64,000 nt of DNA from Synergistaceae bacterium. Its GTDB lineage: Bacteria; Synergistota; Synergistia; Synergistales; Synergistaceae. Shown here one piece after another: positions 1-64,000 of this stretch (position 1 is the first letter of the stretch; each line of letters opens with the position of its first letter). Position numbers and translations under genes: made by a program. The notes beneath the pieces were generated by a model, which was given only the letters and a program-made list of their open reading frames with translations, had not been told where the DNA came from and searched no databases. The DNA lies in the NCBI GenBank assembly GCA_021372895.1, contig JAJFTP010000027.1, positions 1-64,000 on the forward strand, in the 5' to 3' direction.

Positions 1-1559
1 GCAGCCTTTAGCATAAGCTCTGTCGTGCTGCCTATTCCTATGAGACAGATAACGCTTCCTTTGTGAAGTATTTCAAGCCTGCCCCATTCTTCCGGATCAT
101 TATTTCCTGCGCCGCGTCCGAGGGAGGACGGCGCGGCTCCCCTTGGATATCTTATGGCCATCGGTATTCCCCGTTCAAGCCAGCCTCTTACAAAGAACTC
201 GAGGTCTATTGTGTCGCGCGGCGCGGCGATCGTTATCTCCGGGATCGCCCTGAGCCATGGCAGATCAAGCAGTCCATGGTGCGTCTCTCCGTCTTCGCCT
301 ACAAAGCCCGCCCTGTCTACCCCTATCAATACGGGCAGTTTAGGCAGGCAAATATCATGGGTGATCTGGTCTATCGCACGTTGCAAAAATGTCGAATATA
401 TACAGACGACCGGACGCATCCCGCCTGCGGCCATTCCGGCTGCGTAAATAAGAAGGTGTTCCTCTGATATGCCGACATCAAAAAAACGGTCAGGAAAATT
501 TCTGGAGAAACCGTTTAGCTTTGTCCCATCCGCCATTGCAGCTGTGCAGACGACGACCCTTGGATCCGCGCAAGCTATGTTGTGAATGCAGCCGGCCATT
601 GCCGAGCTCCAGCTCGGCGCTGAAGGTTTTGATGCAATGTCTGCGTCATTAAGGGATGAATTGGGGCTGATACCATGAAAAAAAGAGGGATGTGTCTCCG
701 TTTCCCTGCAGCCCATGCCTTTTTTAGTTATAACATGTATAAGCAGAGATTTGTCATAACTTCTGGCTAAATGGAATGCGTCCTCCATCTCCTGTACGTT
801 ATGGCCGTCAAACGGCCCCCAATAACTGATGTCCATCTCTTCAAAAATATTTGTAGGGAGCAGGAGTGATTTGAGTTTGGATTTTATCTTGCTGAGCGTA
901 GATTCTATAGAATCTCCGCGCTTCATGGTACGGCACTGCTCTTTTATAAATTCTTTTAGCTTTCGGTATGAGGGGTTGACGGAGAGGCGGGCAAGATGCT
1001 TTGCCATTCCGCCTATTTGCTTGTTTATACACATTTTGTTGTCATTTAGGATTATGATGATTTTTGTATCCGCACTCTCCACACAGTTGAGTGCTTCAAA
1101 TGATACCCCGTTTATTAATGCGCCGTCACCTATTACGGCGATCACCTCATGCTTATCGCCCCTCAGGTCACGGGCTTTTGCGTAACCCATCGCCGCTGAA
1201 ATTGAGGTGCTGCTGTGCCCTGTGGTAAAGAAATCATAAGGGCTCTCATCCATACGCGGAAAGCCGGCTATCCCCCCCTTCTTCCGAAGGGAGTCAAAAC
1301 TGTCAAGGCGCTTGGTTAGTATCTTATAAGCGTATGCCTGATGCCCCACATCAAAGATAATTTTATCCTTATCGGGATCAAATTCGCGCAGAAGCGCTAC
1401 TATAAGTTCCACAGCACCAAGAGACGAGCTGAGATGCCCGCCGTTTTTAAGTGTTACTTCCAGTATCATTTGTCTGAGTTCTGTGCAAAGCGTCTCAATA
1501 TGCCTTTGCGAGAGGCCGCGCAGTCCCCTGAAATCCCTTACCGATTCAATAAGGCTCAT
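1..1559 (-). CDS. dxs: 1-deoxy-D-xylulose-5-phosphate synthase (C-terminus cut by window edge)
   Basis: Condenses pyruvate and glyceraldehyde 3-phosphate, using thiamine diphosphate, in the first step of the MEP isoprenoid pathway. The visible 519 codons start at an ATG read leftward from 1559 and run off the window, so about 100 C-terminal residues of the usual ~620 are missing. The TPP-binding stretch IGDGALINGVSFEALN is followed by LNDNKMCIN. The family signature YWGPFDGHN is present, and the catalytic glutamate lies in ISEEHLLIYAAG. It is the third gene of a xseB-ispA-dxs run, 39 bases after ispA, a common arrangement. Identity is secure. Confidence 0.96.
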   Translation of the reverse strand, partial: MSLIESVRDFRGLRGLSQRHIETLCTELRQMILEVTLKNGGHLSSSLGAVELIVALLREFDPDKDKIIFDVGHQAYAYKILTKRLDSFDSLRKKGGIAGFPRMDESPYDFFTTGHSSTSISAAMGYAKARDLRGDKHEVIAVIGDGALINGVSFEALNCVESADTKIIIILNDNKMCINKQIGGMAKHLARLSVNPSYRKLKEFIKEQCRTMKRGDSIESTLSKIKSKLKSLLLPTNIFEEMDISYWGPFDGHNVQEMEDAFHLARSYDKSLLIHVITKKGMGCRETETHPSFFHGISPNSSLNDADIASKPSAPSWSSAMAGCIHNIACADPRVVVCTAAMADGTKLNGFSRNFPDRFFDVGISEEHLLIYAAGMAAGGMRPVVCIYSTFLQRAIDQITHDICLPKLPVLIGVDRAGFVGEDGETHHGLLDLPWLRAIPEITIAAPRDTIDLEFFVRGWLERGIPMAIRYPRGAAPSSLGRGAGNNDPEEWGRLEILHKGSVICLIGIGSTTELMLKA

Positions 1560-1598
1560 GCCGTTTCACCATACCTTCAAGCTATATTTCTTATTGAT

Positions 1599-2504
1599 CT
1601 AATATGTCCGACCTACGAGGTAATCCGGCAGGTTTGGAAGAAAATCATCTGTCGGCAGAATTTTTATAATTGCTTCTTTCGCAAGCATAGATTCACGTTG
1701 AGCCATCTGACGTGCTTTGTCAAGTCCATAAACCGAGACGTGGGTAATTTTCCCATGTTCTGTATCCTTGCCAGGTGTTTTGCCTAGTTCCTCCGCGGTG
1801 CCCGTGACATCCAGTATATCGTCCACGATCTGGAATGCCGAGCCCATATGCGTGCCGTAATCATAATAGCATTGCAGTATTTCTTCATCATCGGTGCCAA
1901 GCGCAGCCCCTGAAAGTATTGCTGCGCGTATGAGAGCTCCTGTTTTAAGTGCGGCTGTGTGGCGTACATAATCAGGGTCTTCATCAGATGCGGAAGTGTC
2001 CATATCCAGCGCCTGTCCGCCGCATACCCCTGACGGACCGATTGCGCCGCTGAATATCTGCATTGCCCTTATAAGCCTGTGCGGCTGTATGTGCTTTGAA
2101 TTAACGAGCGGATATTCCACTGATTGTGCGATAAGCGCGTCGCCGGCAAGAACTGCAAGCGTTTCTCCAAATACCGTATGGTTGGAAGGCTTCCCGCGTC
2201 TCATATTGTCGTCGTCCATACATGGGAGGTCGTCGTGTATGAGGGTCGCGGTGTGCAGCATCTCAAGTCCGAGAGCCATTGGAAGAGCATCTGAGCGAGC
2301 GCAGCCGCAGCGTTCCGCCGTGGCCAGGCACAGCACGGGACGCAGCCTTTTCCCTCCTGCGTTCAGGGAATACTCCATGGATTCGTGGAGCTTCTGAGGC
2401 ACGCCTGCTCTGCGCAGATCAAGTGAAACGGCAAGGTATTTCTCAAAAAATATGCGATAATCTTCGAGGACCTCTTTGATATGTTTTATGTCCATCTTAT
2501 CCAT
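1599..2504 (-). CDS. ispA: Polyprenyl (farnesyl/geranyl) diphosphate synthase
   Basis: Trans-isoprenyl chain-elongating synthase (301 aa) that adds isopentenyl diphosphate to allylic primers in the cytosol. The first aspartate-rich motif is LIHDDLPCMDDDNMRRGKPS and the second is FQIVDDILDVTG; both bind the magnesium-pyrophosphate. The substrate-side sequence NAGGKRLRP near the N-terminus is typical. The start ATG shares one base with the xseB stop (TAATG), which implies translational coupling. Its position between xseB and dxs matches the classic xseB-ispA-dxs cluster. Chain length (C15 or C20) cannot be settled by eye. Confidence 0.94.
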   Translation of the reverse strand: MDKMDIKHIKEVLEDYRIFFEKYLAVSLDLRRAGVPQKLHESMEYSLNAGGKRLRPVLCLATAERCGCARSDALPMALGLEMLHTATLIHDDLPCMDDDNMRRGKPSNHTVFGETLAVLAGDALIAQSVEYPLVNSKHIQPHRLIRAMQIFSGAIGPSGVCGGQALDMDTSASDEDPDYVRHTAALKTGALIRAAILSGAALGTDDEEILQCYYDYGTHMGSAFQIVDDILDVTGTAEELGKTPGKDTEHGKITHVSVYGLDKARQMAQRESMLAKEAIIKILPTDDFLPNLPDYLVGRTY

Positions 2505-2728
2505 TATTTATTTTCGCCTTTACCGGATACCTGACTGTCGAATGGTATTTCTCCTGTCTCTGTCAACATTGTCACTTTCTGATGCGCTTCGTCGAGGAAT
2601 GAGCGGCACTCTTTGACCAGGCCGATCCCGCGCTCAAATTCAGCCAATGCCTCTTCAAGAGGTATAGCTTCACCTTCCAGTTTTCTAAGGATTTTATCGA
2701 GTTCACTCATCTTTTCGCTGAAGTTCAT
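2504..2728 (-). CDS. xseB: Exodeoxyribonuclease VII small subunit
   Basis: Small subunit (74 aa) of the ExoVII single-strand DNA nuclease. The sequence begins with an ExoVII-S helical hairpin (MSELDKILRKLEGEAIPLEE, then ALAEFERGIGLVKECRSFL), which is the hallmark of this short family. GGAGG lies 7 bases before the ATG. The large subunit xseA, often immediately upstream, is absent here: the next gene upstream is the divergent rpmB. First gene of the operon with ispA and dxs. Confidence 0.92.
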   Translation of the reverse strand: MNFSEKMSELDKILRKLEGEAIPLEEALAEFERGIGLVKECRSFLDEAHQKVTMLTETGEIPFDSQVSGKGENK

Positions 2729-2751
2729 TTAAAAACCTCCAATCGGGATAG

Positions 2752-2781
2752 TTGCAACTTTTTCATATCCTATGATACAAT
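2752..2781 (+). promoter_or_regulatory. Sigma-70-type promoter for rpmB
   Basis: TTGCAA (2752-2757), an 18-base spacer and TACAAT (2776-2781). Predicted transcription would start near 2788. That is downstream of the in-frame ATG at 2780 and so supports the TTG start at 2825. Confidence 0.6.
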
Positions 2782-2824
2782 GCATAGGTTGATTGTTTCA
2801 AGGTACGCAAGGGGGGAAAACAAA

Positions 2825-3019
2825 TTGTCCAAGTTCTGTGATTGCTGCGGTCGTGGACCGGTGACTGGAAATGCCGTCAGCCACTCTAACCGCCACACCA
2901 GGCGCCGTTGGTTGATTAATATTCAGAATATACGCGTTGATGTTGGCGGCGGAGAGACCCGAAAGCTTCATATCTGCACGAAGTGCCTCCGTTCCGGTAA
3001 AGTACAGAGGGCCGTTTAA
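2825..3019 (+). CDS. rpmB: 50S ribosomal protein L28 (zinc-binding form, TTG start)
   Basis: Structural protein of the large ribosomal subunit, 64 aa. The start chosen is TTG at 2825: it lies 8-9 bases after an AAGGGGGG ribosome-binding site, gives the normal L28 N-terminus (M-SKFCDCCGRGPVTGN) and follows the predicted promoter. An in-frame ATG at 2780 would add 15 unrelated residues. Two Cys pairs (CDCC near residue 5 and ICTKC near residue 50) mark the zinc-containing version. Monocistronic, with its own terminator overlapping the stop codon. Confidence 0.93.
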   Translation: MSKFCDCCGRGPVTGNAVSHSNRHTRRRWLINIQNIRVDVGGGETRKLHICTKCLRSGKVQRAV

Positions 3020-3033
3020 TAACGGCCTTTTTT
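3010..3033 (+). terminator. rpmB: Rho-independent terminator of rpmB
   Basis: GGCCGTT (3010-3016), loop TAAT, AACGGCC (3021-3027), then six T. The stop codon TAA sits in the loop, so the hairpin's 5' arm lies inside the coding sequence. Confidence 0.88.
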
Positions 3034-3069
3034 CACCTTGTTTTTATCATTCGATACAAAGAGGCTGTC

Positions 3070-5322
3070 TCAGAAGCAGTTTTTTGTGTTGTTTAGTAAT
3101 TCCTGAGCCTCTTCTTCATCCACTAGTATCTCTCTTGGCTTGGATCCATCGGCCGGACCTACTATCCCGATTTGTTCCATCATATCGATAAGCCTGGAAG
3201 CACGCGAAAACCCTACTCTCAAACGGCGCTGAAGCCCGCTGGCCGATGCTATTCCAGTTGTCATGACTGTCTCTATTGCGTCCTCAAGCATGTCGTCGTC
3301 AAAGGCTATGTTCTCTGTATGCCCAGACGGTCCGTTCTGGCTGTCGATATCAATAAAATCCGGCTCTCCAAAAAGGTTTGTCAAATATTCCAGCCAGCCG
3401 CTGAGGACCTTTTCATCTATCCACGGAGACTGTATCCTTATCGGTTTGGGATACTTCGTCGAAAGGAAGAGCATATCTCCCTTGCCTAAAAGTTTTTCCG
3501 CCCCCGCGCAGTCGAGTATCGTGCGTGAATCCGCATTGCTTGGAAGTGTGAACGCGACCCTTGCAGGAATATTTGCCTTGATCAAACCGGTTATAACGTT
3601 CACGGATGGTCTCTGTGTAGCCAGTATAAGGTGTATCCCGGTTGCACGTGCCATCTGTGCCAGCCTGCAGATGTACTCTTCCACTTCTTTTGGCGCAGTC
3701 ATCATCAGATCAGCAAGTTCATCGACCACTATTACTATATTAGGCAGTCTGTCCTTGGGAATAGCTTTTTTGTTAAATCCCTCCATGTTTCTTACTCTGG
3801 CTTTTGCGAATGAAGCGTAACGTGTCTCCATTTCCCTTATAGCCCAGGCAAGGACATGTACTGCTTTTTTTGTATCGGTGACAGGAGGGGTGAGCAGATG
3901 AGGCAGTCTGTCGTAGATCGCCATTTCAACGCGCTTGGGATCTACCAGTATCATGCGCAGTTCCTCCGGTGTGCGCATCGAGCAGAGGCCTGCGATGCAT
4001 GAATTAATGAAGACGCTTTTGCCTGAGCCTGTTGTCCCTGCGACCAGAAGGTGCGGAAGGCCTTCCAGTCCAACAATCACCGAATCTCCGTTGACTGCGA
4101 TGCCGAACGGCAGGGGGAGCATAACGCCGCTTTCCTTATATGCTGGATCCTCGATAATTGTACGCAGCGGGATACCTCGTCTCTTAGGGTTCGGTATTTC
4201 TATGCCTACGAATGGTTTGCCCGGAATAGGCGCTTCTATGCGCAGGCTTGGGACTGCCATTGCCAAAGCTATATCATTTGCCAAGGCGGCTACCCTGCTG
4301 ACTTTGATGCCAGGTGCAAGTTGTATGCGAAATTGGATCACTGTCGGGCCGACGAGTATCTCCGCCAGTCTGGATTCTATATTAAACTGTTCAAGGGTCT
4401 TGACTATCTTTTCCCCGAGAGGCATAGCTTTTTCTTCGTCTACCTCTCCATCATGGGACTCTTCACTGCCGAATATTTCAATTGGGGGAGGGAAAATGCC
4501 TTTGTCCGGCTTAGCCTTTGAGTTTGTTTTTTCCAGGTTGAACTCAGGGTCATGGATAACAGCTTCGCAGGACCCATCGATCGGCGCTGCCGGCATGACG
4601 ACCCTGCCGATAGAAGGCGGATTATCCACAAAATCAGCCGCTGATCCGAAATAGTCCGTTCCGGCAAAGACTGTGATGTTAGGTGCTTCGGAATTTATTT
4701 CGCCAAAATTTATATTGTCAGTGTCTTCCGCAGGTTTATTTTCATTATCAGCATGCCGGCAATTGCCGAAAAAAGCTATTTTGGGCAGTTTGATATATTT
4801 TATTACCGGAATTTTATACAAAATAAAAGCGAAACAAAGAATGACGACCCCGAACATCAGGGTCCCGATGGCGCCCAGCATATAAAAAATATTTTGGGCT
4901 GTATATGTTCCAAATTGTCCGGCTGCAAGCCATGAGGTACGTGTGACTTTATCTGATCCTGTTATTTCACCCAGTCCAAGCAGCAGTGCCGCGAGAATAA
5001 AAAGAAGTGCCGTGCCCAGCACCTGTCTTGTCAAGTTGGGGATCTGTTTTGAAAAAAGCTTTGATATGCATATATATGCTGTAAATAAGAGCGGGATTAT
5101 GACTGCTCCGCCTATTGAGCTCAGGAGAGAGGCTGAAATTTTCAGGCCAAAGGAACCTGTCCACCGAGTATAAAGCGATGCTGCGATATAAAGAGATACA
5201 AACAGAGCGATAAGGCTGAAAAACAGCAGCCATTTTTCAGCCTGGGCATGTATGCCCTTTCCCTTTACTGAAGAGCGCATACCAATTTTTAATTTTTCTC
5301 TCTGTTTTCTTCCGATCATCAT
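3070..5322 (-). CDS. ftsK: FtsK/SpoIIIE DNA translocase
   Basis: Membrane-anchored ATP-driven DNA pump that clears chromosome ends from the closing septum. About 750 aa. Roughly four hydrophobic segments lie within residues 35-175, followed by an acidic linker. The Walker A motif is VAGTTGSGKS, near residues 431-440 counted from the upstream GTG; Walker B is in IVIVVDELADLM. The C-terminal gamma winged-helix (SASGLQRRLRVGFSRASRLI) reads KOPS-like polarity sequences. The reading frame is open from a GTG at 5334, but the ATG at 5322, 8 bases after GGCGGAAG, is the better start. It follows the tldD stop by one base. Confidence 0.95.
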   Translation of the reverse strand: MMIGRKQREKLKIGMRSSVKGKGIHAQAEKWLLFFSLIALFVSLYIAASLYTRWTGSFGLKISASLLSSIGGAVIIPLLFTAYICISKLFSKQIPNLTRQVLGTALLFILAALLLGLGEITGSDKVTRTSWLAAGQFGTYTAQNIFYMLGAIGTLMFGVVILCFAFILYKIPVIKYIKLPKIAFFGNCRHADNENKPAEDTDNINFGEINSEAPNITVFAGTDYFGSAADFVDNPPSIGRVVMPAAPIDGSCEAVIHDPEFNLEKTNSKAKPDKGIFPPPIEIFGSEESHDGEVDEEKAMPLGEKIVKTLEQFNIESRLAEILVGPTVIQFRIQLAPGIKVSRVAALANDIALAMAVPSLRIEAPIPGKPFVGIEIPNPKRRGIPLRTIIEDPAYKESGVMLPLPFGIAVNGDSVIVGLEGLPHLLVAGTTGSGKSVFINSCIAGLCSMRTPEELRMILVDPKRVEMAIYDRLPHLLTPPVTDTKKAVHVLAWAIREMETRYASFAKARVRNMEGFNKKAIPKDRLPNIVIVVDELADLMMTAPKEVEEYICRLAQMARATGIHLILATQRPSVNVITGLIKANIPARVAFTLPSNADSRTILDCAGAEKLLGKGDMLFLSTKYPKPIRIQSPWIDEKVLSGWLEYLTNLFGEPDFIDIDSQNGPSGHTENIAFDDDMLEDAIETVMTTGIASASGLQRRLRVGFSRASRLIDMMEQIGIVGPADGSKPREILVDEEEAQELLNNTKNCF

Positions 5323-5323
5323 T

Positions 5324-6694
5324 TTAAGCTTCACTTCCGCCTACCGTCAGTCCATCGATAAGCATTGAAGGCTGTCCGTCAGTTACCGGCACTCCCTGTC
5401 CCGATTTCCCACATACCCCCGGTTCCATTATCAGGTTATTGCCAAGTGCGATTATGTTCAGAAGTGCCGAAGGCCCGTTTCCTGTCAATATAGCTCCCTT
5501 TACCGTGTCTTTTACCTTTCCGTTCCTGATAATGTAAGCCTCTGAAACGTAGAAGACAAAATCTCCCGATGTCGGGTTGACCTCTCCTCCGCCCATCTTT
5601 TTAACGTAAAGCCCATCGCCCGTCTGAGCCAACATAGAATCAAAATCTGAATTGCCCGGCAAAAGGAAAGTGTTGCTCATCCGCGGCACCGGGATATTCC
5701 TGTATGACTCCCTTCTCCCATTTCCTGTCAACTGAAGCCCCGATGTCCTTGCAGACAAGATGTCTGTCATATATTTTTTTAGCACTCCGTTTTCGATGAG
5801 TACATTACGCGCCGCCGGAGTTCCTTCGTCGTCATATTTATATGAACCGTAAAGGTTAGGTATAGTAGGATCGTCAACCATAGTGACAACTTCATTGGCC
5901 ACCTTTTCCCCCTTTTTCCCTCTGTAAATCGAATAATCTTTTTCGACTATGTCTGCTTCCAATCCATGACCGCATGCCTCGTGCACTATTGTTCCCCCTG
6001 CCTCTCCGGCTAGCAGCACCCTCATTTTTCCGGCAGGGCACGGTTTTGCATCAAGCATAAGAAGGGCTCTATCAAGAGCCGCCTGCACAGTTTTTTCAGG
6101 AGCATAATCATACCAGAAACCGGCATGCGGGATGGACATACAACGTCTCTCAGAGCCTGTCTGGAGTACACCGTCCTTCTCCGTTATCACCTGGGCAGCA
6201 AAGCTGCAGTAGTTGCGTACGTCCTCTGCGAATGATCCGTCAGATTTAATTACCAAAATTTTTCGCTGTGAAATGCTGTATCTGAAAGCTGCCTGGCGAA
6301 TGAACTTTGACTGTTTTCTGATGCCTGAATCAAGGCTGTGGAGAAAATCAACATCTGGAGGCGAGATCCTTTCCCCTGTTTCCGGCATCAGCTCATCGCT
6401 GTTCTCTGATACGCGCAGTTGTTTTCCCGTGGCGGAATACATTGCCCCGGCAAATGTGCTTTGAATGTTTTTTAAAGACGTGCCATGCGCATGGGAATAA
6501 TATGTCTTGTCTCCTATAATTATCCTCGCTCCCGAACCGTCTGTGTCAGAAGATGACAATTCTTCTATCCGCCCGTCCTCGTAATGCACTGAATGCCCTA
6601 TCCCTGACTGTATGAATATGTCGGCGTAATCCGCCCCGTTTTTGAGCGAATATCGGATATCCTCGTTAATAATGTCTATCAGATCTCTAATCAT
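5324..6694 (-). CDS. tldD: TldD-type metalloprotease
   Basis: Zinc metallopeptidase of the TldD/PmbA (modulator of DNA gyrase) family, 456 aa. The HExxxH motif is visible in IVHEACGHGLEAD. The C-terminal part has the family's GGGEVNPTSGDFVF stretch. TldD normally works as a TldD-TldE heterodimer that degrades unfolded or modified peptides; no tldE lies in this window. The ATG has GGAG 8 bases upstream and overlaps the preceding gene by 8 bases. Confidence 0.9.
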   Translation of the reverse strand: MIRDLIDIINEDIRYSLKNGADYADIFIQSGIGHSVHYEDGRIEELSSSDTDGSGARIIIGDKTYYSHAHGTSLKNIQSTFAGAMYSATGKQLRVSENSDELMPETGERISPPDVDFLHSLDSGIRKQSKFIRQAAFRYSISQRKILVIKSDGSFAEDVRNYCSFAAQVITEKDGVLQTGSERRCMSIPHAGFWYDYAPEKTVQAALDRALLMLDAKPCPAGKMRVLLAGEAGGTIVHEACGHGLEADIVEKDYSIYRGKKGEKVANEVVTMVDDPTIPNLYGSYKYDDEGTPAARNVLIENGVLKKYMTDILSARTSGLQLTGNGRRESYRNIPVPRMSNTFLLPGNSDFDSMLAQTGDGLYVKKMGGGEVNPTSGDFVFYVSEAYIIRNGKVKDTVKGAILTGNGPSALLNIIALGNNLIMEPGVCGKSGQGVPVTDGQPSMLIDGLTVGGSEA

Positions 6695-6938
6695 CTGTTT
6701 TCTCCTTCAATCCTTTTACACCGGTTATCTCAACGTTGACGCCCTCGGCTCTGAGCCCGTCGATAAAAGAGTACATGTCATCTATCAGGCAAAGCGGCGT
6801 AAAGACTGTTACCTTTCCCGCCGACGGCTCATCTGTTTGCAGGAAACCAAGTCCCTCGCATGCGTCTATGTTCCAGCTTATATAGTATATATCCTTCTGC
6901 GGCACAGTGAGGCTTATTTCGCAGATGCTCTCAATCAC
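6687..6938 (-). CDS. DUF4911-like small protein
   Basis: An 83-residue protein of unknown function. The pattern DIYYISWNIDACEGLGFL...VTVFTPLC..DDMYSFIDGLRAEGV resembles DUF4911, as far as memory of that family allows. It has no Cys clusters or membrane segments. It starts at GTG, with AAGGAGG 8 bases upstream, in a 4-base GTGA overlap with the mltG stop, and it overlaps tldD by 8 bases. It is therefore clearly a translated, coupled gene. Function is not known. Confidence 0.7.
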   Translation of the reverse strand: MIESICEISLTVPQKDIYYISWNIDACEGLGFLQTDEPSAGKVTVFTPLCLIDDMYSFIDGLRAEGVNVEITGVKGLKEKTDD

Positions 6939-7948
6939 TGATTTGCCTCCTTCTTTTGCCTGCGCAGATGTTCCTCGTAAGTGCGGCTGAAGATATGGCT
7001 CCCGTTGTCAGTAGCAAAGAAAAAGAGATAATCACTCTTTTGGGGATTAAGGGCGCTCTCCCATGATCCTATAGATGGCACTGAAATGGGGCCCGGAGGG
7101 AGGCCTGTGTTGGTATAGGTGTTGTATGGAGAATCTATCTCCAGGTCCTTATATGTAAGGCGATTTTTTTTCTGCCCTTTCTCCTCCCAGCAGTAAATGA
7201 CAGTAGCACATGACTGCAGCCGCATGTTTTTATTAAGCCTGTTCAGGAAAATACCTGCAAGCACCGGCCTATCCTCCGGAACCTTTGCCTCATTTTCAAC
7301 AAGTGAGGCCAGGATCCCGCGTTTAAACAGTGAGTCACTGTCCATGGACATAGGAATATTTTTGCCGACCCGTTCAAACCACAATCTTGATGCGCGCCTG
7401 ACAAACTGCTCACCGATGTCGTCTCCGGGAGAGAGGAAGTATGTTTCTGGCAAAAGAAATATGATCCTGCCCCGCGGTTCTTTTGGAAGCTTTCCTCTCA
7501 TTTCCTCAGGGAAAATGTCATCTTTGGCAAGTATCTGTGCCAGCCTGTCCTTTTTATCTCCGGAGCCGAATATCGCATATGAGATACTGTGGTATCTCAT
7601 ACCGGGGATGATCGTTACTGTCCGTGTCTCCGGTATCGCGTCCTTAAGTTGTTTTGCCACTGACAGGGCGTTTCCTGGTCTTAGTTTATATATTCCAGGT
7701 TTTATCGATCTGTCTATCCCAAATTTGACCATCCACCTGACAAGATCCTGCGGGTCATCCGATACGCCGGCGTCCCGGATGGCAATAGCTGCGCTGTGAG
7801 CCGACATTCCCGATGTTATCGAGACTTCTGTTTTCTTCCCCGCCTCTTTGAAGATATCCGGACAGAGGACCGGCATAACGAAACAAAAACAACAATATAT
7901 TACAGATGCCATAATCAATGCGATATTATCGGTCAACCTGTTATTCAA
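6935..7948 (-). CDS. mltG: Endolytic murein transglycosylase MltG (YceG family)
   Basis: Inner-membrane lytic transglycosylase that cuts nascent glycan strands and sets their length. One N-terminal membrane helix (ALIMASVIYCCFCFVMPVL) is followed by a LysM-like region. The YceG catalytic region has Glu in LASLVENEAKVPEDRP, then SPYNTYTNTGLPPGPIS, the family signature. A TTG at 7948, 8 bases after GGGAGAG, is preferred over the upstream TTG at 7978; it gives 337 aa. First gene of mltG-DUF4911-tldD-ftsK. Confidence 0.92.
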   Translation of the reverse strand: MNNRLTDNIALIMASVIYCCFCFVMPVLCPDIFKEAGKKTEVSITSGMSAHSAAIAIRDAGVSDDPQDLVRWMVKFGIDRSIKPGIYKLRPGNALSVAKQLKDAIPETRTVTIIPGMRYHSISYAIFGSGDKKDRLAQILAKDDIFPEEMRGKLPKEPRGRIIFLLPETYFLSPGDDIGEQFVRRASRLWFERVGKNIPMSMDSDSLFKRGILASLVENEAKVPEDRPVLAGIFLNRLNKNMRLQSCATVIYCWEEKGQKKNRLTYKDLEIDSPYNTYTNTGLPPGPISVPSIGSWESALNPQKSDYLFFFATDNGSHIFSRTYEEHLRRQKKEANQ

Positions 7949-8111
7949 AAATATCTCTCCCGCCGGATATGTCCTCAAATCAAATGCATGTAGAAATATA
8001 CCAGATAATTATACATTGAACATACCGTTGGCGGAAAGGTTACGCAGCGGCAAATAAGTAAGGTGCGCAGGGCATCGTTTTATCGGGTCAGCTGCGTGTC
8101 AAAAAAATAAC
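7949..8111 (+). other. Intergenic region between divergent mltG and the serine operon
   Basis: AT-rich spacer. A TATAAT-like hexamer on the minus strand near 8010-8020 could belong to an mltG promoter, but no convincing -35 is seen. No open reading frame or structured element is recognised before the serine-operon promoter at 8112. Confidence 0.4.
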
Positions 8112-8140
8112 TTGACATTTAAGAGCATTGAGAGTATATA
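8112..8140 (+). promoter_or_regulatory. Consensus sigma-70 promoter of the serine operon
   Basis: Perfect TTGACA (8112-8117), exactly 17 bases, then TATATA (8135-8140). Transcription is expected near 8147, leaving a leader of about 265 bases before the first structural gene at 8413. Confidence 0.85.
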
Positions 8141-8181
8141 TGTTAACCATTCAGCGGATACGCGTGAGAGGAGTGTTTTTA

Positions 8182-8295
8182 GTGAGAGATTTTATGGTTC
8201 TAACGTATGCAAGTTCATCAATGTCTCTCTCTTCCGGCACTTCTTCATGTGGCGGCTCCGGTTGTGATAGCCGGTCTCGAAGCGTATACCGTTGA
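8182..8295 (+). CDS. Serine-rich leader peptide of the serine operon
   Basis: A 37-residue open frame from GTG at 8182 to TGA at 8293, with AGGAG (8169-8173) 8 bases upstream. An internal ATG is at 8194. Twelve of the 33 residues after that ATG are Ser, two are Cys and four are Gly; the core reads YASSSMSLSSGTSSCGGSGC. Serine codons of both UCN and AGY boxes are used. Serine is the product of the downstream enzymes, and Gly and Cys derive from it. The last codons (8271-8284) also form the 5' arm of an antiterminator. By analogy with trp and his leaders, it probably measures charged tRNA-Ser. Not previously annotated as far as I can tell; inference from sequence. Confidence 0.75.
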   Translation: MRDFMVLTYASSSMSLSSGTSSCGGSGCDSRSRSVYR

Positions 8296-8350
8296 AATAG
8301 AAACATAGTAATAGTTTTTTTAGCAAATAACGGGGCGTTTCGGAGATCGG
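8271..8350 (+). promoter_or_regulatory. Predicted antiterminator pairing of the serine leader
   Basis: CCGGTCTCGAAGCG (8271-8284) is complementary to CGTTTCGGAGATCGG (8336-8350): 14 pairs, two G-U in the core pairing region plus one wobble near the base, and one bulged G at 8342. The 3' strand includes 8345-8350, which is the 5' arm of the terminator, so the two structures exclude each other. A competing small hairpin (8258-8261 with 8271-8274) could sequester the first strand. Confidence 0.7.
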
Positions 8351-8375
8351 AAGATTTTTTTCCGGTCTTTTTTTT
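8345..8375 (+). terminator. Attenuator terminator ahead of the serine operon
   Basis: GATCGGAA (8345-8352), a 7-base loop, TTCCGGTC (8360-8367), then eight T (8368-8375). It is a full intrinsic terminator located 37 bases before the aminotransferase start and after the leader peptide, so it must be read through for expression. Confidence 0.85.
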
Positions 8376-8412
8376 ATCTTTTTAACACACTATAAAAGGG
8401 GGATTTATATTA

Positions 8413-9558
8413 ATGAACACGAGATACCTTTTAACACCTGGCCCGGTAGAGCTTCCTGCAGAAGTACTGCGGACGGGGGCGAAGCCTCTTATCGGACATC
8501 GCTGCCCCGCTTTTTCAGAGCTTTTCGCAAGGATCGAGAAAAACCTTAACTCTCTTTTAAAAAGCGAAGGCCCGATAATCATTCTTCCTGCGTCTGGCAC
8601 CGGCGCACTGGAGTGCATGTCCGTTAATTTCCTCGGCAAGGGGGATAAATTCATATCGGTCTCATGCGGCATATTCGGCAACAGATTCCGTGAGATAGCC
8701 GAAAGGACCGGGGCTCAGGGAGTTTATGTCGATGTCGAGTTCGGCGAAGCTGTCAAAGCAACAACAGTGGCGGAAGCCGTGAAGAAAAACCCAGGATGCA
8801 AAGCGATTTTGATTACCCATAACGAAACATCAACGGGTGTCGTAAATCCTATTAAAGATATAATCGCTGCCCTGCCCGAGGAAAATCGTCCGCTTGTACT
8901 TGTTGACGGAGTCAGTTCTGTCGGCGCAATGGAATGTTTCCCCGAGGAATGGGGGATCGATGCGATAGGCACCGCATCGCAGAAAGGGCTCCTTACCCCT
9001 CCGGGGCTTGGGCTTGTGTGGCTCTCTAAAAGGGCGTGGGCAGCTCTTGACGGCAATATCTGTCCTAGCTACAGCTATGATCTGAAGCTGCACAGGAAAG
9101 ATCTCGAGGCAAAAGCTCCGGCTAATCCGTTTACTCCGCCGATTTCTCTTTATTATGCGCTTGATGAGGCATTGAAAGAGATACTTGAAGTCGGAACAGG
9201 TATCTGGTTTGAAACACATAAGCGCTATGCAAGTGCCCTTGCGGCCGGACTTAAGGGGCTGGGGTTTGAGCTTCTTGTCGATGAAGAAGAAGCGCGTTCC
9301 CCAGGCGTTACAGCGTTCAGATTCCCCAGGGGAGATACGGAAGCAATACGCAAAAAACTTCGCGCGATGGGCATAGAAACAGCCGGCGGGCAGGGGAAAT
9401 ATAAGGGACAGCTTATCAGGGTGGCGCATTACAACAACTGGGGCTGGCCCGAACTCTGCATCATACTCGGTGCTCTTTACGGGGCGGCGGATCTTTCCGG
9501 CACGGTAAAGGCGGACTTTCTTGCCGATGCATGGAAGATATGGATCAAGGAGGCATAA
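8413..9558 (+). CDS. Class-V PLP aminotransferase, probable phosphoserine (serine-pathway) aminotransferase
   Basis: Fold-type I PLP enzyme, 381 aa, of the alanine-glyoxylate/serine-pyruvate aminotransferase group. It opens with YLLTPGPVELPAEVL. The cofactor aspartate lies in LVLVDGVSSVGAM and the PLP lysine is about K191 in IGTASQKGLLTPPGLG. Enzymes of this group act as 3-phosphohydroxypyruvate:glutamate aminotransferase in some bacteria and archaea that lack classical SerC. The attenuated leader upstream and serA 5 bases downstream make that the likely role here. Serine-glyoxylate aminotransferase activity is the alternative. Confidence 0.85.
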   Translation: MNTRYLLTPGPVELPAEVLRTGAKPLIGHRCPAFSELFARIEKNLNSLLKSEGPIIILPASGTGALECMSVNFLGKGDKFISVSCGIFGNRFREIAERTGAQGVYVDVEFGEAVKATTVAEAVKKNPGCKAILITHNETSTGVVNPIKDIIAALPEENRPLVLVDGVSSVGAMECFPEEWGIDAIGTASQKGLLTPPGLGLVWLSKRAWAALDGNICPSYSYDLKLHRKDLEAKAPANPFTPPISLYYALDEALKEILEVGTGIWFETHKRYASALAAGLKGLGFELLVDEEEARSPGVTAFRFPRGDTEAIRKKLRAMGIETAGGQGKYKGQLIRVAHYNNWGWPELCIILGALYGAADLSGTVKADFLADAWKIWIKEA

Positions 9559-9563
9559 ACGTT

Positions 9564-11213
9564 ATGGCTGAACAGGTCAAATGGAAAGTTCTTGTTGCGG
9601 AGCCTCTTGGCGAGGCCGGACTCGCAATGCTGCGGGAAGCGCCGGACATAGAATTGATGGAAGCTGTCGGCATCAGCCGGGAAGATTTCCTTAAAAAACT
9701 GCCGGATGTGGATGCCGTGCTTACAAGGAGCGGCACAAAAATGGATGAAGAAGCTTTGAACGCTGCGACAAAGCTTAAGGTCATCGCAAGGGCAGGCGTA
9801 GGCGTCGATAACGTGGATGTCCCTGTGGCAAGCCGCAAGGGTGTTGTCGTGATAAATGCGCCGACGGGAAATACACTTGCCGCCGCAGAGTTTACTATGG
9901 CCCTGATGCTTGCCCTCGTGCGAAAAGTGCCCCAGGCGTTTGCTTCGCTCAGGAGCGGAAAATGGGATAAAAAACGTTTCTCAGGGCATCAACTGAGCGG
10001 GAAAAAAATACTTGTAATAGGGCTTGGCAGGATAGGCATAGCCGTTGCTCAGCGCTGCCGCGCGTTTGGAATGGAGGTCTCAGCCTATGACCCGTATACT
10101 CCGAGGAAAAAAGCTGAATCTCTTGGCATCCCTCTTCGGGAAGACCTTTCAGACGCCCTATCCGTTGCTGATATCGTAACACTTCACATCCCGCTTACAA
10201 CAGATACGGCAAACTTGATCGATGAAAAAATGTTGCGTGCCTTCAAGCACGGGGCCTACCTTATCAACTGCGCGCGCGGCGGCTTGATCGATGAAAAGGC
10301 CGCGGCCGATGCAGTAAGGGAAGGGCGTCTCGCAGGCATAGCATTCGATGTCTACACTTCTGAGCCACTTGTGGAAGGCCATCCGTTCCTTGCCGGAGAT
10401 ATTGAAGACAGGATAGTGATCACGCCGCACCTCGGCGCAAGCACAGAAGAAGCCCAGGCAGAGGTGGCAAGAATTGCGGCGACAAACATGATCGCCGCCC
10501 TTCGCGGCGAGCAATATGAACATGCGGTAAACCTTCCGTTTATAGAACAGAAACTCAATAAGGCACAGAAGGCGTATCTCGAATTGTCGCGCAGAATGGG
10601 TGTGCTCGGCGCAAAGCTTGCTGAAGTTGAATGCGGCGCCGTGCAGAACTGCCATATTATGCTTCGCGGGGATCTATTTGCGGAGGACGAGCCTCTTCCA
10701 AACCGTCTCTCTTCCTTCAGCATAGGATTTTTAAAGGGGCTATTGGAAGTAAGCCGCGGGTCTGAGGTTACATATATGCTGGCTCCCCTGCTTGCAAAGG
10801 ACAGCGGTCTTACGGTAGAAGAAAGTATCGGCGAGCCCAAGACATATAAAAATACCATTGAAGTCACATTGGATGCGGAAAAGTGTAAAATTTCGCTTAT
10901 AGGTACTATAACAGAAGAGGGACGTATGCGCATAGTCAAGGTCAACGACTACTGGGTCGATTTTGTCCCTACCGGCAAACTGCTGCTTTTTCAGAACCAT
11001 GACAGGCCAGGGGTTATCGGCAAGGTTGGCAATCTGCTGGGAGACGCCAAGGTCAACATCGCAAACTTTGCACTTGGGCGCAAGGATAACAGCGGGCTTG
11101 CTTTAGGCGCGCTTGAAATCGACGGGACTCTTAATGATACGTTAAAACAGAAACTTGAAAAGACCGGTGATATGCTTTGGCTTACATTTATCGACTTCTC
11201 TGAGGTAAAATAA
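9564..11213 (+). CDS. serA: D-3-phosphoglycerate dehydrogenase, long ACT-containing form
   Basis: Oxidises 3-phosphoglycerate to 3-phosphohydroxypyruvate, the committed step of serine synthesis. The start is ATG 9564, with AAGGAGG 10 bases upstream, giving 549 aa; the frame is open from 9531 but those codons belong to the previous gene's end. The Rossmann motif VIGLGRIGIAVAQR is near residue 151. The catalytic Arg is in NCARGGLIDE and the His in ITPHLGASTEEAQ. An intervening (ASB) domain is followed by a C-terminal ACT domain (HDRPGVIGKVGNLLGDAKVN), the usual serine feedback site. The enzyme is therefore probably controlled by serine at two levels. Confidence 0.96.
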   Translation: MAEQVKWKVLVAEPLGEAGLAMLREAPDIELMEAVGISREDFLKKLPDVDAVLTRSGTKMDEEALNAATKLKVIARAGVGVDNVDVPVASRKGVVVINAPTGNTLAAAEFTMALMLALVRKVPQAFASLRSGKWDKKRFSGHQLSGKKILVIGLGRIGIAVAQRCRAFGMEVSAYDPYTPRKKAESLGIPLREDLSDALSVADIVTLHIPLTTDTANLIDEKMLRAFKHGAYLINCARGGLIDEKAAADAVREGRLAGIAFDVYTSEPLVEGHPFLAGDIEDRIVITPHLGASTEEAQAEVARIAATNMIAALRGEQYEHAVNLPFIEQKLNKAQKAYLELSRRMGVLGAKLAEVECGAVQNCHIMLRGDLFAEDEPLPNRLSSFSIGFLKGLLEVSRGSEVTYMLAPLLAKDSGLTVEESIGEPKTYKNTIEVTLDAEKCKISLIGTITEEGRMRIVKVNDYWVDFVPTGKLLLFQNHDRPGVIGKVGNLLGDAKVNIANFALGRKDNSGLALGALEIDGTLNDTLKQKLEKTGDMLWLTFIDFSEVK

Positions 11214-11214
11214 G

Positions 11215-11859
11215 GTGAAGTTTTTCGTGATCCGCCATGGTGAGACATCATGGAACGCCGATGGGCGTTTTCAGGGGCAGATGGACGTTGAGCTCAATGT
11301 AAAGGGTCTAGAGCAGGCGGAACTCCTTGCAAAAAGGCTGGCAGGACATAAATTTGAAGCTATAATCACAAGCCCGCTTGCCCGTGCTGAGGCAACCGCA
11401 AAAAAAATTGCTGAGCTCTCCGATTATAATGATTTTATTGTGGATGAAGGGTTCACCGAGATAAACCACGGTGACTGGGAAGGCCGCCTTGCAGACGAAA
11501 TAGCGCGGGAATGGACTGAAACTCTGGTCGATTGGCACACCAAGCCGGAGACAGTAAAGATGCCCGGAGATAGAGGAGAAAGTCTAGAAGATGTAAAGGA
11601 AAGAGCCGTCAAAGCGGCAGATGCCATTGCAAAGAGATATACGGGGGACGTGCTGCTCGTATCTCATGACGCAGTAATAAAAGTGCTGCTTTGCCACTGG
11701 CTTGGGGCCCCGCTGTCAAGCTTCTGGCGTTTTCAGGTCTCTAACTGCAGTATTACCGTTGTTGAAGCTGTTCCGGGCAAGGGGTTCCGTATGCTTCTTA
11801 TGGGCGACGCAGCGCATATAGGCAGTGCTTTTGATCGTCCGGAACAGAAAGGGCTATAA
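11215..11859 (+). CDS. Histidine phosphatase family protein, candidate phosphoserine phosphatase
   Basis: 214 aa, starting at GTG 11215, two bases after the serA stop. The catalytic RHG motif is FFVIRHGETSWN (His8), and the second His is in LLVSHDAVIKVL. This superfamily includes phosphoglycerate mutases, CobC-type phosphatases and the metal-independent phosphoserine phosphatases described in Hydrogenobacter. Third gene of a serine operon in which no HAD-type SerB is seen, so phosphoserine phosphatase is the most economical assignment. CobC-like or broad-specificity sugar phosphatase activity remains possible. Confidence 0.8.
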   Translation: MKFFVIRHGETSWNADGRFQGQMDVELNVKGLEQAELLAKRLAGHKFEAIITSPLARAEATAKKIAELSDYNDFIVDEGFTEINHGDWEGRLADEIAREWTETLVDWHTKPETVKMPGDRGESLEDVKERAVKAADAIAKRYTGDVLLVSHDAVIKVLLCHWLGAPLSSFWRFQVSNCSITVVEAVPGKGFRMLLMGDAAHIGSAFDRPEQKGL

Positions 11860-11908
11860 CTGTACTGTCGGCTTAGTAAGACTTGCGGCAGGCTTTTTGT
11901 GAATAATG

Positions 11909-11962
11909 ACAACGGGCCCGCTTCTATCGAAAAGGGGCCCGTTGTCGTCATTTAGTTTTTTG
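11909..11962 (+). terminator. Terminator at the end of the serine operon
   Basis: Perfect 11-bp stem ACAACGGGCCC (11909-11919) with GGGCCCGTTGT (11935-11945), followed by TTTAGTTTTTTG. It lies between the convergent serine operon and fchA and could serve both directions, though the T-run is clear only on the plus strand. Confidence 0.75.
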
Positions 11963-11969
11963 TGGTTTA

Positions 11970-12599
11970 CTATCCGAGGATCTGCTCCATAAGGTCTGCG
12001 ATCTCGAGAGAGTTATGGCTGATAGCGTCGAGGGCCTTATACATTCTGGTTTTGCAGTTCTCCATGAAGGTTTCATCGGACAGTCCAGGCATGTTGATAC
12101 GGACATTATATGCTGCCGCTTTTCCTGCTGCTTCGGCAAGAAGAGCTGCGCTTCCGGCATCGCTTACAGTGTTTGGGTTGCCATGTCTCGCCGCGAGGAG
12201 CGCTAGCTCCGCTACCTCTGCACAAGCCTCAAGCGTACGGAGCGGAACTTCCGTAGCAAGCTGTGAGGCATTGCCAATTGCCTTTTTACGTGCTGCCTTC
12301 TCCTCATCTGTTGCCTTTGGCATCTTCATCGCCGCCATGAAAATGTTAAAGGATTCTGTATCCTTGTTCATGAGATCCACAAACTTGGCGCGCAGCGGCT
12401 CGCTTTTTGCCACGGTTTCTTCCATAACGGCCCAGTTGTCCTTGTATTTTTCCTTGCCCACGGTAAGATTTGCAACCATTGAGACGAGTGCCGAGCCAAG
12501 CGCACCGCATAGAGCCGCAACGCTCCCGCCGCCCGGTGCAGGTGAGTTTGAAGCAAGCTCATCAAGGAATGCTCGTATTTCCATTTTTTCAAATTCCAT
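11970..12599 (-). CDS. fchA: Formimidoyltetrahydrofolate cyclodeaminase
   Basis: All-helical FTCD_C family enzyme, 209 aa. It releases ammonia from 5-formimino-THF and gives 5,10-methenyl-THF. The signature SNSPAPGGGSVAALCGALG near residue 17 and FLDELAS are typical. It follows hutU by 10 bases on the same strand. With FtcD encoded separately on the opposite strand, the two halves of the mammalian fusion protein FTCD are split here. The methenyl-THF formed can feed formate/ATP generation in fermenters. Confidence 0.93.
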   Translation of the reverse strand: MEFEKMEIRAFLDELASNSPAPGGGSVAALCGALGSALVSMVANLTVGKEKYKDNWAVMEETVAKSEPLRAKFVDLMNKDTESFNIFMAAMKMPKATDEEKAARKKAIGNASQLATEVPLRTLEACAEVAELALLAARHGNPNTVSDAGSAALLAEAAGKAAAYNVRINMPGLSDETFMENCKTRMYKALDAISHNSLEIADLMEQILG

Positions 12600-12609
12600 T
12601 GTTTTTCCC

Positions 12610-14628
12610 CTATTTACTTTCTACAAGTTTGGTAAGATATTCTTCATCAGCAATGAACGGAACTGTTACATGCCCGTCGCTGCGCTTCTTGTTGAACTCT
12701 GCAATTGTTGAGAGTGCATGCTCGTTTCTTGCCCAGGCGCGCCTTGCAACGCCGCTTATAACGTCCCAGCTCATAGAAGATCTGATTATATTGTCGATCC
12801 TCTGGCTGCCGTCAAGCACAAGTCCGAATCCGCCGTTGATAGCCTTGCCTGTCCCGACTCCTCCGCCGTTATGGAGAGTGACCATGCTCATACCGCGTGC
12901 GCAGTTTCCGGCGAAGCAGTGGATCGCCATATCAGCCATAACATTGCTTCCGTCTTTGATGTTAGATGTTTCGCGGAACGGAGAGTCTGTCCCTGATACG
13001 TCGTGGTGGTCCCTGCCTATCATTACAGGTCCTATGAGTCCTGTGCGGACCATTTCGTTAAACTTAAGGGCGATCTTCATCCTTCCCTCTTCATCCTGAT
13101 AGAGGATACGGCACTGTGTTCCTACGACGAGTTTGTTCTTGTCTGCGTCGCGGATCCATGCCCAGTTGTCGTAATCCTGGAATCTGCGGTTCCGGTCGAT
13201 ACAGTCCATGGCGGCCTTGTCTGTCTTCCGGAGGTCTTCCGGATCACGGCTTAAGCAGCACCAGCGGAACGGCCCATATCCATAGTCGAAGAGCAGCGGT
13301 CCCATTATATCTTCCACGTAGGACGGGAAAATAAACCCTTCGTATGTATCTTTCCCGTTCTTTGCTATCTCTGTAACGCCGGCGTCAAATACCGCGCGCA
13401 TAAATGAGTTGCCATAGTCGAAGAAATATGTTCCTTTTTCAACAAGGGCCTTGATGAGTTCGAAGTGTTTTCTGAGTGTTTTGTCTACTAGCTTGCAGAA
13501 CTGTTCCTTGTCCTCACTGAGCAGTCTTGTACGCTCTTCGAATGTGATCCCCTGCGGGCAGTAACCTCCGTCATAGGCAGCGTGACATGATGTCTGGTCG
13601 GAGAGCAGTTCTATCTTTATGTCTTTATCGAGCGCATACTGGAGCAGGTCGACTATATTTCCCTCATAAGCTATAGAAAGCGGCTCGCCGGCGTCCATTG
13701 CCTCCTGTGCCCATTTGAATGCTTCAGAGAGGTCCTTTGTCCTTTTGCTGATCCAGCCCTGACTGTGGCGTGTATCGATACGAGAAGGATCCACTTCCGC
13801 TATTATTGCGGCGGCACCTGCTATTTCGGCGGCCTTGGGCTGTGCGCCGCTCATTCCTCCCAGTCCTGAAGAGACAAACAGGTGTCCCGCCAGTCCTTTG
13901 CCTTCAGGAAGATGGAATTTTTTTCTGCCTGCGTTGAGCAGGGTATTATAGGTTCCGTGGACTATGCCTTGCGGACCGATGTACATCCAGCCACCGGCCG
14001 TCATCTGCCCGTAGTTGGCCACGCCCAGTGCCGCTGCCCTTGCAAAATCCTTGGGATTATCAAACATGCCCACCATAAGTCCATTGGTTAGTATTACTCT
14101 TGGTGCGGATGGATTTGAACGGAAGAGGCCCAGCGGATGTCCGGACTGAACTACGAGTGTCTGATCCTCTGTCAGTATCTCCAGATATTTCTTTATAAGC
14201 CGATACTGCATCCAGTTTTGGCAGACCTGTCCTGTCTCCCCGTAGGTGACCAGTTCGTAAGGATAGAGAGCAACCTCAAAATCGAGATTGTTGTCTATCA
14301 TAACCTGAAATGCTTTGCCCTCTGTGCACCGCCCCTTATACTCATCGATCGGCTTGCCGTAAAGACGTCCCTGCGGACGGAAACGATAACCGTAGATACG
14401 CCCGTGCTCCCTGTATTCCTCAAGGAATTCCGGTGCAATTTCCTTGTGGTACTTTTCGGGTATGTAACGGAGGGCGTTCTTCAGTGCCAGGACCGTCTCC
14501 TTGTCATTAAGTACCTGTCCCCTGTTCGGAGCTCTTCTTATTCCCGGCTCGAATTCTGCCTTTGGCGGCAGTCCTTCAGGGAATTCCAGACAAATCTCCA
14601 ATGCCTCGCCAGTTTTTGGATCATACAT
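12610..14628 (-). CDS. hutU: Urocanate hydratase, long form
   Basis: NAD+-dependent hydration of urocanate to imidazolonepropionate. Length is 672 aa, well above the ~555 aa of the Pseudomonas/Bacillus enzyme and close to the ~676 aa animal type. NAD-binding segments include SSGLGGMSGAQPKAAEIAG and GGVGTGKAINGGFGLVLDGS. ATG at 14628 lies 9 bases after GGAG. It is transcribed divergently from hutH, with a 219-base shared upstream region, and continues into fchA. Confidence 0.95.
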   Translation of the reverse strand: MYDPKTGEALEICLEFPEGLPPKAEFEPGIRRAPNRGQVLNDKETVLALKNALRYIPEKYHKEIAPEFLEEYREHGRIYGYRFRPQGRLYGKPIDEYKGRCTEGKAFQVMIDNNLDFEVALYPYELVTYGETGQVCQNWMQYRLIKKYLEILTEDQTLVVQSGHPLGLFRSNPSAPRVILTNGLMVGMFDNPKDFARAAALGVANYGQMTAGGWMYIGPQGIVHGTYNTLLNAGRKKFHLPEGKGLAGHLFVSSGLGGMSGAQPKAAEIAGAAAIIAEVDPSRIDTRHSQGWISKRTKDLSEAFKWAQEAMDAGEPLSIAYEGNIVDLLQYALDKDIKIELLSDQTSCHAAYDGGYCPQGITFEERTRLLSEDKEQFCKLVDKTLRKHFELIKALVEKGTYFFDYGNSFMRAVFDAGVTEIAKNGKDTYEGFIFPSYVEDIMGPLLFDYGYGPFRWCCLSRDPEDLRKTDKAAMDCIDRNRRFQDYDNWAWIRDADKNKLVVGTQCRILYQDEEGRMKIALKFNEMVRTGLIGPVMIGRDHHDVSGTDSPFRETSNIKDGSNVMADMAIHCFAGNCARGMSMVTLHNGGGVGTGKAINGGFGLVLDGSQRIDNIIRSSMSWDVISGVARRAWARNEHALSTIAEFNKKRSDGHVTVPFIADEEYLTKLVESK

Positions 14629-14668
14629 AAGCTGTCACTCCATTCATAATAATTTCTACATAAACTTC

Positions 14669-14696
14669 TTGACTCTCTATGTTTAGCGACTATACT
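14669..14696 (+). promoter_or_regulatory. Promoter of hutH
   Basis: TTGACT (14669-14674), 16-base spacer, TATACT (14691-14696) in the hutU-hutH divergent region. Transcription would start near 14703, leaving about 145 bases of untranslated leader before hutH. Confidence 0.65.
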
Positions 14697-14847
14697 TATT
14701 GTAGCGCAAAGATTTAAGATTGGAAAGTATTAAAGTAGTAAAAGTATGTCTATTTTTGAAAAGCACAAGTATTACACGTTTGAAATAAATTATAGCACCG
14801 GCCTGGCAAAAGAACAAATATTTCACAATATCGGGGAGGAAATAAAC

Positions 14848-16380
14848 ATGGGGCATAATGTAGTAGTTCTTGACGGGAAATCACTGACGATCCAGGACAT
14901 AGTCAACGTTGCAAGGAAAGGATATAAGGTGGAACTTGATCCTCAGGCAAAGAAAGATGTAGCCGAATGCGCGGCTTCTGTTCTTGACTGGGTAAACGAA
15001 GGCCGCGTTGTTTATGGTATCACGACTGGATTTGGAGACCTTGCCACGGTAGTTATCCCCCGTGACAAGAGCCGTCAGCTTCAGGAAAACCTGCTTATGA
15101 GCCATGCGTGCGGTTTTGGCGAGGCTCTGCCTGAGGATTATGTCAGAGCCGTAATGCTCCTGCGCATAAATACGCTTGCGCGCGGCTATTCCGGCATCAG
15201 CCTTGCAACGCTGTCGCAGCTCGTTGAATATCTTAACCTTGGGATCCACCCTGTCATTCCCTGTCAGGGGTCTGTCGGCGCAAGCGGAGACCTTTGCCCG
15301 CTTTCACACCTTGCGATAACGCTTATCGGTCTTGGTGATGTTGTCTACCAGGGGAAGAAAATGCCTACGACAGAAGCTCTTAAAATCGTTGGCATGAAAC
15401 CTGTGGAACTTATGCCAAAGGAAGGTCTTGCCCTTAACAACGGAACGACAGTCATGACAGGAATTGCCTCTCTTTGTTTATATGATGCGATCAAGCTTAT
15501 GAAAAATGCCGACATTGCCGCAGCACTCTCTGTTGAAGCGCTACATGCAGTTCCTTACGCTTTTGACCGCAGGACACACGATCTCCGTCCTCAGGTAGGA
15601 CAGGGTGTTGTCGCAGAGAATATACGCCGCTTAACTGAAGGCAGCGAAATAATAGAAGCCTATAAAAAAGACAGGGTGCAGGATGCCTACTCTCTCCGCT
15701 GTCTGCCTCAGGTGCATGGAGCAAGCAGGGATGCGGTTGGTTATGTTTTTGACAAGGTAAATATAGAGATCAACTCTGTTACCGACAACCCGATAATCTT
15801 CCATAAGGACGGCGAGGCGATCAGCGGCGGAAACTTCCACGGACAGCCGATGGCAATGGCCATGGATTTTTTCGGTATTGCCCTGGCAGAGATAGCCGAT
15901 ATCTCAGAGCGCCGTATCGCGCGCCTTGTGGACCATAAGATGTCGGACCTGCCCCCGTTCCTTGTCTCTGACAGCGGAGTAAACAGCGGCTTCATGATCC
16001 CGCAGTACACCGCCGCTGCAATCGTGTCTGAGAATAAAGTACTCGCCCATCCGTCATGCGTCGACTCAATTCCGACTTCGGCCGGACAGGAGGATCATGT
16101 CTCAATGGGGGCTTACAGTGCCAGAAAGGGGCTTACCATACTCAACAACACAACAAGGGTGATAGCAATAGAAATGCTTAATGCGGCACAGGGAATAGAT
16201 TTCAGAGCCCCTCTAAAACCCGGGAAAGGAACGTCTGCGGCGTATAAGGCAATTCGTAATGAGATCCCCTTCTACGAAAAGGATCAGTACATGCAGCCGC
16301 TCATGCTGAAATCGCTCGACCTGGTAAAGAATGGGACGATCCTTGACGCCGTTGAATCAGAAATAGGAGAGCTCAAATAG
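14848..16380 (+). CDS. hutH: Histidine ammonia-lyase
   Basis: Eliminates ammonia from histidine to form urocanate, the first step of histidine catabolism. 510 aa from ATG 14848, which is 7 bases after GGGGAGGA; the frame is open upstream to 14746 but lacks homology there. The self-cyclising Ala-Ser-Gly (A145-S146-G147, in GSVGASGDLCPLSHLA) forms the MIO electrophile. Other family motifs are VYGITTGFG near residue 55 and EALHAVPYAFD. First gene of the plus-strand hutH-ftcD-hutI set. Confidence 0.97.
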   Translation: MGHNVVVLDGKSLTIQDIVNVARKGYKVELDPQAKKDVAECAASVLDWVNEGRVVYGITTGFGDLATVVIPRDKSRQLQENLLMSHACGFGEALPEDYVRAVMLLRINTLARGYSGISLATLSQLVEYLNLGIHPVIPCQGSVGASGDLCPLSHLAITLIGLGDVVYQGKKMPTTEALKIVGMKPVELMPKEGLALNNGTTVMTGIASLCLYDAIKLMKNADIAAALSVEALHAVPYAFDRRTHDLRPQVGQGVVAENIRRLTEGSEIIEAYKKDRVQDAYSLRCLPQVHGASRDAVGYVFDKVNIEINSVTDNPIIFHKDGEAISGGNFHGQPMAMAMDFFGIALAEIADISERRIARLVDHKMSDLPPFLVSDSGVNSGFMIPQYTAAAIVSENKVLAHPSCVDSIPTSAGQEDHVSMGAYSARKGLTILNNTTRVIAIEMLNAAQGIDFRAPLKPGKGTSAAYKAIRNEIPFYEKDQYMQPLMLKSLDLVKNGTILDAVESEIGELK

Positions 16381-16430
16381 GACAAAATATAAACATAAGC
16401 AGGTTTCGGCGAACGTATATATGCAGATGC

Positions 16431-16459
16431 CTAACAATATTGTCAAAAACTGTTAGAAT
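16431..16459 (+). promoter_or_regulatory. Possible internal promoter with palindrome upstream of ftcD
   Basis: CTAACA (16431-16436), 17 bases, TAGAAT (16454-16459). A perfect 10-base palindrome ACAATATTGT (16434-16443) and an outer inverted repeat CTAACA/TGTTAG (16431-16436 with 16451-16456) overlap it. This may be an operator for ftcD-hutI. The -35 is poor, so it is tentative. Confidence 0.35.
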
Positions 16460-16531
16460 ATAGCAGAGACAGCATCGAGACAAAAAGATAAGAAATCCAT
16501 TAATTACCCATTAATTAAGGAGGCAAAAGAT

Positions 16532-17455
16532 ATGGCAATGCAGCTGATCGAATGTGTACCAAATTTCAGCGAGGGAAGACGTCAGGACGTTATTGACGCA
16601 ATAGTAAGCTGTTTTAAGGGTAAGAGCGGCGTATACCTGTTGGATCATCGTGCCGACGAAGACCACAACAGACTCGTCATCAGTCTCGTAGGAGCCCCGG
16701 TCCCAATACAGGATGCTCTTATTGAAGCGGCTAAAACTGCCCTTAAGCACATAGATATGAACACTCACCAGGGAGCTCACCCAAGGATCGGTGCCGTTGA
16801 TGTGATACCGTTTACGCCGATCAAAGGTATCACTATGGAAGAGTGCATTCGGCTTGCCCATGATTTTGGAGAACGCTACTTTAAAGAATGCGGCATTCCG
16901 GTCTATTTTTACGAGGATGCGGCATTAAAACCGGAAAGGAAACGTCTTGAAGTTATCCGCAAGGGACAGTACGAGGTCCTTAAGGATGAGGCAAAGACTA
17001 ACGCGGAGCGCATGCCGGATGTCGGCGGTCCCGGACTACACCCTACAGCAGGCGGAACGGTAATCGGCGCACGGAAATTTCTGGTAGCCTTTAACGTCAA
17101 CCTTGATACCGACAATATAGACATAGCTAAAAAGATTGCCGGGACAGTAAGGGCGTCGTCAGGCGGTTTCTGCCACGTCAAAGGCATAGGGCTTGCTCTT
17201 GAGGAGCGCGGCATTACACAGGTCAGCATGAACCTTGTAGATTACGAAAAGAACTCACTCTATCGCGTGCTTGAAATGATCCGCATGGAAGCAAAGCGCT
17301 GGGGTGTAAATGTTATCGAGACTGAAGTATATGGGATGATCCCTGTAAACGCGATACTGGAGAGCGCAGCCTACTACCTCCAGATAGCTGGTTTTGACCC
17401 GGCCCAGGTTCTTGAACTTCAGCTCCTCGAACTAATGGGAGAGAGGGCGGAATGA
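16532..17455 (+). CDS. ftcD: Glutamate formimidoyltransferase
   Basis: Transfers the formimino group of N-formimino-glutamate to tetrahydrofolate, releasing glutamate. 307 aa, covering only the transferase half of the animal enzyme. Family features: LIECVPNFSEGRR at the N-terminus, DHNRLVISLVG, and HQGAHPRIGAVDVIPF. Start ATG is preceded by AAGGAGG. The stop overlaps the hutI start (ATGA). Its partner activity is encoded by fchA. Confidence 0.95.
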   Translation: MAMQLIECVPNFSEGRRQDVIDAIVSCFKGKSGVYLLDHRADEDHNRLVISLVGAPVPIQDALIEAAKTALKHIDMNTHQGAHPRIGAVDVIPFTPIKGITMEECIRLAHDFGERYFKECGIPVYFYEDAALKPERKRLEVIRKGQYEVLKDEAKTNAERMPDVGGPGLHPTAGGTVIGARKFLVAFNVNLDTDNIDIAKKIAGTVRASSGGFCHVKGIGLALEERGITQVSMNLVDYEKNSLYRVLEMIRMEAKRWGVNVIETEVYGMIPVNAILESAAYYLQIAGFDPAQVLELQLLELMGERAE

Positions 17456-18696
17456 CCGTAAAACTATACAGGAATGCCAGAATATTTACTCCTGTAGATC
17501 CAGGTCACCCGCTCAGGGGAGCAGAACAGGGGAAAATAACTGAGATAAAGCGCGGAGCTATGCTTGTCCGTAACGGCTTTATCGAGAAAATAGGAGACGA
17601 AGAGGATGTGCTTAAGGGACTTGCCCAAGCATCTGTCAATGAAGAGCACAATTTTGACGGCGCCTGTGTTATACCCGGATTTGTAGATCCGCATACCCAT
17701 CTCTGTTTTGCAAAGAGGCGGGAGGATGAGTTCGGTATGAGGCTTGCAGGACTGCCCTATCTTGAAATACTTAAAAAGGGCGGCGGGATACTCTCTTCTG
17801 TCAATGCGGTCAAGTCTGTCACCGAAGAAGAGCTTTTCTGCCATACTAAGGAGCTTGCGATGTCCGCGCTTTCCAAAGGAACCACGACTATGGAGATAAA
17901 GAGCGGATATGGTCTTGAACTTGAGCTTGAACTCAAAATGCTGAGAGTGATCAGGCGCATCGGCCGTGAGACGCCGCTTGACATAGCTCCGACGTTTATG
18001 GGAGCACATGCGGTTCCTGAAGATTATAAAAACAGGGCCGATGAATTTATCGATGTTCTTATCAACGAGATGCTGCCTGAAGTCAAAGCTCAGGGGATAG
18101 CAGAGTTTTGTGACGTATTCTGTGAAGAGGGTGTCTTCTCGGTAGATCAGAGCAGGAAATTACTCAAAGCAGCAAAAGCTGCCGGATTTGACACAAAGAT
18201 ACACGCTGATGAAGTAAACGATCTCGGAGGAGCCGGGCTTGCGGCGGAACTTAAGGTTACGTCTGCGGAACATCTTCTTGCCGCAAGCGAGGAAAACCTC
18301 AGGGCAATGGGCAAGGCTGGCTCAATAGCGGTTCTTCTGCCTGCAACGGCTTACAGTCTGAAGAAGCCCTATGCCAGAGGCAGGGACATGATAGACTGGG
18401 ATGTTCCTGTTGCGCTTGCCACGGATTGCAATCCTGGCTCATGTTTCTGTGAATCTGTGCCGTTTATCTTTGGGCTTGGGGTCATGAACATGAATATGTC
18501 GGTAGAAGAGGCGCTTGCAGCTTCGACGCTCAACGCGGCCTATGCGATCAAGAGGCAGAATAAGGTCGGAAGCCTTGAGCTCGGAAAACAGGCGGATTTC
18601 CTCGTCCTTGACGGAGAAACCCCGACTGTTCTGGCCTATCATGCCGGCAGTACCTCGGTTACGGAAGTACATAAGCTGGCGGAAAGAATATTTTAA
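17452..18696 (+). CDS. hutI: Imidazolonepropionase
   Basis: Zinc/iron amidohydrolase that opens imidazolone-5-propionate to N-formimino-L-glutamate; 414 aa. The metal-binding HxH is in GFVDPHTHLCFAKRRE. Further family motifs are IKSGYGLELELELKMLR, IHADEVNDLGGAGLAAEL and LATDCNPGSCFCES. Translationally coupled to ftcD by a 4-base overlap. Completes the pathway hutH-hutU-hutI-ftcD/fchA in one locus. Confidence 0.96.
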   Translation: MTVKLYRNARIFTPVDPGHPLRGAEQGKITEIKRGAMLVRNGFIEKIGDEEDVLKGLAQASVNEEHNFDGACVIPGFVDPHTHLCFAKRREDEFGMRLAGLPYLEILKKGGGILSSVNAVKSVTEEELFCHTKELAMSALSKGTTTMEIKSGYGLELELELKMLRVIRRIGRETPLDIAPTFMGAHAVPEDYKNRADEFIDVLINEMLPEVKAQGIAEFCDVFCEEGVFSVDQSRKLLKAAKAAGFDTKIHADEVNDLGGAGLAAELKVTSAEHLLAASEENLRAMGKAGSIAVLLPATAYSLKKPYARGRDMIDWDVPVALATDCNPGSCFCESVPFIFGLGVMNMNMSVEEALAASTLNAAYAIKRQNKVGSLELGKQADFLVLDGETPTVLAYHAGSTSVTEVHKLAERIF

Positions 18697-18716
18697 ACAT
18701 CGACTGTAATGAACTC

Positions 18717-18759
18717 AAAAACTAGGGTTTGTGTGAAAGAAAACGAGCCCTAGTTTTTT
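18717..18759 (+). terminator. Terminator after hutI
   Basis: AACTAGGG (ending 18727) pairs with CCCTAGTT (from 18748), followed by T6. It ends the hutH-ftcD-hutI transcript before convergent queA. Confidence 0.8.
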
Positions 18760-18790
18760 GTCTCTCAAATAAATGCAATGTGTTATTGCT

Positions 18791-19843
18791 TTATATGATC
18801 AACATCGCATCTCCGAAGGAGAAAAAGCGATAGCGCTTCTCCACCGCCTCTTTATATGCTGCCATCATTGTACCGTAGCCGCCAAAGGCTGATACCAACA
18901 TTAAAAGAGTACTCTTTGGCAGGTGGAAATTTGTTATCAGTCCGTCAATCACACGGAATTTAAAACCGGGCGTTATGAAAAGCCGTGTATCGAGCATGCC
19001 CGGTCTTACTTCACCATACTCCTTTACGAATGATTCAAGAGTGCGTACGACCGTAGTCCCGACAGCAATTATCCTCCCGCCGCGTTCCTTTGTATCATTG
19101 ATTTTTTTTGCCGTATCGGCAGGAATTTCACAGAATTCGCTGTGCATTATGTGTTCCGATATTATATCGGTCTTGACTGGTCGGAATGTTCCGAGCCCGA
19201 CCTGCAGGGTAACGAATGTACGTTCTATTCCATTGGAACCCATCTGCTCCAGAAGTCCATTTGTGAAATGAAGGCCGGCAGTCGGTGCGGCTACGGAATT
19301 TTCTTTGTCCATCTTTGCATAGACTGTCTGGTATCTCTCAGGTTCTGAATGCGTCGCGGTTATGTAATGCGGCAGAGGGGTTTCTCCGAACTTATGGATA
19401 ATATCGAATGGGTCCGAATTCTCAGGGAAAGATATTTTTCTCAGTCCGTCTTCAAGATATTCGTCAATGATAATATCCGTATCTGCGGCAAGGGAGACAG
19501 CGGTACCCTTTTTCAGCTTTCTTCCCGGACGCACAAGCGCGACCCATTTATTTGTGCCGTCACCTGCAGGCCGCAAAAAGAAGATTTCCACCCTTGCGCC
19601 GCCATTTTTTTTTGTGCCGCAGACGCGTGCAGGCAGGACCCTTGTATCATTCAATACAAGCAGGTCACCGGCCCGCAGGTACTCTGTTATGTTATGGAAT
19701 ATACGGTGCTCGAGCTTCGATGATCCTCTGTGTACGATCATAAGACGGGATGAATCCCGCGGTTCGACCGGATCCTGTGCTATCTGTTCCTTTGGCAGGT
19801 CGTAGTTGTAAGCTGAGGTCCTGCTTAGATCGATCTCTGTCAT
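18791..19843 (-). CDS. queA: S-adenosylmethionine:tRNA ribosyltransferase-isomerase
   Basis: Adds the cyclopentenediol precursor from SAM to preQ1 at tRNA position 34 in queuosine synthesis. 350 aa from ATG 19843, which has GAGG 9 bases upstream and lies 10 bases after the spoIID stop. A longer open frame (to 19924) would overlap spoIID and is not favoured. Motifs: YDLPKEQIAQDPVEPRDSSR, NDTRVLPARV, AAPTAGLHFT, ITNFHLPKSTLLMLVSAF. Last gene of the yebC-ruv cluster. Confidence 0.95.
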   Translation of the reverse strand: MTEIDLSRTSAYNYDLPKEQIAQDPVEPRDSSRLMIVHRGSSKLEHRIFHNITEYLRAGDLLVLNDTRVLPARVCGTKKNGGARVEIFFLRPAGDGTNKWVALVRPGRKLKKGTAVSLAADTDIIIDEYLEDGLRKISFPENSDPFDIIHKFGETPLPHYITATHSEPERYQTVYAKMDKENSVAAPTAGLHFTNGLLEQMGSNGIERTFVTLQVGLGTFRPVKTDIISEHIMHSEFCEIPADTAKKINDTKERGGRIIAVGTTVVRTLESFVKEYGEVRPGMLDTRLFITPGFKFRVIDGLITNFHLPKSTLLMLVSAFGGYGTMMAAYKEAVEKRYRFFSFGDAMLII

Positions 19844-19853
19844 TGTTTTAGCC

Positions 19854-21290
19854 TCACTGTCCGATCGTGGTTCCGGGGAAGTAATGTTCAAGGATCTGTC
19901 TGTAGTCCCATCCTCTTTCGGCAAGTGTCTTTGCTCCCCATTGCGAAAGCCCTACCCCATGCCCAGAGCCCCTCCCGTACAAGTCTACAATGCTTCCCGT
20001 TCCTGATTCCATAGAAAAGCTTGACGGTTCATACTCCGGTATTTTATTGGGATCAAATGTCCCCTGAACAGGATATGATCCAACTGTTGCATAAGGCATA
20101 GGGAGACGTCCCTCCGCTCTCGCTATGCCTGTTTCGATGTAACTGTCTATTTTAGCCGGGTTTGAAAGCATTTCCATTAATTCCTGCGTTGTAAAAACCT
20201 TATGTTTTGTCAGCCAGACAAGCTTTTCCTCCGGATCCTCAGGAATGCTGCGCAGATCGATTTTCGCCGGACGAGACGGAGGAGTTTTTGTCTGAATTTG
20301 TGTTTTTGTCTGTGGCTGCTGTGTCGGGCTGTAGCTCGAACGCCGGCTGAACTCAAACAAAGTGCTTTTTATCTTGTCGGCGCCGACAACAGTCCTGAAC
20401 CTGTGGCCTGTCATATTCTGAGTGCCATTGGTCCCCCCTACCTCTATTGTAAGGATGCGTCCGCTCTCATCTCTGCTGAGCGGTGTTATGGACAGGATCG
20501 TCCCGACATTTATTCCGGATCCCTTTAACCTGGACTCTATAAAGGACATTGGTATAGTCGAATGCCATGTAGTATTGGGTCCGCTGTATGAGACAGGCTC
20601 GAGACTGCCCCTGAGGTATGGGATGTCTGATCCCCAGACGCGCGCTGCGGCTGTTGTCATCCCGCCGCTGTCTGAGTGGTAAAAAACAGAGGCCGGAGCC
20701 CCCTGCCATCTCAATATCATACCCCTGGTGCTATTAACAGCTTCCTCTATGCTTTTTGCATCACCGTTTATTCCTTTGTAGACCTGGCAGTGATTAGTGG
20801 CGCATACATCATAGCCACTGTGTTTGCCGCATGCGGAGAGAACATATGTCCTGGCAATAACAGCCTGAGCTTTGAGGGCCTCCATAGGCCATTTGTCGCT
20901 CATCTCACCTTTAACTACACCCAGCAGATATAGTTCTATATCTATGTCGTTGCCAACTGAAAAACCATCCGGTGCAATTTTAAATAAAAGGTCTCCGTAA
21001 TATTTTGTTCCGTTCCATGCGATAGGAGATGCGGACGAGAGTTTCACCGGCATAGCATAAGCGGAAGGACCAATAATTATCCTGTTCCCGCTTACGTTAA
21101 CATTGCAGTTTCCTGATAACCGGTCCTGTATTCCCAATGCGTCAGTTATGCTTATTTCAGTTCCGGATATGGTACCGTTTATGCATCCGTCCGCAAGCAG
21201 CACAGAGATATTCCCTGAGGCCGCATGGACAGGAGATATAAATGACATTATAAAAACAATAAAAAGAGCGGATAAAAATGTACTTTTCAA
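19854..21290 (-). CDS. SpoIID/LytB-domain secreted protein
   Basis: 478 aa from TTG 21290, which overlaps the preceding stop (TTGA). This start gives a clean signal peptide (KSTFLSALFIVFIMSFISPVHA, cut near residue 23). The SpoIID core contains YLLGVVKGEMSDKWPMEALK with the conserved Glu, then ARTYVLS. The C-terminus has GRGSGHGVGLSQWGAKTLAE and YFPGTTI. Sporulation SpoIID is a lytic transglycosylase on denuded glycan; in non-sporulating diderms, relatives are general exported murein-active proteins. A Gln/Thr-rich linker sits mid-protein. Confidence 0.88.
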   Translation of the reverse strand: MKSTFLSALFIVFIMSFISPVHAASGNISVLLADGCINGTISGTEISITDALGIQDRLSGNCNVNVSGNRIIIGPSAYAMPVKLSSASPIAWNGTKYYGDLLFKIAPDGFSVGNDIDIELYLLGVVKGEMSDKWPMEALKAQAVIARTYVLSACGKHSGYDVCATNHCQVYKGINGDAKSIEEAVNSTRGMILRWQGAPASVFYHSDSGGMTTAAARVWGSDIPYLRGSLEPVSYSGPNTTWHSTIPMSFIESRLKGSGINVGTILSITPLSRDESGRILTIEVGGTNGTQNMTGHRFRTVVGADKIKSTLFEFSRRSSYSPTQQPQTKTQIQTKTPPSRPAKIDLRSIPEDPEEKLVWLTKHKVFTTQELMEMLSNPAKIDSYIETGIARAEGRLPMPYATVGSYPVQGTFDPNKIPEYEPSSFSMESGTGSIVDLYGRGSGHGVGLSQWGAKTLAERGWDYRQILEHYFPGTTIGQ

Positions 21291-21511
21291 CGTCTCCACC
21301 TTGAAATGATATTCAGCACCAATGTAATAATGATACTTATAACCAGCATGGTACCTAACGGGGCAAAAACGGTGATGTTCTTTTTCTGATATGTTATGTC
21401 CCCGGGCAAATGGCCGAAAGGCAGATCCAGCTTGCCTGCAAGTATCAGTACAATACCGGCAAGGGCAAGGATTATACCTATAAAAAGAAGCATCCTGCCT
21501 ATCTGTTGCAT
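21287..21511 (-). CDS. DUF2905-type small membrane protein
   Basis: 74 aa with two hydrophobic helices (MLLFIGIILALAGIVLILAG and TMLVISIIITLVLNII) around the conserved PFGHLPGDI loop, which marks DUF2905. ATG 21511 is two bases after the ruvB stop. Function unknown. The family is repeatedly found beside ruv and queA genes, which fits its place here. Confidence 0.85.
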   Translation of the reverse strand: MQQIGRMLLFIGIILALAGIVLILAGKLDLPFGHLPGDITYQKKNITVFAPLGTMLVISIIITLVLNIISRWRR

Positions 21512-21513
21512 AA

Positions 21514-22566
21514 TTATAAATCTTCCTCTCCCAAAAGCTGTGTCTGCTGATACTGGATAAAGTGCGGAGATACCGGTATGCCAAGATAATCCCATGTGTT
21601 TCTGGTCGCTTTTCTGCCGCGAGGAGTTCGTTCGAGCAGTCCCTTTTGTATCAGGTATGGTTCATATATATCCTCGATCGTCTGTGCGTCTTCGTTGAGT
21701 GCTGCGGCAAGGGTAGACAGTCCTACAGGACCGCCGTCGAACAGTTCCACAAGCGCTCTGAGGAACTTCCTGTCTCCTTCGTCGAGCCCTTCACCGTCAA
21801 CTCCCAACATATCCAGTGCGTAGCATGCCAGATCTCTTTTTACCTGGGCGGTTTTTTTTACTTCTGAAACGTCCCTTACTCTTCTTAAAAGACGCAGCGC
21901 GACCCGCGGCGTCCCGCGCGAACGGAGTCCGATCTCCTGAGCGGCACAGTCAGCTATATTGACGTTCAAAACATTTGCTCCGCGCTTAACGATCAGAGTC
22001 AGCTCTTCAGGTGAGTAGAGACTGAGCTGTTCTATAATGCCAAATCTTGCACGCAGCGGAGATGTGAGGAGTCCAAGCCTTGTAGTAGCTCCTATCAGCG
22101 TAAATTTGGGCAGGGACAGTCTGATGCTGCGGGCAAGCGGTCCCTTGCCCACTATGATGGATAGGGCAAAATCCTCCATTGCAGGATATAGGATCTCCTC
22201 GATGTTTGCGGACATCCTGTGTATCTCGTCAATAAAGAGAACGTCGTTTGGCTGGATATTTGAAAGTATTGCTGCCAGGTCTCCGGCGCGTTCAAGGGCC
22301 GGACCGGTCGTTACACGAAGGCTTCCCTTCATCTCTTTTGCGATTATTCCCGCGAGTGTCGTTTTGCCAAGTCCCGGAGGTCCGTAGAACAGAGTGTGGT
22401 CAAGCGGCTCCTCCCTTTGTATGGCGGCAGCCATGTATATAGTCAGCTTGTCCTTTAAGCTTGTCTGCCCAATAAAGTCATCAAGAGCCTGCGGACGCAG
22501 GGTTAAAATTTCCTCTTCCCTTTCCTGTTTTATAGTCTCTATGAGTTTATCTGTTTTTTCAGCCAT
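21514..22566 (-). CDS. ruvB: Holliday junction branch-migration helicase RuvB
   Basis: AAA+ hexameric motor that drives branch migration with RuvA; 350 aa. Walker [13 protein letters not shown], Walker [11 protein letters not shown], sensor [15 protein letters not shown], and a C-terminal winged helix ending [14 protein letters not shown]. It lies downstream of ruvA with a 24-base gap. Confidence 0.98.
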
Positions 22567-22590
22567 TATATCCTCACATCACGCATCACG

Positions 22591-23202
22591 TCAGCGACGC
22601 TGAAGTATACCAAGCGACGCCTTGAGAAGGCTCTCCTCAGTCCAGGCTTTATCTGTTTCGCTGTCAGCCTTAGATAAAGATATCGCACGGGCTGATTCAC
22701 CCTGAGAGAAACCGAGCCCGGTCAGCGCCTCCATGACAAAGCTGTCAAGGGTGGCACCGAAGGACACAGACGTTCCGGAGTCTAACATTCCAGAAAACTT
22801 TTTTTCAATTTTATTTTTAAGTTCAAAACAGATCCGCTCCGCCCTCTTTGCACCGAGCCCCGGGACAGAGAGCATTGCGGCGCTGCCTGACATTATAGCC
22901 ATAAGCACCTGTTCCGCATCAAAATGCCGCAAAAGGGTTATGGCTAATTTTCCACCGACTGTCTTGACCTGAAGAAGCTCAAGGAAAAGTGTCCGCTCGA
23001 GTTCGGTTGAGAAACCGAACATAGAAAGCCCTGAATCGCTTATTTGAAGGTATGCATAGCAGACAAGCTCTTCATCAATGACTGCATGTTCAAGCAGTGA
23101 GCGTGTAATGAACACCTCAAGACCGAAGCCTGCGACATCAAGAACAATGCAGTCTTCACCTATGGATAGTACGATACCGCGAAGAGAGTTGATCATAGTC
23201 AT
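22591..23202 (-). CDS. ruvA: Holliday junction-binding protein RuvA
   Basis: Tetrameric junction-recognition subunit, 203 aa. N-terminal OB fold (SLRGIVLSIGEDCIVLDVAGFGLEV), helix-hairpin-helix repeats (LLQVKTVGGKLAITLL and MLSVPGLGAKRAERICFELK), and a C-terminal UBA-like domain that contacts RuvB (EALTGLGFSQGESARAI). The ATG overlaps the ruvC stop (ATGA). Confidence 0.97.
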   Translation of the reverse strand: MTMINSLRGIVLSIGEDCIVLDVAGFGLEVFITRSLLEHAVIDEELVCYAYLQISDSGLSMFGFSTELERTLFLELLQVKTVGGKLAITLLRHFDAEQVLMAIMSGSAAMLSVPGLGAKRAERICFELKNKIEKKFSGMLDSGTSVSFGATLDSFVMEALTGLGFSQGESARAISLSKADSETDKAWTEESLLKASLGILQRR

Positions 23203-23705
23203 TTGCCCTTCATAATGTTTCTGTCATAGGCTGCCATTGAAAGTCCCGCAATAGCTATGGCAAGTGCATCGGCCGCATCATCCGGAGTCGGATTCTTCTG
23301 CAGGCCAAGCAGATGCGCAACCATGCCCTGTACCTGTCCTTTTTCCGCAGATCCATAGCCGCATACCGCCATCTTGACCTCTGATGGCTTAAACTCATAG
23401 GGGGTGTGGCCGAGTTGTGCAACCAGAAGCAGTACTACTCCCCTCGCCTGCCATACCATTTCTGCAGTTGATGTGTTGCGTCCGAAGAAAAGTTTTTCCA
23501 CTGCTATTATATCCGGAGGATATTCTTCTGCCTTTTTTTTAAGCTCCTCATATAAGAGAGCGAGCCTCTGCGTCAGAGAAAGTTCCTTCGGCGTCTTTAT
23601 TATACCGTAAGACTCACAAACCAGCCTGTCTCCCTGCTGTGATACAACGCCGTAGCCCAGTGTTCCAAGGCCGGGATCAATTCCAAGTGCCCTTATTATG
23701 TTCAA
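23199..23705 (-). CDS. ruvC: Crossover junction endodeoxyribonuclease RuvC
   Basis: Resolves Holliday junctions by symmetric nicking; RNase H fold, 168 aa. Acidic catalytic residues are seen in ALGIDPGLGTLGYG, IIAVEKLFFGRNTSTA and PDDAADALAIA. The TTG at 23705, 7 bases after the yebC stop, gives the normal N-terminus; the longer frame reads into yebC. The ribosome-binding site is weak, so translation may be coupled to yebC. Confidence 0.95.
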   Translation of the reverse strand: MNIIRALGIDPGLGTLGYGVVSQQGDRLVCESYGIIKTPKELSLTQRLALLYEELKKKAEEYPPDIIAVEKLFFGRNTSTAEMVWQARGVVLLLVAQLGHTPYEFKPSEVKMAVCGYGSAEKGQVQGMVAHLLGLQKNPTPDDAADALAIAIAGLSMAAYDRNIMKGK

Positions 23706-23712
23706 TCCGTCT

Positions 23713-24462
23713 TTAGTCGATCTGAGCAAGTATCTCGTCCGGTATCTCGAAGTTTGAGTATACAGCCTGAACATCGTCATGCTCCTCAAAACGTTCGATC
23801 ATGGCAAGAAGTTTCTCCGCTACAGATTTATTGGTTATTGTGACCGTATTTTTGGGTACAAGCGCAATTTCCATTGACTCTACGTTGTATCCTGCATTTT
23901 TTAATGCTTCGGCGACACCGGTAAGCACTGTCGGATCGCATGTGATCTCAAACCCTCCATCTTCAGGTGTCATATCGTCTGCCCCTGCGTCGATAGCGGC
24001 TATAAGAAGCTCGTCTTCATCCAAGCCTTCTCCTGTTATTTCTATGATACCCTTTCTGTCAAAATTCCATGCCACACAGCCAAGTTCGCCAATAGCACCG
24101 CCGGCCTTGGCAAAAAGGGAACGCATCTCGGGAGCAGTGCGGTTACGGTTGTCTGTCATAGCCTGAACCATTACCGCAACTCCGTTTGGGCCATACCCCT
24201 CGTAGAGCACTTCTTCATAAACTGCCCCGTCGAGCTCGCCTGTACCGCGTTTGATCCCGCGTTCGATATTGTCGACTGGTACGTTCCCGGCTCTCGCTCT
24301 GTCAATAGCGACCTTGAGCCTGAAGTTTGCATTCGGGTCGCCGCCTCCTGCTTTTGCCGCGGCTATGACATTTTTAACGAGTCTCTGGAAAGCCACACCT
24401 TTTTTTGAATCCTGGGCTGCCTTGCGATGTTTGATGTTTGCCCATTTTGAATGTCCTGACAA
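23713..24462 (-). CDS. yebC: YebC/PmpR family protein
   Basis: 249 aa. The N-terminus SGHSKWANIKHRKAAQDSKK is the family hallmark. TTG 24462 is the start: it lies 6-7 bases after GAGGTGA, while the GTG at 24471 is part of that binding site. YebC members act either as DNA-binding regulators of ruv and other genes or, as shown for some, as ribosome-associated factors easing translation of proline stretches. Position at the head of the ruvCAB genes is widespread. Confidence 0.94.
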   Translation of the reverse strand: MSGHSKWANIKHRKAAQDSKKGVAFQRLVKNVIAAAKAGGGDPNANFRLKVAIDRARAGNVPVDNIERGIKRGTGELDGAVYEEVLYEGYGPNGVAVMVQAMTDNRNRTAPEMRSLFAKAGGAIGELGCVAWNFDRKGIIEITGEGLDEDELLIAAIDAGADDMTPEDGGFEITCDPTVLTGVAEALKNAGYNVESMEIALVPKNTVTITNKSVAEKLLAMIERFEEHDDVQAVYSNFEIPDEILAQID

Positions 24463-24531
24463 AAAAATCACCTCATAAAATATATATGGAATAAACAGCT
24501 GGAAACTATCTGGAGCGACTTTACAAAAATA

Positions 24532-25317
24532 TCAGAGTTCTTTTGGAAGTACTGCCATGGGAGAAAATATGCGCTTATGTTCAGATCTCGTTATTGCCGC
24601 GTCTATTTTGGCCTTGACTTCTTCTGTGGCGACACCTGTTGCTAAATATTTATCAAGGTCTTCATATGTAAGCCCCATTTCAGCCTCGTCCGTCTGTCCT
24701 GCCCAAAGGCCTGCTGTCGGAGGCCTGTCGATTATTTCCCGCGGGACGCCAAGATATTCAGCCAAAGCGCGTACTTCGCCCTTAAGCAGATCTGCCATAG
24801 GCAGCAGGTCAACGCCTGAATCACCATATTTTGTGAAATATCCGTACATGATTTCATCTTTGTTGCCGCCTCCGCAGACTAAACAGCCGTTCTGCTGAGC
24901 GATCGCGTAAAGCGTTGTCATGCGCAGTCTTGGTTTTATATTCGCTGCCGGAAGAGCATCAAGGGTCAACTTCTCAGATTTTATCGCCGCCAATATGGAG
25001 TCAAAGGTTTCGGTAAGATCCACTTTATAAGTTTTTAACCCAAAGGCGGGAACAAGCAGCCTCGCATATTCTTCATCAATGGGCAGACTGTGACACGGCA
25101 TTATAATGCCTATTACGTTTTCCGGGCCGACAGCCCTGCACAAGAGTCCGGCTAAAACAGCTGAATCTATTCCCCCGCTTATTCCAAGCACGGCACCCTT
25201 CGCAGATGCACCGGAGATATGTTCCATGATCCATGATTCAAGATAAATTGAGATTTTTTTGGGATCACGATAGATGGACAAATTATAACGCCTCTCTTTT
25301 GTATGGTGATCTGTCAT
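24532..25317 (-). CDS. nadE: NAD+ synthetase, ammonia-dependent
   Basis: Amidates nicotinate adenine dinucleotide to NAD+. 261 aa from ATG 25317; the GTG at 25341 overlaps the predicted promoter. The ATP pyrophosphatase P-loop is LGISGGIDSAVLAGLLC. Further motifs are CGGGNKDEIMYGYFTKYGDS and PPTAGLWAGQTDEAEMG. No glutaminase domain is present, so free ammonia is used, consistent with an amino-acid fermenter. Confidence 0.95.
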   Translation of the reverse strand: MTDHHTKERRYNLSIYRDPKKISIYLESWIMEHISGASAKGAVLGISGGIDSAVLAGLLCRAVGPENVIGIIMPCHSLPIDEEYARLLVPAFGLKTYKVDLTETFDSILAAIKSEKLTLDALPAANIKPRLRMTTLYAIAQQNGCLVCGGGNKDEIMYGYFTKYGDSGVDLLPMADLLKGEVRALAEYLGVPREIIDRPPTAGLWAGQTDEAEMGLTYEDLDKYLATGVATEEVKAKIDAAITRSEHKRIFSPMAVLPKEL

Positions 25318-25331
25318 TTTACACGAGCTAT

Positions 25332-25379
25332 ATTTTAACACAAAGATAACCTATAAGTCATAAATTTATGAGTTATGAC
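25332..25379 (-). promoter_or_regulatory. Possible nadE promoter with overlapping inverted repeat
   Basis: On the minus strand ATGACT (25361-25356), 18 bases, TAAAAT (25337-25332). The perfect 7-base inverted repeat GTCATAA/TTATGAC (25357-25363 and 25373-25379) covers the -35 and could be an operator. Confidence 0.4.
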
Positions 25380-25497
25380 AGATGCATGGGTATGCACAGC
25401 ATGACAAACAGTCCCAAAAAAACATCCATATCCCTGGTTCGAAACATTAATTAAATGTAGAGCGGCGATCCATGCCTGCATTATCCATTCAATACTA

Positions 25498-25794
25498 TCA
25501 GCAGCAGCCTGAACCTCCGCAGGATGGACCTTCTCTGTCTTTATTCCCGTTAAACATCCCCATGAGCACAGCGTAAGCACAGCCTACTCCGCTTTTCACT
25601 GTGATTGCGGAGACAGGGCAATTCATCGAGCATGCGCCGCATTCCATGCACATGTCTATGTCGTTGATCCATGCCTTGTTGTTTTTTACGGTGAAGACAG
25701 CATGCGGACAGACGATCTCGCACATTCCGCACCCGATGCATTTGTCCGTGTCAAGTTTTAATGTTGCAACATTCTTTAGATACTTAAGCCCCAT
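25498..25794 (-). CDS. hgcB: HgcB, ferredoxin of mercury methylation
   Basis: 98-aa ferredoxin with two CxxCxxCxxxCP clusters: C19/C22/C25/C29 and C49/C52/C55/C59 (IDMCMECGACSMNCP). A lone Cys72 follows in KSGVGCAYAV, the family's conserved extra cysteine, and the chain ends with a vicinal pair, SCGGSGCC (C97-C98). That combination is specific to HgcB, which reduces the HgcA corrinoid and helps handle Hg(II). It starts 18 bases after hgcA, giving the standard hgcA-hgcB order. Mercury methylation itself is inferred, not shown. Confidence 0.93.
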   Translation of the reverse strand: MGLKYLKNVATLKLDTDKCIGCGMCEIVCPHAVFTVKNNKAWINDIDMCMECGACSMNCPVSAITVKSGVGCAYAVLMGMFNGNKDREGPSCGGSGCC

Positions 25795-25812
25795 TTGCCC
25801 TTCCCCTTACCT

Positions 25813-26802
25813 TTATGAAATTAAAAATGAAACTATCCTCATCAGTACTCCCGCAGAGATGGCGGCCACAATAAGGGGAAGCGCGGTCTTCATCTCTTTT
25901 TCCACTCCCGACAGCGACGTATAGGTCGACGAGCCGGTAAAGTTCATTGTAAAAAAAGCGGACAGCGACGGCAGTATAAGCAGATAAGAAATGAGCTGCA
26001 GCCAATTAGCACCGCCCTTGGAAAATAAAAACAGGACTGCCGATATGGCCCATATAAGCCCTGTTATCATTCCTTTAAAGGAAAAAGCCCTTCCCGGTAT
26101 CCAGGGAAGAAGGAGCGGAGATACAAAAGCGCCCATGAAGACGGAACCAAGCGGTCCAAGATAATCTGCCCTTTCAACAGGCAGGATACCTAAAGCAGAA
26201 AGAACCGCCATCGCTCCAAATACCTTTAGCATCGATCCCATTGCAATTACGATCTCCATCGGTGTCAGGACAAGCCTGTCAAGAAGTGAAAACCGGACTT
26301 TCCGCATGGATTGCTTTACCGTCATTGCGTTATCGAGGAAATAGGGAATGTCTTCTGACCTTACAGGTCCGTATATGACTTTGAAACCACTCCTTTTTCT
26401 TACTTCGTGGGCAGAAACGCCGGTAGCGCCAAGCTGCGGCAGTATAAGTTCCCTGTGTGTCACTTTCTCCTTAAGTCCTGTCTTATCTATGCGGGAGACA
26501 AGTTCATCGGTACCGAATGTCCCTTCGCCTGCAGCGCACCAGACGTTTATTCCCTCTGTATCCAGAACAAGGAGCCATATGTCCCTTCCGGCAAGGTTTT
26601 TCCTTACCCTGTCTACGGTCATTTTATAATTGGAAGTTACCAGGACAGGAGAATCTCCATCAGGACATCCCATGGCATAAAGTCCGGCTTCAATTGAGTA
26701 ATCCATCCTGCAGATACCCCATCTTGCCTTCCATGAGCCAATGATGTCCTTAATGGTCAGAGATGCAGAAAGAGTCTGATACCGGTTGCAGCAATCCGTC
26801 AT
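25813..26802 (-). CDS. hgcA: HgcA, corrinoid methyltransferase of mercury methylation (variant motif)
   Basis: 329 aa from ATG 26802. The N-terminal corrinoid domain (CdhD-like) has the cap-helix motif INVWCAAGEGTFGTDE with Co-coordinating Cys89, SNYKMTVDRVR before it, and LPQLGATGVSAHEV then VIYGPVRSEDIPYFL after it. Five hydrophobic helices fill residues ~185-329, as in known HgcA. The published motif N(V/I)WCA(A/G)GK ends in Lys; here codon 26526-26524 is GAA (Glu93). HgcA carries the methyl group from folate metabolism to Hg(II) at the inner membrane. The open frame runs to 26889, but that is upstream of the predicted transcription start. Confidence 0.93.
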   Translation of the reverse strand: MTDCCNRYQTLSASLTIKDIIGSWKARWGICRMDYSIEAGLYAMGCPDGDSPVLVTSNYKMTVDRVRKNLAGRDIWLLVLDTEGINVWCAAGEGTFGTDELVSRIDKTGLKEKVTHRELILPQLGATGVSAHEVRKRSGFKVIYGPVRSEDIPYFLDNAMTVKQSMRKVRFSLLDRLVLTPMEIVIAMGSMLKVFGAMAVLSALGILPVERADYLGPLGSVFMGAFVSPLLLPWIPGRAFSFKGMITGLIWAISAVLFLFSKGGANWLQLISYLLILPSLSAFFTMNFTGSSTYTSLSGVEKEMKTALPLIVAAISAGVLMRIVSFLIS

Positions 26803-26877
26803 AACATACAACACTTCCACTGAAGAAAGTTTATGCTCAGATACATATTTTTTCTGACTTGACCTTATCCGAACGCA

Positions 26878-26906
26878 AATATATATCACACATAGATGTT
26901 TGTCAA
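26878..26906 (-). promoter_or_regulatory. Consensus promoter of hgcAB
   Basis: On the minus strand TTGACA (26906-26901), 17-base spacer, TATATT (26883-26878). Transcription would begin near 26871, leaving about 70 bases of leader before hgcA. Strong constitutive-looking signal; no obvious ArsR-type operator recognised. Confidence 0.75.
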
Positions 26907-27057
26907 TATGTTAAATATCAACTATAAAGTGCGTCAAACCATCCATACATGTCCCAAATAATATTAAACGTTCAAACTCCTCCGTAACTTATGGGATAGC
27001 TACGGCTTTTGGTTCTATCGAGCCTCAGCCAAGCGGCTTGTCTTTAGTGCAGGCAAT

Positions 27058-27098
27058 AATATCCCGGACCCTTGGATGATGTCCGGGTCCGGGATATT
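27058..27098 (-). terminator. Hairpin after the ornithine carbamoyltransferase gene
   Basis: Perfect 14-bp inverted repeat AATATCCCGGACCC (27058-27071) / GGGTCCGGGATATT (27085-27098). The T-run on the minus side is short, so it may be a weak terminator or mRNA 3' stabiliser. The rest of 26907-27057 shows only short repeats and no gene. Confidence 0.6.
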
Positions 27099-27125
27099 TG
27101 ACGCTTACGGTTATCTTATCAGAAG

Positions 27126-28079
27126 TTAGAGATTACCTATGCTTGCCACCATAGTTGCTTTGATGGTGTGCATGCGGTTCTCGGCCTCGTCAAACTGTCT
27201 TGCAAAACGTGATTCGAACACTTCTTCCGTGACCTCGTAGCCCTTGACCGCGGGCAGGCAGTGCAGGAATATGACATTATCATTTTCGGTGGCTTTGATA
27301 AGATCCATATTGACCTGGTAAGGCTGCAGTATGGCCTTGCGCTCTGCAAGCTTTTCTTCTTCACCCATTGAAGCCCAGACGTCTGTGTAGATTACATCGG
27401 CATTTTTGACTGCAGCCCTTGGATCATCAGTAATAGTGATGGTTGCTCCTGACTCGCAGTCGGCAGCGATCTTTTTGCACTCTTCAAGCAGCGCAGGATC
27501 GGGGAAAAGTGATTTTGGCGCTCCGATCACGAAATGCATCCCCATCTTTGCCGCTCCGATCATAAGAGAATTTGCAACGTTGTTGCGTCCGTCTCCGACA
27601 TATACAAACCTGATCCCCTTGAGGCGTCCGAAGTTCTCTCGTACTGTAAGGAAGTCCGCAAGAACCTGTGTGGGATGGTAATCGTCCGTAAGGCCGTTCC
27701 ATACCGGAACGCCGGCATATTTTGCAAGGTCCTCCACTACTTTCTGGCTGAACCCGCGAAACTCGATACCGTCAAACATGCGCCCCAGCACCCTTGCCGT
27801 GTCCTTTACGTCTTCCTTGTGCCCAAGCTGGATGTCGTTTTTTCCAAGATATTCCGGGTGGCCGCCTTCATCGATCGCGGCAACCGTGAATGCACAGCGT
27901 GTGCGTGTTGATGGTTTTTCAAAAATCAGCGCTACATTCTTACCACTAAGAAGGTTGCCCTTTATGCCGGCGCGCTTTTTGTTTTTCAGGTCTGTTGAAA
28001 GGTCAAGCAAATACTCGATTTCCTGCGGCGTATGGTGTTTAAGAGATATCAGGTTACGGTTGCGAAGATTCACTGCCAT
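27126..28079 (-). CDS. argF: Ornithine carbamoyltransferase (probably catabolic, arginine deiminase pathway)
   Basis: 317 aa. The carbamoyl-phosphate loop is [11 protein letters not shown], the ornithine loop is in [18 protein letters not shown], and [17 protein letters not shown] is also typical. It follows arcA by 71 bases on the same strand, so it most likely runs in the citrulline-to-ornithine direction (ArcB role), yielding carbamoyl phosphate. Anabolic ArgF cannot be excluded by sequence alone. Carbamate kinase (arcC) and the antiporter (arcD) are not in this window. Confidence 0.92.
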
Positions 28080-28150
28080 ATTAATTCCCCCTTGGAATTT
28101 TTGTTTAAAATTGTTGAAAATGTAACTCTATATATAAAATTATAAATCAG

Positions 28151-29389
28151 CTATTTTACCGAGTGCCTGTTAAGGGGCATAGACATGCATCTTGGACCGC
28201 CTCTTCCCCGCCCAAGCTCAGCGCCGTCAAGTTCAATAACCTCTATTCCGTTGTCCATAAGAAGTTTGTTGGACATGACGTTGCGGTTATATGTTATGAC
28301 CTTGCCTGGCGCTATGGCTAATGTGTTGCAGCCGTCGTGCCATTGTTCGCGGTCAGTTTCCGCCTGGTCTTTCCCCTTCATCTCAATGACACGTATCTTA
28401 TCGAAACCAAGCGTTTCAGCGATGGCTTCCTTCCATCTCTTGACCTGTTTAAGCGAGGCAAGGGTCCCGTCGTCGTTATAATCCAACTGCCAGACCTTAA
28501 GGACATCGATAACTGTCGGGAATATTGTGAAAGCGTCCTTATCGACCATTGTAAAGACAGTGTCTAAATGCATACAGTAACGTTCCTTTGGTATCTCAAA
28601 AGCGAAGATCCTTCTGATGGGAGTATTTTGGGCAAGATTTCGTCCTATCCTCTGCACTGTAGTCGGGGCTGTTCTTTGGCTTACGCCTATTGCCATTGCT
28701 GTTTCTGAAAAAACATGAAGGTCGCCGCCTTCAACTTTATGCGGCCATACTTCATCCGGTTTGTCTCCAAAAAGTATCTTCATGCCCTTGAACCTTGGAT
28801 GATAATTTGTTATGTATTTCCAGTAAAGAGGCTCTCTGCGGCGTGCTTCGAAGGTCATCTGGCCTATGATTATTCCGTTGCCGACAGTTATTGCCGGATC
28901 TCTCTGAAAATAAAGGTTGGGAATCGGGCGGATGACAAACTCTCCGCCTGTTTCAATATGTGACATGAGGCTGAGCGCAGGGCTGCAGATCTCGGCTGCT
29001 TCTTTCTTGCTGTATCCTGCGATGAGGTGAGAAGCTAATTCATCTGACGGAAGTTCCATAAAAGCTGCTGCCAGGCCTTCCGATATCCGCCTGTCAAGGC
29101 ATTCGAAAGAAAATACATCTTTAATAAGCGATGTTCGGATCTCCATGTCTTCGATGACCTCGGCGAGGCATTCCTGGAAGTAAAGTACCTCGCAGCCCTC
29201 TTTTCTCAGAATGTCAGCGAAGTTGTCATGCTCCTTTTGTGCCTGTTGGAGCCAGATCAAATCGTCAAAAAGCAGTTCATCCATGTTGTTGATAGTAAGG
29301 CGGTCAAGTTCTTTTCCGGGACGGTGAAGCATGACCTGTTTCAGCGGACCTGTTTCAGAGAATATACAAAACGGCTTTTCCTGGTACAT
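28151..29389 (-). CDS. arcA: Arginine deiminase
   Basis: Hydrolyses arginine to citrulline and ammonia; 412 aa. Guanidino-modifying fold motifs: VEGGDLHVFSETAMAIGVS, YCMHLDTVFTMVDKDAF, and the catalytic Cys in WHDGCNTLAIAPG near the C-terminus. ATG 29389 follows GGGGGTG. With the adjacent carbamoyltransferase it forms an arginine fermentation unit. Confidence 0.96.
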   Translation of the reverse strand: MYQEKPFCIFSETGPLKQVMLHRPGKELDRLTINNMDELLFDDLIWLQQAQKEHDNFADILRKEGCEVLYFQECLAEVIEDMEIRTSLIKDVFSFECLDRRISEGLAAAFMELPSDELASHLIAGYSKKEAAEICSPALSLMSHIETGGEFVIRPIPNLYFQRDPAITVGNGIIIGQMTFEARRREPLYWKYITNYHPRFKGMKILFGDKPDEVWPHKVEGGDLHVFSETAMAIGVSQRTAPTTVQRIGRNLAQNTPIRRIFAFEIPKERYCMHLDTVFTMVDKDAFTIFPTVIDVLKVWQLDYNDDGTLASLKQVKRWKEAIAETLGFDKIRVIEMKGKDQAETDREQWHDGCNTLAIAPGKVITYNRNVMSNKLLMDNGIEVIELDGAELGRGRGGPRCMSMPLNRHSVK

Positions 29390-29480
29390 ATTTACACCCC
29401 CATAAGTTGGTTAGAAAAGATTTACTTTCTAATATCTGGCGCATGGCGAGTAATGTGGAACGTTGCGGTTACGATAGTTA

Positions 29481-29508
29481 TATATACTAGTTAAAGTGTT
29501 GATGTCAA
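29481..29508 (-). promoter_or_regulatory. Promoter of arcA
   Basis: On the minus strand TTGACA (29508-29503), 16-base spacer, TATATA (29486-29481). About 85 bases of leader precede arcA. Confidence 0.65.
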
Positions 29509-29563
29509 ATAACAGAAAAATTATAGCACAAATATAAATAAACTCCAAGATTCCAATAGTTCA

Positions 29564-29603
29564 TATAAAATGATCTCCGGCGAGTTTTCTCTCCGAAGAT
29601 CAT
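29564..29603 (-). terminator. Terminator after ispG
   Basis: ATGATCTCCGG (29570-29580) pairs with CCGAAGATCAT (29593-29603) with one mismatch. On the minus strand it is followed by TTTTATATG. It ends the long envelope/isoprenoid operon. A T-run also exists on the plus side, so it may be bidirectional. Confidence 0.6.
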
Positions 29604-29613
29604 CATTGTTTTT

Positions 29614-30660
29614 TTATAAAGTATCCAGTATTTTTAATAGCTCTGCTCTCATATTTTCCATACTGCCGGTATATACCGGCCTGCCGCGTCGGAACATCAC
29701 AAAGCCATCCGGAGTCCCGGCTATCCCAAGATCTGCCCCTGCTGCTTCGCGCGGACCGTTTACCTCGCACCCCATTATTGCGATCGTAAGCCCGTCTTTG
29801 ATCCCTTCGGGGAGAAGTTTCGACACTATTTGGGAAAGTTCAGCCACGTCCACCCTTTTCCTCCCGCAAGTGGGGCAGCTTATCAGGTTGTATCCTCTTT
29901 GTCTGATGCCAAGAGCCCTGAGGATATGGTAACCTACTTTGACCTCATCTGTCCCCGGGGCAGTCAGGCTTACGCGCATGGTATCACCTATACCCTGCGC
30001 AAGCAGAAGTGTTATGCCGGCTGAACCTTTTACTACGCCTGAAAGGCCTCCCCCTGCCTCTGTAATACCTATATGGATCGGGAATGGATATTTGCCGGAC
30101 AGTATTGTATTGGCCAGTAGTGTTTCAGGTACTGAGCTTGACTTTGCTGAGATTATGATTTTGTCGAAATCGTTGTCAAGAAGCACCCTGATCTGTTCGT
30201 CAACTGCAAGGACAAGCGCTGCCGCCCTGTCGCCGCCCGCTTCTTTGATCTGCCTGTTGTTCAGTGAACCTCCGTTTGCCCCGATCCTTATCACCGCACC
30301 GTTATATTGGGCAGCTTTTATCACATCCAAGGTGCGTGTGTGGCTGTCCATATTTCCAGGGTTGATACGGATCGATCTACAGCCGGCATCCAGTGCTGCA
30401 AGAGCCAGCCTGTGGTTAAAATGTATATCGGCCATAAGTGTGATGTGTGCGGTTTTTATAAGCTTTTTGAAATTATCACAAAGAGACAGATCAGGCAGAG
30501 ATACTCTTGCAAGCTCACAGCCTTCTTTGTCCAGTTCCTCTATTTCAGAAATGCACCCGGGAAGATCGCTGAGCGGCGTCTTAAGCATACTCTCGACCCT
30601 TACAGGGGAAATGCCTCCTATCACAAGTCCGTCAATATTGATGATTTTTCTGCTTCCCAT
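29614..30660 (-). CDS. ispG: 4-hydroxy-3-methylbut-2-enyl diphosphate synthase
   Basis: Iron-sulfur reductive dehydratase of the MEP pathway, 348 aa. TIM-barrel part with LMADIHFNHRLALAALDAGC and IRINPGNM. C-terminal [4Fe-4S] ligands are in NLISCPTCGRKRVDV and IAIMGCEVNGPREAAGADLG. ATG 30660 is used; the frame begins one codon earlier at GTG. Last gene of the run that also carries dxr and uppS. Confidence 0.96.
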   Translation of the reverse strand: MGSRKIINIDGLVIGGISPVRVESMLKTPLSDLPGCISEIEELDKEGCELARVSLPDLSLCDNFKKLIKTAHITLMADIHFNHRLALAALDAGCRSIRINPGNMDSHTRTLDVIKAAQYNGAVIRIGANGGSLNNRQIKEAGGDRAAALVLAVDEQIRVLLDNDFDKIIISAKSSSVPETLLANTILSGKYPFPIHIGITEAGGGLSGVVKGSAGITLLLAQGIGDTMRVSLTAPGTDEVKVGYHILRALGIRQRGYNLISCPTCGRKRVDVAELSQIVSKLLPEGIKDGLTIAIMGCEVNGPREAAGADLGIAGTPDGFVMFRRGRPVYTGSMENMRAELLKILDTL

Positions 30661-30672
30661 CACTCACGCCGC

Positions 30673-31719
30673 CTAATGAAAAAGTCTTATTATATCTTTG
30701 CCTGTCACAAGTATTATGAGCGTTATCAGTATGATGAAGCCAGCGTAATGCACCCTGGTTTCCCACTTTTCAGGGACATTTTTTCCTGTGATCATCTCAA
30801 TCAGGATAAAGACAAGCCTTCCTCCGTCAAGGGCCGGGAAGGGCAGCAGGTTAAGCAATCCCAGATTCAGGTTTATTACGCCCAGAAATGCAATAAAAGA
30901 CCAGAACCCCTGTTTGAAGGCATCTCCGGCTATTATGGCTATCCCGACAGGGCCTATGACATCGGAGCGTATCTGCATCGTCAATATCATCCAGAGACCG
31001 CGAAGTATCTCCACCCCCATCTGCCATGAATAACTGAAAGCTTTTGTGAGGGCCTCGCTAAGCGGATATCTTATTAGAGCGGGCTGTATGCCTAAAAACC
31101 TGCCGCCCTGTTTTTTGCTTAACGGGATATCAACGGTGTAATTGATTTCTTTTCCTCCGCGTACGACTGTAATATTGAACCTGTCGCCAGTTATTTTATT
31201 GTCTTGTATGATTTTTCTTATATCGGACCATTTTTCTAACTTTATGCCATTGATCGAGCTGATCCTGTCACCGCTCTGCAGCCCAGCGGCCTGTGCAGGA
31301 GTTTTGTCCATTATTGTGCCTATCACAGGTTTTTCCAGATCATATATGCCGTAGCCTGTCAGATATGCTGTTGTGAGCAGCCATGCCAACATAATATTGA
31401 CAAATGCCCCGGCCGCTATTATCACAAGCCGTTCCCACGGTTTTTTAGCACTCAGAGAGCGTGATGGATCTATGCTTTTCTTCTTTTGGTCTTCGCTGTC
31501 GGACGCATCTTCCCCTTCGAGCCTTACAAATCCGCCAATCGGAAATGCCCTGAAAGACCACAATGTCTCCCCCCTTGTTTTGCTCCATAAAGAGGGCCCC
31601 ATACCGAATGAAAATTCGTGGACGAAAACATCCCGCCATTTTGCGGCAATAAAATGGCCGCCTTCATGCGAGATAACACATATTCCTATTACGATCAGAA
31701 ATGAGATGATACTTATCAA
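30673..31719 (-). CDS. rseP: Site-2 intramembrane metalloprotease RseP
   Basis: Membrane zinc protease that cleaves anti-sigma factors and signal peptide remnants; 348 aa. HExxH in CVISHEGGHFIAAKW within the first helix, one PDZ domain near residues 115-185 (AAGLQSGDRISSINGIKL), and the second metal motif NLLPFPALDGGRLVF. TTG 31719 overlaps the dxr stop (TTGA) and has GGAGG 8 bases upstream. The ATG at 31734 lacks a binding site. The dxr-rseP-ispG order is common. Confidence 0.94.
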   Translation of the reverse strand: MISIISFLIVIGICVISHEGGHFIAAKWRDVFVHEFSFGMGPSLWSKTRGETLWSFRAFPIGGFVRLEGEDASDSEDQKKKSIDPSRSLSAKKPWERLVIIAAGAFVNIMLAWLLTTAYLTGYGIYDLEKPVIGTIMDKTPAQAAGLQSGDRISSINGIKLEKWSDIRKIIQDNKITGDRFNITVVRGGKEINYTVDIPLSKKQGGRFLGIQPALIRYPLSEALTKAFSYSWQMGVEILRGLWMILTMQIRSDVIGPVGIAIIAGDAFKQGFWSFIAFLGVINLNLGLLNLLPFPALDGGRLVFILIEMITGKNVPEKWETRVHYAGFIILITLIILVTGKDIIRLFH

Positions 31720-32885
31720 GAAGTGTGCCTCCATTTTTTACACAGCTCAGCAGCGAGCCGCTCTCCATCTTTTACAAGCGCGATTGCATCGTCAAGTGTC
31801 TCGGGCGCTCTGCCTTGCCATTTACCCATTGTCTCCTCCACTATCTTTGAAATAGCGGTGAAAGGGATGTTTTCGTCAAGGAAATTTGCTACGGCCGTTT
31901 CATCTGCTCCGACGAGCAAAGAAGGATATGCGCCGCCCATACTGCCTGCCCTGCGCGCCGTTTCAAAGCAGGGGAACCGGGAACCATCTATCTCTTTGAA
32001 TTCCAGATCCCATTTGTCAGGGTGTATGTAATCAAATCCATGCTCCATAAGGTCTAGCCTGTCAGGCCATGCCATGGCGGCAGCTGCAGGCAGCCTCATA
32101 TCTGCAGGTGAGAGCAGCATTTTCATTGTCCCGTCGCAGAACAGCACCATCCCGTGTACCTGTGATCCGTGGTGGATGAGCGCGCTGACTTTCTCTGAAG
32201 GCAGGTTGAAAAGCCGCATGGCCTCTATGCATTCTATACCTTTGTTCATCAGCGTGGCACTGTCTATCGTTATTTTGGCTCCCATTTTCCAGACAGGATG
32301 TCTCAGCGCGGCGGATGGCTTTACAGATCCAAGCTGCTCGCCGGTGTATTCTCTGAACGGACCTCCGGAAGCGGTCAGCCATATTTTGCTGATTTCACGA
32401 TGCGGGTCTTCGCGCAGGCATTGCCAGACTGCGCTGTGTTCGCTGTCAACGGGGCGTAACTGATTCTGATGCTTTATCAGCGGCATTATCCATGGTCCTG
32501 CAACGACGATGCTTTCCTTGTTAGCAAGAGAGACATCCTTGTCCGCTTTCAAGGCCGTCTGGAGGGCTTTGATAGCGGAAACGCCGGATGATGCGAATAT
32601 CACGTGATCAATTTCATCGTCTGCGGCAAGGATGGAAAACCCCTCTATGCCGGAAAGGCATTCAAATCCATTTTCGCTGAATTTCCCGCCCTGAGGGTCT
32701 GTAAGGCAGAGTTTTTTCGAACCATGCCTGTGCGCCAATTCGAGAAGCCTGTTTTTATTGGATCGGGCTGCCAATGCAACGACCTCAAAACGTTCCGGAA
32801 AACGCGCACAAACATCCAGGACAGCGCCGCCGACGCTTCCTGTCGCACCTATTAAAGCGATCCTTATGCGTTCCGGTCTATCCAT
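31716..32885 (-). CDS. dxr: 1-deoxy-D-xylulose 5-phosphate reductoisomerase
   Basis: NADPH-dependent conversion of DXP to MEP; 389 aa. NADPH fold GATGSVGGAVLDV at the N-terminus, LANKESIVVAGPWI, VDSEHSAVWQCL, and the substrate/metal region LTASGGPFREY and MNKGIECIEAM. It starts 4 bases after cdsA. Confidence 0.97.
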   Translation of the reverse strand: MDRPERIRIALIGATGSVGGAVLDVCARFPERFEVVALAARSNKNRLLELAHRHGSKKLCLTDPQGGKFSENGFECLSGIEGFSILAADDEIDHVIFASSGVSAIKALQTALKADKDVSLANKESIVVAGPWIMPLIKHQNQLRPVDSEHSAVWQCLREDPHREISKIWLTASGGPFREYTGEQLGSVKPSAALRHPVWKMGAKITIDSATLMNKGIECIEAMRLFNLPSEKVSALIHHGSQVHGMVLFCDGTMKMLLSPADMRLPAAAAMAWPDRLDLMEHGFDYIHPDKWDLEFKEIDGSRFPCFETARRAGSMGGAYPSLLVGADETAVANFLDENIPFTAISKIVEETMGKWQGRAPETLDDAIALVKDGERLAAELCKKWRHTS

Positions 32886-32889
32886 CCTG

Positions 32890-33720
32890 TTATCCGATTA
32901 TCTCGAATATTACAAATGCCAATGTCCCGTTGACAAGAATGCTGTCAAAACGATCCAGCAGACCGCCATGTCCGGGAATGATATAGCCTGTGTCCTTAAC
33001 TTCGGCTTCGCGTTTCAGCACAGACTCTCCGAGATCTCCCAACTGCCCGGCTATTCCGCAGAGAAGACCCATCAAAAGGAGCGGGAGGGGAGGAAATGAA
33101 AACACCAGAGCCAGTACTCCTCCGCAGAGAAAGCTGGCGGCGGCGCCGCCCATGAAGCCCTCCCAGGTCTTTTTGGGACTGACCTTGTCACAGAGAAGAT
33201 GCCTGCCGTAGTGACTGCCCACAAAATATGCCGCAACATCGCAGCTCCATGTGCAGCAGAAGAGCGTTATAAGAAAAAGCGAGCCAAGTTCACGGGTACG
33301 GATCAGTATCATAAAGGACCATGGCAGTATGACATAAGCTATTCCCGCTATCGTCGCACCCATGTTCTGCAATGCAAAACTTTCAGAGCTTACCTGGCGC
33401 CGTATCACTTCGAGGAAAAGAGCGGTAAATATAATCATGGATATAGTGCAGAGGATAGATGTCAGGCTCATGTCCAAAGCGGATCCGAATAGTATGAATG
33501 CTCCCGAAAGCATTATAAGCCACGGGGAGATATCATGTTTTGTAGAAAGCAGCTTGTAAAACTCCCAGAGAGAGAATATGGCGATCACGAAGACAATCAA
33601 ACTCCATATATACCCGCCTGTCAGTATGCCTCCAATTACAACAAGTACGATAAAAACACTGCTGAAAGTTCTGAGCGGCAGGTCAGGACTTGAATTTAAA
33701 AACAATTTAAGCTTTTCCAT
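32890..33720 (-). CDS. cdsA: Phosphatidate cytidylyltransferase
   Basis: Makes CDP-diacylglycerol for phospholipid synthesis. 276 aa from ATG 33720; the frame opens further up but those codons lie in uppS. Multiple transmembrane helices. The family signature is complete: SVLKREAEVKDTGYIIPG then HGGLLDRFDS near the C-terminus. It overlaps uppS by 14 bases, as in the conserved uppS-cdsA-dxr-rseP block. Confidence 0.95.
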   Translation of the reverse strand: MEKLKLFLNSSPDLPLRTFSSVFIVLVVIGGILTGGYIWSLIVFVIAIFSLWEFYKLLSTKHDISPWLIMLSGAFILFGSALDMSLTSILCTISMIIFTALFLEVIRRQVSSESFALQNMGATIAGIAYVILPWSFMILIRTRELGSLFLITLFCCTWSCDVAAYFVGSHYGRHLLCDKVSPKKTWEGFMGGAAASFLCGGVLALVFSFPPLPLLLMGLLCGIAGQLGDLGESVLKREAEVKDTGYIIPGHGGLLDRFDSILVNGTLAFVIFEIIG

Positions 33721-34420
33721 AACGCCTTTCCCTCCCCAAATAATCTGAAATGGCATGCTCCAGATCGGCCTTGCCGAAATCCGGCCAATACTTGTCTATA
33801 AAATAGTATTCACTGTATGAGCCCTGCCAGACCCAAAAATTACTCATCCTGATCTCCCCGCTGGTCCTTATCAGAAGGTCCGGATCCGGGATGTCAGGCA
33901 GATAAAGATATCTCCTCAGTATATCTTCAGTGATCGCAGCTTCAATGCCGTCTTCTATAATACGGTTCACCGCGTCAAGTATTTCCTGGCGTCCGCCATA
34001 GTTGAGGCAGATTATTAGCTGCAGCGCAGTGTTATCTTTTGTTTTTTCTTCTGCCTCCGCCAGTATTTCCTGTATATCCTGAGGCAGTGCTGAAATCTGA
34101 CCTGCAAAGCGAACTCTGGTGTTTTCTCTGTCAAGATCTCGAAGTTTTGACCTCATATAATATCTGAAAAGTCCCATAAGACCCATAACCTCGCCCTTTG
34201 GGCGCTTCCAGTTTTCCGTTGAGAAGGCATATAGAGAGATATACGGTATGCCTAGGTCTTTTGCTGCGCGTATAGTTCTTTCTACAGCGCGAACACCTTC
34301 GTGATGCCCCATTATTCTGGGAAGTCCCCTGGATTTTGCCCAGCGCCCGTTGCCGTCCATCACGATCCCGATATGCTGTATCGGTTTACGATCCATAATA
34401 TCAGCCAAATCGGAGCCCAT
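33707..34420 (-). CDS. uppS: Undecaprenyl diphosphate synthase
   Basis: Cis-prenyltransferase producing the C55 lipid carrier for peptidoglycan and surface polysaccharide. 237 aa from ATG 34420, which has AAAGGG 8 bases upstream. Motifs: IGIVMDGNGRWAKSRG (catalytic Asp), YAFSTENWKRP, and RTSGEIRMSNFWVWQ. It overlaps the upstream UDG gene by 20 bases. Confidence 0.96.
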   Translation of the reverse strand: MGSDLADIMDRKPIQHIGIVMDGNGRWAKSRGLPRIMGHHEGVRAVERTIRAAKDLGIPYISLYAFSTENWKRPKGEVMGLMGLFRYYMRSKLRDLDRENTRVRFAGQISALPQDIQEILAEAEEKTKDNTALQLIICLNYGGRQEILDAVNRIIEDGIEAAITEDILRRYLYLPDIPDPDLLIRTSGEIRMSNFWVWQGSYSEYYFIDKYWPDFGKADLEHAISDYLGRERRYGKA

Positions 34421-35063
34421 CTGTTTTCCCTTTATTTTTGACAGAATCCCATTGTCTCTTGACTTCCTGGATGTCAAGCCATGTCAGGTGCTTGGGGCTT
34501 CCCTCTTTGGAGGATGCGTTGCGCAGAAGATAACTTGGATGGAACATGGGCATTACGGGAATGCCGTGCCATTCAAACCACTTGCCGCGAATCTTTGTTA
34601 TGCCCTCGCTTGTCTTCAGTATCCATCTTGCCGGTGTATTGCCAAGTAGAACGATAAGGGCCGGGTTTATGAGCAATATCTGTGTCTGCAGATGCTGATC
34701 ACAAATCATCATTTCCTCCGGCGTAGGGACCCTGTTTTCCGGTGGCCTGCACTTAACAATATTGGTAATATAGACGTCTTTCCTGTCGATCCCAACCGCA
34801 CCAAGTATCTGAGTAAGGAGTTGCCCGGCCCTTCCTACGAACGGAAGCCCCTGATCGTCCTCATCTGCACCTGGCCCCTCCCCTATAAAAAGGAGCCTGC
34901 TATGTGGGTTGCCGTCCCCGAATACGACCTTTGTCCTTGTCTCGGAAAGTCGGCAGCTTTTGCACGACTGAGCATTAAGGTATGCGTGCTTCCATAGCAC
35001 ATCCAGAGCGTGCTCTCTCTCTTCCGGTGACAACTCCAACAGTTTATCCGTATCATTATTCAT
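34401..35063 (-). CDS. Type-4 (iron-sulfur) uracil-DNA glycosylase
   Basis: Removes uracil from DNA; 220 aa. The family's [4Fe-4S] cysteines begin in SCKSCRLSETRTKVVFGDG. The active-site motif is FIGEGPGADEDDQGLPFVGR, followed by YITNIVKCRPPENRVPTPEE and MFHPSYLLR. Start overlaps the previous gene (ATGA). This family was first known from thermophiles but is widespread in anaerobes. Confidence 0.92.
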   Translation of the reverse strand: MNNDTDKLLELSPEEREHALDVLWKHAYLNAQSCKSCRLSETRTKVVFGDGNPHSRLLFIGEGPGADEDDQGLPFVGRAGQLLTQILGAVGIDRKDVYITNIVKCRPPENRVPTPEEMMICDQHLQTQILLINPALIVLLGNTPARWILKTSEGITKIRGKWFEWHGIPVMPMFHPSYLLRNASSKEGSPKHLTWLDIQEVKRQWDSVKNKGKTDGLRFG

Positions 35064-35899
35064 ATAAGCACTTCCTCAATAATAACATCTACTTTTTTTA
35101 CATCAAGTCCGGTAAAATAGCGCACGCTGACGGCAATTCTATTCTTGACCAGCTGTGCGATGTTAAGGAGCTGTTTTTCGCCGAGAGTAACGGCCAGCCT
35201 TACCTCTATAGAAATATTTTCTTCTCGCTCGGGGCTGACGTTAACTTCTGTGACCTTTGCGACCTGAGCGGTCCTTGTTGCTATGAAGTTTACAAGCTGC
35301 TTGATAGCTTCGGGCTCTATGTGTACATCACCGTAAAAGCTAAACGGGGGCCTGACTATCGTTTTTTCCCCTTCACGGTTATCTTTTGACTTCCAGAAAA
35401 CACGCAGCTGTCCGGCTAATTTTCCTGCAAAGTTTTTTCTGACCAGAACGTGAGATACCGGTATTACATGCTGTCTTTTGCTGAAACGTTCACGGCGTGC
35501 CTTTGCTATCTCTTCCGGTGTTGCCACTTCTTCTATCCTGATGATTTTCGAGGGCTCCTGCAGGCCAAGGTTGTGAATTATGCGTTCGACCATGTTGTCT
35601 GATGTTGAGATTATCATAACTGAACAGGGAGAATTCTCACGGAAAAAAGCTGCGACTTCCTTTCTGTGATCTTCGAACTCAAACAGGGCCCTCCTGATAG
35701 CGCTGACCTGATTTCGTTCTGATTTTGCACTTTTGCCGCATACGATGCTGCCCTTGCTTATCACCAGCCCATCGTCAATTATATAATCGGCATCGACCAT
35801 AGAGGAGACAAGCTGTGCTCTTTGACTCTTGCCTGTTCCTGCCGCACCTATAAAGGCGAAGGTTTTTACGCCCGGAATAAATACTGTAGATTCGGTCAT
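35060..35899 (-). CDS. P-loop ATPase fused to an Asp23/Gls24-like domain
   Basis: 279 aa, function unknown. Residues 10-120 look like a P-loop kinase-like domain with Walker A GAAGTGKS (18-25) followed by VDADYIIDDGLVI. Residues ~165-279 (FYGDVHIEPEAIKQLVNFIA then TEVNVSPEREENISIEVRLA) match the pattern of the Asp23/Gls24 envelope-stress domain. A basic helix (KARRERFSKRQHVI) joins them. It is coupled to the UDG gene by a 4-base overlap and lies 24 bases after murA, within an envelope operon. A role in cell-surface homeostasis is only a guess. Confidence 0.75.
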   Translation of the reverse strand: MTESTVFIPGVKTFAFIGAAGTGKSQRAQLVSSMVDADYIIDDGLVISKGSIVCGKSAKSERNQVSAIRRALFEFEDHRKEVAAFFRENSPCSVMIISTSDNMVERIIHNLGLQEPSKIIRIEEVATPEEIAKARRERFSKRQHVIPVSHVLVRKNFAGKLAGQLRVFWKSKDNREGEKTIVRPPFSFYGDVHIEPEAIKQLVNFIATRTAQVAKVTEVNVSPEREENISIEVRLAVTLGEKQLLNIAQLVKNRIAVSVRYFTGLDVKKVDVIIEEVLI

Positions 35900-35923
35900 C
35901 TCTGCCTCAAATACAAAGCATGG

Positions 35924-37183
35924 CTAATCAACCATCTCAATATCCGCGCCTAAGGATCTCATTTTATCAAAAAGGCCTTCGTAGCCGCGCCAAACATGCT
36001 GAAGGTCACATACGAGAGTCTCTCCCTCTGCGGCAAGCCCCATAAGTATCAGAGCCGCTCCGGCGCGCAGGTTGGACGAATGAACTTCTGTGCCGGTGAT
36101 CTTGCTTACACCGGTTATTATTGCGGTATTTTCCTGTACCTCTATCTTTGCTCCCATTTTTTTAAATTCGTTGATGTGAAGCAGTCTGGAGTCAAATATA
36201 CTTTCGTTGATTACGCTTGTCCCGTTTGCCAGGGACAGAGCTGCCATAAGCTGCGGCTGTGTATCAGTAGGGAAGCCCGGATGCGGCATGGTCTTTACAG
36301 ATATACCCTTAAGAGGTGCGACCCATTTGGCGGTTATCTCGTTGTTGAATATATCTATTGAGACTCCGCTCTCTTTGAGCTTTGAAAGTATCGCCTCCAT
36401 ATACGATGGGTCGATGCCGCGCACAGTGACAGAACCCTTTGTTATGACTCCGGCTATAAGGTACGTTGAGGCCTCGATGCGGTCCGGTATTATTTCGCAC
36501 TGTGCGGAGTGTAGAGATTTCTGTCCAGTAATTCTGATATTAGGAGTGCCGGCCCCTTTGATAGGGGCGCCCATCAGTCTAAGCACCTCTGCTAGATTGA
36601 CTATCTCAGGTTCCTGAGCGGCGTTTTCAATATTGGTCACTCCATCAGCCAGAGCAGCGGCCATCATAAGGTTTTCGGTCGCGCCAACGGACGGAAAATC
36701 AAGGGTAATTGTAGTTCCCTTAAGGCGATCGGCAAAGGTGGCATAAACAGATCCGTGGTTCAGGTCGATCACGGCACCCATCTTAGCGAGTCCCTTAAGA
36801 TGAAAATCGATAGGCCTGCTGCCGAGGACACAACCGCCGGGAAGAGGGAGCACCGCCTTCCCGCATCTTGCAACCAGCGGTCCCAGGACAAGAGAAGAAG
36901 CTCTCATTTTGCGGACAATGTCTGCAGGAGCCTCCCATCTTAGTTCTTCAGGGACATCTATTGTCATACGGTTGTTTTGAAAGGCTATTTTAGCTCCTAA
37001 ATGACCTAATAGGTCACACATCGTGTGGATGTCATACAGGTCGGGAACTTTCTCAATAGTAAGACTCTGTCCTCTGAGAAGAATTGATGCAGCCATGACA
37101 GGCAGAGCTGCATTTTTAGCCCCCTGTACATCCACAGTGCCATTTAATGGTTTCCCGCCCCTGATTAGCATTTTATCCTGCAA
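35924..37183 (-). CDS. murA: UDP-N-acetylglucosamine 1-carboxyvinyltransferase
   Basis: First committed enzyme of peptidoglycan precursor synthesis, 419 aa. The fosfomycin-target cysteine is present: C118 in LPLPGGCVLGSRPIDFH. N-terminal GAKNAALPVMAAS and KMRASSLVLGPLVAR are typical. The frame starts at TTG 37183, 9 bases after AGGAG; ATG 37171 is possible but less well placed. It lies 42 bases after wecB. Confidence 0.95.
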   Translation of the reverse strand: MQDKMLIRGGKPLNGTVDVQGAKNAALPVMAASILLRGQSLTIEKVPDLYDIHTMCDLLGHLGAKIAFQNNRMTIDVPEELRWEAPADIVRKMRASSLVLGPLVARCGKAVLPLPGGCVLGSRPIDFHLKGLAKMGAVIDLNHGSVYATFADRLKGTTITLDFPSVGATENLMMAAALADGVTNIENAAQEPEIVNLAEVLRLMGAPIKGAGTPNIRITGQKSLHSAQCEIIPDRIEASTYLIAGVITKGSVTVRGIDPSYMEAILSKLKESGVSIDIFNNEITAKWVAPLKGISVKTMPHPGFPTDTQPQLMAALSLANGTSVINESIFDSRLLHINEFKKMGAKIEVQENTAIITGVSKITGTEVHSSNLRAGAALILMGLAAEGETLVCDLQHVWRGYEGLFDKMRSLGADIEMVD

Positions 37184-37225
37184 TTGATTTCACTCCTGTC
37201 TGCTGTGCGAGGCAGGAATAATCCC

Positions 37226-38350
37226 CTACCCTTCAAAATATTCTTTCAGTGCCTCTGCTATCTTTATTGATGCTTTGCCATCGCCGAAAGGTTGATCCAT
37301 ACATTTTTTTTCTATTCTAATGATATTTTCACTGTCCTGCATGAGTTCTTTTGCCTGTGAAATTATCCTATCCCTGTCCACTCCTACAAGTATGCCGCTG
37401 CCGTGTTCGACTGCTTCGGGGCGCTCAGTGACATCGCGGAGTATTAGTACCGGTTTTTTTATTGAGGATGCCTCTTCCTGCACTCCTCCGCTGTCGCTCA
37501 GTATAAACTTGGATTTATTCATAGCCCAGACAAAATCAGGATAATCAAGCGGGTCACAAAGAATAACCTGTTTTCTATGTTCGAGATGCCTCCTGATTAT
37601 CTCCCTTACCGCCGGATTTTTGTGCATCGGTACGACCATCCACAACTCAGGGTAGCTGTCCAGAAGTTCACTCATTGCGGAGCAGATATTTTCGAGAGGC
37701 TGCCCCCATGATTCCCTCCTATGTGCCGTAACGAGGAGAAACGGGGCATTCTCCGGCAGCCTGCGCAATTCTTCACATTCAGGTTTAGTTATACTGCTTA
37801 TAGTATAAAAGAGCGCGTCTATTACCGTATTGCCGGTAACAATAATGTTCTTTTCCGGCGTTCCCTCGCGCAGCAGGTTTTCCTTAGCCAGAACTGTAGG
37901 TGCGAATGAAAAGTCTGTTATCCTATCGGTAAGTATTCGGTTCATTTCTTCTGGGAAAGGCAGGTGCATGTTACCGCTGCGCAGTCCTGCTTCGACGTGT
38001 CCTATCGGGATCCTTCTGTAAAACGCCGCAAGGGCGGCGGCAAATGTAGTGGTTGTATCCCCGTGTACAAGTACAGCGGCGGGAGATAAGCTGTCAAAAT
38101 ACTCACCGGCACCTGTCAGGACTGATGAAGTTATATGATCAAGTGTCTGGCGGTCCTTCATGATGTGTAAATTGAGGTCAGCATTAAGCTTAAAGTGTCC
38201 GAGCGCCTGATCAAGCATTGCCGCGTGCTGGCCTGTGGCCAGAATCTTCGTGTCGAAATAGTTCTGGTCGCGCAATGCAATGACGACCGGAGCCATTTTT
38301 ATTGCCTCGGGCCGTGTGCCTAATACGCATACGATAACTTTTTTATCCAT
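37226..38350 (-). CDS. wecB: UDP-N-acetylglucosamine 2-epimerase (non-hydrolysing)
   Basis: Interconverts UDP-GlcNAc and UDP-ManNAc for surface polysaccharide; 374 aa, GT-B-like fold. Motifs: GTRPEAIKMAPVV, HGDTTTTFAAALAAFY, GHVEAGLRSGN, TAHRRESWGQPLENI, and SDSGGVQEEASSIKKPVL. ATG 38350 follows GGAGG. Clustered with wecA, suggesting ManNAc-containing glycan made on undecaprenyl phosphate. Confidence 0.95.
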   Translation of the reverse strand: MDKKVIVCVLGTRPEAIKMAPVVIALRDQNYFDTKILATGQHAAMLDQALGHFKLNADLNLHIMKDRQTLDHITSSVLTGAGEYFDSLSPAAVLVHGDTTTTFAAALAAFYRRIPIGHVEAGLRSGNMHLPFPEEMNRILTDRITDFSFAPTVLAKENLLREGTPEKNIIVTGNTVIDALFYTISSITKPECEELRRLPENAPFLLVTAHRRESWGQPLENICSAMSELLDSYPELWMVVPMHKNPAVREIIRRHLEHRKQVILCDPLDYPDFVWAMNKSKFILSDSGGVQEEASSIKKPVLILRDVTERPEAVEHGSGILVGVDRDRIISQAKELMQDSENIIRIEKKCMDQPFGDGKASIKIAEALKEYFEG

Positions 38351-38375
38351 TTTTATGTCCTCCGTCTGTCACTGA

Positions 38376-39266
38376 TCAAAACAAATTAAATATCCGTACT
38401 CCCATGAGGCGGAGCCCGCAGACCATCAGAAAAAAATGTAACGAACCCAGAACCGCAAGGGTGCTTAACTTTGATAATCCGGCATCCTGCAGTTTGTGAT
38501 GTGCATGCCCCCTGTCAGGGGAGAGAGGTGATTTTTTAGTAAGCACCCTGCGTGTCATTGCCACGAGAGTGTCTATGACCGGCACTCCTCCTATCAGAAG
38601 GAGTATCAGGACAAGATGAACAAAGCTGTTGCCGAAAATGTCTGGGAATATGCTCCATGCAAGATGTGATGCGCAGATGTAGCCGAGAAGAGTGCTTCCC
38701 CCATCCCCCAGAAATGTCCTTGGCTGTGGAAAATTCCAGAGCAGAACACCGAATACGAGACCGGCTACCGGCATCCAGACACCTGCATTTCCGGCATACA
38801 GAGCCACAATTGAAGTTATGAGCGTCACAGTCAGGCATAGACCATCCATTCCGTCTATCAGGTTGTAGGCATTGGTGGTGCCTGATATCCACAGGATAAA
38901 AAGCATCCTCTGCCACAAAGGTATCGGAAGCGGATACGCCACCCACGCAGCTGCGGCGAGATGGAAGAAGAGCCTGAAAAGCGGCGGCAGAGGATGCATG
39001 TCGTCCATATAGCCTATGATAAAGACAACAGTTGCACCTGTGGCCACATAAGGGACTTCAACTCCTGGATTACCTGTGAAGAGGGCCCAGAGAAGATATC
39101 CGCTCCATAAAACAATCCCTGCACCTCGCGGCATAATGCTGCGGTGTCTCTTCCTTCCTCCGGGTATATCAAGGAGCCTGAACTTTTGTGCCAGGCCGAT
39201 CGAGACCGGAGTCGCTATAAGCCCCCATAAAAACATTACAAGGGTAAAAAGGTACATCGGAAGCAC
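38376..39266 (-). CDS. wecA: Undecaprenyl-phosphate GlcNAc-1-phosphate transferase (WecA/TagO type)
   Basis: Polytopic membrane enzyme of the MraY superfamily, 296 aa, that loads a sugar-1-phosphate onto undecaprenyl phosphate. Acidic motifs FIIGYMDDMHPLPPLFR and NAYNLIDGMDGL, then FLGDGGSTLLGY. The C-terminal His motif RGHAHHKLQDAGLS is that of WecA rather than MraY. It starts at GTG 39266, 7 bases after GGGG. Exact acceptor sugar is inferred from wecB next door. Confidence 0.92.
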   Translation of the reverse strand: MLPMYLFTLVMFLWGLIATPVSIGLAQKFRLLDIPGGRKRHRSIMPRGAGIVLWSGYLLWALFTGNPGVEVPYVATGATVVFIIGYMDDMHPLPPLFRLFFHLAAAAWVAYPLPIPLWQRMLFILWISGTTNAYNLIDGMDGLCLTVTLITSIVALYAGNAGVWMPVAGLVFGVLLWNFPQPRTFLGDGGSTLLGYICASHLAWSIFPDIFGNSFVHLVLILLLIGGVPVIDTLVAMTRRVLTKKSPLSPDRGHAHHKLQDAGLSKLSTLAVLGSLHFFLMVCGLRLMGVRIFNLF

Positions 39267-39290
39267 TATCGTACCCCTAGAGAGTCACAG

Positions 39291-40406
39291 CTATTTTGTA
39301 CCAAAAAGTCTGTCTCCGGCGTCGCCGAGGCCAGGCACGATATATCCGTGCTCGTTCAGATGGCTGTCTATTGCGGCTGTATAAATATCGACGTCCGGAT
39401 GTTCTCCATGGAATTTTGCTATCCCCTCAGGCGCAGCGAGCAGAGAGACAAGTGATATCCTTTTGCCGCATTTGTTCTTGATATGGCTGACTGCAGCGGC
39501 AGCTGAGCCGCCTGTCGCAAGCATCGGGTCGACTACGAAAATATCCCGTTCAGATATGTCATTGGGCAGTTTACAATAGTAATCCACGGGTTTAAGTGTC
39601 ACAGGGTCTCTGTAAAGGCCAATATGACCAACTTTTGCATTAGGTATGAGTTTGAGTATGCCTTCGACCATCCCGAGCCCTGCTCTCAGAACTGGTACGA
39701 TTGCTAGTTTTTTGCCTGAAAGAGTGAAAACCTTTGTCCTTGCAATTGGAGTCTCTATCTCCATCTCTTCGAGGGAAAGATGCCTTGTTATCTCATAGAC
39801 CATGAGTCCCGCAACTTCCTGTACGAGATCCCTGAAATCCTTTGATGATGTATCCTTATTGCGCATAAGACCAAGTTTGTGCAGGACGAGAGGATGGTCT
39901 ATGACTATAGTGCGTCCCTCGCTCAGGCCGGAAGCGCATGAAGACCGCTGTAAATCTGATGGGTGCTCCTGTTCATAGGCCGTTATTTTATCAAGCCTCA
40001 ATTTATGGCGGCCACCTTCAAATTCCTCGCTTATCCATGTGTCTATTATGTCCTTTGCAAGTCCTGATCCTGTTACTCTGCTGCCGATGACAAGCACATT
40101 CGAGTCATTGTGTCTGCGGCTCATTGCGGCGGTAAAATGGTCGTGACAGAGGGCTGCCCTGATCCCTTTCACCTTGTTTGCAATTATACTCATACCTATG
40201 CCTGTGCCGCAGAAGAGCATCCCTCTGTCTGCTTCGTGTTTAGCGACTGCTTCAGCAGTCAGGATCCCATTGTCAGGGTAGTCCACGCTTTGGCTGCATG
40301 ATGATGTTCCGCAGTCAATAACTTCGTGCCCGCTGCTTTTAAGATATTCTTTTATTTCTTCCTTGAGGCTGAATCCGGCATGGTCGGCGCCGACGGCGAT
40401 CTTCAT
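39291..40406 (-). CDS. RpiB-Upp fusion: ribose-5-phosphate isomerase B plus uracil phosphoribosyltransferase
   Basis: One 371-aa frame encodes two normally separate enzymes. Residues 1-145 are Rpi[19 protein letters not shown], catalytic Cys66 in [15 protein letters not shown], and [15 protein letters not shown]. After a short linker (~146-165), residues 166-371 are Upp: [31 protein letters not shown] and the PRPP loop [18 protein letters not shown]. No frameshift is visible at the junction. RpiB makes ribose 5-phosphate, the precursor of the PRPP that Upp consumes, so the fusion is metabolically sensible. Confidence 0.93.
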
Positions 40407-40449
40407 AATTTAAATTCCTCCAAACTTGATTAATAGTTCTCATTGATCA

Positions 40450-41400
40450 TCAAACGGTGTTATGGTCTTTTATTATCTTTGTAATTATCTCATTGGCAAG
40501 CGTGTATGGATCAATCCTGCGTTCGGCGAGTTCATCGAAGATGCCAGCCGACTTGCGTTTGTTCCATGTTTTTTCGACGATTCGCGATATCTCTTCCCTG
40601 AGAACATCTTCTACCTCCATCTCAAGCTGAGAATAGCGGCGCCTCTTGCCTTCCTCGGTGGAATGCAGGTAATCCCAGTGTCTGTCCAGAGCTTCTTTTG
40701 CCTCGCCGACTCCTGTGTTTTTCTGCGATGAGACAAGGCAGACAGGAGGTATCCAGTCTTTTTCCCCAAGCATCTTCAGCATAAGCTGTACATCTGAAGC
40801 TACCTTGTCCGCTCCATCTTTATCAGCCTTATTTATTACGAAAACATCGGCTATCTCCATGATTCCCGCCTTCATTATCTGTACGTCATCGCCCATTCCC
40901 GGAACGAGCACAAGACAGACAGTGTCGGCGATCTTTATGATGTCTACCTCTGACTGACCAACTCCGACTGTCTCTATCAGAACCACATCAAAACCGCACG
41001 AGTCAAGTATAAGGGCAGCTTCGTGAGTTGCGCGGCTTATTCCTCCAAGATGTCCTCTTGAACCCATACTGCGGATAAAGACACCACTGTCCAAAGTATG
41101 GCTCTGCATGCGCAGCCGGTCACCCAATATAGCTCCGCCTGTAAATGGACTTGAGGGGTCTATCGCTATAACTCCGATTTTTTTACCATCGGACTTGAAT
41201 TGAGAAATTAACCTGTCCACAAAGGTGCTTTTACCTGCGCCAGGGCTTCCGGTAATTCCGATCACCTGCGTTTTGCCGGTCCTCGGGTATACTTGCTTCA
41301 TAATGTCCTTGGCGATAGGAGAGTCAGCTTCTATCAGACTGATCAGACGGCCGATCGCTCTGAAATCTCCGTCAAAGCCACGGCTAAGCAAATTATGCAT
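40450..41400 (-). CDS. meaB: MeaB/ArgK-type GTPase (cobalamin-mutase chaperone)
   Basis: G3E-family metallochaperone GTPase, 316 aa, that protects and reloads B12-dependent acyl-CoA mutases. Walker A GITGSPGAGKSTFVDRL, DPSSPFTGGAILGDRLRM, ETVGVGQSEVDI, and the guanine motif VINKADKDGAD. The mutase subunits usually found next to it are absent from this window. Its neighbours are a 2-TM protein and rpiB-upp. Confidence 0.93.
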   Translation of the reverse strand: MHNLLSRGFDGDFRAIGRLISLIEADSPIAKDIMKQVYPRTGKTQVIGITGSPGAGKSTFVDRLISQFKSDGKKIGVIAIDPSSPFTGGAILGDRLRMQSHTLDSGVFIRSMGSRGHLGGISRATHEAALILDSCGFDVVLIETVGVGQSEVDIIKIADTVCLVLVPGMGDDVQIMKAGIMEIADVFVINKADKDGADKVASDVQLMLKMLGEKDWIPPVCLVSSQKNTGVGEAKEALDRHWDYLHSTEEGKRRRYSQLEMEVEDVLREEISRIVEKTWNKRKSAGIFDELAERRIDPYTLANEIITKIIKDHNTV

Positions 41401-41417
41401 ACATCAGCTCTCCTTGA

Positions 41418-41654
41418 TTATTTATTAAAAATGATGTCAATGCCGGCAAAACAATAAAAACCCAGCCCTATCGATGCAGCGAATGTAAAGCCCAACAGAC
41501 ATCTCAAGTATATTACAAAAAGAGGGCTTCCAGGCCACTTTCCCGACTGGATATTAACTACCATGCGAGCAAGAAAAAGCGATACTCCAAACAGAGCCAG
41601 CGCGACAATAGCCTGAAGATTCACAGGTGGGACTGTTTTTAAAAATTCGAACAA
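41418..41654 (-). CDS. Small two-helix membrane protein
   Basis: 78 aa, not recognised. Two hydrophobic helices (IVALALFGVSLFLARMV and YLRCLLGFTFAASIGLGFYC) are joined by a short basic/Gly-Pro loop (NIQSGKWPGSP). It lies 17 bases before meaB on the same strand and is probably the first gene of the envelope operon. Confidence 0.6.
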   Translation of the reverse strand: MFEFLKTVPPVNLQAIVALALFGVSLFLARMVVNIQSGKWPGSPLFVIYLRCLLGFTFAASIGLGFYCFAGIDIIFNK

Positions 41655-41693
41655 AGAAGAAACACCCTTTCATTTAGGAATGTTCTCTATGAC

Positions 41694-41723
41694 AATAAAA
41701 AAGAGAGGAGAAACATCCTCTCT
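41694..41723 (-). terminator. Terminator after the Gfo/Idh oxidoreductase
   Basis: Minus-strand stem AGAGAGGA (41723-41716), loop of six, TCCTCTCT (41709-41702), then a run of T. Separates this transcript from the downstream envelope operon. Confidence 0.85.
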
Positions 41724-41765
41724 AGATGATAACTCTTGTTGCCCTGAATGTCATTTGTTATTTGT

Positions 41766-42737
41766 CTAAATTGCCGAAAACAGTGCATTTGAGTCAGCCT
41801 TTTCCTCATGTATCTGCCTGAGGGCGGCAACACATACTTCCAGTGCGCGTTTACCATCCTTTATGCCTACCATTGGCTGTCTGCCTTCCCTTACACAGGA
41901 GACAAAGTGCTGCAGCTCCATTTTTAGAGGTTCTGTCTTCGGAAATACCGGATGTTCCATAATTTCAACGATATTTCCAGTGCTGTTTCTTACGCTTCTC
42001 TGTACTGAAATATCCTGTGTCTCGTAGTTGACTGTTATATAACGCTCGGCCTCAGTTATTTCCATCTGGCGCATGCGCTTTTCCGAGACCCTGCTTACCA
42101 GTATCTGTGCCATTGCGCCGTTTGCGAAAGTAAGCTGTGCGGAAGCTATGTCTTCGTGGTCTGTGCGGATGCAGCGTCCCATGGCAGAAATCGATACAAG
42201 CTCTGAATTTATCATTGAGAGAATTATATCTATGTCGTGGATCATAAGGTCAAGAACCACGCCGACATCGCCGATGCGGGGAGAAAACGGCCCTATCCTT
42301 TGTGTCTGTATAAAATACGGATCGTTTATAAATTCCCTTACATGCTGGACCGCACTGTTGAAACGTTCAATATGCCCGACCTGCAGGATCAGATCCCTTT
42401 TCACAGCAAGGCGGAGAAGCTTTTCCGCCTCATCGACACTTGTCGTAACAGGTTTTTCTATGAGAACATGTATCCCCTGCTCCATCGCTGTCTTAGCGAT
42501 CTGGAAATGCAGACTTGTGGGTACCACTATACTCAACGCATCGGGCCTTGTCTCCCTGACGAAGCATTCAATATCGCTGAACGCAGCCACCCCGAGTTGG
42601 TCTGCAACCGCATGGGCTCTCTCTTCATTGATATCCATAACTCCGACTAAATGTGTGCCAAATATCTCTGTATAAACTCTTGCATGGTGCATTCCAAGAT
42701 GGCCGACTCCAATAACGCCGACTTTTATATTGTCCAT
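41766..42737 (-). CDS. Gfo/Idh/MocA-family NAD(P)-dependent oxidoreductase
   Basis: 323 aa. Rossmann start VGVIGVGHLGMHHARVY, then the family lysine motif HVLIEKPVTTSVDEAEKL and GHIERFNSAVQHV; catalytic His region DLMIHDIDIILS. The GHIERFN pattern resembles GnnA-type UDP-GlcNAc 3-dehydrogenases that make diamino-sugar lipid A, which would fit a diderm. That is a suggestion only; myo-inositol or other sugar substrates are possible. Confidence 0.85.
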   Translation of the reverse strand: MDNIKVGVIGVGHLGMHHARVYTEIFGTHLVGVMDINEERAHAVADQLGVAAFSDIECFVRETRPDALSIVVPTSLHFQIAKTAMEQGIHVLIEKPVTTSVDEAEKLLRLAVKRDLILQVGHIERFNSAVQHVREFINDPYFIQTQRIGPFSPRIGDVGVVLDLMIHDIDIILSMINSELVSISAMGRCIRTDHEDIASAQLTFANGAMAQILVSRVSEKRMRQMEITEAERYITVNYETQDISVQRSVRNSTGNIVEIMEHPVFPKTEPLKMELQHFVSCVREGRQPMVGIKDGKRALEVCVAALRQIHEEKADSNALFSAI

Positions 42738-42792
42738 TATTATTTCACCTCGCGCATGGAATATATCTCACTCAGCCTTAAAGCATTGTCAC

Positions 42793-43569
42793 TTATTTAC
42801 GGCATTTTGTGGCATTCCCGGCCAGAAGGAAAATCCTGTTTTTCTCGTCCCCTCCGCGATATGAGTAGAAAATATCACGATTGCATAGAGTGCAGCTTTT
42901 ATACATATAGATGCTGTCTTTCGCAATATTGCTCTCTATCAGCTGGTCTCTTATCTGATTTTGTATGTCGAAATGAACCAGCCCGCTGCTTTCAAATGTA
43001 TTGGACACGGAGAACGATTCTACCGCTCTTGCGGTGTTAGGATCTTCTTTTCTGCGGCTATAGCATTTTTTACATATACACGGACCTATCCATGCCCACA
43101 TCCTGCCTGCCGGGTTTGTATCAAAGTGTTTTATGACTGCCGATATCCCGGAGGAAATAATATTCTTCACAGTTCCGGAAAATCCTGAATGCAGCAGCAG
43201 CATCCACGGTTCAGGTGTGATTCCGGCAATGACTGCCGGTACGCAGTCTGCAAAACGCAGACTGGCAAAACAATCTGAGGATCCATTTAAAAAAACGCCA
43301 TCGGCTTCAGGTCTCAAAGGAATGGAATATCTACGCTCCGCAGGTATTATATCAGTTCCATGTACCTGATGAGGCGCAACTAAATTAACGTTATTAAAAT
43401 TATGTGACATAAAATCCCATACCTTGAGTGGATCACCCTCTGCGGCGTCGTTGATCCATCCCCTGCCGTACAATGACGCAAAAAATACATCCCTTATTTC
43501 GTCAGGCAATACCAGGTCTATGACAAATTGCCCGTTTTTATTGTAAGAATTAAAGCCCTCGAATTCCAT
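42793..43569 (-). CDS. pgeF: Laccase-domain (PgeF/YfiH) protein
   Basis: 258 aa of the DUF152/YfiH family, shown in E. coli to remove misincorporated L-Ser from peptidoglycan precursors; relatives have purine nucleoside phosphorylase activity. Metal-site motifs: PHQVHGTDI, SLRFADCVPAVIAG, LLLHSGFSGTVKNI, IGPCICKKCYS, and the closing FYSYRGGDEKNR. Overlaps the folC end by 20 bases, so it is co-transcribed with valS-folC. Confidence 0.88.
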   Translation of the reverse strand: MEFEGFNSYNKNGQFVIDLVLPDEIRDVFFASLYGRGWINDAAEGDPLKVWDFMSHNFNNVNLVAPHQVHGTDIIPAERRYSIPLRPEADGVFLNGSSDCFASLRFADCVPAVIAGITPEPWMLLLHSGFSGTVKNIISSGISAVIKHFDTNPAGRMWAWIGPCICKKCYSRRKEDPNTARAVESFSVSNTFESSGLVHFDIQNQIRDQLIESNIAKDSIYMYKSCTLCNRDIFYSYRGGDEKNRIFLLAGNATKCRK

Positions 43570-44863
43570 CGATGCGGGCCTTTATGTAACCAACAAGGTA
43601 AAGACTGCCGCAGCATACGGAGACAGAAGAGGTTAAAAGTGCGTTGTTGACGGCATCGATGGGGTCAAGCCAGACTCCTGCAGTCCTTAGCCCGCATTCC
43701 TGAACCAGAGCGCAGAGTCCGTCTGCTTTCATGGAGCGCTCCATATCGGGAACCTGAGTGCAGTAAATAAGCGGATCGAGCTGTTTTAGTATCTCTAATG
43801 ACATACGTATATCTTTGTCTTTCATCATTGCAAGTACAATATTTAAACCGCCCTTTATCGATATTATCAAAAGTGTTTCGACGAGGCGTTTCATTGCATG
43901 CGGATTATGGGCCCCGTCAACAAGAAGCACAGGATCATCCGCCAGCTTTTCAAGCCGGCCTTGCCATGACGTTTTTTTGACTCCCGCCATTATTGAAGCT
44001 TCAGTCAACGCAGGAAATTTATCCTTGAGCACGCACGCACCCATAATGGCGAGCGCCGCATTCTCTGCCTGATAGTGCCCTATAAGCGGCGTTATATATC
44101 TTGTGCTTGTTCTCTTTTGCGTTTTTAAAGTAAACGCAGTCCCGTTCAGTGATGTCTCGACTTCGCATATGTTGCACGATTCCGGCATCAGCAGCGCGTA
44201 TGCGCCGCGTTTTGCAGCCATTTCCAGGAAGTATGCCTCTAATTCGGTATTTCCTCCGGCAAATATAGCAGGAGTGTTTTTGCGAATTACGGAGAATTTC
44301 TCGTGTGCTATCTCCTGTATCGTATCTCCCAGGTATTCCGTATGATCCATGCCGATTGGCGTAATAAGTGTCAAAAAGACATTCTTAAGGATATTTGTCG
44401 CGTCCAGCCTGCCGCCAAGCCCGGCCTCCACTACCGCTATGTCTACATTCTCCTCGGCGATGATCATAAACGAAACTGCCGTTATGAGCTCAAAATATGT
44501 CGGATTATTATCAGCAAAGAAAGTGCATTCGGTTATCATTTTTTTTATTTTTGAAATGCATGCATACCATTTTTCAGGCGAAACATAAATTCCATCAACT
44601 TCAAGCCTTTCTCCAAACGAAACAAGATGCGGACTCGTATAGAGAGCGGTCCTGTACCCGGATTCTCTGAGAATGGAGGCGATGGTCGCGGCTGTTGAGC
44701 CTTTCCCGTTTGTGCCGACGACATGGACGGCGGGGAACGCGCGTTCAGGATCCCCTGCGAGCGACAGCAGCTTGGAAAGCCTGGCAAGCCCGGGGCGTAT
44801 CCCGGGACTTGCCAGTGATTGAAGTTCACTTTCTATTTCTTCAAAATATTTTTGAATATGCAT
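43550..44863 (-). CDS. folC: Folylpolyglutamate synthase/dihydrofolate synthase
   Basis: Mur-ligase-like enzyme adding glutamate to dihydropteroate or folates; 437 aa. P-loop VVGTNGKGSTAATIASIL, YTSPHLVSFGERLEVDG, VVEAGLGGRLDATNIL, LITPIGMDHTEYLGDT, and VDGAHNPHAMKRL. Starts 2 bases after the valS stop; valS-folC is a widespread pair. Confidence 0.95.
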   Translation of the reverse strand: MHIQKYFEEIESELQSLASPGIRPGLARLSKLLSLAGDPERAFPAVHVVGTNGKGSTAATIASILRESGYRTALYTSPHLVSFGERLEVDGIYVSPEKWYACISKIKKMITECTFFADNNPTYFELITAVSFMIIAEENVDIAVVEAGLGGRLDATNILKNVFLTLITPIGMDHTEYLGDTIQEIAHEKFSVIRKNTPAIFAGGNTELEAYFLEMAAKRGAYALLMPESCNICEVETSLNGTAFTLKTQKRTSTRYITPLIGHYQAENAALAIMGACVLKDKFPALTEASIMAGVKKTSWQGRLEKLADDPVLLVDGAHNPHAMKRLVETLLIISIKGGLNIVLAMMKDKDIRMSLEILKQLDPLIYCTQVPDMERSMKADGLCALVQECGLRTAGVWLDPIDAVNNALLTSSVSVCCGSLYLVGYIKARIDGIRGL

Positions 44864-44865
44864 CG

Positions 44866-47529
44866 CTACTCTGTAAGGCTATCAAGGTTTTCTATGATCC
44901 GGTCTCTCTTTGCCTCATTAAATGCAAGATTGGCCTTTTCCTTGGTAATGACCTCTTCAGGCGCTCTTTCGACAAACTGGGCGTTCGAAAGTTTTGCTCT
45001 GCTCTTATCGATATCTTTTTCCAGTTTTTCGAGATCGTTCTTTAGCCTCAGGACTTCTTTATCTACATCAAGCAGATCTCCGACTGGCAGATAGATTTGG
45101 ATATCATCGAGAACCGCAGTCAGGCTGTGCTCCGGTTTGACTGATCCGTCTCCGGTCAGCAGGAGTGACTCGACCTTGGTCAGTAGGAGTATCTGAGCTT
45201 CAGATGATTTAAGGATGCCGAGCTTATCAGCGTTATGAACTGAGAGCACTACTCTTGGAATAACAATCTGAGGAGTGATCCTGGCCTCTGCGCGCAGGTT
45301 ACGCACTGAGCGTACTATGTCCTGAATAAAGCCCATGTCTGATATGAGCCTCTCGTCTATTTCGGCAAGGCGTGGTTCGGGCCACGAGCTGTGCTCTATA
45401 ATGTCCCCTCCGAACGGGAATGCCTGCCAAAGTTCTTCAGTCACGAACGGTATGTACGGATGTAGTAATTTCAGCACATCCTCAAATACCGCAAGCAGTA
45501 CTGCCTGTGTCGTTCTGCGCCTTGCATCGCCCTCTTCACCTCTCAGGGCCGGTTTCGACAGTTCAAGATACCAGTCGCAGAGTTCGCCCCATGTGAAGTC
45601 GTACATAAGCCTCGCTGATTCGCCGAAGAAATATCCGTCCAGAAGACGCGTCATCTCGGCAGAAACCTGGGATATTCTGTTCAGTATCCACTTGTCCTGT
45701 ATGCGCAGTTCGGCCTCTTCCCACTGCTGTCCCATCTCCGCGTCCTCAAGATTCATAAGGGCAAAGCGGCTGGCGTTCCACAGCTTATTCATAAATAGAC
45801 GGTATGTGGCTATCCTCTCCGTTGAGAGGAAGATATCTCGTCCCTGCACTGTGAGAGCCGCAAGCGTGAGCCGTAATGCATCCGCACCGTAGTCCCTGAC
45901 TATCGTCAGGGGGTCTATGACGTTACCGCGTGATTTGCTCATCTTCTGTCCCTTTTCATCCCGCACAAGAGCATGGATATAAACGTCTCGGAACGGAACT
46001 TTTCCATTCATCCCTTCAAGCCCGAACATTATCATCCTGGCTACCCAGAAGAAAATAATGTCAAAACCGGTTACGAGGACGGAGGTCGGGTAGTACTTTT
46101 GCAGCAGTTTGGTATTCTCCGGCCAGCCCATGGTCGAGAAGGGCCACAATGCACTGGAGAACCATGTGTCCAGTACGTCTTCATCCTGCCTCAGCTCTGT
46201 GTTGCCGCACTTCGGGCATGATCCCGGGGCCTCCGTTTCAACGATGATCTCTCCGCATTTGTCACAGTACCATGCCGGGATGCGATGACCCCACCAGAGC
46301 TGCCGCGAGATGCACCAGTCCCTGATGTTCTCCATCCACTGATAATATACGTTAGTCCACTGATCAGGCACAAAACGGATATCTCCGGCCTGTACCGCTG
46401 CAACTCCTGCGTCCGCAAGCGGGCGCGTATGGACAAACCACTGTTCCGAAAGATACGGTTCAATGACCGTGTGACAGCGATAACATTCTCCGACAGAGTG
46501 CGTTATTTCCTTAACGCTGATCAAAGAGCCCTCTTTCTCAAGATCCCCTACGATGCATTTACGTGCCTCAAAACGGTCCAGTCCGGTATATTTGCCTGAT
46601 TCCGGCGTCATTGTGCCGTTGTCGTCAATGACCTGTATCTGTTCAAGGTTGTGTCTCTGTCCGACCAGGAAGTCATTAGGGTCATGTGCGGGGGTAATTT
46701 TTACGCAGCCCGTACCGAATTCAGGATCCACCATGTTGTCTTCGATGACGGGAATGATCCTGCCTGTTATGGGAACGATGACATTCCTGCCAACCAGGCG
46801 GAGGTTTTTCTCATCCCTTGGATGTATCGCTATCGCAGTGTCTCCGAGAATTGTCTCAGGGCGCGTCGTCATTACGGTGAGCTGTCCTTTGCCGTCTGCG
46901 AACTTGTACGCAACTTCATAAAACTTGCCTTCCGTCTCATGATGTTCGACCTCAAGGTCGGAGAGTGCAGTGTGGCACCTCGGGCACCAGTTGATAAGAT
47001 ACTTGCCCCTGTAAATCAGACCTTTTTTGTAGAGGTCGACAAATATTTTGCGGACAGCCACGGAAAGGCCTTCGTCCATAGTGAAGCGTTCTCTGTCCCA
47101 GTCGCAGGATGCGCCAAGTTTTTTTAATTGGTTGATGATGGTGCTTCCGTACTGTTCTTTCCACTTCCAAACTCTTTTCACGAAATCTTCACGGCCGAGG
47201 TCATGGCGGGAAATGCCTTCCGCTGCAAGTGAACGCTCAACTACATTCTGAGTCGCGATGCCGGCATGATCTGTTCCGGGCAGCCATAGCACGCTGTAGC
47301 CCTGCATCCTTTTTGTCCTGCAGAGGATATCCTGAAGCGTATTGTCAAGCGCATGTCCGACATGCAGGGAGCCGGTTACGTTGGGCGGCGGGATCACAAT
47401 TGAAAACGGCGGTTTGGGGGAATCCGGGTCTGCTTTAAAAAGCCCCTTCTCGATCCATCTCATATACCATTTGTCCTCAATTGGTACAGGGTCGTAGCTC
47501 TTGCCTAAAACTGTTTTTTCGGAATCCAT
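44866..47529 (-). CDS. valS: Valyl-tRNA synthetase
   Basis: 887 aa. HIGH signature in IPPPNVTGSLHVGHALDNT, KMSKS in KGQKMSKSRGNVIDPL, an editing (CP1) domain with MTTRPETILGDTAIAI, and a C-terminal coiled-coil tRNA-binding arm (VLRLKNDLEKLEKDIDKSRA). ATG 47529 follows GAGGAGG. No T-box is seen in the upstream 150 bases. Confidence 0.98.
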   Translation of the reverse strand: MDSEKTVLGKSYDPVPIEDKWYMRWIEKGLFKADPDSPKPPFSIVIPPPNVTGSLHVGHALDNTLQDILCRTKRMQGYSVLWLPGTDHAGIATQNVVERSLAAEGISRHDLGREDFVKRVWKWKEQYGSTIINQLKKLGASCDWDRERFTMDEGLSVAVRKIFVDLYKKGLIYRGKYLINWCPRCHTALSDLEVEHHETEGKFYEVAYKFADGKGQLTVMTTRPETILGDTAIAIHPRDEKNLRLVGRNVIVPITGRIIPVIEDNMVDPEFGTGCVKITPAHDPNDFLVGQRHNLEQIQVIDDNGTMTPESGKYTGLDRFEARKCIVGDLEKEGSLISVKEITHSVGECYRCHTVIEPYLSEQWFVHTRPLADAGVAAVQAGDIRFVPDQWTNVYYQWMENIRDWCISRQLWWGHRIPAWYCDKCGEIIVETEAPGSCPKCGNTELRQDEDVLDTWFSSALWPFSTMGWPENTKLLQKYYPTSVLVTGFDIIFFWVARMIMFGLEGMNGKVPFRDVYIHALVRDEKGQKMSKSRGNVIDPLTIVRDYGADALRLTLAALTVQGRDIFLSTERIATYRLFMNKLWNASRFALMNLEDAEMGQQWEEAELRIQDKWILNRISQVSAEMTRLLDGYFFGESARLMYDFTWGELCDWYLELSKPALRGEEGDARRRTTQAVLLAVFEDVLKLLHPYIPFVTEELWQAFPFGGDIIEHSSWPEPRLAEIDERLISDMGFIQDIVRSVRNLRAEARITPQIVIPRVVLSVHNADKLGILKSSEAQILLLTKVESLLLTGDGSVKPEHSLTAVLDDIQIYLPVGDLLDVDKEVLRLKNDLEKLEKDIDKSRAKLSNAQFVERAPEEVITKEKANLAFNEAKRDRIIENLDSLTE

Positions 47530-47552
47530 CCGGTCTTCCTCCTCGTTGGATA

Positions 47553-47678
47553 CTACCTGGTGGCTGCATCCAAATCTATATACCCATCCCGACAGTCCGG
47601 CCGTTCCGGCTCCTCGGGTATGCGGGCTATGATTGATATACCGGCCAAAAACCGGGTGTTGAACGACGTGCGATCCAA
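47553..47678 (-). other. Short GC-rich element/41-codon frame in the engB-valS gap
   Basis: The gap between engB and valS carries a GC-rich segment unlike ordinary spacer. One frame is open for 41 codons from TTG 47678 to TAG 47553 (ending RPDCRDGYIDLDAATR), with no ribosome-binding site. Inverted pieces such as CCGGAACGGCCGG are present. It could be a dispersed intergenic repeat, an mRNA leader structure for valS or a small gene; only genome-wide comparison can tell. Confidence 0.3.
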
Positions 47679-47681
47679 TTT

Positions 47682-48290
47682 TTATTTATCGATGCGAGCC
47701 ATCTCATCAATAATTTCTGTTATGCTGCGGCGAAGCGCCTCCATCTCCCTGTCATTGACACCTGAGGTGATAAACGGCGGAAGCACTGAGTCTATGCCGG
47801 TCAACATGTGCTGCTGATAAAGCCCTTTTCTCCTGCCTGGAGAAATTTTATCCCCTTTTGTAAAAACCACAAGCCTTGGGAGCCCCATATTGTCAAGCCA
47901 GTCAGTCAATTCATTGTCGTTGGACAGAGGACCGTGTCTGAAATCCATAAGGTGGATCACAAAGGATATGTTGCGGTCAGAGTTAAAATAGTCGTCTATC
48001 AGCTTCCACCATGTCTTTCGTTCATCAAGGCCTCTGGAGGCGTAGCCATACCCGGGAAGATCGACAAGGCAGAATGTCCGTTTGTCTGTCTCAACATTGT
48101 AGAAGTTTATGCTTCTTGTCTTGCCGGGTTTTGAACTTATCTTTGCAACTTTTTTTTCAAGGAGGGCGTTTATCAGGGTCGATTTGCCCACGTTCGAACG
48201 TCCGACAAATACGACCTCGCTATTTGCCGTCGGAGGAAGCTGCTGTTTATTGAAAGCGGTGCAGTAAAGCTCTGATTTCCACGCGCACAT
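47682..48290 (-). CDS. engB: Ribosome-assembly GTPase EngB (YihA/YsxC)
   Basis: 202 aa. G1 VFVGRSNVGKSTLINALL, G3 LVDLPGYGYASR, G4 VVFTKGDKISPG. Essential GTPase in large-subunit maturation. It lies 2 bases after lon, reproducing the clpX-lon-engB order known in Firmicutes. Confidence 0.96.
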   Translation of the reverse strand: MCAWKSELYCTAFNKQQLPPTANSEVVFVGRSNVGKSTLINALLEKKVAKISSKPGKTRSINFYNVETDKRTFCLVDLPGYGYASRGLDERKTWWKLIDDYFNSDRNISFVIHLMDFRHGPLSNDNELTDWLDNMGLPRLVVFTKGDKISPGRRKGLYQQHMLTGIDSVLPPFITSGVNDREMEALRRSITEIIDEMARIDK

Positions 48291-48292
48291 AT

Positions 48293-50617
48293 CTATTTCC
48301 CGGGTCTCAGAGCAAGCTCAAATACTTTTGTGATCCTCGAGACATAGTGCAGATCCATGCCGCTGGTCATCCAGGCGTTGAGTTCCTCTACGTCGGCCTT
48401 GTTGTCTTCGGGCAGTATAAGTTTTTTAATACCAAGGCGCTTTGCCGCAAGGATTTTTTCTCTTACCCCTCCAATTGGAAGAACATCGCCGTGCAGTGTC
48501 ATCTCTCCGGTCATTGCATAGGAGATGTCAACAGGACGTCCCGTAAGCGACGAGCAGAGAGACAGGGCAAGCGTTATCCCGGCAGACGGTCCGTCCTTGG
48601 GAACAGCACCTTCAGGTATGTGTATGTGTATGTCTTTTTTCTGCCATTCAAACTCCGTAAGGTTGTAATTTTCAGCGTTTGAGCGGAGATATGCCAGAGC
48701 CGTCTGGGCTGATTCCTGCATGATGTCTCCAAGGTTGCCTGTGTATGAGACCTGTCCGTTGCCGGCCATTACGGCAGACTCGATAAGTATCACCGCTCCT
48801 CCTGCCTCTGTCCATGCAAGACCGAGAGACGTCCCGATCGGGTTTTCTTTTGGAATGCGCGTTTTGTGCAGTTTGGGTGCGCCGAGCATGGATTTTAGCG
48901 TTTCCTTTGTGATGATCTGAGGTTTTTCGGTTATCACTGATCGACCGTTCTCCATCATCTTTGCAGCTATTTTCCTCGCAATCTTCGATAGTTGCCTGTC
49001 AAGGTCGCGAACTCCTGCTTCCATTGTATAGGAGCTGATAACTGTCTTCAGGACCGCATCAGGGATCTTTATATCCTGTTCTGTCAGTCCGTGTTCTATA
49101 AGAATGCGCGGGAGAAGATGTTTTCTGGCTATTTTCACCTTTTCCTCTGCAACATACCCGGGCAGAGAGATAATTTCCATCCTGTCAAGGAGCGGCCTCG
49201 GAATCGTGGCTGTACTGTTGGCCGTCGTAATAAACATTACCTTGCTCAGGTCAAAGGGTACTTCCAAAAAATTGTCAGTAAAGCTGAAGTTCTGTTCAGG
49301 GTCAAGGACCTCCAGCAGCGCAGCTGCCGGATCCCCCCTGAAGTCATTCCCGATTTTATCCACTTCATCCATAAGCAGTATAGGGTTGTTTGTTCCAGCC
49401 TGCTTTATCTTCTGTATTATCCTTCCCGGCAAAGCACCTACGTAAGTGCGCCGGTGCCCGCGTATTTCAGCCTCGTCGCGAAGTCCGCCCAGAGACATGT
49501 TGACAAATTTTCTGCCCATAGTCCTGGCAATAGATTTTCCAAGCGACGTCTTGCCTACTCCCGGAGGACCTACAAAACATATTACCTGTGCACGCATATT
49601 ATTTGCCGCAAGTTTCTTGACCGCAAGAAACTCCAATATACGCTCCTTGACTTCTTCAAGTCCGTAATGGTCTTCTTCGAGTATCCTGCGGGCGTCTTTC
49701 AGGTCAAGGTGATCTTCTGATGAGTTCTGCCAAGGAAGTTCGATAAGCCATTCTATATATGTCCTGGCAACGGTAGCTTCCGGAGAAATTGGAGCCATGC
49801 GAGAATAGCGGTCGATCTCACGAAGGACCTTTTGTTCTGTTTCCTCCGGCATGCCTGCCTCTTTAGCTTTGCTCCGCAACTCTTCTATGTCCGATAAAGG
49901 GTTGTCGTCACCAAGCTCTTGTTGAATAACCTTAAGTTGTTCTCTGAGATAGTACTGGCGCTGTCCCCTATCCATCTCACTACGGACTCTTTCATGTATA
50001 TCCCGCTCCATCGCAAGAAGCTCATTTTCGTACATAAGCATAGAAAGCAGTTTGCGCAGGCGTTCAACAACATCTGCCGTTTCCAGTATATCCTGTTTAT
50101 CTGCTATTTTAAGATAGCAGTGCGACGCGGTTATGTCGGCAAAGACGTCAGGGTCAAGTATGTCCTCTATTGCTTTTGAAACCTCGTCCGGCATTTTAGG
50201 GTGAAGGCTCACATATGTTTCAAATTCAGAAAAAACACTTCTGCGGAGAGCCTCAGTTTTATTTGTCTGTGCAGAATTCATGGATGGAATTTTTTCGGTC
50301 TCAGCCTCCAGAAAATTATCATTTGAGATAAAATGCACAGCCTTACAGCGCCATCCGCCTTCCAGCACGGCTTTTATCGTACCGTCAGGAAGGCGCACAG
50401 TCTGAAGTATTTTACAGAGAGTTCCTATTGTATACAAGTCATCGGGCTCCGGATCATTTAATCCAGGGTCGCGCTGCGCAGTGATAAATAGGAGGCGCCC
50501 CTTTGCGTTGGCCTCCTCAACTGCACGTACAGAGCGCGGCCTGTTTACAAAAAGAGGCGTAATGACCCCCGGAAACAGAACAATATCGCGAACAGGGACT
50601 ACAGGGTACAGGAACAT
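48293..50617 (-). CDS. lon: ATP-dependent protease Lon
   Basis: 774 aa. N-terminal substrate domain from YPVVPVRDIVLFPGV; AAA+ Walker A FVGPPGVGKTSLGKSIA and Walker B NPILLMDEVDKIG; C-terminal Ser-Lys protease with PKDGPSAGITLALSL and GGVREKILAAKRLG. Start ATG shares a base with the clpX stop (TAATG). Confidence 0.98.
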   Translation of the reverse strand: MFLYPVVPVRDIVLFPGVITPLFVNRPRSVRAVEEANAKGRLLFITAQRDPGLNDPEPDDLYTIGTLCKILQTVRLPDGTIKAVLEGGWRCKAVHFISNDNFLEAETEKIPSMNSAQTNKTEALRRSVFSEFETYVSLHPKMPDEVSKAIEDILDPDVFADITASHCYLKIADKQDILETADVVERLRKLLSMLMYENELLAMERDIHERVRSEMDRGQRQYYLREQLKVIQQELGDDNPLSDIEELRSKAKEAGMPEETEQKVLREIDRYSRMAPISPEATVARTYIEWLIELPWQNSSEDHLDLKDARRILEEDHYGLEEVKERILEFLAVKKLAANNMRAQVICFVGPPGVGKTSLGKSIARTMGRKFVNMSLGGLRDEAEIRGHRRTYVGALPGRIIQKIKQAGTNNPILLMDEVDKIGNDFRGDPAAALLEVLDPEQNFSFTDNFLEVPFDLSKVMFITTANSTATIPRPLLDRMEIISLPGYVAEEKVKIARKHLLPRILIEHGLTEQDIKIPDAVLKTVISSYTMEAGVRDLDRQLSKIARKIAAKMMENGRSVITEKPQIITKETLKSMLGAPKLHKTRIPKENPIGTSLGLAWTEAGGAVILIESAVMAGNGQVSYTGNLGDIMQESAQTALAYLRSNAENYNLTEFEWQKKDIHIHIPEGAVPKDGPSAGITLALSLCSSLTGRPVDISYAMTGEMTLHGDVLPIGGVREKILAAKRLGIKKLILPEDNKADVEELNAWMTSGMDLHYVSRITKVFELALRPGK

Positions 50618-51939
50618 TAAACGGCCTCTTTTCCAAGCCTGATCGTCTGTTTGGGTTTTTCATTTCCTTCGACGACTTCCATTGTCACCGTAAGCCTGCC
50701 AATTTCAGCAGATTTTTCAGGGAGCTCGTACTGCATGTCAAGCATCAGAGACTCAAGTATCGTCCTGAGTCCGCGTGCTCCTGTGTTGAGCTTGGATGCT
50801 TTTTTCGCGATCGCAAGTACTGCATCATCGGTAAATTCAAGATCTATCCCTTCCAGCGCAAAGAGCTTCTTGTACTGTTTCAATGGTGCGTTACGCGGTT
50901 CGTTCAATATGCGGACCAGTGCATCCTCTGTAAGAGATTCCAGAGCTACCAGCACCGGCAGTCGCCCGATGAATTCCGGTATAAATCCATAGGCTCTGAG
51001 GTCATCCGGCTGCATCTGTTTGAGCAGTTCATAGGAATCGCGTTTCTTGACGTTTACAGTGATGTCGCCTCCGAAGCCCAGCAGCTTTTCATTTGTCCTC
51101 TGCGCGATGATCTTCTCTAATCCGTCGAAAGCCCCGCCGCAGATGAACAATATGTTGCTGGTGTCGATCGCTATCATATCCTGGTTCGGATGTTTGCGGC
51201 CACCCTTTGGTGGGACGTTTGCAACAGTGCCTTCTATTATTTTCAGAAGTGCCTGCTGGACCCCTTCACCGGAGACATCCCTTGTAATGGAGACCGATTC
51301 AGATTTACGTGATATCTTATCTATCTCGTCAATGTATATTATCCCGCGCTGGGCTGCGCTTATATCAAAATTTGCCGCCTGCAGGAGCCTGAGCAGGATA
51401 TTCTCTACATCTTCCCCGACATACCCGGCTTCCGTGAGCGTTGTTGCGTCAGCCATTGCAAAAGGTACGTTGAGCCTCCTTGCAAGCGTTTGAGCCAGCA
51501 GGGTCTTGCCGCTTCCGGTAGGACCAACCAGAAGGACGTTGCTTTTTGGCAGTTCAACATCATCGTCGTCTGTCGCAGGGTTCATAATGCGCTGATAATG
51601 ATTATAGACTGCGACAGACAGTACTTTCTTTGCCTGATCCTGTCCTATCACATACTGGTCTAGAAATTGCTTGATGTCTGTTGGCTTGGGCAGTTCTTCT
51701 ATTATTGGCAGTGAAGAATAATCCGGCTCAATCCTCTTGTCTGGACTACGCTCAAATCTGGGTTCAATAATTTCATCTTTAAGTATGACATTACAAAGCT
51801 GGATGCAGTCCGAACAAATAAATATGTTCGCCGGTCCGGCTATAAGTTTTGAGACTTCTGCCTGAGTCTTCCCGCAGAAAGAACAGCGAGGGGCCCGCTT
51901 GTTATTATTGTCTCCGCGTCGGGAGTTCTGCTCATACAT
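50617..51939 (-). CDS. clpX: ClpX, ATPase subunit of ClpXP
   Basis: Unfoldase that feeds ClpP; 440 aa. N-terminal zinc-binding domain with CSFCGKTQ and [10 protein letters not shown], Walker [19 protein letters not shown], Walker [15 protein letters not shown], and the ClpP-docking LGF loop in [14 protein letters not shown] 51939 follows GAGGTG by 8 bases. Confidence 0.98.
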
Positions 51940-51992
51940 TTAAATACACCTCGATCTTATCACGTTTTCCTTGGAACTTTATTTTGTTGAAA

Positions 51993-52020
51993 TTAGGGGA
52001 TTCCTGACGGAATCCCCTAA
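51993..52020 (-). terminator. Intercistronic hairpin between clpP and clpX
   Basis: Perfect 12-bp stem TTAGGGGATTCC/GGAATCCCCTAA with a TGAC loop (51993-52004, 52009-52020). On the minus strand only TTTC follows, so termination is probably partial; it may set the clpP:clpX ratio or protect the clpP mRNA 3' end. Confidence 0.55.
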
Positions 52021-52027
52021 GGCTGCA

Positions 52028-52612
52028 TTAACGTTTTTCAATTACCTTGTCCACTATTCCGTATTTTATGGCTTCGTCCGCTGACATGAAGAAATCCCGG
52101 TCAGTGTCAGCCTCTATCCTCTCAATTGGCTGCTTCGTGTGTTTTGAGAGGATATCGTTCAGCGCCTTTCGTGTCTTTAATATTTCTTTTGCCTGTATCT
52201 CTATATCCGAAGCTTGCCCTTGCGCTCCGCCGAGAGGCTGGTGGATCATAACGCGCGAGTTTGGCAACGCTATACGTTTTCCTTCCTCGCCTGCCGCAAG
52301 AAGCACGGCTGCCATGCTGGCTGCCTGTCCTGTGCATATAGTTGATACAGGGGGCTTTATGTACTGCATAGTATCATATATGGCAAGTCCTGCAGTTACG
52401 ACTCCCCCAGGGCTGTTTATGTACAGATAAACATCCTTCTCGGGGTCCTCGCTCTCTAAAAAAAGAAGCTGTGCCACAACTACGTTTGCGACATTATCGT
52501 CTATTGCCGTTCCCAGGAAGATGATCCTGTCCTTAAGAAGCCTGCTGTAAATGTCGTAAGAACGTTCTCCTCTTCCGGTCTGTTCAATTACCATAGGAAT
52601 AAGGTAAGACAT
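52028..52612 (-). CDS. clpP: ClpP protease subunit
   Basis: Serine protease chamber of ClpXP; 194 aa. Catalytic Ser99 in [16 protein letters not shown], His124 in [13 protein letters not shown], and Asp173 in [14 protein letters not shown]-terminal [20 protein letters not shown] is the mature family start with little propeptide. Between tig and clpX. Confidence 0.98.
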
Positions 52613-52670
52613 AATATTCCTCCCTCAAAATTTTATCCCATAACCTCATTTCAGAAAGGCACAAGCAACG

Positions 52671-54032
52671 TTAATCGGCTGCTTTTTCTGCCGTCTCTTC
52701 CTGGTCCTTTTCCGCCACTTCCGCAAACTTGACCTTGGTTATAATGAAATCCATGGTCTTTCGGTTGCGTATCTTTTCTGCAATTTCAAAAAGACGCTCG
52801 CGGTCATTGTAGACATAATCTCTGAATCTCTTGGGATCGATGCGAGATGTAATGGCTATGCGCTGTATTTCCGCATTAAGCTCATCTTGTGTCCACTCTA
52901 TGTCATTAGCCTCTGCTATAGCCTCAAGCACCAGAGAGCGTTTTACTATCTGTCTTGCAGCCGTATCCAGTTCTGTCTCGTAGCTATCCTTATCCATGCC
53001 GCTCTTTTCAAGGAATTCATCGAAAGTCAAGCCGGATTCTCTTTTTATTCTCTCTGCCTGAAGAGCCCTTATAGAATCTTTCTGGCTCTTGATAAGAGAC
53101 TCGGGGATTTCTACTTCCGCAAGATCGCAAATTTTGGAAACAGCTGAATTTTTGAGGCTTTCATTGCTTTCTCTCTCTGCCGCTGCGTTTAACTGCTCCA
53201 TTATGGCAGCCTTGAACTCGTCGACTGTTTTGTGCCTGGACTGGGTGATCTCAGTGACCGTCTCGTCAGTGAGGTCAGGGACCTTCCTATTCATGATCCC
53301 CAGTATCTCTATATCGTAGCGCATCTTCTTTCCTGCAATTTCCTTGTTTTCCATGTCATCTTCAACAAGGAATTCCGCAACGGCGGTATCCCCCGGTCTT
53401 TTCCCCACGATGGCTTCTCTCAATTCAGGACGCATGTCCTCATGTCCGAGATCGATCTCTGTTTTTTCTCCATCTTCAACAGTTTTTATGCTGCCGTCTT
53501 TTTCTATTATACTTGAGCTGTATTTGACGGAGACATAATCATCCTTGGTAATTTCCCGTTCCTCGTAGGTGGGGACAAGTTCGCTGTGTGTATCCAGCAG
53601 ACGCATTATATTATCTTCGAGCATCTTTTCCGTCGGAACGTATATAGTCTTCTCTGCTTCGACGGATTCGAGTTCAGGGAGTACTACTTCCGGAGTAACT
53701 TCAAAAGTTACTTCGATATTTAACGGCTTACCCGCTTCTATCCCGGATGGTTTGATATTTGGTTCTGCAATAAGCTTAAGGTCATAATCCTCGACTATTT
53801 TTTCTATGACATCAGGGATAATGTTCTCCATGGCCTCGGCATATATGTCTTTTTTGCTGAAATAGAGGTCTATGGCCTTGCGTGGAACGTGCCCTTTGCG
53901 GAAACCCTTTATGTTTGACCTCATGGAAAGGTTCTTATACGTCTTCTCAATGGCACTGTTCACCTGCTCGGTGTCGATTTCTGCCTTGAAGACGATAACA
54001 TTCTTTTCCTGAGAAACGACTTCTGTTTTCAA
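52671..54032 (-). CDS. tig: Trigger factor chaperone
   Basis: Ribosome-bound folding helper and prolyl isomerase; 453 aa. The ribosome-docking motif is GFRKGHVPRKAIDLYF near residue 44, followed by an FKBP-like domain (about 150-240) and a long helical C-terminal arm. TTG 54032, 8 bases after GGGG, gives the family N-terminus M-KTEVVSQEK; an earlier TTG at 54050 precedes the ribosome-binding site. Head of tig-clpP-clpX-lon-engB. Confidence 0.96.
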   Translation of the reverse strand: MKTEVVSQEKNVIVFKAEIDTEQVNSAIEKTYKNLSMRSNIKGFRKGHVPRKAIDLYFSKKDIYAEAMENIIPDVIEKIVEDYDLKLIAEPNIKPSGIEAGKPLNIEVTFEVTPEVVLPELESVEAEKTIYVPTEKMLEDNIMRLLDTHSELVPTYEEREITKDDYVSVKYSSSIIEKDGSIKTVEDGEKTEIDLGHEDMRPELREAIVGKRPGDTAVAEFLVEDDMENKEIAGKKMRYDIEILGIMNRKVPDLTDETVTEITQSRHKTVDEFKAAIMEQLNAAAERESNESLKNSAVSKICDLAEVEIPESLIKSQKDSIRALQAERIKRESGLTFDEFLEKSGMDKDSYETELDTAARQIVKRSLVLEAIAEANDIEWTQDELNAEIQRIAITSRIDPKRFRDYVYNDRERLFEIAEKIRNRKTMDFIITKVKFAEVAEKDQEETAEKAAD

Positions 54033-54225
54033 TTTTACTACCCCTTTCAAAATTTGCCTTGTAATGACAATAGCCGTAATATTCTATCATAGGTTGACTG
54101 AATATACAGCTATTATAGTCTATAAAGTATGTAACTTTCTGTGAAATTGGTAAAATTAAGTAGTTACGGCAGATCATACCTAACTGCGCGTGTTTAGCCG
54201 GATCAGTAGTCCCTGATCTGCTTTG
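54033..54225 (-). other. Spacer between tRNA-Gly and tig
   Basis: AT-rich promoter region of tig: TATAAT is present on the minus strand near 54110-54120 without a clear -35. A short hairpin GATCAG/CTGATC lies at about 54201-54218. No coding frame recognised. Confidence 0.4.
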
Positions 54226-54261
54226 AAAAAAACGGACCTGCGAGATGACCCGCAAGTCCGT
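54226..54261 (-). terminator. Terminator after tRNA-Gly
   Basis: Minus-strand ACGGACTTGCG pairs with CGCAGGTCCGT (54232-54261, one mismatch), followed by T6-7. Directly downstream of the tRNA on the same strand. Confidence 0.85.
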
Positions 54262-54270
54262 AAGAAATTC

Positions 54271-54346
54271 TGGAGCGGACAACGGGATTCGGACCCGCGA
54301 CCCTCAGCTTGGGAAGCTGATGCTCTACCAACTGAGCTATGTCCGC
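54271..54346 (-). tRNA. tRNA-Gly(CCC)
   Basis: 76-base cloverleaf read leftward from 54346. Acceptor GCGGACA pairs with TGTCCGC, D-arm has AGCTCAGTTGGTAGAGC, the anticodon stem TCAGC/GCTGA encloses loop TTCCCAA (anticodon CCC), T-arm is CGGGTCCGAATCCCG, and the 3' CCA is genome-encoded. Confidence 0.97.
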
Positions 54347-54505
54347 CTTACATGCCAAATATCGGCAACATGAAGCATATTATCACATTTTTTCTATCTG
54401 CGCCAGAAGACAAATGGAAAAAATATACGGATTTAGGAAATTCGATTAATATTCCGGCTATAGTCCTGCACGTGGTTAAAATTTTTTTACTCAGGTGTAT
54501 ATGAT

Positions 54506-55669
54506 CTATTTCTTGATATGTTCCCCAAAATGAAGCCTCACATTGACTATTTCAGAATGACTCCCTGTGCGGACGGGGAATTTCCATGTACCGCAGCCTG
54601 AACTTATAACCGCATTATAACTGCCTGAGGCAATCAGACCGTAAGTTGCCACGTTTGCCATACCAACCAGAAAGTTAAATGGAAATATCTGCCCATTATG
54701 TGTATGTCCTGATAATTGGAGGTCCACGCCGCACCTTTCCGCTTCTAGGATATCATTGGGCTGGTGGTCAAGCAGTATGAGCGGTTTATTTTTATCTGCG
54801 AAAGCAAGTAGCTTTGACAGCGGAGCACGAGTTGAGGATCTTCTGTCTTTTCTTCCTGTTATGTAAATTCCTGCGGCCGCAACTGTCTCATCGGCAAGGA
54901 CTCTGATCTTAGAACCCTTGAAATAAGACAGAGTCTGCTGGATCCCTCCTAGGTAATCTTCATGATTGCCAGTTACAAAAAAAGTCCCGAGAGAAGCTTT
55001 GATACTGCCCAGACATTTAACTGCATAGTCAATAAGGTCTGCATGCGACCCATGGTCAAACATGTCTCCGCAGATAAATATAATATCAGGCTCCAAAGAT
55101 TTTATCTTTATCCTCAATTTATCAATCTCGCCCTTCTTTATCGACGAACCTAGGTGCAGGTCGGATATCATAACGATATTAAGCGAATCAAGCTGAGATT
55201 GTTTGTTTATAGTGATTTCATAGTTCTTGACGACAAAATTCCGGGCGTTATAAAAACCATAACCAGTTATTGCGGCAGCTATTGCCGGGACCGGTATTCC
55301 CCCTGCGTAACATCTATGAAAAAAACTTATCAGAGGTCCGGTGTCAGGGGAAAAATTAAGCATTATACCCACAATATCTGCTGCCAAAAAAAGGAGGAGA
55401 GAATAGGTAAGCATTCCAAGATACATTGCCCCTGTATAAGCCGCAAGGCAATCGATCATCCGGTGCTCTGACAGCCATGACTGAAAAAATATAGAAGAGA
55501 GGAATACTGCGGCTGAAAGGGAAAAAACTGCCATAGTGCCCCACTTTGGCATCGGAACCATAAAGTAATCAAGCAGCATCAGATATTTAAAGCAGACATA
55601 GATATTGGAAATTATCAGCACTAAAAGTGTCGCCGATATGAAAACCATGAACCGTTTCATTTTTGTCAT
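54506..55669 (-). CDS. Membrane-anchored metallophosphoesterase
   Basis: 387 aa. Four or so hydrophobic helices in residues 8-150, then a calcineurin-like phosphoesterase: VMISDLHLGSS, FICGDMFDHGSHADL, FVTGNHEDYLGG, ILLDHQPNDI and LSGHTHNGQIFPF. Resembles the YkuE/YaeI group; related proteins hydrolyse UDP-diacylglucosamine (LpxG-like) or other phosphodiesters. Substrate not assignable by eye. Confidence 0.88.
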   Translation of the reverse strand: MTKMKRFMVFISATLLVLIISNIYVCFKYLMLLDYFMVPMPKWGTMAVFSLSAAVFLSSIFFQSWLSEHRMIDCLAAYTGAMYLGMLTYSLLLFLAADIVGIMLNFSPDTGPLISFFHRCYAGGIPVPAIAAAITGYGFYNARNFVVKNYEITINKQSQLDSLNIVMISDLHLGSSIKKGEIDKLRIKIKSLEPDIIFICGDMFDHGSHADLIDYAVKCLGSIKASLGTFFVTGNHEDYLGGIQQTLSYFKGSKIRVLADETVAAAGIYITGRKDRRSSTRAPLSKLLAFADKNKPLILLDHQPNDILEAERCGVDLQLSGHTHNGQIFPFNFLVGMANVATYGLIASGSYNAVISSGCGTWKFPVRTGSHSEIVNVRLHFGEHIKK

Positions 55670-55765
55670 AGCGCAATTATATCATTGCCCAGGCTTTTAC
55701 ATTTTCGTTAGTCTTGCCTAATTTTTAACCGCAATAAAAAAACAAAAAAATATTTTCTCCCCTCC

Positions 55766-55794
55766 TTGACAAATATGAAAACATATGCTAAATA
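55766..55794 (+). promoter_or_regulatory. Promoter of hsp20
   Basis: TTGACA (55766-55771), 17-base spacer, TAAATA (55789-55794). Transcription would start at about 55801, inside the CIRCE element. Confidence 0.8.
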
Positions 55795-55798
55795 TTAT

Positions 55799-55825
55799 TT
55801 AGCACTCAAGGGTCATGAGTGCTAA
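55799..55825 (+). promoter_or_regulatory. CIRCE operator (HrcA site)
   Basis: Perfect consensus TTAGCACTC, nine bases, GAGTGCTAA, placed over the transcription start of hsp20. Implies repression by HrcA and heat induction. hrcA itself is not in the window. Confidence 0.95.
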
Positions 55826-55865
55826 CAAAAAAAACGAAAAAACTATTGAAAAGGAGTTGTTGATC

Positions 55866-56318
55866 ATGGTTGGATTAGTACCCTTCAACAGGAGAAGCAA
55901 GGATGTTGCGGCAAGTACCGGTTTTGGTGACTTTTACAACGTGCTTGATGACTTTTTTTCTAACGATTGGCCATTTAGGCGGAGTCTTGCGAATGACACA
56001 TTCAAGGTCGATGTGCAGGATAACGACAATGAGTATCTAATAGAAGCTGAAATGCCAGGAGTGGACAAAAAAGACATCAACGTTGCGCTCGATGAGGGTA
56101 AGCTGTTGATTTCTGTCACAAGGGATGAGAAAACCGAAGAGAAAAATAAGAATTTCATCCACAGAGAGAGACGGCAGGTTTCAATGAGCAGGTCAATTTA
56201 TTTGGCAGACGCAAAGAATGAGGGAATAAAAGCAAAGCTGGAAAACGGGCTGTTGCGCATCACTGTCCCGAAAGAAGAAAAACCAGGCACCACTACTATA
56301 GCTATTGATGTCGAGTAG
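55866..56318 (+). CDS. Small heat-shock protein, Hsp20/alpha-crystallin family
   Basis: 150 aa from ATG 55866, preceded by AAGGAG. The longer frame (from 55815) begins inside the CIRCE operator and is not credible. Alpha-crystallin core from DTFKVDVQDNDNEYLIEAEM, PGVDKKDINVALDEGKLLIS, and LENGLLRITVPKEE. ATP-independent holdase that forms oligomers. HrcA control through CIRCE is unusual for Hsp20 compared with groESL/dnaK but known. Confidence 0.94.
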   Translation: MVGLVPFNRRSKDVAASTGFGDFYNVLDDFFSNDWPFRRSLANDTFKVDVQDNDNEYLIEAEMPGVDKKDINVALDEGKLLISVTRDEKTEEKNKNFIHRERRQVSMSRSIYLADAKNEGIKAKLENGLLRITVPKEEKPGTTTIAIDVE

Positions 56319-56333
56319 CGACATGTGCAGCTG

Positions 56334-56370
56334 AATAGGCGCTCCGGAAAGACCCGCCGGAGCGCCTATT
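56334..56370 (+). terminator. Hairpin after hsp20
   Basis: Perfect 14-bp stem AATAGGCGCTCCGG (56334-56347) / CCGGAGCGCCTATT (56357-56370) with a 9-base loop between convergent hsp20 and the CDGSH gene. No T-run on either side, but the stem is very strong. Confidence 0.65.
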
Positions 56371-56392
56371 CATATTCAGGTGTGATCTATAT

Positions 56393-57085
56393 TTATATAT
56401 GCTTGTCGATGAATTTTATTGAAACATGGGTCGCATTGCAGAACGGTTTGTTGTCTGATTCTCCGCAGCGGCAGAGGACTACTCTGTTTCTGATCTCATA
56501 TTCGAAGCCATCCGATGATTCGATCGGAATATTGCCTTTTACAAAAATCCCCCCGCTTACTCCTTCTTCCGGATCCTGTATGATATCAATGGCTGGCTCA
56601 TATACAGGCTCGATCATTTTGCCTTTTTTGTCTACAGAAGTAAGCCTGCCGGAAGGGCAATCAGAGGCTGCTTTTATTGCTTCTTCTTTATTTTCCTGAT
56701 CGTATGAGTTCTCCGTCAGTTCCCATGCATTTCCTTTATTTCTGTGACAGAAACGGGCAAAGGCACACCGATTATCATCCAGCAAATCAATTGCAAAACC
56801 TTCAAGCAATTCTGCCCTGTCTTCGTATTTTGTATTTTCTGCTGTTTCCGTACCGACGAATCCTGCCTTCTTATGGGTCCCGTCGCAAAATGGTGCGTTT
56901 TTTGATTTTCCGCAGCGGCACAGTGCATATTCCTCAGACTGTGGCAGTTTGCGCCCATCCTGAAATTCATAACCGCCATCCCCGGTAGGGGTTATTATTG
57001 TCTCATACAGCGGCACATTTCCAAAGACAATATATGGTCCATCCTTTGTTACCTTTATTTTTTGTTTTTTACTCCGTTCCATCAT
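56393..57085 (-). CDS. Double CDGSH iron-sulfur protein
   Basis: 230 aa with two CDGSH-type [2Fe-2S] sites of the 3Cys-1His kind: CRCGKSKNAPFCDGTH (about residues 56-71) and CRCGESDNKPFCNATH near the C-terminus. Between them is a segment with spaced cysteines (CAFARFCH and ASDCPSGRL) resembling the Fer4_19-like insert of larger bacterial mitoNEET-type proteins. Likely a redox or cluster-transfer protein; partners unknown. It lies next to a CoA-disulfide reductase. Confidence 0.88.
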   Translation of the reverse strand: MMERSKKQKIKVTKDGPYIVFGNVPLYETIITPTGDGGYEFQDGRKLPQSEEYALCRCGKSKNAPFCDGTHKKAGFVGTETAENTKYEDRAELLEGFAIDLLDDNRCAFARFCHRNKGNAWELTENSYDQENKEEAIKAASDCPSGRLTSVDKKGKMIEPVYEPAIDIIQDPEEGVSGGIFVKGNIPIESSDGFEYEIRNRVVLCRCGESDNKPFCNATHVSIKFIDKHI

Positions 57086-57129
57086 AATAATCAGACCTTC
57101 ATAGTTTAATTTAAGATTGTAATTATATA

Positions 57130-57159
57130 ATTATGCACATAGATAATTTTAACAGTCAA
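57130..57159 (-). promoter_or_regulatory. Possible promoter of the CDGSH gene
   Basis: Minus strand TTGACT (57159-57154), 18-base spacer, CATAAT (57135-57130). Confidence 0.45.
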
Positions 57160-57172
57160 ATATCAGCTAAAA

Positions 57173-58819
57173 TCAATCTTGTTTTTCATGCGTTATCATG
57201 TATTGCTTATACCCGCCGGAAAGGTTATATACCTTATTAAATCCATTATTAGCCAATATGTTCTGGGCAGCGTTTCCTGTAGTCCCCTTGTTGCAGTAGG
57301 TTACCGCAACAGTTTCCTTATCAAGAATATCAGTGGCACTCCTGAGTTTTTCCTGGGAGACGCTCTTTGCTGTTTCTATATGGCCTTTTTCATATTGGAC
57401 TGCATCCCTCGCGTCGATGAGTGTATAACTTTCACCGGATCGCATCAAAGTATCCAAAGCCTGTGCCGTGATCAACGGCCTGTTTTTATTGATAGCGTTA
57501 TCCAGTATCATGCCAGTGTACATTACAGGGTCTTTCGTCGTTGAAAACTGTGGAGCATAGGCCAAATCAAGATGGAATAGATCTTCTGCCTTAGCTTTGA
57601 AGGTAATTGCGGTCACAAAAACATCTATTCTTTTATCCACACCATCAAAGCCTACGATCTGTGCTCCGATCAATCGTCCCGATGTTCTGTCCGCTATGCC
57701 TTTGATTACCATATCTCTACCGCCCATATATTCTGGCTTATTCGGTTTGATGTTGTGGCATACCTCAACATCGTATCCCAATTCACGTGCTTCGCGTTCG
57801 GACAATCCCGTCTGCGCCACTGTCATGTCGAAAATTTTGAAGATCCCGGTCCCCAAAATCCCCCTGAACTCAAGACTGCCACCTGTAACGCAGTCCCCTG
57901 CTATTCTGCCTGTCTTGTTTGCGGTGGAACCAAGCGGCCGGTAAACATGTTTCCCTGTTACAACATGGAATTGCTCTATGCAGTCACCACAGGCATAAAT
58001 ATTGTTTATACTCGTCTGCATCTTCGTATCCACCCGAATTGCACCGGCAACGCCAAGCTCTATCCCGGCTGCTTTAGCCAACTCAGTATTTGGATGTACT
58101 CCGGTGGACAGAAGGACCATGTCGGTTTTTATTTCCTTGCCATCCGATAAAATGACACTGCTTTCTGTGATTTCAGAAACAGAAACGTCGGTCAAAACAA
58201 GAACACCGTTCTTTTCAATATGCTCTCTCACATAAACAGCCATGTCGCTGTCAAGCCCGGGTGTGACCTGTGCGAGCTTTTCAAGCATGGTCACTTCAAT
58301 CCCAAGCCCCTTCAGATTTTCACAGACTTCAAGTCCGATAGATCCGGTGCCTATTATTACGGCAGACTTTGGAGAATTTGTATCAATATAGGTTTTGATC
58401 CGATTCATATCATTGATATTGCGCAAGGTGAAGACATGGCCGGTGTCTGCGCCTTTTATCGGAGGTACGATCGCGCTTGCCCCTGAAGCGATCACAAGTT
58501 TGTCATAAACATCCGTCAAAATCTCACCCGATGAGAGATTTTTTATCTCTATTGTCTTCCTGTCCGGATTAATGGAAAGCACCTCGTGCAGGGTAAAAAT
58601 ATCCACATTATATTTGTTTTTGAAATAAGCGGCATCGCGTGGGATCAGTGTATTTGCACTCCGGACCTGGCCGCCTATGTAATACGGCATGCCGCAGCCG
58701 GAATAAGAGATAAAACTATCTCGTTCATAGACAATTATTTCAGCATCCTCGCTGTTTCTCCTTGCCTTTGCGGCAGCAGATGTTCCGGCGGCAACGGCTC
58801 CGATGATTATGATCCTCAT
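57173..58819 (-). CDS. CoA-disulfide reductase with C-terminal rhodanese domain
   Basis: 548 aa FAD/NAD(P)H flavoprotein. FAD fold IIIGAVAAGTSAAAKARR, redox Cys42 in ISYSGCGMPYYIGGQ, second FAD motif NIYACGDCIEQ. Residues ~460-545 form a rhodanese domain with active Cys in VTYCNKGTTGNAAQ. This CoADR-RHD architecture reduces CoA disulfide or persulfide/polysulfide and is common in anaerobes. ATG 58819 follows AAGGAGG. Confidence 0.92.
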   Translation of the reverse strand: MRIIIIGAVAAGTSAAAKARRNSEDAEIIVYERDSFISYSGCGMPYYIGGQVRSANTLIPRDAAYFKNKYNVDIFTLHEVLSINPDRKTIEIKNLSSGEILTDVYDKLVIASGASAIVPPIKGADTGHVFTLRNINDMNRIKTYIDTNSPKSAVIIGTGSIGLEVCENLKGLGIEVTMLEKLAQVTPGLDSDMAVYVREHIEKNGVLVLTDVSVSEITESSVILSDGKEIKTDMVLLSTGVHPNTELAKAAGIELGVAGAIRVDTKMQTSINNIYACGDCIEQFHVVTGKHVYRPLGSTANKTGRIAGDCVTGGSLEFRGILGTGIFKIFDMTVAQTGLSEREARELGYDVEVCHNIKPNKPEYMGGRDMVIKGIADRTSGRLIGAQIVGFDGVDKRIDVFVTAITFKAKAEDLFHLDLAYAPQFSTTKDPVMYTGMILDNAINKNRPLITAQALDTLMRSGESYTLIDARDAVQYEKGHIETAKSVSQEKLRSATDILDKETVAVTYCNKGTTGNAAQNILANNGFNKVYNLSGGYKQYMITHEKQD

Positions 58820-58920
58820 AATATTTCCTCCTTCAACGATATGACCTCCCCAGCATAAACCTAATGTAATATGTGGTGATATCCATCAAATAAGCTTCAC
58901 GATAGATATATTGTCCGTTT

Positions 58921-60102
58921 TTATTTCACCAGCTTATAAATCTCCAGTACATCCTGCCAATAAAGTTTCTTGAGTCCGCCGAGGGGGTGCTCGTCACCGC
59001 CGTATGCGATCCTGGTCGCCTTCTTTGCCATCAGCTCCAGTTGATCCTCTCCGACACCAAGCTTCGATATCGTATCCGGAAGCCCCATCTTACTAAAAAA
59101 TTCACGCAGGCGGGAGATACCCTCCAGGATAATCGTTTCGGGGGAACGGTAGCTGCCCTCCACGCCCATGACATTGACCGCGAATTGCAGGAACATATTG
59201 ATGTTGTCTTTATAAACATATTGCATCCAAGCAGGGGTTAATACGGCAAGGCCCGCACCGTGGGCGACATCATAAATAGCGGAGAGCTCATGTTCCATGC
59301 CGTGGCAGGCCCAATCCTGTTCGCGGCCCATACCTACAAGACCGTTGTGGGCAATCGTACCGGCGAAGCCAACTTCGGCCCAGGCATCGTAGTTTTTCGG
59401 GGTTTTGATTACCATGAGAGCATTCCTCATGATAGTTTTCAACGTCGTTTCACAAAGACCATCTGTCAAATCGGTGTGCGTAGTATTGGTGAAATAACGT
59501 TCAAAAACATGGCTCATCATATCCGCCACTCCGTTGGCGATCTGATTTTCAGGCAGAGTGAAGAATAACTCGGGGTTTATGATGCTTAGTAAAGGGCGCA
59601 GCTTCGGGTTGCCGTATCCCAGCTTCATCCTCTTTTCTTCGTTGGTGACGACCGTATTGCCGCTCGATTCGCTGCCGGACGCCGGAATGGTCAGGATGGT
59701 GGCAACCGGAAGCGCTTTGTCGATTGGTTTGCCCTCCTCGTAGATATCCCAAACATCTCCGTCATAATACACGCCCATGGCGATAGCTTTGGCGGAATCG
59801 ATCACACTTCCGCCTCCTACTGCAAGGATCAGCCCAATATTTTCTTTTTTACAAAGAAGAATCCCTTCACGCACGAGGGAAAGGCGGGGATTCGGCTTTA
59901 CGCCGCCAAGCTCCGCGAAATCCAAGCCGCTTGCCTTTATAGAAGTGACCACCGTATCGTACAAACCACTCTTCTTAATACTGCCGCCGCCGTAATGCAG
60001 CAGAACTTTGTTTGCATGCGGCTTCAGCAAATCACCGATTTCCTTATGTGTGTCCCTGCCGAAGAGGATCCGTGTCGGTGCGTAAAAATCAAAATTAAGC
60101 AT
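58921..60102 (-). CDS. Iron-containing alcohol dehydrogenase (butanol dehydrogenase-like)
   Basis: Group III alcohol dehydrogenase, 393 aa. NAD(P) site GGGSVIDSAKAIAMG; metal ligands in GVADMMSHVFERYF and HGMEHELSAIYDVAHGAGLAVL. Closest in look to YqhD/BdhA type NADPH-dependent aldehyde reductases; the physiological aldehyde is unknown. Monocistronic in appearance. Confidence 0.92.
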   Translation of the reverse strand: MLNFDFYAPTRILFGRDTHKEIGDLLKPHANKVLLHYGGGSIKKSGLYDTVVTSIKASGLDFAELGGVKPNPRLSLVREGILLCKKENIGLILAVGGGSVIDSAKAIAMGVYYDGDVWDIYEEGKPIDKALPVATILTIPASGSESSGNTVVTNEEKRMKLGYGNPKLRPLLSIINPELFFTLPENQIANGVADMMSHVFERYFTNTTHTDLTDGLCETTLKTIMRNALMVIKTPKNYDAWAEVGFAGTIAHNGLVGMGREQDWACHGMEHELSAIYDVAHGAGLAVLTPAWMQYVYKDNINMFLQFAVNVMGVEGSYRSPETIILEGISRLREFFSKMGLPDTISKLGVGEDQLELMAKKATRIAYGGDEHPLGGLKKLYWQDVLEIYKLVK

Positions 60103-60168
60103 AATTTTCCCCCGTTTCTTTTAAAATATCTTATCCTGATCTGGCAGATAAATGTGAAACTTGAACCG

Positions 60169-61086
60169 TTATTTTAAAAATCCATTCAAAACAGCTTCTT
60201 CTGCTTCTTTTTCAGTCATGCCCAGCGACATCAGTTTAATTAACTGTTCAGAAGCAATTTTACCTATTGCCGCTTCATGGATCAACTGAGCGTCAGAATT
60301 AAAGGCTGAGATTTCAGGAACAGACGATACCTGTGCTTGGTCCATTATAATAGAATCACACTGGATATGGCCGCGGCATCTGGCATAACCGCGCATATTC
60401 AAATGGAACAGCTGTCTGGAATTATTCTGCGCAACTGACCGTGAGATGATTTGAGCGGATGCATCTTCCCCCATCAAACTTACCGTAATATTGGATTCGG
60501 CTCTCTGATCCAAATAGGTGAGGAGCCTTTCGGTTACAATCAACCGTGCATTTTTCTGCAAACGCACTTCTGTCTCCCGCAATGCGCTGTCGATCCCTTT
60601 GATTTGAACCATTTCGAGCTCGGCGGTGCCGTTCTCTTCCACTTCAATGATGGTTTTTGGGTTTAGGATCCTGGCTCCGCCGCCCTCTCCCTCGCCGTAA
60701 TGTTTTTCCACATACTTCATCCTGGCACCTTTACGTATAAAGAATTCATGGATCCCATCATGTTGGGCTTTTTGGCTGCCCGGGTTATGGATCCCGCAGC
60801 CGGCGACAATCAACACATCCGCATCCTCCCCCACTTCAAACGTATTGTAAACGAGGTCATCCATACCTTGAGATAAAATTACCGGGATGTGCACGCTTTC
60901 TCCTTTAGTTCCGGCCTTTATTGTTACATCGATGCCAGGCTTATCTTTTTTTGTGACTATATTGATATTAGCTGTTGTATGACGGTCTACACCCTGCCCG
61001 TTTTTCCGTATATTGAATGCCCCCTGAGGTATCTCATGCAAATCGGCGACTTCAGCCAACAGTTTTTTATCTATTGCATCCAGCAT
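60169..61086 (-). CDS. sufB: SufB/SufD-like scaffold protein of a minimal Suf system
   Basis: 305 aa from ATG 61086, preceded by a GGTGG/GGAAG binding region; it overlaps sufC by 20 bases. Right-handed beta-helix SufBD core: KYVEKHYGEGEGGGARILNP, VQIKGIDSALRETEVRLQ, HLNMRGYARCRGHIQCDSII, and the C-terminal ISAFNSDAQLIHEAAIGKI. Much shorter than E. coli SufB (~495 aa) and with no separate SufD, as in the two-gene SufCB (SMS-like) systems of archaea and anaerobes. Assembles Fe-S clusters. Confidence 0.92.
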   Translation of the reverse strand: MLDAIDKKLLAEVADLHEIPQGAFNIRKNGQGVDRHTTANINIVTKKDKPGIDVTIKAGTKGESVHIPVILSQGMDDLVYNTFEVGEDADVLIVAGCGIHNPGSQKAQHDGIHEFFIRKGARMKYVEKHYGEGEGGGARILNPKTIIEVEENGTAELEMVQIKGIDSALRETEVRLQKNARLIVTERLLTYLDQRAESNITVSLMGEDASAQIISRSVAQNNSRQLFHLNMRGYARCRGHIQCDSIIMDQAQVSSVPEISAFNSDAQLIHEAAIGKIASEQLIKLMSLGMTEKEAEEAVLNGFLK

Positions 61087-61819
61087 CTGCTCTTCCACCT
61101 TTACAGCTCTGCCTGCAGCGGCAGGCCGAATCAAGCTCACTGATTTCACTAAGTATTTTCTCCCGGCTTGTTATCTCGTTGACAGTCCCGTTTGTGACCA
61201 TGATGACCTCATCAGCCAAATTCAGGATCCGCTCCTGATGCGATATAACAATAATAGTAGTGTCACCTTTTTCATTCAGAGCTTCAAAAGTTTCTGTTAA
61301 CCTTTGGAAACTCCATAAATCAATTCCTGCTTCCGGTTCGTCAAAAATTGCCACTTTAAGGTTACGTGCTAATATTGTGGCAATTTCAATACGTTTTAAT
61401 TCCCCTCCGGAAAGGCTGGAATTTACCTCGCGGTCCAAATAATCCTGAGCGCACAAGCCCACATCGTAAAGAAGGTCGCATTGGTTTACAGACTGATCGG
61501 TTCCAGATGCTATCCTCAAAAGGTCCCTCACTGTGATGCCTTTGAAACGGGCCGGCTGCTGAAAAGCATAACCTATGCCCAAACGGGCGCGCTCATAAAG
61601 CTCCTTATGAGTAATATCAATGCCATCCAATAAAATTTGCCCGCCCGTAGGCTGGTATATCCCCATTATTGTTTTTGCGATGGAAGATTTCCCTCCTCCG
61701 TTGGGGCCGGTCATCACGTAAATTTTTTTATTCTGCAAAGTCAGGTTGATTCCTTTTAATATTTGTGTCTCTCCGTCGTCGCCGTTGAATATGACACCGA
61801 CATTTATCATTTCGAGCAT
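61067..61819 (-). CDS. sufC: SufC-type ABC ATPase of Fe-S cluster assembly
   Basis: 250 aa. Walker A MTGPNGGGKSSIAKTI, signature NSSLSGGELKRIEIA, Walker B VAIFDEPEAGIDLW. The chain ends with an unusual Cys-rich tail (ACRCRQSCKGGRADAGCNR). ATG follows GGAGGTGG. Forms the SufCB complex with the overlapping downstream gene. Confidence 0.95.
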   Translation of the reverse strand: MLEMINVGVIFNGDDGETQILKGINLTLQNKKIYVMTGPNGGGKSSIAKTIMGIYQPTGGQILLDGIDITHKELYERARLGIGYAFQQPARFKGITVRDLLRIASGTDQSVNQCDLLYDVGLCAQDYLDREVNSSLSGGELKRIEIATILARNLKVAIFDEPEAGIDLWSFQRLTETFEALNEKGDTTIIVISHQERILNLADEVIMVTNGTVNEITSREKILSEISELDSACRCRQSCKGGRADAGCNR

Positions 61820-62082
61820 TTATATCCACCTCCGGATACTTTCTCATCCTTTTCCTGTGCTGCTTGCTTAATAGATAAAAGATCGGATATATTTTATAGC
61901 GTACAGCAATGTTCTATTATAAATCAGCCGCCGTGCATTATTATGGATATAATACATCTTTTGCGGCAGCCTTAGCTGCGTAATTTGACAGATGTGGGAT
62001 GATGATCCAATGCGTAGTTGATGCCGTTTTCTTTTGAGTGCGCCGGTACATTTTTTACGCTGTCAATACCGTTAGATCTGCG
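61820..62082. other. Intergenic region between rlmD and sufC
   Basis: About 260 bases. TATAAT and TATAAA hexamers occur on the minus strand around 61895-61925, a plausible sufC promoter zone without a clear -35. A small GCAGC/GCTGC hairpin is at about 61964-61979. No gene or recognised regulatory RNA seen. Confidence 0.4.
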
Positions 62083-63450
62083 TTATCCCCGCTCCATCAA
62101 TGCAACACACTCAACGTGCCCCGTCTGGGGAAACATGTCAAATGGCTGGGCTGTTATAATTTTGTAATTAAAATTAAGCAATAACCTAATATCTCTTGCC
62201 AATGTTGCAGGATTACAGGAGACGTATACTATCCGCTCCGGCGCGATTTTAATTATTGAGTTTATAACCTCCGGCGTGCAGCCGCTGCGCGGCGGATCAA
62301 CAACTACAACATCGAACTTTTTGTCTGACAGGCCTTTTAAAATCTCTTCGGCTGTGCCTGTATATCCTGTGATATTGTTCAATCCGTTGGTCCTGGCATT
62401 TTCATCCATATACTTTGCCGCAGGCCTCCAACTCTCGACTGCAGTAACATTTTTGGCTACTGCCGCAAGAAATGCCGTCATACTCCCTATGCCGGAATAA
62501 AGTTCAAGAATATTCCGCGGAGACTTATCAAGCACTAGCTGTGCGGCATAGTTATAGATGTTTAATGCCTGTTCCGAATTGATCTGGAAAAAAGAAGATA
62601 TTTCAAATGTGAACCTATATGGGGCCAGTAATTCATGTATTGTGGATGTACCATAAAGCAGGGTGAATTTATCTCCCCATATGAAATTACCTGAAGATGT
62701 GTTTTTGTTGTAAATAAAGCCATTCAGAGATGCTGAATTTTTTTCTGCTATGGCCACAAGTTTTTTTATCTCAAAGCCATTCAAATTTCTATTGCCGATT
62801 ACCCCGCAAAGAGATTCATTTAAAAATTTTGATGAACGAAAAACAATATGTCTTATAAATTCAGTAACATTATTTTTACTTCCAACTTTGCAGCCATAAA
62901 AATTATTTTTACGGATATCATTGATGATAGATGTTACGTTTTTCTCTAAACTTGGCAAAAGAACGGGGCATTGTTCAAATTTAACGATATCATGGCTTCT
63001 GGGACGGTAAAATCCTGCGATAAATTTTTCATGAGCCATGCTTTGTGTCGGCAGGGAGGCTTTATTTCTATAACCCCATTCCGTCGGAGATGCAACGCAG
63101 TTTTTTACATTTGGGTCGGATATCCCGCCGATTCTTTTTAGCGCATCAATAACAGTTTTTGTCTTGAGGTTTAATTGCTCCGTGTATTTCATATGCTGAA
63201 GCTGACATCCGCCGCAACGACCGAAAGAAGGACAGACCGGAGTTACTCGCGCAGGGGAATCGTTGTGTCTTTCAATTACTTTTGCGATCCCGTAATTTTT
63301 TTTTATGCGCAGGATGCGTGCTGTTACTTCCTCACCCTGAAGCGCATCAGGAACAAAAAGCACGAAGCGCCCGTCACCGGCCCTGACGACACCTTCACCT
63401 TCATTGTTTATATCAGTTATTTGAAATTTATGTATCTCGCCCTGTATCAT
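62083..63450 (-). CDS. rlmD: 23S rRNA (uracil-C5)-methyltransferase, RlmD/RumA family
   Basis: SAM-dependent rRNA methylase, 455 aa from ATG 63450, which has AGGAGG upstream; the frame is open to 63534 without homology. N-terminal TRAM domain (EIHKFQITDINNEGEGVV), [4Fe-4S] cysteines in CPSFGRCGGCQLQHMKY plus CPVL further on, SAM site ILELYSGIGSMTAFLA, catalytic Cys in VYVSCNPATLARDI, and VVVDPPRSGCTPEVI. Target (U1939 or U747) uncertain. Confidence 0.93.
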   Translation of the reverse strand: MIQGEIHKFQITDINNEGEGVVRAGDGRFVLFVPDALQGEEVTARILRIKKNYGIAKVIERHNDSPARVTPVCPSFGRCGGCQLQHMKYTEQLNLKTKTVIDALKRIGGISDPNVKNCVASPTEWGYRNKASLPTQSMAHEKFIAGFYRPRSHDIVKFEQCPVLLPSLEKNVTSIINDIRKNNFYGCKVGSKNNVTEFIRHIVFRSSKFLNESLCGVIGNRNLNGFEIKKLVAIAEKNSASLNGFIYNKNTSSGNFIWGDKFTLLYGTSTIHELLAPYRFTFEISSFFQINSEQALNIYNYAAQLVLDKSPRNILELYSGIGSMTAFLAAVAKNVTAVESWRPAAKYMDENARTNGLNNITGYTGTAEEILKGLSDKKFDVVVVDPPRSGCTPEVINSIIKIAPERIVYVSCNPATLARDIRLLLNFNYKIITAQPFDMFPQTGHVECVALMERG

Positions 63451-63691
63451 ATCAATTCCTCCTGCCGCAGACGTAAGACAACTGCATAACAATTGCAATA
63501 GCATAACACAACTGCCGTCTGCAAACTTTGGCAAAACGCAAACTATCGGATATTCTGCGGCTAAAGGATATTGGAGATCAGGGCAAACAATATGCTTGGA
63601 TGCGAGAAAAGAAAAGGTTTTTTAGATAAATTAGTACAGGACAAGGGCGAGGAAAAATCTCCCCGCCCTTGTAAATCAACTGTGTGTTTTT
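63451..63691. other. Intergenic region upstream of rlmD
   Basis: Mostly featureless apart from the inverted repeat ACAAGGGCG (63641-63649) / CGCCCTTGT (63664-63672), which lies just after the 2-oxoacid oxidoreductase gene and probably ends its transcript, although no T-run follows. Confidence 0.5.
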
Positions 63692-64000
63692 TTACTTTTT
63701 AGCAGCCATAGCCTCGCACATCATTTGGTAACCGGCTTCGAAAGCCTTCTCGTTAAGTTCCTCTGTCCCCTTTGGAACTCTGTCAAGGATTGCTTTTTTA
63801 ATGGCTTCTGGTTTTACCAGCCCCTTTTCTTCAAGTACCTTTGCCGCAGTGCCGAGCGCTACCATGTTAACGACGATCTCACGGCCAAGCTTTTCACGTG
63901 CAGTCCTTACTATCGGCAGCATGTAAATATCAGCGTCAAGCTTAGGGGGAGTCGTCACAAAGAAATCATCCAAGATGACAGTCGCGCCCTTCGCCGTATC
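63692..64000 (-). CDS. 2-oxoacid:ferredoxin oxidoreductase, gamma subunit (partial)
   Basis: C-terminal ~102 residues of a gene that enters from the right edge. DDFFVTTPPKLDADIYMLP then NMVALGTAAKVLEEKGLVKP and AFEAGYQMMCEAMAAKK match the gamma (POR_C) subunit of pyruvate- or 2-ketoisovalerate/2-oxoglutarate-ferredoxin oxidoreductases. These enzymes oxidatively decarboxylate 2-oxoacids from amino acids and reduce ferredoxin. Exact substrate cannot be judged from this fragment. Confidence 0.85.
   Translation of the reverse strand, partial: DTAKGATVILDDFFVTTPPKLDADIYMLPIVRTAREKLGREIVVNMVALGTAAKVLEEKGLVKPEAIKKAILDRVPKGTEELNEKAFEAGYQMMCEAMAAKK

Follow-up and report, generated by a model that had tools for sequence, protein, structure and literature searches.

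A putative serine-sensing leader-peptide attenuator upstream of a serine biosynthesis operon in Synergistota

Leader-peptide attenuation is known for only a few amino acids, mostly from Proteobacteria and Actinobacteria and some Firmicutes, and transcription attenuators of this kind have been described for the trp, his, leu, thr, ilv, and phe operons. Serine T-boxes are found in Firmicutes, where the leader responds to uncharged tRNA-Ser and switches a terminator. Here we describe a leader upstream of a serine operon in a stretch of 64,000 nucleotides (the window) from a Synergistaceae genome (GenBank assembly GCA_021372895.1, contig JAJFTP010000027.1). Like the attenuators of the trp, his, leu, thr, ilv, and phe operons, it combines a short translated leader carrying repeated codons for the pathway product, an antiterminator that overlaps both the end of the leader and the 5' arm of the terminator, and an intrinsic terminator before the first gene. 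It differs from them in that serine would be the sensed amino acid, in its phylum, Synergistota, and in its Ser codons, a mixture dominated by TCN that extends over about 16 codons in this species. Serine T-boxes are further removed, as they bind the tRNA directly without translation, and a T-box match is absent here.

Other related systems share single features with this locus. The serC element of alpha-proteobacteria (RF00517; PMC1273637) also lies upstream of a serine-synthesis operon, serC-serA, with a presumed role in regulating serine synthesis, but its two stems would hide a ribosome-binding site, and neither a leader peptide nor a terminator has been described for it. Cys leader peptides, found before cys operons of Actinobacteria (PMC1262725) and as uORFC-8-2 before cysS in Rhodobacterales (PMC8632094), are likewise encoded by leader ORFs that contain codons for the amino acid under regulation, and the cysS leader has an attenuator terminator, yet they concern cysteine, other genes, and other phyla. 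In Bacillus subtilis, sinR acts as a TCN-codon serine sensor, in which slow translation of Ser codons reports serine shortage (PMC3862929); the principle of sensing is similar, but slow translation there directly lowers SinR synthesis, and no leader peptide or attenuator RNA is involved. According to a 2010 paper, leader peptides were at that time known only from Proteobacteria and Actinobacteria, to which it added his leaders in Firmicutes (PMC2965389). Histidine genes of Synergistetes have been treated through the repressor HisR (PMC9413887), and Thermovirga lienii was part of a 2019 scan that reported 11 uORFs (PMC6429828); the word serine is absent from the main text of that paper, and an unnamed listing of a serine leader in its supplement is possible. 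In line with the first-pass annotation, which was made from the sequence alone and knew of no such case, we found no serine leader-peptide attenuator in the open-access literature that the search covered. The proposed mechanism is itself classic ribosome-mediated attenuation and already known; what looks new to this literature is its use for sensing serine and its occurrence in Synergistota.

The leader elements occupy positions 8112 to 8412 of the window, between an mltG-like gene on the minus strand (start at 7978) and the divergent serine operon on the plus strand, the first gene of which starts at 8413. Direct reading confirmed the sigma-70-type promoter TTGACA-17-TATATA at 8112-8140, with the -35 hexamer at 8112-8117, the -10 hexamer at 8135-8140, and a spacer of 17 nt. 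A simple promoter scan missed this site, as TATATA fails its sixth-base rule, and gave 8382-8411 instead. Despite this, the promoter at 8112-8140 is credible because 38 of 57 orthologous leaders carry a TTGAC-like/TATAA pair upstream, compared to 0.5% of shuffled sequences. The leader ORF (8182-8295; VRDFMVLTYASSSMSLSSGTSSCGGSGCDSRSRSVYR) has 37 codons, 12 of which encode Ser, starts with GTG at 8182, and ends with TGA at 8293-8295; its Shine-Dalgarno sequence, AGGAG at 8169-8173, lies 8 nt upstream of the start codon, and similar sequences precede most leader starts in relatives. All these features were found on re-reading as first annotated. Nine of the Ser codons form a run at 8212-8259 (region 1), which Ser enrichment and a scan of ribosome positions mark as the probable sensing part.

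An intrinsic terminator (8343-8377) is located between the leader ORF and the first structural gene, where the first-pass annotation had placed it (8345-8375). On recomputation, its stem (8343-8369; regions 3 and 4, or 3:4) has 12 bp with -13.2 kcal/mol and is followed by a T run. The alternative helix that had been proposed is real as well: region 2 (8271-8284), inside the end of the leader ORF, forms 14 pairs, with one bulged base, with region 3 (8336-8350), which overlaps the 5' arm of the terminator. The best duplex containing this 2:3 helix reaches -28.6 kcal/mol, against a mean of -19.6 kcal/mol for shuffled sequences (p 0.01). The assignment of regions 2 and 3 as the two antiterminator strands is further based on pair counts in relatives and, for region 2, on the ribosome scan.

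These elements suggest the following mechanism. Transcription would start after TATATA, and the leader ORF would be translated behind RNA polymerase. When seryl-tRNA is scarce, the ribosome would stall in the Ser run at 8212-8259, leaving region 2 free to pair with region 3 once the latter has been made; this pairing would take the 5' arm of the terminator, and the operon would be transcribed. When seryl-tRNA is plentiful, the ribosome would reach the stop codon at 8293 and cover region 2, whereupon region 3 would pair with region 4 and transcription would stop at the T run. Ribosome stalling, a kinetic preference for 2:3, and a response to serine are predictions of this scheme. Sequence and comparison establish the leader ORF, its Ser specificity, the terminator, the alternative helix, covariation, and linkage to the operon. 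The locus thus has the structural characteristics of a ribosome-mediated attenuator, i.e. a leader ORF with a ribosome-binding site and Ser codons, a terminator, a conserved antiterminator, albeit weak or of another form in one family group, and downstream pathway genes. Very probably, the element monitors how much charged tRNA-Ser is available and controls the serine operon by ribosome-mediated transcription attenuation.

The effect of ribosome position was modelled for the window, with RNA made up to the terminator loop. The modelled probability of the 2:3 helix was ~0.4 at the first three Ser codons, ~0.6-0.8 with the A-site codon from 8224 to 8260, and zero from codon 8266 on. In this model, the nine Ser codons at 8212-8259 are therefore on the permissive side of the switch point and the stop codon on the other side, so that the first-pass claim that a stall at Ser codons frees 8271-8284, and a ribosome at the stop codon masks it, holds within the model. 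At equilibrium, the terminator of the window prevails for almost every ribosome position, with a probability of 3:4 that is mostly 0.98-1.0 and at its lowest 0.73. Since the terminator is the more stable structure at equilibrium, read-through requires that 2:3 forms first, and we infer a kinetic switch, as in classic attenuators.

To compare the leader in relatives, gene 1 of the operon was used to search 188 genomes of the phylum, and the upstream regions of 63 non-redundant loci from the same order, with a gene 1 identity of at least 45%, were analysed; the relatives named here are metagenome-assembled genomes. The highest Ser count in 15 stop-free codons averaged 7.0 on the coding strand and 4.2 on both the reverse strand and dinucleotide shuffles (Wilcoxon, coding versus reverse strand, 2e-10), and windows with at least 6 Ser in 15 codons occurred in 48 of the 63 loci, compared to 4 of 63 on the reverse strand. 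Ser-rich short ORFs precede the operon in most genera, for example MRRPAYLVFNGISSSSLSSGVSSSCGGSGCHCRSRNVYPMNRENN, MNCKTISKSVSSSSLSSGLSSCGWSSPRRRSQSE, MNKLRALICFGSLCFSSSSSASSTGASSGMGWFPASED, and MNFVCLFGILGTGSSSSSSSGWSGRAGLPVPAGKAPQP. Between genera the Ser run is kept, whereas the remaining peptide varies, including its length and C-terminus. Conservation of Ser-codon runs upstream of the orthologous operon, which the first-pass annotation had put forward as a check, thus extends across the order, without the other peptide residues. In the genus of the window and its sister genus, alignment gaps have lengths divisible by three within the ORF but not behind it, and a peptide search gave a strong match to the leader at only one place per genome in 9 genomes. 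In 14 further genomes, serA has no orthologous aminotransferase beside it, and in 11 of these a Ser-rich leader lies directly before serA, therefore the leader goes with serA and the pathway. The L129-L139 loci are of this type, with the leader immediately 5' of serA.

The element is missing in part of the material. The loci of the outgroup order (L076-L078) have no leader, and there the aminotransferase directly follows another gene. Within the order, the Ser run or the whole leader is missing from a few members (L010, L012, L030, L047, L049, and L126-L128). By eye, L010 (genome G141) has kept the terminator and an antiterminator strand upstream of the aminotransferase, with an ORF of only 9 codons (MKLLISRSI). 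In L012 (G142) the element is lost from this position, and L126-L128 have likewise lost everything. L010 and L012 are decayed versions of the leader element. In one genus (L013, L016, L029, L042, L019, L023, and L039), the leader ATG follows TATAA by only ~9 nt without a clear Shine-Dalgarno sequence, so we propose that this leader is probably translated from a leaderless mRNA.

Covariation in both helices was another check suggested at the outset, and pairing is indeed kept in relatives through compensatory changes. For 49 loci with a clear terminator, a ribosome was placed on the median Ser codon, and we determined the duplex between the leader left free downstream and the 5' arm of the terminator plus its flank. 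This antiterminator duplex was overall stronger than in shuffled sequences (Wilcoxon 2e-6), and individually so (p<0.05) in 19 of the 49 loci, including 8 of 8 from the genus of the window and its sister genus. The leader-side strand is mostly found in the last codons before the stop codon, and its sequence differs by genus: CCGGUCUCGAAGCG in the window, CCGGUCCCGAAACG in the sister genus, CGUCUCAAAGCG in others, and GGUUCCCCGCCUC and AGGGCUCCC in further genera in the same role. Among eleven distinct rows of aligned blocks, 93.5% of the cells were paired in 2:3 and 100% in 3:4, percentages that are biased upward as the blocks were cut by hand and chosen for complementarity. The exchanges weigh more: U-A/C-G and A-U/G-C occur in 2:3, and A-U/G-C in 3:4. 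At the seventh pair of 2:3, U-A changes to C-G with a matching change in 3:4, thus three strands changed together.

Some families fold differently. In the GSSSSSGWSGRAG group (L059, L063, and L066-L071), a simple 2:3 helix was rejected, as it was no better than in shuffled sequences. The Ser codons there make up one side of a conserved hairpin (CUUCCGG..UCCGGAAG), a second hairpin follows it, and switching may proceed through a hairpin cascade. In the GWSGRAG group, the fold is more complex and not reducible to one helix.

The first-pass annotation had called the leader Ser/Gly/Cys-rich, and it might accordingly sense the whole serine family. Glycine and cysteine are made from serine, and the CGGSGC block, with its Gly and Cys codons at 8248-8265 on the edge of the switch, is nearly invariant in, and specific to, the genus of the window and its sister genus. 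In the ribosome model, stalls at codons 8248-8260 would still leave 2:3 free, so that the Gly and Cys codons could stall the ribosome permissively too. Against this, the block may be kept for RNA pairing, and among the 20 amino acids only Ser is concentrated upstream of the operon in the 63 loci: on the coding versus the reverse strand, Gly reached 3.9 versus 3.6 and Cys 2.1 versus 1.9, i.e. hardly enriched, with Ser at 7.0 versus 4.2. The Ser part of the annotation hence applies across relatives, and sensing of Gly and Cys as a general rule was rejected on composition. For the window itself, we consider sensing of all three amino acids unlikely. Equally doubtful is the fuller scenario of a first serine-specific leader attenuator that is ancestral to the order, has travelled with serA, and now responds to Ser, Gly, and Cys through CGGSGC in the genus of the window and its sister genus.

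A Ser/Gly/Cys-rich ORF could also encode a functional peptide, such as a small protein or the precursor of a modified peptide, with its own terminator and only incidentally located before the operon; in the sister genus, the stretch CGGSGCxCRSRNV is nearly invariant. However, nothing outside the Ser residues is conserved between genera, length and C-terminus vary, there is covariation between the C-terminal codons and the arm of the terminator, and the ORF follows serA when the operon is rearranged, all of which makes this explanation extremely improbable. Alternatively, a metabolite riboswitch, a T-box, or a protein-bound leader might control the terminator, with the Ser-rich ORF as a by-product. 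A terminator and an alternative helix alone would fit these classes too, and T-boxes with Ser specifiers and the alpha-proteobacterial serC element are known precedents. Yet Rfam searches at gathering and permissive thresholds gave no match to any family in the window or 12 relatives, whether a riboswitch, a T-box, or the serC leader (RF00517), and it is the Ser codons, rather than any aptamer-like core, that are conserved between genera, so that control of this type is very unlikely. The idea of a regulon with the same leader on serS, glyA, or cysE found no support for the first two, as their upstream regions show no Ser excess on the coding strand. Upstream of cysE, Ser counts are slightly higher, within stretches of long overlapping reading frames.

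Leader-peptide attenuation as the preferred reading would extend this form of control to serine and to Synergistota. Since it is conserved throughout the order, the leader is not a chance local feature, and it would provide a clear predicted serine-responsive switch for a phylum with few studies of gene regulation. Because different tRNAs read the two codon sets for serine, the element is also a good test bed for the relation between codon choice and attenuator sensitivity. Of the leader Ser codons, 84% are TCN, compared to 77% in the downstream gene.

The downstream genes had been annotated as making serine; a curated model supports this for SerA, and similarity and context support it for its two neighbours. 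Gene 1 (8413-9558, plus strand) encodes a class-V PLP aminotransferase that matches no NCBIfam equivalog above cut-off, and is probably a phosphoserine transaminase, a putative substrate that we infer because of the operon context and because this genome has no canonical SerC above cut-off. Gene 2 (9564-11213, plus strand; ORF open from 9531) encodes SerA, 3-phosphoglycerate dehydrogenase, with 566 bits against TIGR01327 (cut-off 454). Gene 3 (11215-11859, plus strand) encodes a histidine-phosphatase family protein; its NCBIfam matches are all below cut-offs, and its best solved relative, phosphoserine phosphatase 1 (PDB 4ij5), points to a metal-independent phosphoserine phosphatase. The aminotransferase and SerA genes are adjacent in 77 of 78 loci, with gene 3 next wherever the locus is long enough. 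Among 12 genomes tested, canonical SerC above cut-off was absent from 10, including that of the window, and canonical SerB (serB) from all 12. The SerA match, the gene order, and these absences lend good support to the view that the complete serine pathway is encoded in the operon. Serine hydroxymethyltransferase (PF00464) was not found in the near-complete genomes G138, G128, and G022, which is unusual for serine-making bacteria. Convergent with the operon, the minus strand at 11970-14628 carries genes for an FchA-like methenyltetrahydrofolate cyclohydrolase (below the model cut-off) and urocanate hydratase, which suggests histidine degradation tied to one-carbon metabolism.
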